Origin: Utricularia gibba
Lineage: Eukaryota > Streptophyta > Magnoliopsida > Lamiales > Lentibulariaceae
DNA: 64,000 bases
Direction: 5' to 3'
NCBI GenBank assembly: GCA_002189035.1
Contig: NEEC01000010.1
Location: 186,001-250,000, forward strand
The notes beneath the pieces are model-generated. The model was not told the origin of the DNA and did no database searches. It saw only the letters and a program-made list of their open reading frames with translations. The position numbers were made by a program, and so were the translations under genes. This document shows positions 1 through 64,000 of the stretch, piece after piece (position 1 is the stretch's first letter; each line of letters opens with the position of its first letter).

Positions 1-54
1 GATATGATCATAAATCCTGGATAGTTTTATGCTAATCGAGCATTGCCTTGGCAG

Positions 55-1110
55 GTGGATGGGGATACGAGTACTAATGATTGTGTAATTGCATTGGCAA
101 GTGGTCTCTCTGGAGGAAAAGCAATTTCTTCCTTGGTCGATTCAGATGCAGCCAACCTGCAAGCATGTCTTGATGTTGTGAGTTAGCCCATATTGTGATA
201 TTCTAAGAGGGTGGGGTTGCAATATGTTCCCTAAGAAATTCTTTAACAGGTAATGCAAGGGCTCGCAAAATCAATAGCTTCGGATGGTGAAGGAGCCACA
301 TGCTTGATTGAGGTCATACTACTACTTTTGTTGCCAAGTATTCTTAATTGAGTTCTCAATTCTGTAAGATCCGGGGGCCTTTCCAATTTTTCCTAGCCAA
401 GTTCGTATCTTGACACTCAGGCAATTCTTTTTTTTGCCCCCGTTGATCAGTTTTAAACAGTAACCAGAGCTGTGCACATCATAGACGTGATTTGCAGGTC
501 AAAGTATCAGGAGCGGACACCGAAGCAGAGGCGTCAAAAGTTGCTCGAGCAGTGGCTTCTTCCTCTTTAACCAAGGTCTGACATGCCGCATTTCGATAGT
601 GTGCTTCTCTCGGTATCACTTTCCTGAGATTTTTGACCGCATTTTGTAGGCTGCGGTATATGGTAGGGACCCCAACTGGGGGCGCATAGCCTGTGCAGCT
701 GGTAATGCAGGTGTTTTTTTCAATAAAAATAAACTCCAGATATTGCTTGGCGATATCTCGTTGATGGACAACGGCCAGCCACTACCATTTGACCGGTACG
801 GCACCTGGATCATATGTTGATGTTAGCCCCTCTTTTAGGCTCTTCTTACAGGATGGTTAAACTCTGTAGGGCATCTGCCAGCAGTTATCTGAGAAAACAA
901 GGAGAGGTACATGGGACGGTACTGATCCGAATATCTGTTGGTTAGTATGACATTCAGTTCATTTCCATTGACATGCTGAAATCACAAGATGGTGGCCGTT
1001 CCATGAATACAGTTTCCTGCTTTGCAGGTGATGGCCCCGGTAGCGGACAGGCGTGGGGATGTGACCTCAGTTACGATTACGTGAAGATAAATGCGGAATA
1101 TACGACCTGA
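55..1110 (+). CDS. argJ: Glutamate N-acetyltransferase / ornithine acetyltransferase ArgJ, C-terminal six exons (partial)
   Basis: ArgJ moves the acetyl group between N-acetylornithine and glutamate in the arginine pathway, in the chloroplast in plants. I see six exons: 55-177, 250-312, 498-575, 650-795, 870-940 and 1028-1110, with frame kept across every GT-AG junction and a TGA at 1108-1110. They encode 187 residues. Family landmarks in order are [40 protein letters not shown], and a terminal [18 protein letters not shown] followed by VKINAEYTT, the usual plant C terminus. The N-terminal part, including the autoprocessing site and transit peptide, lies before the window; bases 1-54 are intron. 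No damage is visible in this part, so the gene is probably functional. The next gene converges on it from the other strand, about 400 bp away. Confidence 0.95.
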
Positions 1111-1507
1111 GCAACAGTGAGATAGATGTCTCCTCCTTGAGAGTTTTTATATTCCGGGGATGTTGTTCGTAGGCCGTCCTGATGATAAGGTGTCATTTTG
1201 ACAAATAAGCATCCTTGCCTGTCTCACTGGCATTGGATGGACACATGCTAGAAGACGATCAGTTTTGTAATTTGTCCTCTGGAAACATCCAACGCATGCA
1301 GCAACGGTTGATAATCCAAGGCAAACCACCTCATACATTGAACACGCTTTTTAGCAAAATGTTTTGGATGACGGCACGCCGACATGCCAGCAGCTACAGA
1401 GGAAAGAAAAGTTGGCAAGCACTCGGACCACATCATACATACGACTTCTTGCAACAATTTATTTAGTTACATACATAGACGGGAACCATAGGGTGGTGCT
1501 GGCTTCT
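1111..1507. other. Convergent intergenic spacer / 3' UTRs
   Basis: This is the gap between the ArgJ stop codon and the stop codon of the oppositely oriented gene. It should hold the 3' UTRs of both. Short open frames here resemble no known protein. No mobile-element sequence is evident. Confidence 0.5.
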
Positions 1508-2381
1508 TCAGAAAACCATCTCAGCAGCGCACATCTGCGCCTCCAACATCAGTTCTTTACCAGAAACCGCCACGCCACTTTCTTCGTGGAAGGGATTGGC
1601 AACGTAGGAGCGGCTGCTGTTCTTGCACTTCTTCTCTTTACCCTTGCCACCATTCCGAGCAGATTTGGCGCTGCTCTTCTGCTTGTTTCTCCCGGACCTC
1701 TTCCCGGTTCCACGATACCTGTGTGGTTTGCTTGATGGAACATGTGACACGGACGTCGGAATTGGATCGTACACATCAGGCGCCCACGTGACCGTGAGCT
1801 TTTTGGGAGGTAAACCTTGCCTCTCACGGCTGCCTTTCATCGCAGACACGATCGGCTTGAATGAGGCCTGAAGAATGCGTCATTGTAAGAAAGACACGTT
1901 AAACAAGCCATCAATTATGCACGTCTAGTAAAAACAGACTTAAAGGCCAACTTAAAACCCACAGGAAGCGACAACGATCGGGAGCACAGCTGATCAGATT
2001 GTTTCCATGAACCATCTACCACACAGGTTCCAGAGAGTCCCCGTTTTCAACATTTTCATTCTCGCTATGTGCTTTGCATCCCGAGGATTGCGGAAAGGTT
2101 GCAGACTTGGAAAGATGCTTCTCTGAGTAGTAGTGAGCTTGGAGTTCAGTCTCATCAAAATGTATGAATTCACGTGTGCCATTCTCGCCAGACGATGGAT
2201 TGGCACCACTAGCACTAGTTAAGCCTTCATCCTTCTGTAAACCAGTCAAACATGCTTTGAGATCGTTCATAGAAAGAGCACCAGAATTATGATGACTTTG
2301 GCTGCTAGGATCTTGCAAAGTCCTAGCACTCTTGCACGAACCGATATGATCTGCGGTATTACAAGGAGAACAAACTTCCAT
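1508..2381 (-). CDS. Conserved plant protein of unknown function, 238 aa, two exons
   Basis: There are two coding exons on the minus strand, 2381-2025 and 1867-1508, joined in phase 0. The intron begins GTGTGG and ends CTTCAG. The start ATG is at 2379-2381 and the stop at 1508-1510. Residues 1-119 are Ser/Asn/Glu-rich and low in order. Exon 2 opens with a conserved block at residues 127-160 (SAMKGSRE, PPKKLTVTWAPDVYDP, TSVSH). A strongly basic Lys/Arg/Gly/Ser stretch follows (about 168-195) that could be a nuclear localisation signal. I recognise this block from uncharacterised plant proteins but know no function for it. The donor is weak (GT followed by GTGG), but only this junction keeps the conserved block in frame. 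A 5'-UTR intron is likely upstream. Confidence 0.8.
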
Positions 2382-3440
2382 CTACCGGATGACCAACTGT
2401 GTAGAAATTGTAGGCGCAAACATCAAAAAATCCAATTTTAGCACAAACTGCCACCCGAAATGCGTAGCAGAGATTGAAATAACAAAGCCAAACGGATTTC
2501 AATTGACAGAAAAAAGTAATTGATCAACAAATGTGCCGTTCCACTTATTGCACTTCTACGCCTTTTACATCAGAACTCAGATTAATTTAAACGACGGGTA
2601 GTAGTAATGGAGTTTCAATCAAACACGAGTAGCAATTAAGGGGTACACAAAAACTTGAAATACTACACAATTTAGTTCTTTGGTTTCACCTTCATATAGA
2701 TCGTTCTCTGCAATGACAATGAACTCATACGGAGTAGGAAAAAAAAAAAAACTATAAAGAACGAACGAGAAAGAACGGAAGTCACAGACGCATCTCCTTT
2801 TCTGAACATGGAGACCCGTCTACACTAAAACATAATATGGAAAGCGGAAAGGAAACTTCAACAAAAATATTACCTCGCTGAGGGTACACTTCAATCAGAT
2901 TCCACCCACTAGCAATAGTCGACAAAACGTAGATCCAATGATTTATATGGATCCACAACCAACGCTTAGCAATATCTTGTCCTCTTGATATACCGTTTGA
3001 AAATCGAGGAAGAAAACACGATGTGGAGTTGTAGAACTAAAACGCAAAAAATCAAGGTCAGCCAAATGTCAACTACTAAGATTACCACGCCGGTCACTTT
3101 TATGCAAATGCTTAAGACGATGAGAAGACGATCCGCCTGAGAAAGAAGAAACATGAGGGGGTGAAAGGAGGAGAAGATCGTTTGAAGGCACCGAATGCAT
3201 CGCTCGATGCTCTTCTATCACCAGATCTTCCGCAATTCCTTCGACAACGAATTTCGTCGAGGATCAAGATGAAATATCGATTGGGGAAGAAGGGCCTCAG
3301 ACGAAAGGAAAATATAAAATCTGCAAATACACCGTGAGCAGGGAGACGATCGGCATCGGCGACCGTACAAACAAGTCAACCGCGGGAGAGAAACAAGGGT
3401 TGTCACTTATCAATAAGAGACCCCTTTTTCCTTCACGCCG
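2382..3440 (-). promoter_or_regulatory. Probable 5' UTR, 5'-UTR intron and promoter of the preceding gene
   Basis: This is a non-repetitive stretch upstream of the ATG at 2381. The segment around 3190-3420 is less AT-rich than its surroundings and, read on the minus strand, looks like a leader exon. The stretch between it and the ATG is AT-rich with T-rich (minus strand) tracts, like an intron. No protein homology is visible. Exon limits cannot be fixed from sequence alone. Repeats begin a little beyond 3500. Confidence 0.35.
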
Positions 3441-3876
3441 CCTTATCCAAGGATATGGATACCTCCTCCGCTGTCTATTTTATTAAATTCATTAAATGAA
3501 CGAATTTTCAGATATTTTAGGTAAATCCACATAATTAAGGACTCATTTTTAAATTAAATTCAAACATATTTCTATATATTCACAATGATAAAAGATATGA
3601 ATATTTTATCCAAATCCAATAAATGATATAAATACAACATAAATATTTGAACTTATTTCTTAGAAAATTATATTAGTGTATATGTTCTATAAACAATTAA
3701 TTTATTGATAAATCTTATTTTAGAATATTTATTTTGAATTATGATCAAATTTCTATAACTGATAAAATCTTCTACTTGATCTATATGTTATAGAAATTAT
3801 AATGAGATTATAATGTGAGATTCTTTAAGCATTTATATTCAAGTTAAAAATTTATCTAAAATATTTGTGAAATGAG

Positions 3877-5035
3877 TGATGGTGATTCTGCAAGTGTACA
3901 GAAACCGTCGCAGTAATAAAATAAGATCGTATCCACAGGGAATTGTTATTGGAATTTTCTTTTCAAACAAAGACTTAAAAAGACTCAAAAAGACTCAAAA
4001 CAAAAGAAAGATTTGGTTTTGAAAACAATAAAGAAAGTGGCATTGGATCTAAGATCCATCTTACTTGAAACTCACCCTTGCGTGTGTACAAACCTTGAAG
4101 ATTGACCTACTTGCGCAAGCTCTGGGGTGTTATTCTACAGTAGTGCTACTCGGTGACCGTTATAGCACTGTCCCTTGTTTTGTGGGATTATGGAATCAAC
4201 CACGCCACCATAGCCATTTCACCTCTTTGTGATAACCCATGTTTTCCCCACACCCAAATCTAACCCCTACACCTCACACCTCGCAGACAGATAAGACAGA
4301 ATGTGCCTTACCAACGATATCCGATTGAGCCCTTCTCCTTAGGTGCTTGAGGCCAACCTTTGATTCTCTCACACTCCTTTCTGGTTATGTGATACTAAAG
4401 ATCACGTTGGTAAAGAAAACGTTGCGAAAAACAGAATCAAACTTCAATTTAAATGTCGAAAAACATAGTACAACAGTCACACGCGTAGGACTTGCGCAAG
4501 CAAGGCTTCACCGCAGATCCTCAGCCGCAAGCGCCTACATGCGCAGACTTGACTCTTACATAAAAATAGACACGAAAATAGGAAAAGTACAAAGGAAAAG
4601 TGGTTAAAAACTTTTCTAATGGTTGAGAGGGTGGGGTATTTATAGGAGAGTCAATCCAAATCTTCGTATTGAGCTTATTTGATGAGCTTGGATAAGATCT
4701 TCTATCCACATCTTTTATTCAAATCTTCGAAGATCATCTTCATATCTCGATCTTATCCACGAATCTTGAGCTAAATCTTCATCGGTTGACCGAGTCTTGG
4801 GTTGAGATTCGTGGTCCATCAAGTCCATAATTTGGTGGGTCTTGATTTCTCCTCAAATTGATCCAAAAGTACCCTAAAAATCCACAAAATACACTTTCTC
4901 TCCAAAAAGATCAAAGTAGTGTAAAAGATGCAAAATCAATTGAGAATAATGAGAAAGTGGAGTCTAAGATAAGTAAAAACAACACTCAAGAGTAGTGGAA
5001 GAACATATTTTGGAACGACACAAAATCACTTATCA
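3877..5035 (-). mobile_element. Family B solo LTR (copy B1) with TSD ATGAG
   Basis: This LTR of 1159 bp starts TGATGGTGATTCTGC and ends CACTTATCA. It is flanked by a perfect 5-bp duplication ATGAG (3872-3876 and 5036-5040). It is the reverse complement of 58482-59652 and resembles 39012-39535 and 53208-54325. It carries the family signature GATCGTATCCACAGGG at about 3946-3962. It is inserted in a family C LTR, which resumes immediately after the duplication. No internal retrotransposon sequence is attached, so it is a recombination-derived solo LTR. Strand is assigned from copy B3, whose 3' end abuts a primer-binding site. Confidence 0.88.
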
Positions 5036-6022
5036 ATGAGGATATCACAAATACGAATAAGTTGGCACACATATTGAGTTTTCTAAATTGTTTAGACAAT
5101 GGTTCTCACAATTGATGTAATGAGATTACTAAAATAACTATGTGGGTGTTGATTAGAGAATCGATTTATTGAATGACTCGTCTTTGGGATGCTATTATGG
5201 GAAGTTAACCAAGCCTTAATAACAAGATTTCGAATGTGAAAGCCATACAAGTAAACTTAGACTTGAAATCAACAAAATTATCTTGATGTCAAACTCGCAT
5301 TTTTGCTCATTATTAATGAGAGTTTAATCATGGCATGACTAGTATGAAGGAAAAGAGATGAAACTCCTTAAAATTGAAAATAGTTGATTGATCAATAAAA
5401 GATTTATTATTTATATTAGCAATGAGTTCTTATTTCAAGTAATTTCACCAAAGCCTAATAAAAAGTACTGGGACCTTATAGAGTTTAAGCAAGTCATTGA
5501 ATGTTAGTACTTAAATACAATTATAAGTTCGATACATTCGAAAGACATACACATATATTCATATCAAATGAGATATAAATATAATAAAGGCTATTCATTT
5601 TATAGTGGCTAGTCATAAAAAATCTCAATCAATGCACCTAATTATTCTTACATCTTGAAAATTATGATATGCTACTAGATATCAATCATGATCGATAATA
5701 ATATATTTAATTAATCAAGAGATAATTAATAAATTCATTATTACAATCTTGATTCAAGAAGCCTATAAAGTCACACACAATAGTAAAATCATTCATCGAT
5801 ATAAAATTGAATGACGCAATTACATGAGATGTAATTGGAAATGTGAATAAATCAAATAGAAAGTTATTTTGAGATTAATATTGATTAAACTCAAAATAAA
5901 AGATCTGTTATAGATAAGATTTGAGAACATATATATATATATATATTAGATTTTCACGAGATAAGATATTTATGAAGATTTAATTAGATATGTTACTAAA
6001 TATATATATAAGATAAAAAGAA

Positions 6023-6380
6023 GGGAAAATCATATTTTTGATGTATTACGTTTGCCAAAAGTTGCTTCTATAATGCATCATGTTTAAATTTAACAATAAT
6101 GATGCATCATGCTTAAAAAAATTAAAAAACAATACATCATGTTGCAACAAATATTAAAATAGTTCACCACGTTTCAAAAGTTAATTTAACGACATCATTT
6201 TCCAAAAATAACGGAAACAGGACATCAGGTTTAAAAAATTATATTATTTAGGCATCACGTTTCGAAAATTACTCTTTTGGGCATCACGTTTCATAAATTA
6301 CAATGCCAATGCATCATGTTTTAAGAAAGTTATTCTAACTGTGTATTACATTTAAAAAATGACACTTTTGGTTTTTTAAT
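6023..6380. repeat. Left terminal array of the MULE
   Basis: This is an imperfect tandem array of about 30-bp units. Each contains a CATCACGTTT- or GCATCATGTTT-like core followed by AAAAAATTA. Examples start near 6252, 6282 and 6310. The reverse complement of the same unit fills the right end of the element, so the two arrays together form long terminal inverted repeats. Confidence 0.7.
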
Positions 6381-7079
6381 TTTTAAAAAATCAGTATATT
6401 TCAAAAAAATTACGAAATTAATTTTGTATGATATACATTTTGAAGATACATTTTTATCAAATTATATGCATTATTTTGACGACATTTTGAATTTTAAATA
6501 AATTTATATTAAAGACATAATGAATTTAGCTAAAAATTCACATGACATTAGAAAATTATGAAATCTCTTTTGTTTGAAAACATATTTTCTAAATAAAAGC
6601 ATCCACGATCCAATGATACCAAATTTCATATTTTTCTTTCATATTGATTAGATAAAATATATTCATTATATTAAAAATAATTTTGAAATAGATTATACAT
6701 TTGTTTTTAAACAATCTAATGCTTTGTAGAAAAATGTTGAAAGTTGAAAATAACATGATGATGGTGGATCTGAACGTTGACCCTCAAGATTAATAAATGA
6801 AAGTCTATTAATTTTATGTAAAGTAATGTAACCAAAGTAATAAAAAACTAAGACATATTTGACATAAAAGGTATCGCAAGATTGTCTCATAGATCAACTT
6901 TTTCACGTTTCTTGACCTTTCTAACCAATGCCATCAAATCTTCTTTCATTACAAATTGTTTCAAATCTTCTTCATCAAACCATGTGGGACTCATCTGCAT
7001 CATGAACAAAAATCTATTAGAGTTATTTGTATGAGGAACAACTATCCTAATTGTCACTGAAACCTTCACGTACCCAACC

Positions 7080-7760
7080 AATGTCAGAAATAGGTGTGAT
7101 AGTACATGGAGCTTCAGTCATGAACCCGTGGATATAATGAAGAACATAAATGCCACACTCGATTAGCCTTTGTTGGCATGGTACCTAGAATGTTATCAAT
7201 AATCAGATAATTTTTTAATGCATGTAATCCTCATACCTTACCTCAACTGGAATAAGAAGAGTACTCTTGACAATTTCCTCATCCATGGAAGAGTTTGAGA
7301 CCCTACTCTGGTACACATGCCATATAAACCTATCAATATGTTGGAAGAAAAATAATTAACTCATATATACATATATGTTTGAATCACAAAATATTCCTAC
7401 ATTCGCAATTCTTCAGCCTTCGTCTGTATCATATTGGTAAAATCCAATGAATCCAAGTAGAGAATGCAATGCTACTGTGAATTATCAGAGTCGAAATTGC
7501 ACATGATTAACAACAAAAAATGTCCCCTACATTTAATACATAACATCTAACTATCCCTTAAAAATTGATCATTGTACTCCATTGACATACTAACCTTGAA
7601 ATAGTGGGAACAACAAAATATGGGGTGGTAAATGTTCTTCTTCCTACAAATAACGGCCCCAAATTCCTTTGTCTTCGCATCTCAATAGTATCGTAGTATT
7701 GAAAACTAGTAAATTCATACATTTCTTGAATTACTAGCGGGAATGAGCAAATAATTTTCC
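7080..7760 (-). pseudogene. Ulp1/SENP-type SUMO protease (peptidase C48) domain inside the MULE
   Basis: Read on the minus strand, the segments are TTPYFVVPTIS, then GHFLLLIMCNF, CILYLDSLDF, LLIPVE, and VPCQQRLIECGIYVLHYI. This is the order and spacing of a Ulp1 catalytic core. The expected residues are present: His (codon 7520-7522), Asp in LDS (7451-7453), Gln (7170-7175) and Cys in ECG (7155-7157). Two introns restore the frame: 7594-7527 (GTTAGT...GTAG) and 7241-7185 (GTAAGG...CTAG). One in-frame TAG at 7472-7474, probably from CAG, breaks the domain. Ulp1 enzymes mature SUMO and remove it from proteins; here the domain is carried by a transposon and is probably inactive. It lies downstream of the transposase and may once have been part of the same transcript. 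Confidence 0.8.
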
Positions 7761-8639
7761 TGCAACCAATATAAAGATTGAAAGGTTAACATCCCATAAT
7801 AACATAAAAAAGAATAAACTATGGCAACTTACGCCAAAGCATAATCGAACATCACGTCATCCAACATCTCATAGACACGTAAGTGTGGAGCGCACTTATT
7901 TTTTTCCAGGACCTTCGAACCTCGTGACCTGATGTTTTTACTTAGCGGTATATGGGTGTCCTTGATTGTGCTTTTCATGTTGCAACCATTGCCTGTTGCA
8001 ATCTGGACAACTACCTTTGTTCACGCCTTTACCAACACTTGTGACCCAACTTCATCATCATGGCATGATCTTTTATTTGAATGTGTAGCCCAAATTTCAA
8101 TATTATTATCAATAACACGACAAAAGTATTAAATACTACATCATCATAATGTACCTTCTTCTCAATTTTGGAACCATGCTTTTCTGGCATATCATTTGAC
8201 GCTCCACTAATCTTTGGTGAAATTGGTGTTTTGAGAGTGGTGGGTGGAACATCAACATCTTTGATGCCACTAAGTACCTGTGGCCAATTCGACAATCTCA
8301 AGATTTTTACCTTCATGTTAAACAAACAAAAAACAATATTTATGCCTATACATATTTAAAATACCTTAGATTCGAGTGGAGTTCCCGCTCTCTCAGTAGG
8401 CATATCAGTATGTCTCTCTTTGTCTTGTGTTGTCTCTCGAGGTTGTCGTTGTCGTGTTCATTTGGCAGCTGCTTGGGCTTGTCGTTTGACTGGACATCGC
8501 CATGCTTTGTGGCCTGGTGCATTACAAGCAGAGCATACCTGACATTGCCATGATGATCACACAAGTTACCCAATACATCACTATGGTATATACATATAGT
8601 ATAGGTTATTACCTTTATTGAACCATCATCCATGTCTCT

Positions 8640-11126
8640 AGTGTTGCAACTGGCTTCGAATTTCTTCTGCTCCTCACAACGCTGAGTGTTGTGGCCAATT
8701 TACCCACACCAAGAGCATCCTTGTGGCACAACGTTTCCATGTCTACAACATTTGCTTTCCTTTGTGGATGCATGCTTCTCATAGCATCACCTAATGTGGT
8801 GTTTAGGTGGCCTACCTCGATATTCTTTACTATACTTAGATGGCAACATTTTGTCGTAGTGGTTGATGGTCACCTAGCTGGTCCGGGCACACCATGAAGT
8901 GAGTAGGCATAAACTTGTATGTTTCAACATAGTAGCAGCTGTCCACAAAAGCATGAAAAGGCCTGCCCAACGCGTCAATTACAGTCATAGTAAACCTGAA
9001 ACAACTGTTAGATGTTTTCACAATGTTAAATGGAAAGCCGATAAATTAAGGGCATACTAACCTCTTAGCTGCCAAATACCGCAATTACAAACTTTTTTTG
9101 CCAAGTTCACAGTCTCGATCTTGTCACCATTGAACCGCTCCTATCGATCATTCATCGAGCTATAGATGCGACTCACCTTTCCTTTCTTAGCTTTTTCCCC
9201 TAAAACTTGTTCTCCATTGACACGGTGTGCCACTATGCGCTCACACAATAAGACTTGTATTGCCTTTAATAGTGTGATGATTGGCTTTGAACGCGCTCCA
9301 AGTAATGCTGCATTGAATGACTCGGTCATGTTGTTCAACAAGGCATCCGACCTAGTAGAATGCCTAAAAAAAGCATAGCACCAATGCTTTGATGAGATTC
9401 GAAGCATATAGGCATAAACTTTCTGATTCATCTTCATAAGTGCCCACATTTCAGCCTCTCATCCGGTTCTAGTACCTTGTTCGGTAATCCTTCTAACCTA
9501 ATTACAAGCATTCAATTTCCCTCCAGGTTTCCCTTTTAGATTTTGCTGAATATGCCTGATGCAATGGCGATGCTACATCAACAATCATTTCATTAACACA
9601 TGACAATGCTTAACACAATTTATATTACCTCATAGGCCGGAATAAGACTTGCAATAGCTTACCTCATAGCCCGAAATAAGTCTCTCCATATTTAAATCTT
9701 AGCACAACAGCCTCAAAAACCACATCCAATTGGCTTTGTCCTCTTTCCCAACTATGGCCCATGCAAACGGATATGTACCATTGTTTGGATCCAACCCGAT
9801 AACAACAAAGATGAAGTCGGCTGCCTCTGTTTTCACATGGCATGCAACAATGCCAACGAACTGCCTACAACATGCCCTCCAACCTTGTAGTTAACCATTC
9901 GAACGGATATAGCATGACTTTAATATTTATTCTTTGTTAGATATGGGTTTAGCATCAATAACAAAGGTGCTTCGTGGCTTTGACTCAAGAAACTTCTCCC
10001 TGTAATCCCTCAATCGGCTGAATTCCTCAACTCGTCTCCCAAAAATAATTTCATTTGCTTTCTTGCAAGCTCTGTGCAAAGTGACCTTACTTACATCCAT
10101 GGAAATAGCATAAAAAATCTCACGATGGAGCTCTGAAACAGTAATCCCAGGCTTTTGAATGAATCTACATAGGAATCTTCGTGCGATCCAGCTTGATCTT
10201 ACCTCACGGTTCTTTGAAATAGGGTGACAATCCTCTTTGTGGCATAGATTCATGTCTGATATCAACTATGTATTAGAGTGTTTATAACGCGATACCAATA
10301 CAAACCATGTACATTATTCAGTCTACTCCTGAATGAAGAATGCTAATCAGTAGCTTATTTAATACACACAAAACAATACCAACAAAAAGAATAATCACCT
10401 CTTCAGTTTGAGTACCCTCTTTCCGATTCACATGAGCTTTTTGAGTACCACATACAAAGCCCTCGTCTATAAAATAGTTGGTTAGTGCAATCTTAGCCTC
10501 AGCCTTTGATGCAAATTGAATCCCACCCCTACAATTATGAATGTGTAAGCAATACGAGTTGAAGAATACTATATTCAAGAAGTAAAAAAATAGTTCAAGT
10601 AGCAGCAAGGGACGCACCTGAGAGAATCTTCTGTCAAACTATCGTCAGGGCGAAACGTAGGATAGTTAGGATAGAATACCCAGCTGAGATCATCTGCACT
10701 ACCTATGAATGACACAATTTGAAGCTCACAAGAATCCCAATCTTCCGCTTTAACAAGTTGGCACTCTTTAAATGGTAGCTTGCTATCAATGTCATTCTCG
10801 CTCCAATCAATTCCATCATCTGTATTTTGAAAGTCATCATCCTCCAATATTGATATATCACCCATATCATTATTACTTTTAGTTTCAACTCTTCCACAGT
10901 CCATCTCATGATCTCAATGGTTGCTCAGAACAAGAGGTGTCTTCTCCTCATCCCCCTTCACAAATTTCAATGGAAGTTCCTTTTCCAGAAGCTTTCCTGG
11001 TGCTGATTTCTGAAAAACCAAGCAAATGTCATTATTTTTTTGTCTTATATCACCCTGCCCACGAGATGCACACAAGTGAAATTGATAATGGTTGGCTGTA
11101 TTTTCCTTGCAGAACATCATTGGCAC
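8640..11126 (-). pseudogene. mudrA-like MULE transposase, degenerate
   Basis: Segments on the minus strand occur in the usual order. An acidic N-terminal region lies at 11126-10620. A MuDR N-terminal domain follows (10530-10400, FASKAEAKIALTNYF). Next is a helical block with LHREIFYAISMDVSKVTLHRA and RLRDYREKF (10265-9930). A catalytic-core piece contains TYPFAWAIVGKEDKANW (about 9780-9720) and RHCIRHIQQNLKGK (about 9570-9530). The MULE domain end reads WCYAFFRHSTRSDALLNN (9449-9141). A SWIM zinc finger start CNCGIWQLRG lies at 9061-9095. A CCHC knuckle follows (8717-8676; Cys-x2-Cys-x4-His-x4-Cys), interrupted by one TAA. Many frameshifts and stops make it a pseudogene. Some gaps may be introns. 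Confidence 0.85.
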
Positions 11127-11629
11127 ATCATAATTCTATCACACAAGAATTAACAAATTCAAGGTTTTTCAGAAATAAGAACTGACACTGGAAATATGTG
11201 AAAATAGAACAAAACCACGAAGCCCTTCGAGGAGTACAAGCACACCACCTTTGTTTGCTCCGACCACCTGAAAAGTGACAAATGTTAAATTGAATTGAAT
11301 GCCAAGCTCAAGATCTCGTTGAATTCAATGCAAGCTCAAGATCAAACTATCATCAGCTTTATTCTCCACCATCCATCTTGTGAAGAATGGCACAACGGCT
11401 GCCCTAGATCCCCAAAATTGACGAAGAACACTAATGAGCATACTTATTTGGGCTTTTTATTAAAATAATCTTCATGATGTTTTTTAATCGAATAAAATTC
11501 TATATTATTCTGAAATATTTACATAATTTTTTCTATATATTTCTATCATGAAGCTTTTAAACAAGATAGATTTCATATTTTTTGGGTATCAAATGAATTT
11601 TTAAAAAATAAAAAACCAAAACTGTAACT

Positions 11630-12024
11630 CTTAAAACGTGATGCACTATTTGCATATTTTTTTTGAAACATGATGCATTGGTTTGATAATTTTTAAAATG
11701 CGGTGTTCTGATAAGTAATTTTGAAAACGTGATCTTTCTATAGAGTATTTTTTAGAACGTGATATTCTGTTAGAGTATTTTTTAGAACGTGATATTCTGT
11801 TAGAGTAATTTTTAAAACATGATGTTATGTTAGAGTAATTTTTAAAACGTGATGTTCTAATAGAATAATTTTTAAAACGCGATTTTACGGTAGAGTAATT
11901 TTTAAAACATGATGTTCTAATAGAGTAATTTTTAAAACGCAATGTTCCAATATAATATTTTTATAACGTGATGAACTATTATCATGAAAAAGTAGAACGT
12001 GATGTTCGTAAACCAAACATGAGC
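11630..12024. repeat. Right terminal array of the MULE
   Basis: About a dozen imperfect units of roughly 30 bp, of the form AGAGTAATTTTTAAAACGTGATGTTCT, run from 11630 to 12010. Their reverse complement matches the left array at 6040-6380. A 98-codon open frame on the minus strand in this array reads as a repeated FKNYS peptide, which is simply the translated repeat. Confidence 0.75.
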
Positions 12025-12899
12025 ATAAAAAGAAAGATTCAATATGCAAAGATTTTCATATTTTCATTCTCGCTGAGATTTATCTTCAAGGGTCATTTTA
12101 TCTACTAACATCTAAGGAGATCGACTATCATTATGTTGCCTTCATAGAGGTCGTATGCTTTTGACGGTTGTTGAACAACATAGTGCATTAAAATATATTT
12201 TTAGTATCGCTTTACCTGATGTATATCGTATTTGAAGATCTATGATTTGGGTTTCTCAAAAAATTTTAAATTCTACTGCATTGAAGACATATGTTGTCTA
12301 TGAGAAACCTAATAAACTTCTCATCTTCCATGATTTGAGATGTCTTCTAAACTCTAATACTTGAGATTATAAAATAAAATTTATAAACTCAAAGTTTTTC
12401 AAATTGCTAACAAAATAAAATCATATAATGAAATTGGAATTGATAATGAAGAACATAAACTTGTAATATATTCATGTATTTCTGGATATCAAATTTAAGT
12501 TTAATTTGTAATTTAGTTTAACAATAACATAACAACTAAGATACAAAATCATAAAAAAACAATTTAGAAAATTCTAAGGAATTAGCTGATTTGGATTTAC
12601 TTTTATATACAGATTTTATTGAAGGGTTGTAAGTGGATAAAAATATACTTTTTCTATTGTCTATATGCTTACACGAGGCAGATTTACATAAATTGAGGAG
12701 GGCTTTGATTTATAGCATGCTTTTTTTATATAAAGTGCAACCCTCTGGCTACTTCTTTTGTTTGTTGCACCTCTCTTGAAGCATCAATAACATTCGTCGT
12801 CGCGTTCCCTAACATTCTATTACTTAATCGTGTGTTGCAAATTTTCTTGGGTTTGATTGTTTGTATCTGTTTGATATATTTTTGTTGCTGATTTTACTT

Positions 12900-14150
12900 G
12901 TTGAGTGGCCTTTTGCATGAATTTTTCAAGAAAGTGTCATGTGTTGAGTGTGGTTGTGGTTGTGTTAACATAGTTATTACTTGGGGTGAATCTATTATTA
13001 TAATTGTATTGAATTGTTATCATGATGGGTATAGAAGGAGACATAGATATTCTCTTACAAATAATATTTTTAAACAAATGGAATACATTAATAGCTTAAT
13101 TACCAATGCAAATAAGTTAACAATAGATAATTTGAAAATTACTAGGAATGCTTTAGCAATATTACGTAGTGTTTTGGAAACTCGTTCAAATTTGAGGATT
13201 GGGAAATATGTTGGAATGCCAAAAATAGTATTCATACTTTCGAGAGTTCTAGGTATCATAAAAAATGATAGTGCAAAAGCATGTGTTTCGAAAAAGCATT
13301 GAGGCTGTCTATGTATTTACACCAAGTGTTCTACATGGTGCTCTACGTTCATGATGTCTTACAAGAGGAACAAGTTATTGTTTGTAAAGGTGTATTGGAT
13401 GGATGATTCAAATACTTTCAGGTATCATATTTTTTGTTTAAAATTTAGTTGTATTATGTGTCTTGTGTATTGTGGTTTCTATGCTTCTAATTACATTGTT
13501 TATATATAGAATTGTGTTGAGGCCATTGATAGTAGCTATATCGATATATGAGTGAAGGTAACTGATAGTGCAAGATAGAAATTGTGAGGGTGTGTTGTCA
13601 AGAAAGCTTCTATGAGTGTTTGATGAGATGATAAAATTCATATATATGCTTGGTACATCAGAGGGATGGCAGAAAGCAGTGTTAAATGATGCACTCTTTA
13701 GTGTAGATGATATCTCTGCATGCCAAGGTGTTTCCCATGTGTGGTATCTTCATTGTTTTGTTTTTTTTGTGATTATTTTGTTATACGTAATGATTAAGTT
13801 GTATTTGTGACTATGCATACAGCCATAATCCCAAAATATATCAATAGGAAGGGGTTCTTTGAATGCCTACCTAAAAGATCGTGGATTGAAAAGCCAAAGA
13901 TTTCAAAATGCTAAGGAGTATTTTTGCATGTGCCACTCATCAGTTGGAAATTTCGTTGAAAAAGCATGGAGGTTAATGAAAATGCAATAGAGCAAATCAT
14001 GACCTTCAAGCTTGACAAGTACTTAGAGTCAAAAAATATTAGCATATGCATTTCATCTAGAAGGAGATGACTTTCGACCCTCTAGAGAATGATATACCTT
14101 ACATGGACGAGAATGTAACAAGTGCTACCTCAAGCAAAGGATGAAATACT
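12900..14150 (+). pseudogene. PIF/Harbinger-like transposase (DDE_4 type) remnant
   Basis: Fragments on the plus strand follow the order of plant Harbinger-like nucleases. An N-terminal helix block comes first (about 13075-13260: QMEYINSLITNAN, RNALAILRSVL). Then come CVEAIDSSYIDI (about 13510-13550), where family members have CLGALDGTYI, and KFIYMLGTSEGW (about 13635-13670), where they have FVYVLPGWEGS. A terminal segment lies near 14090-14140. Several frameshifts and stops separate the pieces. Terminal inverted repeats were not located. A second, minus-strand remnant of the same family lies at about 59990-60470. Confidence 0.6.
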
Positions 14151-16799
14151 TGCCGCAATGACCATGCTAATATGATGTATAATAATTGACTGGTGATTTA
14201 ATGATGCTAAATGTTTATGATGATTTATGTATTCTAAAAAATTGGTGCTATGCTTTTTGATGACAATGGGTGTAATGAGTGTTGAAATAGGCATTACTAT
14301 CTCATTATGGTATTGTTTGAATTTGTTACATCAATGATAATCTTTGATGAAGTGTGACATTCTTGTGATGATTTGCTTGTAATGATTTCGTAGTATCCTA
14401 TCCTTGGCTGAACTTGCGATGTAGACCATGTTCAACCAAGCATCATAATTCTTACTATTTGGTGCTTGACAAAACTTGTGGATGGATATAGCTTCAGCTA
14501 AACATTGCATTCGACAATATCTAATGCTTCTTTGCAACAACACATGACATGGTATCTAGTACTTGTTTAAATTGGGGACAATTTCTTTATTATTGATGTT
14601 GAATGGTTTTATGGGTCAAGTAACCTCGATTTATTTGGCTAGGGAAATTGGTAATACAATGTTCATTTAATCTCTATATGTGCTCATTAATTGTACCTAA
14701 TACTTCATTATCCAAAAATGAGAATGCATTAATTCTCATCATTTTATCTTCCTTTTCCACCGCACAACCTTGGTGTAGCACCACATACGCCACTCAAGTT
14801 CTAGCATGTAGCACAACACAAAATCACCCACTTCATTGCATCATCTCAAGTTTATCACCCCTTATAGTAGTGCAGTTGAACTTCTGCAATATTATCCGTT
14901 TTGAGAGACTTACTAGAGTTTCATTTCTACAAAAGTGATGGATGGTGGATGTGAACAAGAAGGGGAGGAAGGTGATGCACTTAATTCAAATTTTTCTAAG
15001 TGACAATAGGAGCACACCTTGTATATCAAAGTACATTATTGGCTATCATTTCCACAAAAATTTTTGAATGGAATTAAGAAGTAAAACACACAAAAGATGC
15101 AGTATAAGTATTGATCAAAAGGAGTTAATTTTCAAGAAAGGTTCAGTTTTAATTGAATACAAATGGTCACAATTTTGTAAACAGAATTATGAATGCAAAC
15201 TAAAATGATAAACCTTAAATAAGAGCACTATTCTTGGGATTACAATTTTTCCCAACAATGTTTGCTATAACTCTACGCTTCTTGAGTCTTTTGCATACAC
15301 GATTATAGGAATAAATATTATCTACACTCTCTTACACTCTTTTGCAATGAGATATGGGAATTGCCTTACATTACTCCCATTAGACGATCAAGCAAATAAA
15401 AAGATCTTGCCATCGATTACCTTCATGATCGAGTTATACACATGTGTCTAAAGTGTTGTCGATGACTCAACTGTTCAAATACAAGGTCATTATTTTTGCA
15501 TTGTAGTAGGGTACGCTCATGAATAAAACATTGTCTCCCTTGAATCAAAAGAGTAGGAGTTGCACCCTTCACTTTACTCCTTATCAAAACCTGCAAGCAT
15601 TGATTGACTACTTATAAATCTTCACTAGAGGTCAATATAGTAAGACTATAGAGTAGGAAATATGTGAAACTTGATGGAATGCATAGAGGAAATAGAAGTT
15701 TAATCACTAAGCATGAAGGAGAAGACTTCCAACACAAAAATGAGAATTTTGATTGTGAACTGCCATAAAAAATGAGAATTCAATGTAAAACCTCAAATCT
15801 TCCTTCTAAAGAATGCAAAAGAAGAAGGAAGATCAACCGTACAATAACGAAAGTTGGGAAAATAAAAAACCTCCTCTCTAGACAATCATTCCCTTCTAAA
15901 TTGATTGCCCAAATTGAAGGTCTTGCAAGATATGGAATATTTTAGTTTGCTGTAACAACATTATCATTATTTTTTTTGTATGCTACAATCGTGTGACTCA
16001 CATCAAGGCTCATCATCAAGATCTTGTCCTTTTGCTAGTAATCGTTGAAGATGTCTTTCAATCAAATCTTGTTGCCCGGTAGTGTTTCCATGTTTGTTAG
16101 TCATCTAGCACGTATACTTCTCTCACAAAGCATTCAAATTCAATTAAACTTGAGAAAAGATAAAATAAAATGTAATCATCAGAACAATTATACTAAGATT
16201 AGAACAAAATCTATAAAGACTATTCTAGACTATATTGTATTTAACATATATTGACCTAGCGAGAATGATGGAAGAGAACCTTGAACTACATGTGAGACTA
16301 TATTGGTATGAGTGCAGGTGACTCAATACCGAACTTTCTATTGTGGATGCACCCCCATGTAGGAATCTATTAATTTTGATTTGAAAAGCATATTGACACT
16401 CATTGTATATGGTAATGAAAATAATTGAGGATTGCTAAGGCTTAACAGTGTAATCTATAGATGGATTGGAAGCACATTATGCTAAACTTAGGTCATCTAT
16501 GCATGGAATTGTAGCACATTGCCGTTGCTCTTAACTATCACATATTGGTTATTTAATTGTTTAAGTATACTTGGAGTAAGAGAATCATGTAGTGGTGCAT
16601 GGAGTAGTATGATTTTAGGATCTATTCTTTAAGAGGTGGGTGAGGAAACACCAGCCTTACCTAATTGTTTATGATCCTAGTGTTGCTTTTATGGTGCGTT
16701 GTATGAAACAACTACATGACATTGTCCATTAGTTTACTAGTTTTGTCTATGACGAGCAAACTTGTGTTCAAATGACATGCATAAAATGTTGAGGTGAAG
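14151..16799. other. Repeat-derived AT-rich region, mostly unassigned; contains a family D-like segment
   Basis: No gene is supported. The part from about 15120 to 15620 resembles the family D repeat at 39536-40794. Both have a stretch reading GGTCACAATTTTGTAAA or a variant, a later CTCTCTTACACTCT, and a later TTAGACGATCAAG- or GGACGATTAGGAAG-like segment. The rest resembles nothing I recognise. Short open frames look random. Confidence 0.35.
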
Positions 16800-17182
16800 T
16801 GACACAACCTAGTTCTGAAACAAAAAACTTCAAGAAGACGATGATGAAGGAACAAAAAATAGAAGTAGGGATCAAACAAAAGTAGGATCAATAATCTTGA
16901 GTAAATAGCTCATTTTTATTGATAAAAAACTAAATACAAGACTCTGAGATTTATATTAGAAACTAGCTTAATTAGATACGAGAAAGATGCATTCACGACT
17001 CACTAACTACTCCCAAAAGTGGAGTGGGAAAATTGCAAGCAGTTGAGAGAAATTTGAGAGGTGAGTTCACTGCTTATGCTCTTGTTTGACTGACTCAAGA
17101 CAAAACGTGCATAGGAAAAAATAATGACCCACTTCCCTCAATTTATGGAGAGTATTCATTTTATCCAGCAGGCTCCCCCTTG
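16800..17182 (-). repeat. Probable polypurine tract and 3' LTR of the copia element
   Basis: Immediately downstream (minus strand) of the RNase H/C-terminal coding remnant is a purine-rich tract CAAGGGGGAGCC (17182-17171), followed at 17170 by TGCTGGATAA. This is the expected order of coding end, polypurine tract and LTR start. The LTR-like sequence contains a polyadenylation-type AATAAAAA and runs to roughly 16800. Its far end and a matching 5' LTR were not found. Confidence 0.5.
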
Positions 17183-20100
17183 AGTGATCGCCCATCAATC
17201 AGTCCAAGCTTACTCCTTAGTGCCTCGAATTGGGTTAGAGATAGTGCCTTTGTGAAAATATCGGCAACTTGTTTCTTAGTGGAGCAATGTAGAAACTTCA
17301 ATTCATTTAATTTCTACAGCTCTTTGATATGATGGTATTTCATAGAAATATGCTTAGTTCTTCCATGATAGACTGGATCCTTTATCATTGCTATGGCACT
17401 CTTGGAATCACATTGTATGACCATAGCTTCCGTCATTGATTTACCAAGATCTGTTAACATTTTCTTGAGTCAGATAGCCTGATTTGCTGCAAGTGTAGCT
17501 ATTGTATACTCAACCTCCGTTGTTGATTGTGCATGTGTTTGTTGCTTCTTTAAGATCCAACTGATTCAAGATGAGGACAACATGAACACAACTTGAAGTG
17601 CTTTTGTAGTCTTGTGAATCTGTGAAGTCAACATCAACAAAGCCCTTGTTTGTGAAGTCTTGTAGAAAAGACCATAGCAATTTGTGCTAGCAACATAACG
17701 CAGCACATGTTTGACACATTTAAGATGGTTCACTTGTGGACAATGCATGAATTGAGAGAGAACACTTGTAGTAAACATGATGTTAGATCTATTATTGGTA
17801 AGAAACATGAGAGAACCCACCATGGACCTATATAATGTGACTTCTACTCATTCACTAGTCTTTGTTAAAGATGCTTTGAAGTTTTGGAGTATAGGAGTTG
17901 CTACTAAAGAGCACAATGAGAGACTGAATTTGTGCAACAAGTTTTCTATGAACCTTTTCAGAGACAGAAACACCCCAGATTTGTTCTGCAGAATTTCCAT
18001 TCCTAGAACTTGGTGCATCAGCCCGAGATCTATCATTTCAAATTTTGAGCTCATAAATTCTTTAAACTCATGAACCTTGGTACTACTATCACCAATGATT
18101 AAGATAAGAGTTTGTATTTCCTATAACAACACAAATAGAGCAGCCTCATTTTTACTTTTTTTAAATTTGAAATCAGGTAATACTTGCTCCAACTTCTCAT
18201 ACCAAGCATGTGGTGTCTATTTAAGGCCATACAATGCCTTCTTTACTAGACAAACTTTATCTCCATGGACTTCGAACCTAGGGGGTTGAACACAATAAAT
18301 ATGTTCATCCAAGTCTCCATTCAAAAATGCTAATTTGACAATCATTTGATGTATATTCCAACCCTCATGAGCAGCAAGACCAATGATCAATCTAATGGTA
18401 TCAAACCTAGCTACTAGTGCAAAAGTATTATAATAATCAATCCCAAACTCTTGGTTACAACCTTTCACAACTTTCCTGGCCTTATACTTTTGCAATGAAC
18501 CATCTGAGTGAGTTTTGATCTTGAACACCCACTTTAGCCCGATTATATTAGCTCCTAATGATGGTTTCATGATAAACGGGAATTTCCTAATATCGCTGCA
18601 AATAAAAATAGAAAATCCATATCAAATAAATTTATAATCCCTAATCTACACAAAATACAAATTTAGAAAACTTGTATAGTGGATATTGGGGTCGATCAAG
18701 AAGAGCTTGTGCTTGCTAAGTATTTTAGTAAATGCAAGATTTCGGATAACAGTAGGTCTTAGTCTAAGCTCAGACTAACAGTGGTAAACAAGTTCAGTAA
18801 ACAAGGTAGGTAAGCAATATTAGGTTTCTACGCTAAGGTATCAGGTACTAGTTTTGACTCAGACTAATACGAGGACGCCTTAAGGATCTGCGGGTGGTGT
18901 TATCCTAAGCTTCCTAACTTAATTTATTATCTTCCTACACTCACAACTTCAAATAACCTAAGTCTACCCAGGTCATTCATCATATTTTTGGCTTAAGCTA
19001 GTCCCCAATATCATAACCAACATTGCAATTAGGTCTATCCACATGCAAGGCATATAGAACTAGGTCTACCCAGTTCTATTGGTTCTACCCTAGACTAACA
19101 CCGACTGTTCCCGTCTTGGTGTGTTGGTCTACCTATAAACCAAGCATCTAAGTTGTAAAACTACTTGCTTCCCTCCTTACGTCTACCCATGGTTTGTTAG
19201 AAACAAGAGTTAAGGAATATACATAAATTTCACCATCAAACCTAAGCACACTACACCACTTCACCTTAAGGCATCCCTAAGACTCTAGCCCCTCATGCTT
19301 GGGAAATAAAACACGATTTCATTCATATAAGTTGGCCAAAATGGCAGAGACATTGTAAACAAGTCAAATGCAGAAACTCGAAATGTTCAGAAAACTAGAA
19401 AGTAAATAAAGATTGTTCTTCCGCCTGCTAGCTACTATTCACAGCCCGGAAAAGTAGCGCTGAACTGGGCTCCGGTGCTATTCTTGGTGATGAAGGCGTT
19501 TCCTCCCCCCTTCTGGTTGGTTTTTCGTGTTGGGGAAGAAGACCCCCTGCTTCCCCTGCCATTCGCTTCAACTTCACGCTCCCTCCTTTTCGAAATAATT
19601 TTCCCTTTTGCTTCACTCCATTGCACTGTTCCTGACTACCAGTACTGTTTCTGACTGCCAGTACTGCTCCTGGCCTGAACATGCAGACTGCGGTGGCAGC
19701 AGAACAATGCTTGGAAGTCTGATTTTGCGCCCTTTTCACATTTTTTACACGCTTGGAAGTCTGATTTTCGGCTCATCTCCCTGCTGAACTTACTGAAACA
19801 TTAGTAGCAAGAGTTGTGGACTAAATCAAAGGATTTAGTCCACTTTTCAACATAATCACATAGGATTAACATAAACACCACTAAAGCATGAAAAACCACA
19901 TTTATCTTATGTAAACCTAATAAAGTATAGCTATTTTGTGTAATGAATTTCAGGAAAAATGTGTGTTATCATTTCACAAGCGTCTAGGTCTCATGTTTTT
20001 GTATCATAGTTAGCTCATCTTGCATGCCTTTTCTCTAGTGAGGAATTTGCATTGCCATAATGATAGAATCTTGTTCTTCAGGTCCTATAGCAACATTAGC

Positions 20101-20600
20101 ATATTCATAAATATCAGTTAGCAATCTGGTCCTGAGAGGAGGAGTTTCAACATCAGTAGTAGGGTCTCCATCATCATTGTGTGGAGGAGTGACCAGTTCT
20201 AGTGTCATAGGAAAATCTATATGATGAGTATTTTCCACTATATTAGACATCTCTTCTTCATTCCATTCCACGAGATCATCAAGATAGAAATCACTAGGTG
20301 TGAACAAACGTGTTTTTGATGTGGTGTTGGACACCAAAGAGGCAGGCGTGTTTTGATCCCAATCCCACTTGTCATCTTCATCAATCCACAAGTTTCTTGC
20401 TATTGAAAATTTCTTAGTTTTAGGGTCATAAATTATGCACCCTTTTGTCTCTTCTCAGTAACCAACGAAAATTCCAGCTAAGGACCTATCATTGAGCTTT
20501 CCTCTTTTTTCTGTAGGAATTAGAGTATAAGCAACTAAGTCAAAGATTTTAAAGTGCCTTATAATGGGCATTTTGTGATATCCTTATTTCACAAATACTC
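17172..20600 (-). pseudogene. Ty1/copia retrotransposon pol remnant (integrase end, reverse transcriptase, RNase H), split by a family A LTR
   Basis: On the minus strand the pieces run in copia order. The post-integrase segment KIFDLVAYTLIPTEKRGK (about 20560-20500) is followed by an acidic linker with LWIDEDDKWDWDQ (about 20400) and ELTMIQKHETWTLV (just above 19971). After the family A LTR come [17 protein letters not shown], the RT block ([14 protein letters not shown], 18330-18290), FMSSKFEMIDLG (about 18054), YRSMVGSLMFL (about 17830), and an RNase H end with STTEVEYTIATLAANQAIWL and KHISMKYHHIKEL (17550-17320). Several stops and frameshifts make it non-functional. The usual RT motif YVDD was not found in frame. 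Confidence 0.88.
18570..19971 (-). mobile_element. Family A solo LTR (copy A1) with TSD TTTCA
   Basis: This LTR of 1402 bp starts TGATAAACGGG and ends GTGTGTTATCA, with perfect 5-bp duplications TTTCA (18565-18569, 19972-19976). It interrupts the copia pol reading frame, and joining the flanks restores [17 protein letters not shown]. It has a near-palindromic hairpin at 19816-19843 (12-bp stem, 4-base loop). It is homologous to 36509-37807 and 51227-52615. No internal region is attached. Confidence 0.92.
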
Positions 20601-20792
20601 TGGCTAGGGAATTTTTCAACTTAAATCATTAATGTTTGAAAAATCTCACATTATAATCTTATCATAATTTCTATAGCACATGAATCAAGTAGATGATTTT
20701 ATCAATGATGTAAACCTGATCACAATTCAAAGTAAACATCAAAAGATAAGATTTGCTAATGAGTTAATTATCTCTAGAACATATACACCATT
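20568..20792. repeat. Family C LTR fragment (copy C4)
   Basis: This is the reverse complement of about the first 215 bp of the copy at 23676-25221. Shared strings include CTCACATTATAATC, ATTCAAAGTAAACATC and AGAACATATACAC. It lies at the edge of the copia remnant, and only one end of the LTR is present. Confidence 0.65.
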
Positions 20793-22130
20793 AGTGTCAA
20801 ACCATTGGAGTGCAAGAGATTGAAATTGCCTAGTTAAGAATAAATTTAGTTGTTCCGATCTCTCAACATTCAGCTCTAGCTAAAAGAGTTTAGTTGTCTA
20901 TGCATTTCTATGCTGCTAAAGAAAACTAAGTGTTGGGGTAAAGTAGGGACCTACATAATGTAGGAATTCCATGGTCTACACAACATATGTCCTCTCTACT
21001 ATGTTCAAAATAGTGCGAGAGACCTTGAGATATTGCACCACCTCTTTCAAGTTCTTTTCTTAGACATTGACCTCAATTTTGAATGTTATCTCTAACAAGC
21101 AATTCTCCATCTAAAGGAGCTCAACCTCAACTTTGTCTCATTCAAAATTTTGCCTAGCAACTTCCTCATTTGCCTCTTCCTTCCATTTCTTTTTCTCTTC
21201 ACTAAGATCAAGCTTCTCATTGAGAGCCTTACTACACTTGTGTCTCTCCTTCATTGTGATCGCAAACTCGGTGTTTCCCTGATTACTAACTAAAAATGAT
21301 GGCTAAGTGATTAAGTAGGAATAAAACATGATGAGGATGGGAGAATTGCAAACATTACGTATTGAAGGGAGTTGTAGCTCTCCCTAATCTCTAGTACAAG
21401 ATCACATGTTTTCTCAAAAGGGGGCATATGGAGGCCTTCTAAGGTGTGAAACCTTGCCATAGAGTCACATTTTTCCAACCTCCCTCCTCTTGTAGCCATA
21501 ACCTCTCTAGTACCTCTACTGAATGTTCCACTTCATTACTCAAGAATGAGTAGCTCAACCTCTTTCTCGAGTATGCTTAGAGCATCTAGCCTCAATGAGA
21601 CAAGTATTCTCACGGTGGCCCTTAGATTGTCTTTCAATTGAGCAATCCACAAATCCTTTGCCAATTGAGCCCTTCTCCTCCATGGACCTTTTGTTAGTTG
21701 AAGTTTTCTTCTAAAGATCAAAACCTTGGTTAACTTGGCAAATCCCAAAGATATAACCCAAAAACATTAAAGAATCTCACCTTGCCGTTTTTGGGCATCT
21801 TATTCCGCTTAGGCATCGCCTCTCCAAGTGCTTTAATGGACTTGGTTAAAACTTTAATTTTCAGTACTGAGGTAGACCTGATTACGCTCTTTGTAGTTGG
21901 TCCTTAAAACAAAAGAAATGATAAACATTAGTTCTTCTATAAAAGAAAAAGAGATAAGTTGTACCTACTTCACTAGGCTTTACATAATAGAAAAACCTAT
22001 GGATTTCTTTGACTTGATGTGATAGGACCATACTATGATAGGTAATTCCTTGACACCAATAGATTGACAAGGAGTTCAAACCACCTTTTAGATGCTCTAA
22101 ATATTGCGATTTCAAACCTCCATCATATCG
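20793..22130 (-). other. Unassigned repeat-like region with Leu/Lys/Glu-rich open frames
   Basis: Short minus-strand frames (for example 21748-21536) are rich in Leu, Lys, Glu and Arg and could form coiled coils, as seen in gag-like proteins of plant gypsy elements. No diagnostic motif is present. The region adjoins a gypsy integrase remnant and is probably transposon-derived, but this is inference. Confidence 0.3.
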
Positions 22131-22149
22131 TTTGTCTAGGAATGCACAA

Positions 22150-23060
22150 TTGAAGTGAAGTCCTCATGAATTTTAAACTTGTTGCATTAATCTGTGGTGG
22201 GAAACTATCGTAGAATGTCAATAGCATAGTTGGAGCATGCTATGTGTTGTCATGGTATTGACATACGATGCACTTTTGGACATCATTTATTGTGTCCTTT
22301 CTTGACTCTTGGCTAGAAGAATCCCGCTCTTATGGCTTTTAGGGCCAAAGTTTGGCTTTCTATGTGAGCACACCGTTGCCACCATGAATTTCCTTCAAAA
22401 TTGCTGCTACATCTTCTAGGACCAAGCATTTTAGATATGATCCTTGATATGATACCTCCTCTATCATAGAGAATTGATGTAATATGGATTTAATATGGTA
22501 TCTTCTCCATTGAGGTCTAATATGAAGGCAAGTTTGACATTGAGTATGCTTCAAAATTTCCTTCTCAAAGAATTTGTTTCAATATAAATTTCTAAATTGA
22601 ATCACAACCTTCCTGAATTTTGAGACATGCATTTATGGCTTGATCTCTAATTTCACAGTTTCTCAAATATGGGCTGATGATAAGCATTGAATTTGAGTAA
22701 ACTATTATCCTCGAGATTTTGAGGTCTTGAGCAAACAAAAGTCGTCATATCACTGTGCTATTTATAGTCTTAAATTTCAGTTTCATCATATGTTTAATTT
22801 CTTCTCCTAAGATGTATTTGTGGATGAAAATATCGACCCCAAAATCATCAAATGTAACAAACTCATCAACATATATCTCCCATTCTTCCCTTTTCAAGGT
22901 TTTTCCTACCCTCATCATCTCTATAACAAAATCTACAATATCAAAATATTCAAGCTTATAGTTTTATGTTGTGTCATACTTCAATATATTTGAGTCAATT
23001 TCAGTGTTAATGGTATTAGGATTATGTGAATTTCAGTAGGGAAAATACCAACACATGCAC
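22150..23060 (-). pseudogene. Ty3/gypsy pol remnant: RNase H and integrase N-terminus
   Basis: On the minus strand, a segment WEIYVDEFVTFDDFGVDIF at about 22895-22840 matches the start of a gypsy RNase H, where WxxxVDGS is usual. It continues with KFKTINSTV and LKISRIIVYSNSMLII. Further on, LKCLVLEDVAAILKEIHGGN (about 22440-22380) and KCIVCQYH (about 22275) match the integrase zinc-binding entry (H and C pairs). Stops and frameshifts are frequent. This is most likely the downstream half of the same element as the RT at 25250-26520, now separated by a family C LTR. Confidence 0.7.
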
Positions 23061-23675
23061 TAGTTGAATTATTTTTTGAAAAAACTTGATTTGAGCCATT
23101 TTTCCCATAGTCAAAGTGAAAGGTCATTTGGGTTGCATAATCTCAGCAGTCTGCAAAATTATTATGAGTACAAGTACAAAATAGGGATTATAGATCTGAA
23201 TGCAGAGGAAGGATAAGGAAGGTTGGCAATAAAAAGGCAAGAAGATCACAATAGATGCAACTAACTATAGTTGGTGTGCGATATTGGAGTAAATAAAGAG
23301 AGGAAAATTTATATTGCATATAAAAACACAATCTATTTTGAGGGGGAAAGAGGATTGGTTTGAAGACTTCATTTTGGCTCGAGGATATCTTTTGTTTTGG
23401 GGAGGATTCTTCTATTGTAGAGGGATTTTCTCTTTAGAGAGCTTTTTTGTGATTGGAGTGGAAGAAAAGACAAAGAAAGAGTTATTCTAGCATGACACAT
23501 AAACTAATTTCCAACATCAAAAGTCCAGCTGAGACCTGAACTAAAAACAAGGAGGCCTAGAAAACCTACAGTTTGAGAAAAGAAAGATAGTGAGAACACA
23601 TAAAGTAAAGAATTGAACAAACACTCTACTTTTCTCTCAAATTTGATTTCTTGCATTTTATTTCACGAACACAAA

Positions 23676-25221
23676 TGTATGTGTTCAAGAGACAATCAAC
23701 TCATTAGCAAATCTTATCTTTTGATGTTTACTTTGAATTGTGATCAAGTTTACATCATTGATAAAATCCTCTACTTGATCTATGTGTTATAGAAATTATG
23801 ATGAGATCATAATGAGAGATTCTTCAAACATTTATGTTCTAGTTAAAAAACTCCATGGCTAGAGTGTTTGTGAAATGAGGATATCACAAATATGGATAAG
23901 CTAGCACACATTGAGTTCCCTAAATTGTTTAGGCAATGGTTCTCACAATTGACGTAATGAGATTAATAGAATCTATGTGTAGGTGTTGATTAGAGAATTG
24001 ATTCACTGGATGACTCATCTTTAAGATGCTATTATGGGAAGCTAACCAAGTGTCAGTAGCAAGATCTCGAATATGACAGTCGTGCGAGTAAGCTTAGACT
24101 TGAGGTCAACAAAGTTATCTTGATCTTAAGCTCACATTTTCGCTCATTATTAATGGGAGCCTAACCATGGCTTGCCTAGTATGAATGAGAAGGGATGTGA
24201 CTCCTTAAGATTGGAGATAGTTGATTGATCAATAAAAGATTCATCACTCATGTTAGCTATGAGATCTTATCTCAAATAATTGCATCAAAATCTAATAGTA
24301 AGTTCTGGGCCTAGGGTAATGACATTCGAATGCAATTATAAGTTCGATACATTCGAATAAAAACTATAGGTTGAAGATAAGTGTTTGAGTAGGTCATTGA
24401 ATGTTAGTGCTTGAATGAAATTATAAGTTCGATACATCAGAAAGACACACACCCATGTTCTGGTATCGAATGAGATATAAGTATGATGAAAGCTTTTCAT
24501 TGCATGGTGGCTGGTCATGGAAAGACTCAATCAGTTCACCTGATTATTCTTTAATCTTGGGGATCATGATATGTTGCTAGACATCACTCATGATCGATAA
24601 TGATGGATTTTACTAATTAAGAGTTAATTAATAAATTCATTATTACAGCCTTGATTGAAGAAGCCTATAGGGTCATACACAATAGTGGAGTCACTCCTCG
24701 ATATAAAATAGAATGACACAATTACATGAGACGTAATTGGTAAAGTAGATAAATTAAATAGAGAGTTATTTTCATATTAATATTGATTAAACTCAAAATA
24801 AAATATCTTATGTAAATAAGATTTGGAACATAAACATATCTCCACAAGATAAGATCTTTACGAAGATTTGATTTGATATGTTACCAAATATCTATCAAAA
24901 AGATTTAGATCTTTAGATCTCCTTCGCACATCTTCATGCTCTCTGAGATTGATCCACAAGTGGGCGATTTTCTCTACTAGTACCTGAGGAGATTGACCAA
25001 CATTCTACAGCCTTGAGAAGGTTATCGATAGAGTGCTTCACATGTGGATACCATAGAGGCCATCTACTATTGGCAGTTTGTGAACAACGGAGTCCTCTGA
25101 AAGGTATTTTCAGCATCTCTCTATCTGATGTATACCGTATTCCAAGATCAACGTTGGGGGTTTCTCGAAAAATTTTTAAATTTTGCTGCTTTTCTGACAT
25201 GTGACGTTTACAAGAAACCCA
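23676..25221. mobile_element. Family C LTR (copy C2), uninterrupted, TSD ACAAA
   Basis: This LTR of 1546 bp begins TGTATGTGTTCAAGAG and ends AAGAAACCCA, flanked by the perfect 5-bp repeat ACAAA (23671-23675, 25222-25226). It is the reference copy for the other family C pieces (3677-12311, 20568-20792, 35381-38160). It separates the RT and RNase H parts of a gypsy pol remnant. Its transcriptional orientation is not known. Confidence 0.82.
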
Positions 25222-25229
25222 ACAAAGGA

Positions 25230-26530
25230 GAGGTGGCAAACTCCGATGTTGCTTCTTTTCACTAAAAGCACTCATGTGACTCTCATTTGACAACACTTTC
25301 CCTTCCTTCCTCAAATATTTTAAGAAAAACACAATGCTCTACTTGTTGCTTAGGAAACAAATCTATTTAGTGAGGCTTACCGACACATGAGGTTCTAAAC
25401 TTTAAATTCTTTGGAGGCTCCATATCTTAAATGGCTCATATTTGTGTTGGATTGATATCTATCCCTCTCTCAATAAACATGAATCTCAAGAACTTCCCAC
25501 ATTTGAAACCAAATGCACACTTAGTAGGGTTCAACTTTACTCAATATTGTTGTAATATCACAAAGCACTCCTTTAGGTTCTTAATGTGGCATTCGTCCTT
25601 CCAGTTCTTCAAAAGCAAGACATCCACATGTACTTCTTAACTGTCCCATTGTCGAAGATTTGATTCATTAAATTTTGCTAGGCAGCTCGTGCATTCTAAA
25701 GTCAAAAGAGGATGACCTAATAGCAATATATCCCATTGTTGGTGATGAAGGAGATTTTGATGTTACTAGCCATGTCGAAGAGGATCTGATGGTAATCTTG
25801 GGAAACATCAATTTAGATCCTTGAAATCAATGGACATTCGTCGTGACCCATTGGCTTTCTTTATGATCACTAGATTTTTCAACTAGTCTCTATAACACAT
25901 AGGCTCTATATAATTCCTTTTCAACAACTTAAGAGTTTCTCCTCTTACTCTTGGCTCTTTTTTGGGTCAAATTTTATCATTCTTTGTTGTGTTCGATTCA
26001 TACCCAAATACATGTTCATCTTGTAGACAACCATACCTCGGTCCACTTTTACGAATTCATCATCAAAACATGCAGAAACCTCCATATTCTGTTAAGGCAT
26101 GTAGTTCAAGTCTCCTTAATAGTTGTATTGAGCTCCATTCTAATCTAAGTAGTTTTTTTGATGTTTTTTTTCTTTTATCTGCACATCTTTGAAGTTAATA
26201 GGGATGAGTGAGCCCTTTTTCATATGTGAGCTGATTTCCTTTCCTACCTCACCTTTGAAGGAGGTCCCAACAATTTCTTTCATCCTTCATGCCTCTATAC
26301 CTTGTGTTTGCCTTTCTTTTTACATGCAAAGTGAAAACATGTTGGGCATTTACCTGATTTCCCCTCATAACTTCAATCATGTAAGGTGTTGGAAAAGTGA
26401 CAACCAAATATAGTTGAGAAATGATATCCATGATAGAATTTAAGGTCATCCTTCCAAAAAATGCTTCATAGGTTAATTGTAGAATGTCTTTGACAATCAA
26501 AGCCACCATGCATCTTTTCACATAGCAATA
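25230..26530 (-). pseudogene. Ty3/gypsy pol remnant: protease-proximal segment and reverse transcriptase
   Basis: On the minus strand, EAFFGRMTLNSIMDIIS and VVTFPTPYMIEVMRGNQV (26470-26340) match the protease-to-RT linker of plant gypsy elements (LGRPTLN, KFPTP, GDQ). Further downstream DVLLLKNWKDECHIKNL, KLNPTKCAFGFKCGKFLRF, and RGIDINPTQI (25630-25440) match the end of the RT domain. The RT-RNase H connection follows to about 25250. The central catalytic motif is not recognisable. Many stops are present. The element continues at 22150-23060 beyond the family C LTR. Confidence 0.75.
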
Positions 26531-26869
26531 AAGGATTATGGTACCAACATGATTTTTAATGTTTTTAGGATTGTCTTTTGGTTTTCAAGACATCAATAGA
26601 TGTCTCAGCTTAATGATGATAGCACTAGTAAGCAAAAGATTCAAAATCACAAGCTTCTCTTGAATACTTATTTACTTTAATCTCTACAACTTCTTAATAA
26701 AATCTCACCATGGTACCCAAGGATTAAAGATCAAATAGTACAACAAAGGAATAGATTTCACTTACATATTTTGAGTTGAATTTGACTGTAGAATAAATCA
26801 ATGAAGATACGATAACTATTGGCAGTACATCATTTTGGTGCTCTAGGAAAAGCAGAGATCAATGACTTC

Positions 26870-29800
26870 TACCGAACACCGAGGAGGTGATATGACTAGT
26901 GTGGAGGCTTCTATTACTGAACAACCTCCTAGATCATTGCGAAGGGAGCAATTTAACACTCCACCTCGATCAAGGGATTCAGATGAAAGATTGGGGTGCA
27001 ATATGTAGAACCGGTGGGATCAATTATGCTTGACCTGTAATTGGATGGACAAAGCGAAGATTCTCACTTGGAGCAAGATGAGAAACTACCTGCATGCAAC
27101 CTTCTTGCCTCACAACTATCAGTAATTGTTATTCCAACGACAGTTGGGGATTAAATAGGGAGCTAAGCCCATAGAGAAATACACTATGCAATTCCTCCAT
27201 TTGATTGCTTGAGTTGAACTATAGGAGCTAAGCCGAATTTGCAGAATGAACTAAACTTATTTGACCTCTTGAATGTAGATCAAACTTATCAGTGGGCCTT
27301 GATTCTAGAAAAAGCAGTCATTGCTAGCGATCCCTACCAATGGGACAGTTAGGTCTTGATTTGGCATGGATGGAGCAGAGTTTAGTTAGGTCAAGTGGGT
27401 AGTTGAGCTTGCCTGTTGAATAGAGTTTCAAAAGATCTAGAGCTGGGTTTCAATATTATGCTTGCGGGGAGTTTGGACATAAGAACACTGAGTGTAAGAA
27501 GATTGAGAAAAGTGTCATGTTATTGGAGTAGGAACCATTCACCGAGCATGTGGATGTTGAGTTCTAAGATGAAGAATTTGTAGAGGGGGACATTGGAACT
27601 ACTTAGCCGACACATAAGATTTGCCTCGCCCCAAAGACTATGGATAATAAGAGATAGCTTTAGAACAATATTTTCTTATCTACTTTAACTATTGGGAACC
27701 ACATCTGTAAGTTTCTCATTGAAAATGGTAGTATAGATAACTTTGTATTTGAAAAAGTGGTTACAATGCTGAATATTTTCACAAAACCACTTACAAAGAA
27801 GTATCAGCTTTCTTTTTTTTGAAAAAAAGGAGTCTGTTAGTGTAGAAAAGAGAGCTTTTATTCATTTTTTAGTTAGAAAAAATTATTAGAATGCTATCTG
27901 GTGAGATGTTATCCAAATGGATGTAGGACACTTAATTCTGGAAAGAGCGTGGGAGTTTGATCATAATGTATTTCACTCTAGCCATGATAGCACCCACACT
28001 TTTTAGTTTAATAAGGTGAAAATTGTGTTGTTACTATTGAAACCACCTTCAAAGATGGCCTTAACAGCTAGTATAAATTTATTGCCTGAACATCAATTGG
28101 AAGAAGAGTTTCAATTAGGAAATACATTATTGCTGTTTTGACAATTATCAACAATAAAGGAATGAAATGACAAGAAGACCTTGGAATTCTTGGAAGCATA
28201 CAAGTCTGTATATTTAGATAAGTTATTGAATGGGCACCTCCCTTGTCGGAAATCCAACATCACATCGATTTTATCTCAAGGGCTGCATTGCCCAACAAAC
28301 CACACTATCACGTGATTGCAACTGAACATGTGGAGATCCATAGACAAGTTGAAGATAAAAGGTGGACATATTCAGGAAAGACTCAGCCCGTGTAGTGCCC
28401 GCGATTTTGATACCAAAAAAGGATGGATCTTGGAAAATGTGTATGGATAGTTATGCTATAAATCAAATTACTATGAAACGTTGATTTCCTATTCCTCGAT
28501 TGGATGACGTACAATATTAGATACATGGGTCCACCATCTTCTCGAAAGTGGATCTCAAGAGTGGATACAATCAAATCAAAATTTGTCCAAGCGACCATGA
28601 ACCACCTTCTACGATCGTTTATTGGTAAATTCTTGGTTATATATTTTGATGTATTTTTATTTTCAGCTATGATTGTCCTACTCATAGGCAGCACCTCCTG
28701 CTCGTTTTGGGAGTTTTCCACGATCACTTCTTTGCAACTAGAGAAAAATGTTTTTTTTTTCATGATTGGGTGTTATTTCTGGGTTCTATATCTCTAGAGC
28801 AGGTATTGAATTTGACCAATCCAAGGTTGACACATTAAGTCATAGTGGATACCTACTAGTTTGATGGAGGTGAGGAGCTTTAAAGGTCTCACCTCATTTC
28901 ACCATTGATTTATCCCTAGTTTCAATCAAGCAATGGTGCCGATAATTGACTATATGCGACAATGAGTTTTCATATGGATGCATGAGGTTGAGGAGGCATT
29001 TCAATTATTCAAGTACAAGCTAATGGCTATCCCAATATTAGCCTTTCCAGACTTCCAGTAGACCTTCGAATTACCATCGGCATTAGGGTAGTACTAAGTC
29101 AAAATGACAGGCCCATGGTGTATTTTAGTTAGAAAATAATAGGTAAAAAGCTTAATTACAATGCATATGAGTCTAAATTATATGCTCTCATTTCGTTCCA
29201 TTAGTTATTGGAAAGATTATTTGTTACATCAAGATTTCATCTTGTAGACCAATCATGATTCCTTGAAACATCTTTATAGTCAAGAAAAAATATCAAGATT
29301 ATTTTGACAATTTTCTTTTGTCAAAAAGGATAAGAGTAGCATTCACAACAGAGTTGCTAATGCACTGAGTCGATGCCAAACTTGCTTGAGTATTCTTTAG
29401 GTGCAGGTCACTAATTTTGAGATGATACCTTCATAGTATTCTTCTGATTCCTATTTTAGCCCCATATGGGTTAGTGAAAAGAGGAGATTATGTATTATAG
29501 GAGGGCTTTATTCAAAGGCTATCGACTTTGTATTTCACATTCTTGTTTGAGGTTGCAGTTGATTTCAAAGCTACATAATGAAGGTTATGTTGGGGGTGAT
29601 TGCACTTTGTTTTTGGTGCAAAGTTTGTATTTTTGACTAGGCCAGCAAATACATGTTACTCGTTTTGTTCACGGTTGTTAGGTTTGTCAGCGAAGCAATG
29701 GCATAGTGTCGAATGCAGGACTCTACCAACCGCTTTCAGTTCCAAGTCATCGTGGCTTGATCTTATTATGGACTTTGTCTTAGCTTCCTAAGATACAAAG

Positions 29801-30640
29801 AGGATCGGACTTCATTTTTATGGTTTTGGACCAATTCTCAAAGATGGTGCATTTAATTCCATGTAAGCACACGACTGATGCAAGTAAAGAAGTTAATTCC
29901 AACTGTGTGAGCTTCCTACATCTATTGTGTCAGATTAGGATGCACGTTTTGTGGGTCACTTTTGGCGAAGTTTGTGGAAGCTAATTGGCACCCAGCTACA
30001 ATTTAGCTCTATCTACCATCCCAAAACAGATGGCCAAACTAAAGTGGTCAATCGTTCCATAGGTAACCTCCTCAAATGTTCGGTTAATGTCGAATAGAAA
30101 TCATGGGATTTGATCCTCGACGGGGCAGAATTTGCTCATACCTACGCTAGCAATTAGAGCACTAGCTTTAGCCCATTTCAAGTGGTATATTCAATTGTTC
30201 CTTGTGGACCAACAGAATTGGCATATCTTTTGACACCTCTCGTTTTCATGGTAAGGTAGTAGGCTTTGTACAAGCCCTCCAAAGGACCCACCAGCTAGTT
30301 CATGATCATATAACTGTCACGAATGCGAGGTATAAGGCACATGTTGATCAGTTCCTATGCCATGTATAATTCAAGGTGGGTGATATTGACTAGAGCTCGA
30401 GACCCAGTGCATGAGTATCACAAGCTTGCAAACAAAAAAAAAAAAAAATTGGTCTTGTTGAAATCATTGAGAAAATAAGGGTTTAGGCATATCATGTTCA
30501 TCTACCTCCACACCTAAACACCTCTGATGTATTTAATGTCAGGCATATTGTTCCCTTTTATCCTCCTATGAACTTTGAGGCAAGTTCTTCCTCACCTAGA
30601 GGGGATGATGTACGTGGCGGCTGGCCCAAGCTGATCTGAA
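26870..30640 (+). pseudogene. Second Ty3/gypsy element, plus strand: gag, protease, RT, RNase H, integrase (degenerate, nearly full coding length)
   Basis: On the plus strand the order is complete. A gag end leads into a zinc knuckle at 27454-27495 that reads YYACGEFGHKNTECKK, so the first Cys has become Tyr. A protease-linker piece GHLILERAWEFDHNVFH follows (about 27930-27975). RT has IDFISRAALPNKPHYHV (about 28268-28320), [15 protein letters not shown] and STIFSKVDLKSGYNQIKI (about 28405-28590). RNase H contains KLNYNAYESKLYAL (about 29150). Integrase contains LHNEGYVGG, SDFIFMVLDQFSKMVHLIPC and a YHPKTDGQT-like segment (29570-30040). The C-terminal end reads LNTSDVFNVRHIVPF (about 30515-30560). 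It has dozens of stops. LTRs were not identified; the arrangement suits a del/Reina-like gypsy. Confidence 0.85.
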
Positions 30641-31333
30641 AAATTATGAGGGCTAGGATAGTAGTGATATTAACTGCACACCCTTGTCGGATTCAGTGGC
30701 ATTGAACTCTTGAGGTCTATCTAACCATATACTCCATTGCTGTGTGCTTGGGTTATGGTTGATGTTCCACCTGTTTCATTGAGTGTTGTAGGTTCGAAAA
30801 TGCTATTGGTTTGAGGGACTCGGAATCATCACAAGGAACCTATTCCTAATGAATCCTTTCTTCTCGTTGACCCTTTGATGGGAATGTTTTGATCATTACC
30901 TTCTTACTTTAAATGTTATTTAGTTTAAGGAAAGTATGTTTGTTATGTTTGCTAACTGATGGCCTTTTTGCTTACATTTGTGTTACATACTATTGACTTT
31001 GAGCTGGCTACTCAATTTCATATGAACTGAACTTAGGCCTGTGACCCATTTGCAGAATCAATATTAAGGCTGTGGTTTTTCATCAGCATCTCAAGAAGCT
31101 AAATTAGTTACTCAATTTGCTATCATTTGTGTGTGTTGCTATTTCCCCTATTGGCAGTATATCACTTTGATTGTTGGTGAGTATGGCCTTGTTGCTGCAA
31201 TGAGATCTTTCATCAATAAAATATGGAGAGAATTGATTTGCTCCACCCTTGTTAAGATCTTAATCGAACACATTCTCAAATTCATGGTTTTCCTCATTCA
31301 CATCATTGCAACTTCTGAAAACCGGTTTCCCCA
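30641..31333. other. Unassigned spacer between the gypsy remnant and the histone pseudogene
   Basis: This may hold the 3' end or LTR of the gypsy element. I find no internal repeat partner in the window and no convincing open frame. Confidence 0.3.
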
Positions 31334-31959
31334 TCCGTGAAAGCTAGTCTTCAGTTTCCAATGGGATAGATAGGCCGGAATCCGAAGAACGGCAGTTGCT
31401 CTCAGTGAGTTGGTACCCGAGCGCCGGTGTAACTGGCCGTTGTTCTGGAGTACCTGGCCGCTGAGGTACTTTCGTTATCAGAAGTTTGCTTTCCTTCCCA
31501 ACGTGCCATGCCATTCACCTGATTGATGATGCTTGACCCCATGCCCCTCCTTGATTTAATGACCGCAGTCAATCCTTGAGCACGCATGGATGTTGGAGGT
31601 TTAGGGTTCCAGGAAAACTGTCAACTGGTATTGTTGCTAGAAGTCAGAGGCAGTTCGTTGATCTAAAACTCCAGTCAACTAAAATTGCTCCATGTCTGTC
31701 GCAGTATCACAAGCTTTTGGAATTGGCTGGGAATGCTGCAAGGGACAAAAAGAACATAATTATCCCTAGGCACATTTTACTCGCCGGGGGAAACGACGAG
31801 GATCTCTGAAAACTCATAGCGGGAGCCACAATTGCACATGGAGGAGTTTTTCCCAATATCAACCCAGTTCTTCTACCGAAAACGCTGGACAAGGTGGCGC
31901 AAATGGCACCCACAAAACCCCCACCCAAGACCACCAAGTCTCCTAATAAAGATGCTTGA
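31334..31959 (+). pseudogene. Histone H2A.W-type pseudogene with retained intron
   Basis: Exon 1 remnant (31334-31465) reads SVKASLQFPMG... to VVLEYLAAE, covering the start of the H2A histone fold. A GT at 31466 and an AG at 31712-31713 bound a 248-bp intron at the place where plant H2A.W genes have one. Exon 2 (31714-31959) reads [30 protein letters not shown], then [18 protein letters not shown] and a Lys/Pro tail ending KSPNKDA. The NINPVLL motif and the SPxK-type tail indicate class H2A.W, which normally has SPKK. Exon 1 has three stops (one fits CGA to TGA) and exon 2 has one after NDEDL. No N-terminal tail or ATG is recognisable. Because the intron is kept, it came from DNA duplication and not retroposition. 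Confidence 0.85.
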
Positions 31960-32954
31960 CCATCAAACAGGCCCAAGAGGCGGAAGATTCCCATTAACTT
32001 GTTGATGCACTGTTATTTCATCCGTCAGTTTCATGGTTGCTTTCTTTGTTGATCTATGTGATTTGAATTGGAAGCAAACTTTGCCTAATTGTTTACCTTG
32101 CAGCAACATTGGGTTTCACATGCATTGCATCAAAAGCTATAACAGGGTCACTTCACGAGTTACTGCTGCGTGAACAAGATCTTCACGGAAATAAGTGAAG
32201 ATTTCGAGTATAATACCACAGGCAAGCAAGTGGGAAACCTGTAGGCGATCCCATCATCATCTCATAAAAGAGTCCTTATTCGGAGTCCAGCCAATTGCTT
32301 CAACAGAAACCTGCTTTACGAAACCAAAAAAGGTCACTAACATGTGATGATGGTTCTCCATAACAATATAACATCTAACTCCTAACAGAACAACATAAGA
32401 GCTTGGAGATGGGAAATTTTGTTGTACAGTAAAATAACATCTAGTTCCTAACGAAGCTAACACATATACCTAAGGAGCATTTCTCCACCCACCCCAAAAT
32501 GTAGTTCTAATGAGGAACGCCAGGCTGGCCAGGCTAGTGAGAGTACAAAGGTAGTTTTATCACGGGACTTCCCCTATGGTTCATTTCAAGGAAGATCCAG
32601 AGGCTTTCTTGAATCTAACCCCAACTAAAAAACGCTAATAGCATCGGTTTCAAGAGAAAATAAAAAACAACAGTCTTCGGTCATCCATGGACATGATTTT
32701 CAAGAAATTCCATGGAACATTATGAGACGCTTTTAACAGAGTCCCGGAGTTTTAGTACCAAGAAAAAAAAACAATACCAATAGTTTCATACCCTAAAGAA
32801 TCTGAATGCGCCTATCTAAACCGGGGGGAAAAGATGCTACGTTGCACCTTAACCGAAAATAAAAACACAACCAGCGCTAAAAAGATAGCTCTACTTTACA
32901 CAAGAGCAAGATCATACCGCATCAACAAAAAAAGGAGAAGGAACTGATCACAAA
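31960..32954. other. Spacer containing the probable 3' UTR of the 217-aa gene
   Basis: This is unique-looking sequence downstream of the minus-strand gene that stops at 32955. It has no convincing coding frame and no recognisable repeat. Part of it (roughly 32250-32954) is likely the 3' UTR. Confidence 0.35.
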
Positions 32955-33608
32955 TCAATTAAAACTCGTTGAACCAGGTTTGGCAGCCAAATTACGGTGA
33001 ACGATCCTTTCACTGCTCAAATCTTTACCACCAATCAGCTCCTTCAATCCCATATTCGCGGAGTTGTCCCCATTACACACCTCTTCAACACCTTCACCTC
33101 CGCTCACATCCCTTGTGGTCCTTTTATCCATTTTCATGTTGATTGGATCCACCCTCTCAAAGTAATTCCCATAAGTATATTCAGGCGTAAACCCATCTTC
33201 TTCATCAAAGAGCATTATATGCCCGTGCCATTCCCAGACACGGAAACCAGACTTTACATCCTCTTGGAAACCCACACAAATATGATGCTCTCCAAAGGAA
33301 ACAGCATTACCAGAGTTAGGTTTAAGCTTCTCCATGTTCCCACTGAGTATGTTGCCAATTATTTCCCTTTCGAGCTTAGACTCTTCCTTAGCTAGTTGAG
33401 TCTTGGAAGAGACTGGATTTTCGTCTTCCGAATCTGATCCGGATTCAGGGAGATTGAGGAGCAGGTTGGAGATTAGCATGTCTTCCAGAGACTTGCCAGC
33501 GGAGGAGGGCGGCTGGTGCTGACTGACGCGGAGTCGCGATAAAAGCGATTCGATGAAGAGACTGTCGAATTTCGGGGTGGAGTTGGGGCTGAGGGATGAA
33601 GCGTCCAT
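32955..33608 (-). CDS. Conserved plant protein of unknown function, 217 aa, single exon
   Basis: This is an intact open frame with ATG at 33606-33608 and stop at 32955-32957. The Ser-rich N terminus (1-60) leads into an acidic stretch ESGSDSEDEN (55-64). A charged helix follows (about 70-90, ending REIIGNILSG). The conserved core is GEHHICVGF (106-114), RVWEWHGHIMLFDEE (123-137) and TPEYTYGNYFE (141-151). The tail is Gly/Asp-rich and unordered. I recognise this Trp-rich core from uncharacterised plant proteins but know no function. There is no signal peptide or membrane segment. The long open frame in an otherwise stop-ridden area, with ordinary codon use, supports a real gene. The upstream sequence to about 33715 is probably the 5' UTR and promoter. 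Confidence 0.85.
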   Translation of the reverse strand: MDASSLSPNSTPKFDSLFIESLLSRLRVSQHQPPSSAGKSLEDMLISNLLLNLPESGSDSEDENPVSSKTQLAKEESKLEREIIGNILSGNMEKLKPNSGNAVSFGEHHICVGFQEDVKSGFRVWEWHGHIMLFDEEDGFTPEYTYGNYFERVDPINMKMDKRTTRDVSGGEGVEEVCNGDNSANMGLKELIGGKDLSSERIVHRNLAAKPGSTSFN

Positions 33609-34240
33609 GGTTGATACCCGAGGGCAAGATTCAAAGAAACCAGAAGAAGAGAAGAAGCAGGGAAGATGAGGAGGTTACGGAGTAGGGGTTTTGCGAAGGC
33701 GAATCGAGATTTTTGTTTCAATACTACACATAGTGAATAATTGGGCCTGGCCCAACTACGCAGTCTTGTCCCAACCCATTTGGCAGTAGCGCCTTGCTTC
33801 CTCTCCGCCGCCAATAGTAGAAGGGAAAACAATGATAATATTCTATTACAATAAAAAAAGAAAAGAAAAAATAGGTGCCACCCTCAACGACATCGTTGAT
33901 CAAAACCAATAAATTTATCTAGTGTTTGTTATGAACACATTTTGATTTTCATTCTCTACAAGTAATTTTGGCGTTTAACTAAAAATGAGAATGAAAGGCC
34001 CCACAATTTATTTTCCGTTCAACTAGCCCAGATTCAAGCTGCTAAATGACTTTCATCTTCTTCCTTCATTGTGTTGTTCACCAGGTTATCATCTTGCTAA
34101 ATTTCACTTTCAACTTCTTCTTTATGTTCTTGTGTTTTTTTTTTTTTTACATATTTATTTTTCAAAAAATCATTTTTTTAGGTAGGATTCATATTTTTGT
34201 TTGTATATGATGGCCAAATTAAAACAACAATCCAATATCA
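33609..34240. other. Upstream region of the 217-aa gene, grading into AT-rich spacer
   Basis: The first about 200 bp probably contain the 5' UTR and core promoter of the minus-strand gene. Beyond about 33840 the DNA is AT-rich with A- and T-runs (a T-run lies at about 34134-34148), and I see nothing further in it. Confidence 0.3.
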
Positions 34241-34245
34241 AAGGC

Positions 34246-34442
34246 AGATGGTAAGATGTAAGAGAAATGATTTGGGAGGATTTCATTAAATTGTGTGTGA
34301 AAGAATTTCAAGGTAAGAATAGGTCAGGTAGCTCCAACAACAAAATTGGATGGTTGAATATTTTTGAAAAGTTTAACAAACAAATTGTATTTAATCTAGA
34401 GATGCTCCAAATTAAGAACATATTGCGCTCATTGAAGATATA
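34246..34442 (+). pseudogene. Myb/SANT-like DNA-binding domain remnant (Harbinger-associated type)
   Basis: In the plus frame from 34246, RW is followed by a stop and then DVREMIWEDFIKLCVKEF, GKNRSGSSNNKIGWLNIFEK, and FNKQIVFNLEMLQIKNIL. This matches the plant Myb/SANT-like domain (pattern W...F..LC..Q...GNR.G..F...GW..I...F...T...Y...QLKNK). Such domains occur in the partner protein of PIF/Harbinger transposases and in domesticated relatives. The third-helix Trp positions and everything downstream are broken. It is a short fragment with no neighbouring transposase. Confidence 0.6.
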
Positions 34443-35380
34443 ATGAAATTTGTGAAGAACTTTTGAGAGATAATAGTGGAATCGAATGGTGTGGAGTCAA
34501 ACACATTACATAAAATTGCTTGCAGTATTTTTTAAACTCATTCTTACTTTCTGATTGACTTGAATGTTTTTTTTATCAATTTTTTATAATTTGTGGATTC
34601 AGCTTGAAGCCACAAAATTAAGAAAATAAGCTCCATTGATGTTGGAAAAGCAGGCATAATTGTTTGATGATATTACTTGGTGTGAAAAAGGCATGTGGAC
34701 ATCACATTCACTTGTGATTATTGATTGTATAGAACCTATGAGGTTGGATAGAGAGAAAGAACATGACAATACTATCATAGAGGAATGACAAGATATACGG
34801 AGGATGCCGTACGAGGACAAGTGTTGAGTCTGTTAAGAAGATCACAAGGATAGCTACAAGGAGCACGGGACGATGAGGGCCTGTTGTAAGCCGATAAGCC
34901 GCTCAAGTTGCTTGTAGGGGACGGACCTTGCTATTGTGGCATAGAAGAAGCTGATAAGCACCCCCAAACTTAGTCTGAGCTTTGATTATTGAGGAGAAGA
35001 GAGGGTTGTCATCCAATTGAATCTTTTGATGGGACGATATCTAAGTCCTCAAGGAAAGTCAATGCAGAAGAATCAGGTTAAACAAGAAATTCTCACTAAC
35101 TTTTAGATCTATGGGTAGGTATACAAAAAGATGGGAAAAAAAGAGAGTAAAGGATTTCTAGTCATTTTTTTTAAAAGCAATGAGCAAGGCGAACAAACGT
35201 AGGAGAGTCTATTTACCAATTAATTTTTTGGAAGGCTACACAATACTTTTGTTCACGAATGCGAATGCGGTAGAAGCCTTTCGGTCACCGACAACCCCAC
35301 CATTGGAGCCAAGACTATTGTTTTCTACTTGGGGCTAGGCATTAACCAATTGGGATTGCAAAAATTCTATAAGTTCTTGT
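34443..35380. other. Unassigned spacer
   Basis: The first about 250 bp may be further decayed Harbinger-associated sequence. The rest shows no gene or repeat partner that I can recognise. Confidence 0.25.
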
Positions 35381-38160
35381 TAGGTTTCTCAAGGACATTA
35401 CATGTCATAAAAGCAACATAATTTTAAAATTTTCGAAAAATCCAAATTGCAGATCTTGAAACATAATATACATTATATAAAATATTATTCAAATTATCTT
35501 TAAATGAACTCCAAAGTTCACCAACGGCCAACAATGGATGTTCATACGAGAAAGTACTCTATCGATAATTTTCTCAAGGCCACAAAATGATGGTTGATTA
35601 TATAAAATGCGAGTAGAGAGAATCACAAGTCACTAGATAAATGAAGATATAAAAATTCTAAGAAAAATGAATCTTTCATATCATGTTATATAGATATTTA
35701 GTAATATATCTAATTAAATTTACATAAACATTATATTTTACGAAATTTAACAAATATATATATATATATATTATCAAATTTTATCCATATCAATTTTTTT
35801 ATTTTGAGTTTAATTAATATTAATCTCAAAATGATTCTCTATTTAATTTATTCATTTTATCAATTATATCTTATGTAATTTTATCATTCTATTTTATATC
35901 AATAAATGATTTTACTATTATATGTGATCCTATAAGCTTGTTTAATGAAGACCGAAATAATAAATTTATTAATTAATTCTTAATTAATTAATACATTATT
36001 ATCAATTATGAGTGATGTCTACCAACATATCATGATTCTCAAGATGTAAGAATAATCAAGTAAATTAATTGTGCATTTTTATGATCAGTCACCATACAAT
36101 TAACAGCTTTCATTATATTTATATTTCATTCAATATCAAAACATGGCTATGCGTCTTTCTAATATATTGAACTTATAATTTTATTTAAACACTAACATTA
36201 AATGACCTATTCAAAATCTTAGAGTGTCATTAATCTGAGCGCAAGACTTACTATTAGGCTTGATGCAATTACTTAAGATAAAATCTCATAATTAACATGA
36301 ATGATGAATCTCTTTCTTTAATTTTAAAGAGTAGCATCCCCTCTGCTCTGTACTAGGCAAGCCAAAGTTCAGCTCCCATTAATAATGAATGAAAATACAA
36401 CTTTAAGATCAAGATAATTTTGTTGATCTCAAGTTTGAACTTACTTGCATGACTATTATATTCGAGATCTTACTAGTGATACTTGATTAGTTTCCTATAG
36501 TAGTATCTTGATAGCATATAAATTTTTCTGTTTTTATGATATGCAAATTTTAAGTTTTTATATATTTTAATGAATATATGAATTTTGTATGAAAATGAGC
36601 TAAATCCTTTGATTTAGCCGATTCTATGTTACCAGCGCATTTTGAGTCTAGCAACAACACCCAAAAATCAGGGAAGTCACTGACACAGCATCAGGTTGCA
36701 TAAGAAAAAGATAGCATAAAAGGAGTAATGACTACACTGTCACAGCAGCAGACTGCAAGTCAAAGGCAAGAGCAGCAGAGGTGTCAGAGATCGTACTTGC
36801 CTTGGGAAATAGGAGAGGAGAAAATAATTTTGGAGGTGAGAGAATCAAAAGAGGGGGCTTCGAGAGCTACAACAGCAACACACAGAGGGCTCCTTCGAAA
36901 ACATGAACAACGATCAGAAGAGGAGAAGGAGGAGATTCTTGCGAAGAAGACTCACATCCTCAAGAGGACTACCATAATCCAATCAGCACTACTGTTCCAT
37001 ACTGTGAACAGTAGCAAACGGAAAACATAACACTTTATTTACTTAGTTTGCTGAAACTTTACTTTCGTTGGTTGTTTGTTTGACAATGTTGAGAATATTT
37101 TCTTTAGTCTATGATTATGAAACCTTGCTTTATTTTCCATACATGAGTAGCTAAATCTTAGAGATGCCTTAAGGTGTAGGATAGTGATGTGGGGCTAGGG
37201 TACAAAGGCAATTGATCTTTATTTCCTAACTTTTAATTCTATCAATCCTTAAGTAGACCTAAGGAGGGAAACAAGTGGTTTTACAACTCAAATGCTTAGT
37301 CTAGAGGCAGATCAACAAATCAAGACGGGAGCAGTAGGTATTAGTCGAGAGTACAACCAACAAAACTGGGTAGATCCAATTCTATATATTTTGTATGCGG
37401 GTAGACCTAATTACGATGTTGGTGATGATATTAGGAACTAGCTTAGTCGAAAGCATGATAAATTAAATTAGGTATTTTAGCGCCACATCATTTGCATTAC
37501 CTTAAGGCAACTTAGTTTTACCCAATACTTAGAACCAGCACTTGTTATTTTATGCTTTACAACTTGACCTTACTTAAGGAGTTTGTTTGTTAATGTTAAT
37601 GTTAATTCGACCTTAGACTAAAACTGAAATCATTCTATGATCCTGCATAGACTAGAGTTAATAGCAAATATTTGCTCCTTGTGATCGACCCCAAAAACCA
37701 TTATGCATGTTTTCTGAACTTGTATTTTGTGAATAATAGGGTTTATGAATTTATTTGATACGTAATTTGATTTTATCACAACGATATTCAAAAATTTTCG
37801 TTTATCATATCTCGAAGATGAATCATCTAGTGAATCGATTATGTAATTTATGCCTACACATTGATTCTAATAATCTCATTACATCAATTGTGAGAACTAT
37901 TGGCTAAATAGTTTTGAGAACTCAATATATGTCTACTTATCCACAATTGTGATATTCTTGTTTCACAAATAGTTTAGCCAAAGAATTTTTTAACTTAAAA
38001 ATAAAAGCTTTAAAAATCTCACATTATGATCTCATCATAATTTCTACAGCACATAAATTAAATAAAAGATCTTATTATTGATATAAATTCAATCACTATT
38101 CAAAATGAAATATCAAAAATAAGATTTTTAAATAATTTGATTGTTTCTAGAATACATATA
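35381..38160. mobile_element. Family C LTR (copy C3), reverse of C2, split by a family A LTR
   Basis: Pieces 35381-36508 and 37808-38160 align in order with the reverse complement of 23676-25221. The start AGGTTTCTC matches GAAACCC of C2. The middle has TCTCATTACATCAATTGTGAG, and the end has TCTAGAATACATATA. Removing the family A insertion rejoins them at TAGTATCT / CGAAGATGAATCATC. No matching target duplication was found at the outer ends, so limits are approximate. An AT microsatellite lies at about 35755-35772. Confidence 0.75.
36509..37807 (+). mobile_element. Family A solo LTR (copy A2) with TSD TATCT
   Basis: This LTR of 1299 bp runs from TGATAGCATATAAATTTT to TTTTCGTTTATCA, with perfect duplications TATCT (36504-36508, 37808-37812). 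It carries the family signature GTGATCGACCCC near the 3' end (about 37680) and an 8-bp hairpin GCTAAATC-CTTT-GATTTAGC at 36599-36618. It is inserted in a family C LTR. A 100-codon open frame inside (36728-37030) is not conserved in frame in other copies, so I do not treat it as a gene. Confidence 0.92.
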
Positions 38161-38318
38161 CTAACAATGCTATTGAACTACCTCCCATAATATTGAAAAA
38201 TATGTTTTTGTCTTGATGGATCTTGTGCAAGAATGGTACCCTAGAGGGGCAAAGGAAGGAACGACGGTGGCGGCACCCGAGAATCCCTCCAAAAAAAGTG
38301 CTTCAATACGAAGCATGA

Positions 38319-39011
38319 TGATAACACATATTTTGGAGTGATTAAGTACATGAAAAAAATTCATATTGTGCTACAAAAATTTAGTTTTACTGCCTAGTTT
38401 TATATTTTTGTACATAAGTACCGTAATTGTGTGATTTTAGTCTTAGTTGGGACTAAATCTATGATTTAGCCCCAATCTTCTAATAGTTTTATTTGAGTAA
38501 TATTGTGTAGGTCGCAACACAAATCCCAAGGAGCCAAACATGCACAGTGTAGTGGCAGAAGATGAGTCCAAAAGTCTGAAAAGTGGTGCACACAAAATCT
38601 AAGGAGGAAAAAGGGAGATTTTTGACAAAAAGAGGGAAAGATGGAGAGAGAAGGCAGATCTCCCCTTGGAGACTCACGAACACATTTTCTGGAGAGAAGG
38701 GTTTTTTGGGGAGGAAGAAGAAGGAAGATAAACAGGAACGAAGCTGAAGTTCAAGATTATTTTCTATCTTCGAAGAATATTACTCTTAGCTAAGAGTAGC
38801 TAGTGACTTTTTCAGTTTTTGTTGACACTTCACATTAGTTGCTTGTTTGCTTTCTGGTATTTGACTGTGAAATGAGCATACTGTGGGTGATGTTTTCTTT
38901 TCCACTTTCGTTTACCTTAAGCATGAGTGGCTAAGTACTTAGGGGGGTGCCTTGGGGTAAAAAGGGGAGAAACATGTTAATCAACCTTTAGATCTAAACA
39001 GCCATGAGTCA
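38319..39011 (+). mobile_element. Family A LTR, 5' part only (copy A5)
   Basis: It starts TGATAACACATATTTTGGAG and closely parallels copy A4 (46126-47006) through GTCGCAACACGAATCCCAAGG- and TTACCTTAAGCATGAGTGGC-like segments up to CATGAGTCA, where a family B LTR begins. The 3' part is absent, also beyond the inserted sequences. It has a hairpin at 38447-38475. It carries an insert of about 250 bp relative to A4 (about 38575-38870). Confidence 0.75.
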
Positions 39012-39535
39012 TGATGGTAATTCTATAAGTGTACAGAAACCGTCGAAGTAATAAAATAAGATCGTATCCACAAGGAATTGTTATTGGAATATTCTTTTCA
39101 AAACAAAGATTTAAAAAGATTGAAAATAAAAGAAAGATTGGGTTTTGAAGACAATAAGAAAAATGGTCTTGGATCTAAGATCTACCTTACTTGAAACTCG
39201 CCCTTGTGTGTGTGCAAACCTTGAAGACTGACCTGCTTGCGCAAGCTTTGGGGGTGTTATACTAAAGTTGTGCTACTCGGTGACCGTTATAGCACTGTCC
39301 CTTGTTTTGTGGGATTATGGAATCAACCACGCCACCATAGCCATTTCACCTCTTGTGATAACCCATGTTTTCCCCACACCCAAATGTAACCCCTACACCT
39401 CTCACCTTCTACAAAATGTGACAGATTAAACAAAATGTGTCTTACCAACGATGTCCGATTGAGCCCTTCTCCTTAGGTGTTTGAGGCTAACCTTTAATTC
39501 TTCTACACTCCTTTATGGTTACATGGTACTAAAGA
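39012..39535 (-). mobile_element. Family B LTR fragment (copy B2)
   Basis: It starts TGATGGTAATTCTATAAG and matches copy B1 (3877-5035) over about 520 bp, including CGTATCCACAAGGAATTG and CACGCCACCATAGCC. It breaks off at ACTAAAGA, where an unrelated repeat begins. The remainder of the LTR is not found on the far side. Confidence 0.8.
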
Positions 39536-40794
39536 TGTCACGGAGTATCGATCTCAGGGAGTTTTTTTTCGTGAAAAGTGTTTGCAAGCAACTTCTACAA
39601 AATGTCACGGTTTTGTAAAAAGGGGTTTTTAAGATGCAGAAATGAAAGATACAACCTAAGTAATAGGCCTTGACTACGGGACACAGTTCCTGGGAATAAG
39701 ACTCCATCTCCTTCCTTTGTCCGTCCTTGCCTCGGTTTTCACTGATTTCTTTCAAATAGCTGGTTATAGGAGCAAGGAATAGCCTACTCTCCCTTACACT
39801 CTGATTGACAAGGAGGCACTGGAATAGCCTCATGTGATTCTCCCTTGGACGATTAGGAAGACAAGAGGATTGCCTTCGATTGCCTTCAAAATTGAATTGT
39901 GCGCGTGTGCCCAGCTGTTGCCAATGGCCAGTGGTAGGTCCGATGTCACAACTTGTCCACTGTCGCAGTACCTAGGCCACAAACAATCTGCTGCTTCCCT
40001 CGAACCAGTAGGGTTGGAGTTGGTGCTCTTCACCTTGATCTTCACCAAAATCCGCGAGAAGTGGCCTGCTACTCATGGACCTTGACTAAGAGTCATTACA
40101 GAAAGACTGCAACAAGATGCGTGAAAGTATGCGGAATCCGAATTGAATTCAGTGAAGAACCGAGTGTATTGCTCAGGACTTGGAAGGAAACTTCATCTAC
40201 TTCCTAGAAACTAAAGGTTTTTAGCCCGAAAGGGCCATAGAAAGAGAAACGAAAAGAAACTAAGTGTTCTTCCTCCTTGAGAGGAGGAAGAACTCAAAAG
40301 TTCTAAGTACAAGATAAATTGTTCAAAAGTCTGAAACTAAGTGCTCCAAGTGGTTTTTATATGACTTCCCACATGCATTAACTCCTTTGGGTCCCCTTCC
40401 CATCATTCCTTCTGTCTTGTGTGTGCCAGCAGCCTTTCTTTGCGTGCAAGTTTGCGCCCAATCATTGCTACAGACTTTGACATGTTGTAAGTTAGGGGCC
40501 TTGACTAGTGTCAGTCTTCCGCCCACAATCATTCCAACTCACGTACAAGGCATGAAAACTCAGAGTCTGATCACCTACAATACTCCTGCAACACTCTATG
40601 ACAGTCTCCTGACATGTCTCGGTCAAAGTGTGAGAAAAAAGACATAAAATATACACAAAATGGGAAAATGGGAATTTTCTAGTAAGAATTAAATACTTAA
40701 TAATAAGACTCCTAATTTGGGCGACTTCATACATAATTAACACATAATAATACCTAATAATTAACTAGTAAATGACACTTAACAGTAGTATGTC
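39536..40794. mobile_element. Family D repeat, LTR-like (TGTCACGGAG...AGTATGTCA)
   Basis: This GC-richer segment starts TGTCACGGAGTATCGATC, directly after the truncated family B copy, and ends near GTATGTCA. It shares the TATCGATCTCAGGGA-type motif with the 3' ends of families A and B, which suggests an LTR. A diverged partner lies at about 15120-15620. Open frames inside overlap on both strands and resemble no known protein. No target duplication was found, so the limits are tentative. Confidence 0.5.
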
Positions 40795-41430
40795 ACACAC
40801 TCGTCCAGTCAATGAAGGGACGAAGAAGCTATGAATTATTACCATCCTCCTAGTTTAAATAACTTTCTTACGCTTGCATCCATGAACTTGATATTTATCA
40901 CTTTGGGCCTATGACACCCTATCATGGTTCAACATTCTTGCGTTTGGAATGAAATCATTGCATAGATATTATCCCTATTAAACCTTATGTTTTTCCCCAA
41001 ATCAGTTAATTACTATTAGCCATCTGCCAACACCACCATCCTCCAATGACCACTACCCACTTCGACGCTAGCTCCACGTCGCACGTCGCATGCTTACCAC
41101 CCACTCCATTCCGCATGCCGTCCATTGACGTGGGCAATAGTGGTAAAAAATGTGAGGACTAATTTTTAAATAGTGGAAATTAATTATAAGTACTATTAAA
41201 ACATTGGAGATAAAAAATGACTACAGTTAAAAAGCTTGGAAATTAAATATTCCTAATATATTAAGAGTTGGGGGACTAAAAATGGCTGATACTTCATAAT
41301 TTGAGGATTAATTATGCCAATATAAATTAAATATATAGTTTTGATTAAATTATTAGAACTAAATTACCACTACCCTCTTGCATGCTTAACGATGATGACA
41401 ACATCCTTATAATTAAGTGTAGGGGAGGTG
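40795..41430. other. Unassigned spacer
   Basis: It contains a short GC-rich stretch (41030-41130) followed by AT-rich sequence. No coding frame or repeat partner is recognised. Confidence 0.25.
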
Positions 41431-42172
41431 TGGTAACTGAAAAATCAGTTTTCATTTTAAATAAATTTATAATTCTTAATCTTTATAAAATACAAATTCA
41501 ATCGAATTATATAATGGTTTTGGGGTCAATAACGAAGAACAAGTACTTACAATGTATTTTTGGGATGTAGAATTATGAAATGAGTTCACTCTTAGTCCTA
41601 GGCTAAACTAACTCTAGCATACAGGATCGGTAATCTAAATGATATAATAAAACAGAAAGTAATAAACTCAAATTTTTATACAAAAGATAACTATGATGAC
41701 TGGTAATTTAGGTGATGTGGTGAACAAGCTCCAAGTTTAATCCACAATTTTATACTTACAAAACTTGAAATAACGTAGGTACACCCAATTCATTTCCTAT
41801 AGTTTCAATTATGATACTCTCTAGTTTCTCAACCCATATCACCAGTAGGTCTACCGATTTTTAAAATAAATAAAATTAAGCCTATCTAGTTCTATTAATT
41901 CTACCAGATAATACCACCTTATTTGCTCGTCTTGACTCTTTAATCTACTTCCAAATTGAGTTTTTAAGTTTTGCTATAGGTTGTTCTACCCCTTAGGTAT
42001 CCGAGACATGGTAAAACAAACAACTGTACAAAAATTAGGATCGAAACAAAAACTTTCGTTCACACTACCTTCATACACCCTAAGGCGTCTCCTCAATCTA
42101 GTCATGCATATTAGAAAGTAAGGTCATGACTTCATAAATGAAAACTAAGAATGATGTCATCAGCATAATTTA
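41431..42172 (-). mobile_element. Family A LTR fragment (copy A8)
   Basis: It begins TGGTAACTGAAAAATCAG and shares with copy A7 (63072-64000) a long stretch containing AAATAAATTTATAATTC and TATAAAATACAAATTCAA. The family signature appears as TTTTGGGGTCAATAACGAAG. The far end is indistinct, near 42170. Confidence 0.55.
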
Positions 42173-42889
42173 AAACAAAGTTGCACCACTAAGTATTCAA
42201 TAAATATTGAGCAAAATAAAGTAAGCTGTTTGGCATGAAACTCTTAGTACTTGCTTTTACAAAGACAATGCATCCTCCGGTTTTCTTGAGATATATGTAT
42301 TGAAAAAGATCAACCAATATTAAATAGAGAAAATGAGCATCTGCCTTTAGGGAGATCCACATGAAAGTGCATGGCAAGCTTAGTAATGAGGGAAGGAAAT
42401 GGGAGCACTCGTTCATTAGATGGAAATCCACTAGTCGAGCTTGATAGGAATCTTTTTCATCATCGCTTCAAGGAAAAACACCACAACTTTCAAGATGATA
42501 CTCATGCCGTGTGGAGTGGCGGAGTAGCATCTTTCTATGTACTTGTTAAATAATAATAGTATAGGAGCCTTCAAATAATAGTATAGGGCTCACAAACCGA
42601 TATGAAAGCATAAACAGAATAGGTGCCAAATGAAGGAGGATAATGACAACAAGCTTATAAATAACGGTGAAGTAATTAATTCCTCCTTAAATACAAGACG
42701 AAGAACAATATTAAAATCATTCATAAAAAGTTCAAAATCTTTTTTTCCCAATCAAAAATAGATTGAAGCTTTTGAAATGGGGTTACACTCAAGACCATCA
42801 AATGTTAAAGGAGCATAAAATTCAAAACCAATTTAGGGTAGATAGGAAGACCAATTTCCAAAAAATAATGCCATTGAGGTGAAATTTCG

Positions 42890-43560
42890 AATATAAAGTC
42901 AATATCATGCATCAGTTGTAAACGAACTTAAGTTAGGGCATGCAGTTTGAAAGCAAACAAAATGTGATGTGTCGTTAAATATTGAATAACCCTCTTGAAA
43001 ACTAGGACCTCTTCTGACATTTCGACCAGTTTGATCCTGATAGTGGCTTTTCGCTCCTCTTTTTGAATGACGTATATGGCTGGCACACGTGTGGATGAGG
43101 TCCATCTGAGTCTTCGATGCGTCGGTGATCAAAATTTTTCCAGGTCACAAGGACTTAGTCATTTCCTCAAGATCTCTAGTGGTTACTTTAGCATGAGTGA
43201 GACTCCTTATACCAAATCCCTCTAGGAAGCTTTTCAATAGTTCTCTTTTAAATTCATACTCCAAAACCTCTAGTTCAGTTTTTTGTCTCGCAATATTGGA
43301 GTTCATCATATATTATATGGAAAAGAAGAAAAAAAATCATTAACACAACAAATAGAACCTAGAGGAATCTTCTAGTACCATTCCCAAGCATCCTCTTGCA
43401 GTGTGAATGCAAATAATCTACATCTCATCCAATCAATCTTGGTGTTGTGCAATTGTTGATGTCCAATAGACTCAAATGTTGGTCAAGATCACCCTAATCA
43501 TTGAATTCAGGGTGCCCCTCGAGCGCATTGTTGATGACCTAGAGAGAGAATGGGTCGTAT
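42890..43560 (-). pseudogene. Retrotransposon gag remnant (gypsy type)
   Basis: On the minus strand, DWMRCRLFAFTLQEDAWEWY (about 43437-43378) matches the gag core (...LR.FPFSL...A..WY). KIPLGSI follows after one stop. The next about 400 bp read LLKSFLEGFGIRSLTHA-like sequence. Stops are frequent. The strand and domain type match the remnant at 62640-62990. Confidence 0.55.
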
Positions 43561-44511
43561 GTGTAAATGCATGATGAGCAATTTCTCTCCTCTCTCATTA
43601 GTCTAGTAATTTTTGGGAGGCTTCTGGCCCTTGGTTGTACCTCAAAATGACCTCTTATTCGGCTGCAAGCTCCATGGCCCTACCATGTTAGAGTCTCGAA
43701 GGTGCTCGAATGTTCGTCGAGTGACTATTGGTGGCATCTTGGGGGTACGGCCTCAAGAAGTGGGCCTCATGTAAATTTGTGATAGACTACTAACTGACTT
43801 TTCAATAATCAAACACCAGTGTTTTAGAAAGTCTAGTGTAGAGAAATTGTTTTTATTTCTTAAAATTATATTGATGATGTGATTTAGTTTTAATAATTTA
43901 TTATAAGTATTATATATATTCTTGTTATATAAATATGTATAATTATAATTTTATAGAATTAAAAATAGTAAAAATACAAAAAATAGGTATTCTTTGTGAA
44001 CCTTTTTAAACGATACAATTTTTAAGTAATTTTAGTATTAATTTGTTGGCTAAGTTTTTAAAAATTGGAAAAACTATTAATAATAGAATTTTTTTTTAGG
44101 ATATATTTTCAAATGACCTTATAATATATCTAATTTGTACATTTCAATGAAATTATATTGAAATGAAAAATGAAATGAGAATTTAGTATTTCAATAACCA
44201 CAGACTTCTCTAAACGGATACATTTCTATCTATAAGTTCAATTTAAATTGCATCATAGAAATTAGAAAAAAAAAGTTCTTTCAAATCATTGTTATTATTC
44301 AATATTAGCTCAATTAAAAAAATGATGAAAAATATCTTTTCAACTAAAGTTTAAATTGTTTTAATTTAAAATGAGTACGTAGGAATTTTAAAATGAAATG
44401 AAGTTAAATTTTTTTAATTTAAAATTCGTATTTACTCATTTTAAATTAAAAAAAAATAAAATAAAATCTAAGGTTCAAATTAAATAATAAGAGGAAAATA
44501 ATAATACTTAT
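43561..44511. other. AT-rich spacer
   Basis: The first about 250 bp may be further gag-derived sequence. From about 43850 the DNA is very AT-rich with A- and T-runs and no credible open frame. Confidence 0.3.
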
Positions 44512-44730
44512 TTACTTAAATATAAAGGTTTACATAAATAAAGGATAAAGAATAATGCTTATTTAATTAAATCCAAAAGTTTACTTAAATATAAAGGTTT
44601 ACATAAATAAAGGATAAAGAATAATGCTTATTTAATTAAATCCAAAAGTTTACTTAAATAACGGGTAAAGAATAATACTTATTCAATAATAAAAGATAAA
44701 AAATAACACTTATTCAATAATAAAGGGTAA
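44512..44730. repeat. 69-bp tandem repeat
   Basis: Two units starting TTACTTAAATATAAAGG at 44512 and 44581 are identical or nearly so over 69 bp. A third begins at 44650 and diverges after about 20 bp. The tail (to about 44730) repeats shorter pieces such as AAAGAATA and CTTATTCAATAATA. Replication slippage is the likely origin. Confidence 0.85.
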
Positions 44731-46125
44731 AGAATATTACTTATTTAATTAAATCGAACAATTTACTCAAACAATCAAATTAAATAAAGTTTATTTATTT
44801 TATTTTTAAATCATTACATTATTTTTTAATTTATTTGATAATAATATAAAAACCATGATAAATGTTAAATAAAAATTGTTCGATACTTTGGTTGATAAAA
44901 AGACAATAGATATCTTATTTTCAATGTTGTTTTATATTTTACTATAAAATTTTTAGAGAAAAACAATTATTCATATTTCTTATCAATGGCTCAACTTATT
45001 ATAAAATAATTATTTGGTATTTTTCTAAATAAATATATTGGTATTATTTCAATGTTTCATTCATTTAGAAAACTTTAATTCATATAACAATATGAAAATA
45101 AATATGATAAATGTTTCATTTTTTAAAATTACGAAATACACCTAAAAGTTTATTCAACATGGAAACAACTTCGTTTGAACTCCATTTATTATTGGACCTT
45201 GTTGTAGTTGAAGGTTGACATAACTTTTGTGGATAAAAAATATAATGTTTTATGTGAATTAGTCCTTCATAATTATTAGCTTTTCATTCAAAGTATGAAT
45301 TTTTTCCATAAAAACTTGATTGTCTAGAAGTAATTGGGTTTCCTCCTTTAAGATTTGATGGCATCAATATCATGTCACAACACTGAGGTAATGAACATTA
45401 TTCTAAACCATAATGAATATATTCTTGCTCAGCAAGAGTCTCCATAGTTATTTTACGTGGTTTTTGTGTTCCAACAGAATGATGTCCTTTATAATTTAGA
45501 AAATCAACAACACCCTGATAGCGTGATGCCTTCTTATGATCAATCCTTGTATTTTCATATTCATGATCAACATGAAGTGCAAAACTCACAGATGGACAAT
45601 AGAACATATGTTGACAAGGTTGAATCTCGGATGCACAAGTTTTTTTCCACAAAATGAGTGTGGTAAAATTGGCTTGCCCTTCTTTGATTTATATTAAATT
45701 CACGACAAACCTAGAATAAGAATTTATATTAGATATAAAGAATAAAATATATATTACTATAAAATATATCCTTTGTATATAAAGACATGAAAGTGATTCT
45801 ATTTGTCAAAACCCATAGTCATATATTCCATTTCATATATTTACTCTAAAAGTAGTAGAATTGTGAATTCCCATTTCAGTAATATCACATTTCATATTTT
45901 GATTGTTGTCTCATTCGCAAAGAAGGTTTTATACTTGTTCTTATGATGTTTTTAAACTTATTCAATTTTTTCTACAAATACTTTCCTCACATTGGATACT
46001 TAACATCTAGCTCTTTGTTTTTTTTCAAAATAATAAAGTTCTTTCTCAAATGTGACCTAAATACTCATTTGGTTATATGTATTTAGTCTAATAATAATGG
46101 TTAAGAGCCAAGAAAAGAAACCTTT
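44731..46125. other. AT-rich spacer
   Basis: No gene is supported. Two overlapping opposite-strand frames at 45398-45657 have no recognisable similarity and could be decayed transposon sequence. Confidence 0.25.
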
Positions 46126-47006
46126 TGATAACACATATTTTTAAGTGATTGAGTGCATAGAAAAGATTCATATGGTGCTACAAAAATTTAGTTTTACTAC
46201 CTAGTTTTATATTTTTGCGCATAAGTACCGCAATTGTGTTATTTTAGTCTTAGTTGGGACTAAATCTACGATTTAGTCTCAACCTTCTAATAATTTTACT
46301 CAAGCAATGCAGTGCAGGTCGCAACACGAATCCCAAGGAGCCGAATATGCACAGTGTAGTGGCAGAAGATGAGTCCAAATGTATGAAAATGAGCACATTG
46401 TGGGTGATGTTTTCTTTTCCACTTTCGTTTACCTTAAGCATGAGTGGCTAAGTACTTAGGGGGGTGCCTTGGGGTAAAAAGGGGAGAAAAATGTTAATCA
46501 ACCTTTAGATCTAAACACCCATGAGTCACGCCACTTCCTTAACAAACAAGGATAGATCCAGGAGGGGGAAGTAGTGAAACCCAACTTAACAACCCTAATT
46601 AGGGGTAGACCAAAGATTAGGGGGAAAAACAAGAATCCGGGTAGACCTAGATCTTGTGAGTTAGTTGTATGATTTGTGGTTTGTGTGAGTTTGTTTAATG
46701 ATGAGTATACATCCCCTAGGAGTCCCAAGGCATCATCCATTCCATTCCAAAAACAACCGAACTCTAGAACTTATTACTTTTCTTTACTGTATTTCGTTTT
46801 AGTTCTGCTTTAGTCCTAGTTAAGACCAATTTTACCGACGTGACATTGATTCCTTGCATTGACCTTCACATAGCAAGCACCTAGCTCCTTGTGTTCGACC
46901 CTAGTCCACTATGCTCATAATTGTTTTATGCTTGAATGTGTATTAGGTTATAAATTTATTTGATAGGAAAGTTTACATTTACGACGTGTGAATTTTTCGT
47001 TTATCA
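46126..47006 (+). mobile_element. Family A solo LTR, short subfamily (copy A4), TSD CCTTT
   Basis: This LTR of 881 bp runs from TGATAACACATATTTTTAAG to TTTTCGTTTATCA, flanked by the perfect duplication CCTTT (46121-46125, 47007-47011). It has a hairpin at 46253-46283 with a 14-pair stem including one G-T. It is inserted just upstream of a minus-strand MULE fragment. Confidence 0.9.
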
Positions 47007-47179
47007 CCTTTATAATAGCAGTAGGAGAAAGACATCAAGTTCCTTTGAGCACACTATTTAATGCCTCCGCATGATTTGCCAATATCTATATTATTCTCAA
47101 ATTTTACTATAGTACTTGGATTTTGTTATTTCACCTCTTTAAGATAATTTGATAACTCAGCATATGAATCATCAAATTA

Positions 47180-47790
47180 ACAATATTATAACTGCTATAC
47201 TTTAGTTAAAGCCATCCATGCTTACTAATAAGGAATTGTAAAGTTATAATCTCTATTGATGTAAGCTTCAATTGCTCTAATTGTTATCTTATCATTTGTC
47301 TCCAACATAAGATGAATGTCAAGTTAACATGCTTTTTAGGAAAATAATTTGTTAGCTCACATGCATATGGGCTATTGTACGAAGAAATATTTCATGTACT
47401 TGTTCGTTTTTGTGGCCCTGCATTCAAAGACCCAAAACAATTTGGTATTTAATAGCATAAAGTGAAATATTTCATCTTCATAATGTGTGCTCTCTTTTAA
47501 CGTTGATATTGTATAATTTTACAGCATTCTTTAAAGCTTGATTATCTTTAAAATGCACGCCAATTGATAGCTTTTTCGAATCTTCATTATAGTAACTCAT
47601 TGAATAGTTGCTTCATTATGGTAACGAGAATGGTTCATCTTCCAACAATTTGTATTTGAGAATCTCCTCTTCAATATCTACTTGCATTTCATTCAAGTCA
47701 TCATTATCAATCGGTATATATGTCGGGTCATCTTCATCAGTGTTCACCTCATCACAATGTTCGAAGGCTTATGGTAAGAAAACATGAAAT
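47180..47790 (-). pseudogene. MULE transposase N-terminal remnant
   Basis: On the minus strand, an acidic segment DEDDPTYIPIDNDDLNEMQ (about 47745-47690) is followed by IGVHFKDNQALKNAVKLYNI (about 47570-47510), which matches the MuDR N-terminal domain. IFLRTIAHMHVS and, after a frameshift, KAWMALTKV come next. These occupy the positions of the zinc-binding and YKKAWMAK motifs of MULE transposases. The catalytic domain is absent. It belongs to a different MULE lineage from the element at 6023-12024, judging by sequence. Confidence 0.65.
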
Positions 47791-48107
47791 ATTTATTAAA
47801 GACTGAAAAAAGTATATTAATCTTATAAAAATACAAATCTAACCATTTTGTTGTGTTGGCTGTTGATAAGTCGTGAGAAAACCAAAATTAGAGTCTAAGG
47901 GATCAAGGTTGTGTTTTGATTCTCAAAGTATAGAATTGTCATGACTCACCCTCACCTTATATGATATTGTCCATTTCAAACACCCAACCCTCACGGTTTT
48001 ACATGCTTTGTAAGTCCATGAATCTAATGATGGTCTGACATTCCACATTGGTTATGAACGGGGAAGGGGAGAACGTAACACCATGAGAGTGAGTCTTGAC
48101 ACTATTT
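47791..48107. other. Unassigned spacer
   Basis: It lies between the MULE fragment and a family A LTR. Nothing is recognised. Confidence 0.25.
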
Positions 48108-49070
48108 GATAAACGAAAAATCTACACACATCGTAATCTGCAAACTCTTCAATCAAATAAATTTATAATCTAATACACATTAAAACATAATATTATTATA
48201 AGCATAGTGTTTAGGGTCGAACACAAAGAACAAGTGATTGTCATGTGATCATCAATGCATGCAATCAGTGTTAGGTTGATAGATTTGGTTTTAACTAGGA
48301 TTAAGTCAAATTTACGAAGAAATACAGTAAAGGAAAACAATAAACTTGCACGTTTATCACTAAAATAATCTCACATACACCACAAATCATACATCTAACA
48401 ACCAAAAGTCTAGGTTTATCCAAATCCTTGTTTTCTCCTAATCTTGGGTCTACCTTAATTAAGGTTTTTAAGATGAATGTCACTCCTTCCCTCTCCTGAA
48501 TTTATCCTTGTTTGATAAGAAAGTAGTGTGATCTATGGTTATCAAGGTTTAATGATTGATTAGCACATTACACCCCTTTGATCCCAAGACACTACTCTAA
48601 TTGCTTAGCCACTCATCATAATGGAAAAGAAAGAGTTTTCATAACACATCCTAAGCAACATTTGGATCTGAAAGTTAAATGGCAACACAAGATGCATAAT
48701 AGAACATAAACAACAAATTGTTTACGTAGGAAAACTAGAACTAGTATCAACTAGGAATATGTTCTTCAAAAGTATAAGAAATCTTTAAAAGAGAGCTTAG
48801 ATCATGGTTTCATTTTCTTCATCCTCCATGATTCTGCTACTCCTTTCCAGATCCCCCTTCCCACAATTGTTTTTCATAATCTTCAATGGGGAGATATTTT
48901 CTCTTTCCTTATTATTTTAAAAATCCTTTTATTCTTTTCTTTGGGATTTGATTGTACTTGATTCAGCTTTTATTCTACATTCTCTACAATTTCACTATGC
49001 TCTTTTCGACTCCTAGGGAATTGAGTTGGCTGATAATTGCTATTGCTCCAGAAAACAATTAAACTCATGA
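48108..49070 (-). mobile_element. Family A LTR (copy A6), one end defined
   Basis: It starts TGATAAACGAAAAATCTAC and shows the family features ATAAATTTATAATCTAAT and a GGGTCGAACACAAAGAAC variant of the signature near 48212. Runs typical of the family follow (CTAGGTTTATCCAAATCC). The opposite end is unclear, around 49070, and the hairpin seen in other copies is not evident. Confidence 0.6.
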
Positions 49071-51226
49071 TACAAGGTAATTAAAAATATAATCACATTT
49101 ACATTAATAAATTTCTAATATTCATCTAAATTCATGATAGTATTACAATTTTGGATTTTTTTATTTCTTTAATTTTTTTTTTGCTAAGAAATTAATCCAT
49201 TTAAATATTTTCTTGGATAAATAATTCAGGCATTTTTATTACAGTAACTGTCTCAAACTTTTTATGGAATTATCTATTAATATTTTTTTATTATGAAAAG
49301 TTTTCATCTTTTTTCAACATAAATTCATTGTTATACCCGTAATTTTGGACACAATCTATTAAGTATCATTTTCTCATTATCTTTTAGGTTATTTTTATGT
49401 CGAAATGTGATTAAAATTGTATAGTTAGAAATTTATAATATAAGATTTAAGTTTTCATCTAGTTGAGAATAATTTTCCTAAATTTTGTATTTTATCTAAT
49501 GTTTTATGTAGTTTTTTTCAAGTTTTTTTAGAGGTGAACACATGGAAGGAAGTGAGAGAAAGAATGCATCTTTCTTAACTTACATCTCCTTGATTTTATC
49601 CATGATTGCAGACGAATCATGAGACTTGACATGCAGTAAACTGAGTATTTGACAGATGAAATCATTAGTGTACCACTCCAATTCACAGCAGAACGAAGAT
49701 GACACGAAAACTCAGACTTTCATTAGAGCTTAGTTCAGTCCTGACATTAAGCATTCACTTTCTTAGTTTTAATTTAGACTTGATTTATCTCCTTAGAGGA
49801 TTTTTTCTCTAGCTTCTCTCTAGAATCTGCTTTTGTTTTTGCTTTGTATGGCCATTTACGACTAGAAACTTTCATTTTTAGGTTGGGATACTCGCAGATC
49901 TATGTTTTGTTAGTTTATTTTCATTTCTTCTTTGAATTCGAACGGGTTCCGTATATCTTCATGCGACTATTTTACAGTTTTTCTATAATAGTACCCTTAT
50001 TCAAGATTTATGGTTAACTAATCACTATTTATGAGTTTTGAAGAGGAGTAAGGTGGTGAGCACCAACTCATGCCCTTTTAGTAGGAGGGAGACAACGTTT
50101 TGTCTGTGGTCGTATCTCAGGATCAATGGACAGATAGTTACCGCATATTTAGACTCATTGGGTCATTGACAACACTCGGGCACATGCACACAATTCGACC
50201 GTGAGGGTACGTTGGCAGGACCCCTTATCATCACTTTCGTCCAAGGAGGAGCAACACCGGACGATTCCCATGCCTTCTTGCAACAGAGTGTAAGGGAAGG
50301 TAGACAATTATTTACTCTTATAACCAAGTACTCAAGAAGATCATAAAAGAGTAGAGACATGACGAATGTAGCTGGACAAGATTCCAAATCTAGAAACATT
50401 CAATTTATTTAAGGTTTATTACTTTCATTTATTTCTGATGTCTGTTGACAACTCTCTTACTTCCTAACTCAAGATTCATCACTTATGTTTCTCACACCTT
50501 TTAATGACAAAGCCGTTTATAAATCATGACTTTTGCATTCGGTGTAACTTTACCTTCCACTAAAAAACAACTCCCTATATTGACACCCATACTACACATT
50601 TATGTTTTACGAGTTTTAAAAATCTTTAAAATTTGTTGTGAAAACGACACGCATCACATGCATTTAAATAAATTACTGTGGTAAAGCCCCCAAAAAATGG
50701 GTCCATTTGAGAAATATCCATCTATCTCCAATCTAATTTGAAAAATACTCATACTCCTAAAACCTTTTGCAAAATACTCATCCTTAATATTGCTTTTATA
50801 AATAAATGCCAAAAAAACAAAATACATTAACTTGTTAATGCATTTCTTGGCTTTGCTTTTTAATGTCTAAAATGATTAATTTCCTTGGACTTTTGAAGCA
50901 TCAACTTATTGAAGAGTGAACATTGGATATCTTGTTTCATATTGGTAGATTGTTTTCCTCAATTAATCTACTTCCTTCCTAGCCTTCGCAAGCTCAGAAC
51001 GCAATTGCACAACATCATGATCCTTGACTTGTTGTGGAGCAAATGAACCGACAGTCTCCTCCTCATAAACATCATGATGTAATGTATGTTGTCATGTCTT
51101 TTGGTATTAGCAATACCCCAAGACATTCTTTGTTGTCTATATCTAACAATTGGATACCTTAGAATATAAAAAACTATTAGTTGAAAACATAACAAATTTT
51201 AAGAAAATCAAAAGAATCTTACAAGC
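49071..51226 (-). other. Unassigned region, probably retrotransposon-derived
   Basis: No complete gene is seen. A minus-strand segment near 51060-50960 reads GSFAPQQVKDHDVVQLRSEL, a coiled-coil-like stretch of the kind found in plant transposon proteins. The moderately GC-richer stretch 49900-50400 could be an LTR but has no partner in the window. Part of this may be internal sequence of the family B element whose 5' LTR is at 53208-54325. Confidence 0.3.
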
Positions 51227-52615
51227 TGATAAACGGAAATTTTAGCAATGTCGTTGCAATAAAAGCAAATTTCCTAATCTACACAAAATACAAATTTAGA
51301 AAACTTGTATAGTGGATTTCAGGGTCGATCACAAGGAGCTTGTACTTGTTAAGTGTCTCAACAGATGCATAATTTGGAATAACAGTAGCTCTTAGTCTAG
51401 GCTCAAACTAACAGTAATACGCAAGTTCAATGAACAAGTTCAAGTTTCAATGCGGAAAGTAACAAATACTGGTTATAACTGAGAGTAATACTAAGATGCT
51501 TTAAGAGTGTGCGGGTGATGTGATGCTAAGATATCTAACTTAATCTATCATGTTCCTATGCTTACAACTTCAAATAACCTAAGTTTACCCACGTCATTCA
51601 TCACATTTTCCGCTAAGCTAGTCCCCAATATCATCACCAACATTGCAATTAGGTCTACTCGCATGCAAAACATATAGAACTAGGTCTACTCGGTTCTACT
51701 GGTTCTACCCCATACTAATACCTACTGCTCTCATCTTAATTTGTTGGTCTATTTTTAAATCAAGCATTTTAGTTGTGAAGCTACTTGTTCCCCTTCTTAG
51801 GTTTACCCATGGAATGATAGAAACAAGAGCTAAGAAACAATGATGAATTTTATTATGAATCCTATACCTACACCACCATGCTTCATCTTAAGTCATTCCT
51901 AAGGTTCTAGCTACTCATACTTGGTAGGTAAAATATGATAACATTAGCATTAAGCAGCGAAAATATCAAGAATATTGTGAAAGAGTTGGTTGTAGAAACT
52001 AAAAACATCAACAAACGAAAGTAAAGCAGTAGAGTTTTGGTTTCCGTCTGCTACTGTTCACAGGCAGGAACAATAGCGCTAGACTGGGTTTTGATCTTCC
52101 TCCTTCACGTTAGAGACTCTTCTCCAGAAAATTGCCCTTCTTTTTCCTTCTCCTCCTTCTGGTTGAGTATTCGTTGTGTTCAAGTTGAGGGAGAAACCCC
52201 CTCGTGTGTGTCTTGAGAACTGCTCCTCGCTCCCTTGCGATTCTCTCTCCTCCTCATCTTTCTCTCGCCTCTCACTTCCCAAAGCAAGTACAATCTCTGA
52301 CAACTCTGCTTCTCTTGCCCTTCACTTACAGACTGCCATCGTGATAGTGTACTCATTGCTCCCTGCTCCTGCTGCTGCATGGTGACTTACATGAAATCCA
52401 TGCTGACTCCTCTAAATATTTGGAATCGTTGCTAGACTCACAATTGGGTTAGAATATGATGTGGGCTAAATCAAAGGATTTAGCCCACTAATACACTAGA
52501 AATCACCTTTTCCCAAATCATATAAAAATACTTAAAACTATAAAATTAACAACTAAACATAGTTAAAAATTTATGATTTTCATATAATATAAATAGGAAA
52601 ATTTGTGTGCTATCA
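51227..52615 (-). mobile_element. Family A solo LTR (copy A3), near-perfect TSD
   Basis: This LTR of 1389 bp starts TGATAAACGG and ends GTGTGCTATCA. Flanks CAAGC (51222-51226) and CAAAC (52616-52620) match at four of five bases. It has a perfect 12-bp stem hairpin at 52461-52488. It aligns over its whole length with A1. It is probably inserted in the internal region of the family B retrotransposon. Confidence 0.88.
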
Positions 52616-52639
52616 CAAACGAAGCATTTTATACCTATT

Positions 52640-53060
52640 GGTTTTCCAAAAATGGACGAGGTCGAAAGATGTCTAGGTATTCATCCTCACACATCTTCTG
52701 GTAGAGTATCCCATACGAAACTAGTCCATCAATCTCCATAGGCATCTCATAAACTTGTGACTATTTTAATTCCCATCTTTAATGATATTGTGAAGTGATT
52801 TGTGTGAGCAACCCTAGAACACTTTGCAATGCTAAACAATGCATCAATACTAAGCGGATATCCATCATCTTCACATAACCTCATAAATGTAACAATATTT
52901 CCAATAGAAGTTGGTGTTAATTGAGATAATGGAAGATGCACCAAACGAAGCACGTACTCCACAAAGTGTTGGATAGGTAACCTTAACCCACATCTAAAAT
53001 GTTCGGTGCTAACTGCAAAAGCACGAGTGCCAACTGATGTGGTGATTGATCTGAAATTTT
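52640..53060 (-). pseudogene. Gag-like N-terminal ORF of the family B retrotransposon
   Basis: In the minus frame, EHFRCGLRLPIQHFVEYVLR, then LPLSQLTPTSIGNIVTFMRL and ALFSIAKCSRV run from about 53020 to 52760. They match the domain often annotated as putative gypsy-type transposon (pattern G.R.P.HPF....L...G..P.QL.PN.W). It lies just downstream of the primer-binding site, as expected for the 5' end of a retrotransposon. Stops and a frameshift follow, and the family A LTR then interrupts the element. Confidence 0.55.
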
Positions 53061-53180
53061 TTCATCTTCTTCTTCTTTAATATAACGAAATTTTTAGGAA
53101 TTAAGTATCTTTGTCTGATCTTGTCTCCAAAAGTCATCCATCATTGTGACTAAACAATGCCCATAGCATCCTTGGAATAC

Positions 53181-53201
53181 GATTCCCTAACAACGGTGCC
53201 A
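53181..53201 (-). promoter_or_regulatory. Primer-binding site for tRNA-Asp
   Basis: The minus strand reads TGGCACCGTTGTTAGGG, six bases after the 3' end of the family B LTR. Plant tRNA-Asp ends in CCCCGGCAACGGCGCCA, whose complement TGGCGCCGTTGCCGGGG differs at four positions. All four are C-to-T or G-to-A changes. Athila/Tat-type gypsy elements are known to use this primer. Confidence 0.8.
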
Positions 53202-53207
53202 AAAACT

Positions 53208-54325
53208 TGATAGTAATTCTGCAAGTGCACACAAACCGTCGAAGTAATAAAATAAGATTATATACACAGGGAATTGTTATTGAAATTTTCTTTAAAAAAA
53301 ACTCAAAAAGACTGAAAACCAAACAAAGATTTGGTTTTAAAATAATAAAGAAAAGAAACTTTGGATCTATGATCCACCTTGATCGAAACTCGCCCATATC
53401 TATATGTGTAAACCCTCAGAACTGACTTGCTTACGCAAGTTTTGGGGGTGTTATTTTAAAATAATGTTACTCGATAACTGTTATAGCACTATCTCTTATT
53501 TAGTGGGACTATAAAATTAACCACAACATCAAAACCATTTCACTTTCTTGTGATAACTCATGTTTTTCCCACATCCAAATCTAATCCCTACACTTTACAC
53601 CTCGCAAAGAGATTGCATTGAATGTGTCTTACCAATGATATCCGATTGAGTTCTTCTCCTTAGGTGTTTGAGGCTAATCCGAGATTCTCCCACACTCCTT
53701 TGGAGCAACGTAGTACTAAAGAGCACGTTGGTAAAGAAAACGTTGCGAAAAACAGAATCAAACCACAAATTAAATATCGAAAAACATGATAAATTAGGCA
53801 TGCGCGCAAGACTTATGTAACCAAGGCTTCACGGCACCTATATGCACAAACTCGACTCTAACATGAAAATAAACATGAAAATAAGCAAAAATACTAGGGA
53901 AAAGTGGTTAAAGACGTCTTTAATGATTGAGAGAGTAGAGTATTTATTGGAGATTAGATACAAGTCTTTGTATTGGGCTTGTTTGATGGGATTGGATAAG
54001 ATTTTCTATCCAAATCTTCCAAGATCATTTTCAGATTTTTATCTTATTTATGAATTTTAGACCAAATCTTCATACTTGATCGAGTCTTAGGCTGAGATTC
54101 GTGACCCATCAAATCCATAATTTGGTGTGTTTTGATTTCTTCTTAAATTAATCCAAAGGTGTCGTAAAAATTCATAAAATATACTTTTTTTCCAAAAAGA
54201 TCAAAGTATTATTAAATATGCAAAATCAATTGAAAATAATGAGAAAGGAGAGTCTAACGTAAGTAAAAACAACCCTCAATAATAACATAAAAACATGTTT
54301 TAGAACGATACAAAATCATTTATTA
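53208..54325 (-). mobile_element. Family B 5' LTR (copy B3), still joined to PBS and gag region
   Basis: It starts TGATAGTAATTCTGCAAG and is homologous to B1 over its full length, with TATACACAGGGAATTG and CGTTGGTAAAGAAAACG as landmarks. On the minus strand its 3' end abuts a tRNA-Asp primer-binding site, which fixes family orientation. The outer end is near 54325. No matching 3' LTR was identified; the truncated copy at 39012-39535 has the right orientation but lies 14 kb away. Confidence 0.82.
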
Positions 54326-55285
54326 TTAGTTCTTGTGACTACATTGATTCCAAAGAATTGTTGTAAATCATTTTATCTAGTTGAAATATGTCTAGTAGTA
54401 CATAAATATTATTTAGAAGATTTTACTAGTTAAGAGATTTTTCAATTGGAAGCTCAATTAAGAGATTTTGTTGTACACATTCCTCTTGATCAGATACATA
54501 CATTAATTGAATTATGTCAGTGCATAATATAAAGATTGCTAGAAATATGACTTATTATTTGATTGTTAAGACTTATATGCTTGTTTATCATCTTTCTAAT
54601 TTTTATAGCTAGTGCTGAATATTCATTTTAAGCTTTAAAGATAATTAATATAAAATTATATCATAAAATAGAAAATATTTTTTCAACATATAGTTTATTG
54701 ATTTATATTGAAAATAAAATTGCATCAAAATACAGTTATGATAATATTATTGAAAAATTTGAAAATTTGAAAAAATCTAGAATGAATTTATAAAATATAA
54801 ATATTATAAACATATATATATATTGTATTATATATAATTTTAATTTTATCTCCTAATTTGAAGTGCAAGATCCGCCCTCCATGGAGCCTTGCCCTATATT
54901 CTCAATCCTGCTTTATTGTTCAAAATCTATTCAAGTTATATTAATGCTGCTTTTGTAGTATAGTGGGATGGTGCATTGGGAGTTGGGCGGAATTATTAGT
55001 TGTTTTTTTTTTTTTTGGTTGGTTATTTTCACCTGAAAAAGGTTATGATGGAATTGCAATTGGGGGCCAAATAATAAATGAATGTGTTGTGTTGCATTGA
55101 GATGGGATGGGGATTAAATTCCTTGCGGCTGCTCGTGCTCTCATGATGACCAAATTATATGCCAAACAAACCTCGGAAGGCAAAGCAGTAATCTGTAATC
55201 ATGAACAAACAGCGAAGAGAGTGCTGAAAACCAAAACAACTCGGGGAAGGTTGGGTTGGTGGTAGGCGGAGTGAGTCCCTTCTTT
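54326..55285. other. AT-rich spacer, downstream of the HMA gene
   Basis: Very AT-rich to about 54850, then more balanced sequence that may include the 3' UTR of the minus-strand gene ending at 55286. A T-run lies at about 55001-55016. No coding frame is seen. Confidence 0.3.
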
Positions 55286-56269
55286 CTACTGATGAAGGGG
55301 AAGGGCCCATAGCTGGGCCTTCTTCACCTTGGAAATCCTGGACACCAGCTCCGCTACCGTCATGTCTCCGGTCACCCTCACCGTCACCTTCTTCTCCGCA
55401 AAATCGATGCTGAATGATGTCACCCCTGCCGAGTTGTTAGTGGGCAGAAATAAACAATTAGAATTATAAGAATAACAAGCTCCATTCATGGGGCGACTGT
55501 GGAAAACTGGGATGGTCCCTGGTAGCCAGGCAGGCACCCCCAGCTCAAGAAAGGTTCAGTTCAGTTGGAGACGGAACCCCCAGAGGTAGAAAAGGAGATA
55601 TCAAATGTAGACGAGGACGGGGAAATTTAATGCTGCCCTGCTCAATTTTTACCTTCCATTTTCGAGATGTGCTTTCGCATTTGCTTCTCACATCCTTTGC
55701 AGTGCAACGAGACCCGAAGAACCACCTCCTATTCAATTGCAATGGCAGTCGCAGGCAACGCAACAACACATTCTTAGATTACAAAAACCAGAGTGGAGTG
55801 GAGTTGAGTGGACTGGTAAACACGACCTTATCTGGAGAATCAGAGGAGGAGGAGGAGGACCAACTTCGTGGCTTTTCGCTGCATGATGATGATGATGCGC
55901 GAGTGGCTTCCTCGGGGCTGCTGCTTTGTTCAGAGAAGAACATTTTTGGGGCCAGTGTTGAAACCAGCGGGGGCTGATGAAATCGCCTGGTTTCCTGCAG
56001 CTCCAGCTTCTCCTCCAAGATATCCTTTCTCCCTTGGGCATCATGTCCACAATTTTCATTTTGGTGTCACCAGGAAGCTGCTCCAGAGCCGGGCAATCAG
56101 TCTTCTTTTTGACTTCATCAGCATCATCCTTGTTCCTCTTGGGCTCTCGGATGGTGGGGCTGCAGCTGAGAAGGGGCGAGGACCCAGACTGTTCCATGGC
56201 CAAGAGCACAGATGTTGAAGCTTGTGATCTGCAGGAAATGTGGAGGATACCCTTCTTCATATTCTTCAT
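55286..56269 (-). CDS. Heavy-metal-associated (HMA) domain protein, SODIUM POTASSIUM ROOT DEFECTIVE (NaKR)-like, with apparent frameshift
   Basis: Three minus-strand exons: 56269-55827, 55728-55653 and 55425-55286, all with GT-AG introns and consistent phases. The start ATG (56267-56269) begins the family-type N terminus MKNMKKG with SQASTSVLLAMEQ a little later. The HMA domain begins at residue 149 (EVVLRVSLHCKGCEKQMRKH, metal-binding CxxC = Cys158/Cys161), crosses the second intron at MEG, and continues GVTSFSIDFAEKKVTV and ISKVKKAQLW. Total 219 aa if frame is restored; there is no C-terminal isoprenylation motif. NaKR proteins are phloem-expressed HMA proteins linked to Na/K balance and flowering-signal transport in Arabidopsis. 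Exon 1 is in one frame to about residue 99 (DFIS) and in another from VSTLAPKMFF on. One base is missing at the G-run 55969-55973. This is either a real mutation or a sequencing/assembly error. Confidence 0.85.
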
Positions 56270-56720
56270 CTTCACAACAAGAAAATGAGACGGGAGGAGA
56301 GAATTTGAAGTAGTCAGAACTGGTTGTCCCTCCTCGTCTCGCACATTAAAAGTTGAAGACTCCTGTTATCCTTACTCTTCCTTTTTGCTCGCAGATACCC
56401 GCACCCCATTCAATAATCGAAATCAGTATAAGCCAACGGATTTCCTGACACGTACTCCTCCTGTCTCCCCTGTAGGCTGTGGCATAATTTTGAATGCCAC
56501 TCCCCTCCACCCCACTCCAATTAAAAAACAAACAACTCTTTGGTTTTGAGGAGGAGGTGGTAACTGTTAGATAACAGCAATGAATTTGTTACTGTGGTGG
56601 GTAAAAAGCTCCTCAGGACAGAAAGCAGATGCTTTTTGGATCGTGGACTTGGAAGGGTAAATGTCGAGACCAACGAGACATCCATCTTCTTTTTAACTGG
56701 GCGGGGACCAAATATATGAA
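56270..56720 (-). promoter_or_regulatory. Probable 5' UTR and promoter of the NaKR-like gene
   Basis: This is non-repetitive, moderately GC-rich sequence upstream of the ATG. The first about 75 bases on the minus strand contain TTCAAATTCTCTCCTCCCG and look like a leader. The exact start and TATA element were not determined. Confidence 0.35.
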
Positions 56721-58481
56721 TGCCTCCCCTCTACATTACATTACGCTTTTTTTTTTCTTTTCTTTTCTTTTGCTGCATTTATGAGAAAAGAGAATCAGAT
56801 CAGATGCTTTTGTTAACATACGATATGTCTCTGAATCTTCCTGCTTCTCATCCCCCCTTTTTCTCTCTAGATAACAAGTATGAACCCACCAGTCTTATTC
56901 TTGGATTCATTTACTCAACAAAAGGAGAATGTAACTCCAGCTCTTTGCTTTTGTGTAGCGAACAAGGAAAGATGGAAAGCTTGCTGTTCTTATTGATGAG
57001 GAAAGAAAAATGGCATTTATATTCTTTTCTCATACTCCTTCATCCTTCACTTGATGGGCTAAGCTTCACCTAATGAAGGCTGCAGATGTATGTCGGCAAG
57101 ACCTTTTCAACAATGGATATTCAATGTGCCCTGAAATATGATAACCCGGCTCCCTCGACCTCATATGATCAGGTTTTACTAACATTTATAAAATAACTTA
57201 TACTAAGATTTGATTTATAAAATTAAACATAAAAAATATAGAAATACATAAACTGAATCTCTAAATTTCCAATCATAATACTACCTTCATTTAAAAATTC
57301 TATAATTTAAACCCTAAAATCTAAAACTTAAATCTGAAAAATTAGACCATTAAATATTAAATCCCAAAATTAAAATCAGAAATCCAAAAAGCTCAATCCT
57401 AGTCATGAAATCCTAAATCCTAAATAACTAAATAAGTAATCATAAAAAATTGTGATATCCTAAAACCTAAATCAATAATCGTAAAAGCTAATCATAAATT
57501 ACGCAAATTTAATATATAATATTTCTAAATTAGCCCTAGATTCTAAATCCAAAAATATTATTAATAACACACAAAAATGAAAAAATCATAAAAGTAAGAT
57601 AAAACGCAAAGAATAAATTTTTTTTTTTGGCAATTTACAAATCTTTGCTACTAAGTTAAGTGCCAAATCAAATAAAAAAGTTCAGGTATTTATCTCATTT
57701 GCCCATGATAGGCCATACTAGTACCCGGTGATCACCCCTCGTGCTGCTCGATAAGCTTCTATAGCCTATCATTGACACGGGGCGTATGTAGATTTTGATA
57801 GAAGATAATGTTACAAGATAGAAATCAAAAAAGGAAATTTTTGTCTTGGCGATATCCCTTTTGGCTGATATATAATGAAGGGGAAAAAAAGCAAAAATAA
57901 CTTTGGTCATTTGGGCAAATAAGGTTATGGAGAAGAGAGGCAAAAAAAAAAAAAAATGATATGGTAAAATTTTTGAAAATCTAAATCATCTTTACATCTA
58001 GATAATTGATTTTCCAATCGGTTATATAAACCTTTTCCTGTTTGATTTATCCAAGTCAATTGAGTAGAAATAATATCAAATGTAGCATACTTATCAAGTA
58101 AGGATTAATGTACAAACTTAATTAAACTCACATAACTATTTAACAAAAAAACAAATGCATCGAAAAACCTCGTGAGGTAAAAACTAAATTATTTTTTTAA
58201 AAAAATATTTGTAAAAAATATATAAAATATATTTGTATGCATAGATATAATTGTATGTAAAGTTTATGATTTTTGTTTACATTATGTATATTTGAAGTAA
58301 ATTTTAAATTTTTATGTATATTTGATGTTCATATAAAATTTTATAATTAACAATTATCTAATAATTTATTTCACGTGCACGCGTATAACACACACTTGAA
58401 GAAAACCATTACAATCATATTGGTGAAAGGAAAATAAATGTTTAAATAAATTTATACTAAATATGAAAATTTGGATATATT
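56721..58481. other. Intergenic AT-rich region
   Basis: 56720-57080 is more balanced and contains a pyrimidine-rich run. 57180-57560 is very AT-rich, with scattered CCCTAAA-, AAATCC- and AAATCTAAA-like words that look like a degenerate short repeat. No gene or mobile-element protein is recognised. Confidence 0.35.
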
Positions 58482-59652
58482 TGATAAGTAATTTTATGTT
58501 ACTTATATTTATGTTTTTTAAGATTCAGTTAGATGAAGTTTTCATCATTTTTGTCTCACTTTTTCTATGTTTTTAGAAAAATTTTATATTTTCATGCCAT
58601 TGTGATCTTTTTGGAAGGAAAGTGTGTTTTGTGATTTTTCAGAATAATTTTAACATAATTTGGATGATTTTCCAACTGACTTTGATAGAGACAAATATTT
58701 GGTCTATCCGGATGAAGACTCGGTCAAAGATTCTCGGATAACATAAAATTCACATCTTATTTTGAAAAATTTAGTCTTATCCTAGAAGATCTGTATCAAA
58801 TATTAGAAGATCTGGATGAAAGATTTGATATGAGTCCATCAAGAAAACTCAACAAATTATCACCATTATATAAAGACCAGAGTCCGAAGATCGAAGGAGT
58901 TAGTCATTGAGAGTCATTTAGAGTCAATTTTAGGGTTTAGGGTCGAGTCTAGCATGTTTTGGATTCATTTTCTTTCGTTTTTCATCAACTTTTGTTTTTA
59001 GAGTCGAGCATGCGTGTGTGAGCGCTTGCGACTAAGGATCTACTGTGAAGCCTTACTTGCACAAGTCATGCGCGTGTGATTGTCTTACTATATTTTTTAA
59101 CATTTAATTTGAGGTTTGATTATGTTTTTCGCAACGTTTTCTTTACCAACATGATCTTTATTACCATGTAACCATAAAGGAGTGTAGAAGAATTAAAGGT
59201 TAGCCTCAAACACCTAAGGAGAAGGGCTCAATCGAACATCGTTGGTAAGACACATTTTGTTTAATCTGTCTGAAAGGTGAGAGGTGTAGGGGTTAGATTT
59301 GAGTGTGGGGAAAACATGGGTTATCACAAGAGATGAAATGGCTCTGGTGGCGTTGTTGATTCCATAATCCCACAAAATAAGGGACGGTGCTATAACGGTC
59401 ACCGAGTAGCACTATTTTAGAATAACACCAACAAAACTTGCGCAAGCAAGTCAGTTCTCAAGATTTGCATACACACAAGGACGAGCTTTAAGCAAGGTGA
59501 ATCTATGATCTAAGGTCAATTTTCTTGTTATTTTTAAAACCAAATTTTTTTTATGTTTTCAGTTTTTTTCAGTCTTTGTTTGAATCAATAACAATTATAC
59601 GATCTTATTTTATTATTTTGAAGATTTATGTACACTTGTAAAATTATCATCA
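58482..59652 (+). mobile_element. Family B solo LTR (copy B4) with TSD ATATT
   Basis: This LTR of 1171 bp runs from TGATAAGTAATTTTATG to AAAATTATCATCA. Perfect duplications ATATT lie at 58477-58481 and 59653-59657. It is the reference plus-strand copy of family B. No internal element sequence is attached on either side. Confidence 0.92.
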
Positions 59653-59879
59653 ATATTTAGTGCAAATTAAAATACCTTATATTATATGTATTAAAATAAG
59701 TTAAATCATTATTTATTTTTAAAAATATTATATTTATCATATTAAGAAATACATAACTAATTAATTGCATTAAACGTATGAAATTTTAATATTTTTATTA
59801 ACTACAAAATTATATTTAAAAAAATATTTTTATTAAATATAAAAATATGTTTCTGACATAATCTTATTATATATAAAAC

Positions 59880-59901
59880 AATATATATATATATATATAA
59901 T
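59880..59901. repeat. AT dinucleotide microsatellite
   Basis: An uninterrupted run of alternating A and T of about 20 bases in an AT-rich spacer. Similar short runs lie near 5930 and 35757. Confidence 0.9.
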
Positions 59902-59989
59902 AAAAGAAATATTTTTAATAAATGAGGGTTATTTTGCAAACTTTGCAGCATCAGATTTATTCACCTATATACCAATGTACCATCTACGT

Positions 59990-60470
59990 CCCCAACACAA
60001 CCTTACATATGTATCATCAATTGTAGCCACATTCTAAAAAACATATGTAAAAGATGTGTCTACTTGGAACTATTTGAACTTTCCTTCGCATATACATTCT
60101 CCATCAACTATTGGGGTCTCTAGGAGTACCTCATAATGGCAAAGGATCATATGCAACATCTTTTGAGAGTATCGAGACTGTCTCGGTGCTCTTCCTATAA
60201 ACATGGTTCTACATTTGCATTTTTTTATGGTGATTTAAGATTCCTAAAAACATGCAAACTATCTCCAAAACTATGACATATTTTCTAGTTTTTAAACTAG
60301 AACGATTTTGTAACAGGCTACATAAAATACTGAAAGCATCTCGGCTAATTCTCAAGTTCTCTATGGATGCAATGTTCACGTCACTCACCAACCTATTAAT
60401 ATACTCAACTTGTTTAGGAATCATTTATGTAAGGGAATACCCGCGTCTCACCCTATATCCCGTACAGTAA
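59990..60470 (-). pseudogene. PIF/Harbinger-like transposase N-terminal remnant
   Basis: In the minus frame, MIPKQVEYINRLVSDVN, RISRDAFSILCSLL and YVIVLEIVCMFLGILNHHKK (60424-60215) match the helical N-terminal region of plant Harbinger nucleases (IP.QV..LDRLV, R..F..LC.LL, EQVAMFL.ILAHHKK). A continuation after a stop (ESTETVSILSKDV, then a WK.FK-like piece) reaches about 59990. It is better preserved than the copy at 12900-14150 over the shared part. No ends were found. Confidence 0.7.
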
Positions 60471-62639
60471 TTTTTCCAATATAAATATATTAACACATTC
60501 ATCCCAACTAAGTATTCAATGAATACTGCCGCAGCCGACTCAAGACATGACCCTCACTGGAAAAATCCATGTCCCCTCAACGATAACAAAAATCGAGCAA
60601 AAGAAATCCACACACACAGCACCACTGATTTTGAAATTGGAAAATCAGAGAACACATCCACTATAGATGTGCTGCAGTAGACAAATTCACCAAGAACAGA
60701 AAACACACGTACTGGAAGACCCACCTATTTGCGCCCAAAGTGCACATGACGCTGCTGGCAATTCATGATACTTGCATCTGGTGTCTGTAGATCTGCGTTC
60801 AAATTTGTACGAGGTGAGTGTAAAACTGGAAGCAACACCCCTTGTTTAGTTAAACCGACCACCTCCCCTAGGTTTAGTTAAACCCAGCTTGGCGGGTTCC
60901 CATCGGGTATATAGGCAACATGCGGGTTTATTTTTACACGCTTGAAACCCATGTATTAAACGTGAGTTTATCTCTAAACCCACGCCGTAATCCAACTCAA
61001 CCACCCAACCAAACGTGGCCTTATGGAATAGAGTTATATGACTAATTAATTTTTCACAGAATGCTATATAGAAAATTGACTTATGGAACCGGAATATTAG
61101 TAAACCCTATAATAATGAGAACTCTAAGTATTTTTATGTTTTAATGAAGATGAGAGGCAAAACAAAAGAAATATTTGGTATGATGTGTCATGGAAAATGG
61201 TTTATATAATTGAGAGCTATAAAAGAAGAGATATATATTTGTTCAAATATGCATATACGAATGAAGTTGAGGACTGTTCATGAATGAAGCATAGACAGTA
61301 TCATCACTCATGAATACATTGTTAGTTTTTTAAAGGAATTTGAAGCTAGTTCCTGAAAGAAAATGGATTAAACACCTCTTTTTTCTACTTAATCCTGAAG
61401 AAACAAACTTCAATATCCATTTTAAGATTATAGGATAATAATTCTAATTGAATTGTAGTACAATTGTTACAAAAAGTAATTGAAGAATATCAAACAACTT
61501 TTACCAAAGGAATACAAATACTTGATGGAGTTTTCCTCATGAATGAAATGATTAACGAAGTGAGAAGAAACAAACAACAGAGTTCATTCTGAAAATTGAT
61601 TTCAGAAGGCATATTACAACATAAATTGTAAACCCATGCTTAGAATAATGAAAGAAATGAGTTTCTCAATGAAATAAATATCATGAATTTCGTCATTATT
61701 GCATTCATCTTCATGGTTTGTATTAATGAATAGTATTTTAACAAACTTCTTTCCAATGAGTGAAGGTCAAGGATAGAGGGATCCAAGGGTTCCACTCATG
61801 TTTCCAATGTTAGCAAAAATACTCAATTATCTGATAGATAAATAAGAAGTAGATCAAAGAGGTGGAAATGATTGGAAGAGAACAATTGATGTTAACAAAT
61901 ATATAGTTCTCAACGGTATAGTAGTGTTAGAAGAGTGGTCTGAACAGGATTTGATACAAGTAAGATTTATTTTAAACAAATTCTATTATATACCAAAAAT
62001 GAAAATAAATATAATTAAATCAGTTTTAGTCTGATTAAATGTTAAATACAATTTTTTTTATTATTTTCTATGTTTTGTTAAAATGTAATCAAAGTCATCG
62101 AAAAGAGTCTAAAATAAAGGTTTATATGTTTTCTTCATGTAAGTATAGTTTTCTTATTATAAAATTTTTTACTCCTTTTTTCGTTAGTTTAATTGGAGTC
62201 AGTAAATGATTGGAGATATGGCATAATTATCCAAAATAGTATGAGAGCAAAATTGGGAAAATGGTCTTCCACAATTCCATTTGAAGAAAGAGGATGTTTA
62301 CAATGCACCATGATGCGCACAGTTAAATTGTGATTGACTGTATAAGGAATCATTCCAACTATCACATCAAAATAAAAATTGTGGGACTTGCACAATAATT
62401 GATTTGAAAATTAGAATTGCAGGGGAATCATATTGTGTTGTGGTGTAGGTTATGGTCTTTTTGCAGCATCTCCTTTAGTTAGGTTCATGAGTTGAAGTTT
62501 TTACTTTTAGGTTTTGATTATGAGTAAGGTGAAAAGTAGCATCTTACACCCTTACAATTCGAGGGAGGTACAATTTATCTATAATCTATTGAATCCTAAT
62601 CTAACTATGGAGAAATAATGACCTTATAGATAAGTCATT
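60471..62639. other. Unassigned spacer
   Basis: 60500-61020 is more balanced in composition and non-repetitive. The remainder is AT-rich with no recognisable protein segment. Nothing specific can be supported. Confidence 0.3.
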
Positions 62640-62990
62640 TGGTCATTAGAAACATTCAGGCATATATTGAGAATTCTATTTTGAAGGAAAAGTGTTATAG
62701 TTTACATTGATTCTTTAATCATCATGAGACACTTCTGTTGGCTTGCTCCTCCTTCCAAAGTGAATTGAAAAGCTCTCAAATAAATCGAATCTTCTATCAT
62801 TCTAGCACTCCTCAATAAATAATAAACTGTTGTTATATTGTCTATGTGCTCATGGAGATTTTCACCAATCTTCCCATAAAATTTCAGCAAGAAACTAATC
62901 ATGGGTGACTTGAGCTCATTAACTACATTATTTGGAAATCTAATACATAGATCTCTGTAAGTATGATCACTAGCGTCTAATTCATTTAGA
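62640..62990 (-). pseudogene. Retrotransposon gag remnant
   Basis: In the minus frame 62902-62702, MISFLLKFYGKIGENLHEHI is followed by RMIEDSIYLRAFQFTLEGGA. This matches the retrotransposon gag domain (P.F.G...ED...H...F......G...D...R.FPFSL...A..W). It ends in a stop soon after. It lies next to a family A LTR, but no link between the two can be shown. Confidence 0.6.
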
Positions 62991-63071
62991 GTCTAAAAAG
63001 AATTCAAGATCCCTTGCACTAGAAGAACACAAAATAATTTAACACCACTCCCGAGCAATGACACTAATTCG

Positions 63072-64000
63072 ATAAATGAAAATTATGTGATCATTATAAT
63101 ACAAATAAAATTATGTGTAAAATAAATTTATAATTCCTAATCCTTATAAAATACAAATTCAACACAAAATGCACAGTACATTTTAAGATCGAACACAAGA
63201 GCTGATGTTTGTTTTATTAAAATAGGATACAAAGGCACAAAATAATTTTAGTTTAAGTTTTAGTTAAGACTAATATTAAACAAATAATAAAATATGAAAT
63301 TGCAGAAAGCAATAGAACAAACGGTAAAATTAGGTTAAAAAGAAATAAAACATGGGCACCTTAGGGATTTTAGAACAGTGTGCTAATATGACCTTTGTTC
63401 TAAACACTCAAAAATGTTAACTAATTTGAGATTGTTTAGGTCTACCTAGACTAATCAATATGATTTTTTAGTTCTAATTTTTCTTGAATTTTCTAGACCA
63501 TCCTTATACTTAAGTCTATCATTTCGTAAGATAAATAAGATTAGATCTATCCAATTTTATTGGTCTTTATCCAAGAAAATCTACCTGTTTACCCACATCC
63601 CAACCCATTGGTCTACCTATAAGTTGGGTTATCTATGTTAAGTACTCTTCCTTTTTTCCATCTCATGAATCTATGCTGGAATATTGAGAAAAGATACACT
63701 AGCATTCTCAAGTTTTGGATCCTAATTTAAACTATAAACATTTCTCCCAAAGCACCACAAATACCTTGGCCACTCATAAATAAACTAAACAACTCAACTT
63801 CATAAACTAAAAATAAACCATGTTCATAATCACAAATTTAAAAGTAGAACAAATATAAAACATGCATAATGCATAAAAAAAGAAAAATTCAATTTGGATT
63901 CTTCGTCGCTACCATTTCCAGCTTGAAACAATAGCAATGGTACTAGATTCAATACTGGAAGAGCTTCAGGTTGAAATCTTCTTCTCAATCATCTTCTTCC
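63072..64000 (-). mobile_element. Family A LTR (copy A7), running off the window end
   Basis: It starts CGATAAATGAAAATTATG and continues with ATAAATTTATAATTCCTAAT and TATAAAATACAAATTCAAC, as in copies A6 and A8. The signature appears as TAAGATCGAACACAAGAGC (about 63182). The last part (63890-64000) resembles the U3-proximal coding-like stretch of A1 and A3. The other end is outside the window. Confidence 0.65.

Follow-up and report, generated by a model that had tools for sequence, protein, structure and literature searches.

The analysis covered a 64,000-nucleotide stretch of Utricularia gibba DNA, hereafter the window, in which a minus-strand transposable element occupies positions 6023-12024. 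On both sides it was flanked by ATAAAAAGAA, a direct repeat of 10 bp without mismatches, whose left (6013-6022) and right (12025-12034) copies form the target-site duplication; the corresponding duplication was 9 bp long at the related copy L054 (TATGCAAAA) and inexact at L048, and the range for MULEs is 8-11 bp. The long inverted ends of the element consisted largely of tandem repeats of about 30 bp. In particular, the left terminal inverted repeat (6023-6410) contained tandem repeats of about 29-30 bp and six heptamers of the form CATCAYG, and the right terminal inverted repeat (11577-12024) contained 30-bp tandem repeats (11687-11972) and seven heptamers of the form CRTGATG; the arms showed 71% identity between 6194-6410 and 11577-11793. 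The heptamer was directional within the tandem repeats, CATCAYG on the left (6223-6300) and CRTGATG on the right (11687-11972), and heptamer repeats were also found in the ends of L048, L050, L053, L054 and L060. The heptamer count in the ends far exceeded that in shuffled sequence, and the arrays in both ends are possible candidates for protein-binding sites. Inside the element, read from 12024 downwards, an N-terminal region resembling MuDR is followed by the core of a MULE transposase and a SWIM finger; two CCHC knuckles and a linker then lead to a C48 peptidase domain. The segment 6023-12024 is a decayed copy from an old TIR-MULE lineage and can make neither transposase nor protease. Rfam, tRNA and other-ORF checks of the window revealed nothing relevant.

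The transposase part was distributed over the following minus-strand exons. The first (10399-10524, limits approximate) encodes a MuDR-type DNA-binding-domain-like segment, FASKAEAKIALTNYF; the window showed no match to PF03108 here, and the homologous exon of copy L052 gave a weak match of 0.0049, below the cut-off. The second (9629-10270) contains the PF10551 core, which was matched at 1.8e-7 in the window and at 9.2e-12 in copy L050. The first catalytic Asp of this core was replaced by Val (9846-9848), so that GIDxCH has become GIVACH; around the second Asp, the sequence was deleted. The third exon (9062-9572) retained the catalytic Glu within the motif MTESFNA (9321-9323) and the start of the SWIM finger. 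As evident from these results, the window copy has kept the Glu and lost both Asp residues of the D-D-E triad, which is complete in L050. The end of the SWIM finger and the first CCHC knuckle lie in the fourth exon (8613-8995), which carries internal deletions in the window copy; the SWIM finger, partly deleted here, matched PF04434 at 5.8e-7 in L050. The fifth exon (8365-8538) encodes the second CCHC zinc knuckle, CSACNAPGHKAWRC, and contains one in-frame stop that is absent from L048. The first-pass annotation had recognised a transposase remnant with MuDR, MULE, SWIM and CCHC parts; the MULE core in the window, the SWIM finger in L050 and the CCHC knuckles bear this out, and for the MuDR part there is the DNA-binding-domain-like exon, with its weak match below the cut-off in L052.

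Downstream on the same strand, a linker exon with phase 0 on both sides (8155-8310) leads into the protease, for which comparison of the copies gave six exons and five introns rather than the two short, frame-restoring introns first proposed. Exon 1 (7833-8080; SNKR...HLRVYxMLDD...ALA) contains a TGA at 8021-8023 and has lost its acceptor in the window copy, and exon 2 spans 7595-7759. Exon 3 (7401-7526) contains the catalytic His (CAT, 7520-7522) and Asp (GAT, 7451-7453), exon 4 covers 7242-7329, and exon 5 (7074-7184) contains the catalytic Gln in a Gln-Gln pair (7170-7175) and the catalytic Cys (TGT, 7155-7157). Exon 6 (6887-6994) encodes the C-terminal tail MSPTWFDEEDL... and ends in TGA; it was kept in L048, L049, L054-L056 and L058. 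All four catalytic codons thus lie exactly where the first-pass annotation had placed them, and the C48 core that it described is real; the in-frame TAG at 7472-7474, which lies between the His and the Asp codons, had been overlooked. These gene models are predictions from splice-site conservation.

The spliced window core matched PF02902, as had been expected, with an E-value of 3.5e-4 and a score of 20.9 bits, narrowly over the cut-off of 20.7. Splicing was needed for this match, since one unspliced exon gave only 0.003. PF02902 was matched by six of eight spliced copies, with a best value of 4.8e-7. When a profile of the copies was compared with the PDB, the matches were human SENP7 (7.7e-5) and ULP2 (0.009), and the His, Asp, Gln and Cys of the profile were in register with those of SENP7. 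The alignment showed His, Asp and Cys to be invariant across eight copies; His and Asp were present in all nine copies, and where the Cys/Gln stretch survives, Cys was found in 8/8 and Gln in 7/8. Additionally, the window lineage has Phe after the His, where Trp is usual, and Glu or Lys instead of Asp before the Cys, and because of these changes the specificity of the protease may have been altered.

The searched genome comprised 100.1 Mb in 516 contigs. The DNA search revealed two close copies over much of the element, on C317 (87%) and C1 (85%). It also revealed another, more distant subfamily with about 65-75% identity. Protease sequence with conserved exons was found in eight further copies (L048, L049, L051, L052, L054, L055, L056 and L058). 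Most relatives have kept the protease, and by the two refuting criteria that the first-pass annotation had set, this retention and the C48 match leave it standing; L050 and L053, aligned to their sister copies, have lost it through deletions. None of the copies examined was intact, and stop codons and frameshifts were scattered among them. A genome-wide PF02902 scan yielded other ULP-type genes and fragments and none of the copies of this element, which were recovered with a family protein query. Several further observations were made on these loci. In L051 and L065 (C409:796250-809600), an insertion of roughly 6 kb interrupts the protease of one copy, the 3' half of which is in L065, and a retrotransposon-like ORF lies at 134-538 on the L051 side. 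The loci L059, L015, L018 and L061 match mainly the element ends and are probably non-autonomous derivatives or fragments. A different MULE directly adjoins the C317 copy (L048, about 8200-9450; C317:1276801-1277100).

We found in the alignment that, in both subfamilies, the exons from the SWIM-CCHC1 exon to the C48 domain are joined by phase-0 introns. In copy L048, the linker is open over four exons in the joined frame, with no stops, and the frame runs from the SWIM finger across both zinc knuckles and on into the protease. These joins and this open frame lead us to predict a transposase-protease fusion: the element probably carried a single long gene in which the reading frame of a transposase (DDE core, SWIM finger, two CCHC knuckles) went on without a break into the C48 domain, read as one transcript. 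A common transcript for transposase and protease, which the first-pass annotation had raised as a possibility, is thus made probable by frame continuity.

The comparison of protease dN/dS among copies that had been recommended at the outset was informative between the subfamilies. The C48 catalytic exons gave 0.12 (95% bootstrap 0.05-0.22) and the whole C48 region about 0.17, compared with 0.10 (0.05-0.15) for the transposase core, 0.19 for SWIM-CCHC1 and 0.40, with a wide interval, for the linker exon; the C48 codons read in shifted frames gave 1.03 and 1.33. With dS between the subfamilies close to saturation, these values are approximations, yet the reading frames differ clearly. Divergence between the subfamilies was also greater in introns (0.72-0.86) than at non-synonymous sites (0.24-0.40). 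These estimates indicate that purifying selection held the protease core about as strictly as the transposase, and given the low values and the clear contrast between frames, the protease was therefore maintained during the active life of the element. Within subfamilies, omega was 0.34-1.13, as expected because the copies are dead. That decay, together with the existence of the protease-less copies, would fit a passively captured ULP passenger of the Pack-MULE kind that plays no part in the life of the element. Such passive capture is nevertheless very unlikely, as it is contradicted by a core constraint between subfamilies comparable to that of the transposase, by the survival of the catalytic residues in nearly all decaying copies and by the joining of the protease frame to that of the transposase. 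Taking anatomy, fusion and selection together, we hold the reading of a selected transposase-protease fusion with good confidence.

The main rival to a SUMO-directed function is self-processing, in which the C48 domain would cut its own polyprotein and free the transposase from the protease. Some viruses use clan CE proteases to cleave viral proteins, and a single continuous frame with a C-terminal protease behind a linker, relaxed constraint in one linker exon and the changed residues beside His and Cys would all suit such a role. On the other hand, the nearest solved relatives, SENP7 and ULP2, are SUMO proteases, and alternative splicing could separate the two products without cleavage; we regard self-processing as unlikely.

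The intron positions bear on the origin of the protease. The ULP2-type gene L003 shares with the MULE protease a phase 2 intron before the His and a phase 2 intron after the Asp, and a phase 0 intron before the VPxQ motif is common to the MULE protease, L003 and L007. Host ULP2-type genes that share these introns would also be compatible with a host ULP gene or pseudogene that merely happens to lie next to or within the remnant of an unrelated MULE, but this explanation is refuted by the same order of parts between the same ends in many unlinked copies, and we give it practically no weight. The simplest reading is that a ULP2-type gene was the source of the protease, which was acquired at the DNA level together with its introns. 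In three other, distant MULE families, L062 (C321), L063 (C3) and L064 (C2), the transposase is likewise followed on its own strand by a C48 domain; all three ULP2-type intron positions and phases were found in L062 and L064, and two were seen in L063. A further protease fragment, L066 (C375), resembles that of L064. In a tree of the C48 core, host and MULE proteases were separated with 83% support, and because this tree is short and weak inside, a single origin is not claimed. A broader proposal makes the C48 domain an obligate component of the transposase, in the same frame, that matures it by self-cleavage or strips SUMO at the tandem-repeat ends of the element, and sees one ancient association, rather than repeated captures, across several deep MULE families; to us this appears doubtful.

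For the selected fusion, we propose the following course. A ULP2/SENP6-7-type protease would have come in at the DNA level; selection then preserved it as a functional component of the transposon. In the mechanism that we consider most likely, the transposase part would bind the tandem-repeat TIRs, and the fused SUMO isopeptidase would thereby reach the element or the transposition complex. There it could take SUMO off the transposase or off repressive proteins of chromatin; this deSUMOylation would favour expression or transposition. Taken alone, this SUMO mechanism is tentative, and we place its chances somewhat below even. An anti-silencing role of the protease is plausible by analogy with the KIU-carrying Vandals, which show strong conservation in an anti-silencing context (review PMC13317346). 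The KIU proteases of Arabidopsis have been judged unlikely to act on SUMO (ULP nomenclature paper, PMC6117577).

The element addresses the wider question of why ULP proteases recur in plant transposons. A core constraint similar to that of the transposase over a split that nearly saturates silent sites, together with the frame join, argues for a function in the transposon life cycle. The predicted fusion protein is testable, and the small genome offers several families for comparison.

In grapevine, ULP domains of both orientations are described downstream of the transposase in MULEs with and without TIRs, and they are also present in Jittery-like and CACTA elements (PMC2528002). CACTA-ULP elements of grapevine and rice show the same pairing of transposase and ULP with a different transposase superfamily (PMC2528002). 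Kaonashi (KI/KIU) of Arabidopsis, which the first-pass annotation had named as a member of the same class, is likewise a MULE with a long-retained C48 domain. The KI-MULEs are described as non-TIR elements with the ULP reversed relative to mudrA (PMC2528002), and the window element is the opposite on both counts: it has TIRs, and its ULP lies on the transposase strand in a continuous frame. Identity with Kaonashi was accordingly rejected. In some Kaonashi elements the C48 domain belongs to a VANC gene (PMC13317346), whereas no separate VANC-like gene was recognised in the window element. Compared with the ULP2/SENP6-7 SUMO proteases, the window lineage has the same H-D-Q-C register, and three intron positions and phases are common with host ULP2-type genes, but it is fused to a transposase and differs in the residues after the His and before the Cys. 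The TIRs and the same-sense ULP downstream of the transposase place the window element in the ULP-carrying class to which it had first been assigned, with the TIR-MULEs of melon (CUMULE), rice and grapevine (Mutavine), for which TIR and same-sense cases are described (PMC2528002). Relative to CUMULE and Mutavine, known here by description, the window element adds a reading frame that continues across two CCHC knuckles, evidence of selection acting on the protease, and intron positions of ULP2 type. Several plants are already known to have transposons that carry a protease, and the evidence for selection and fusion is the main addition made here.
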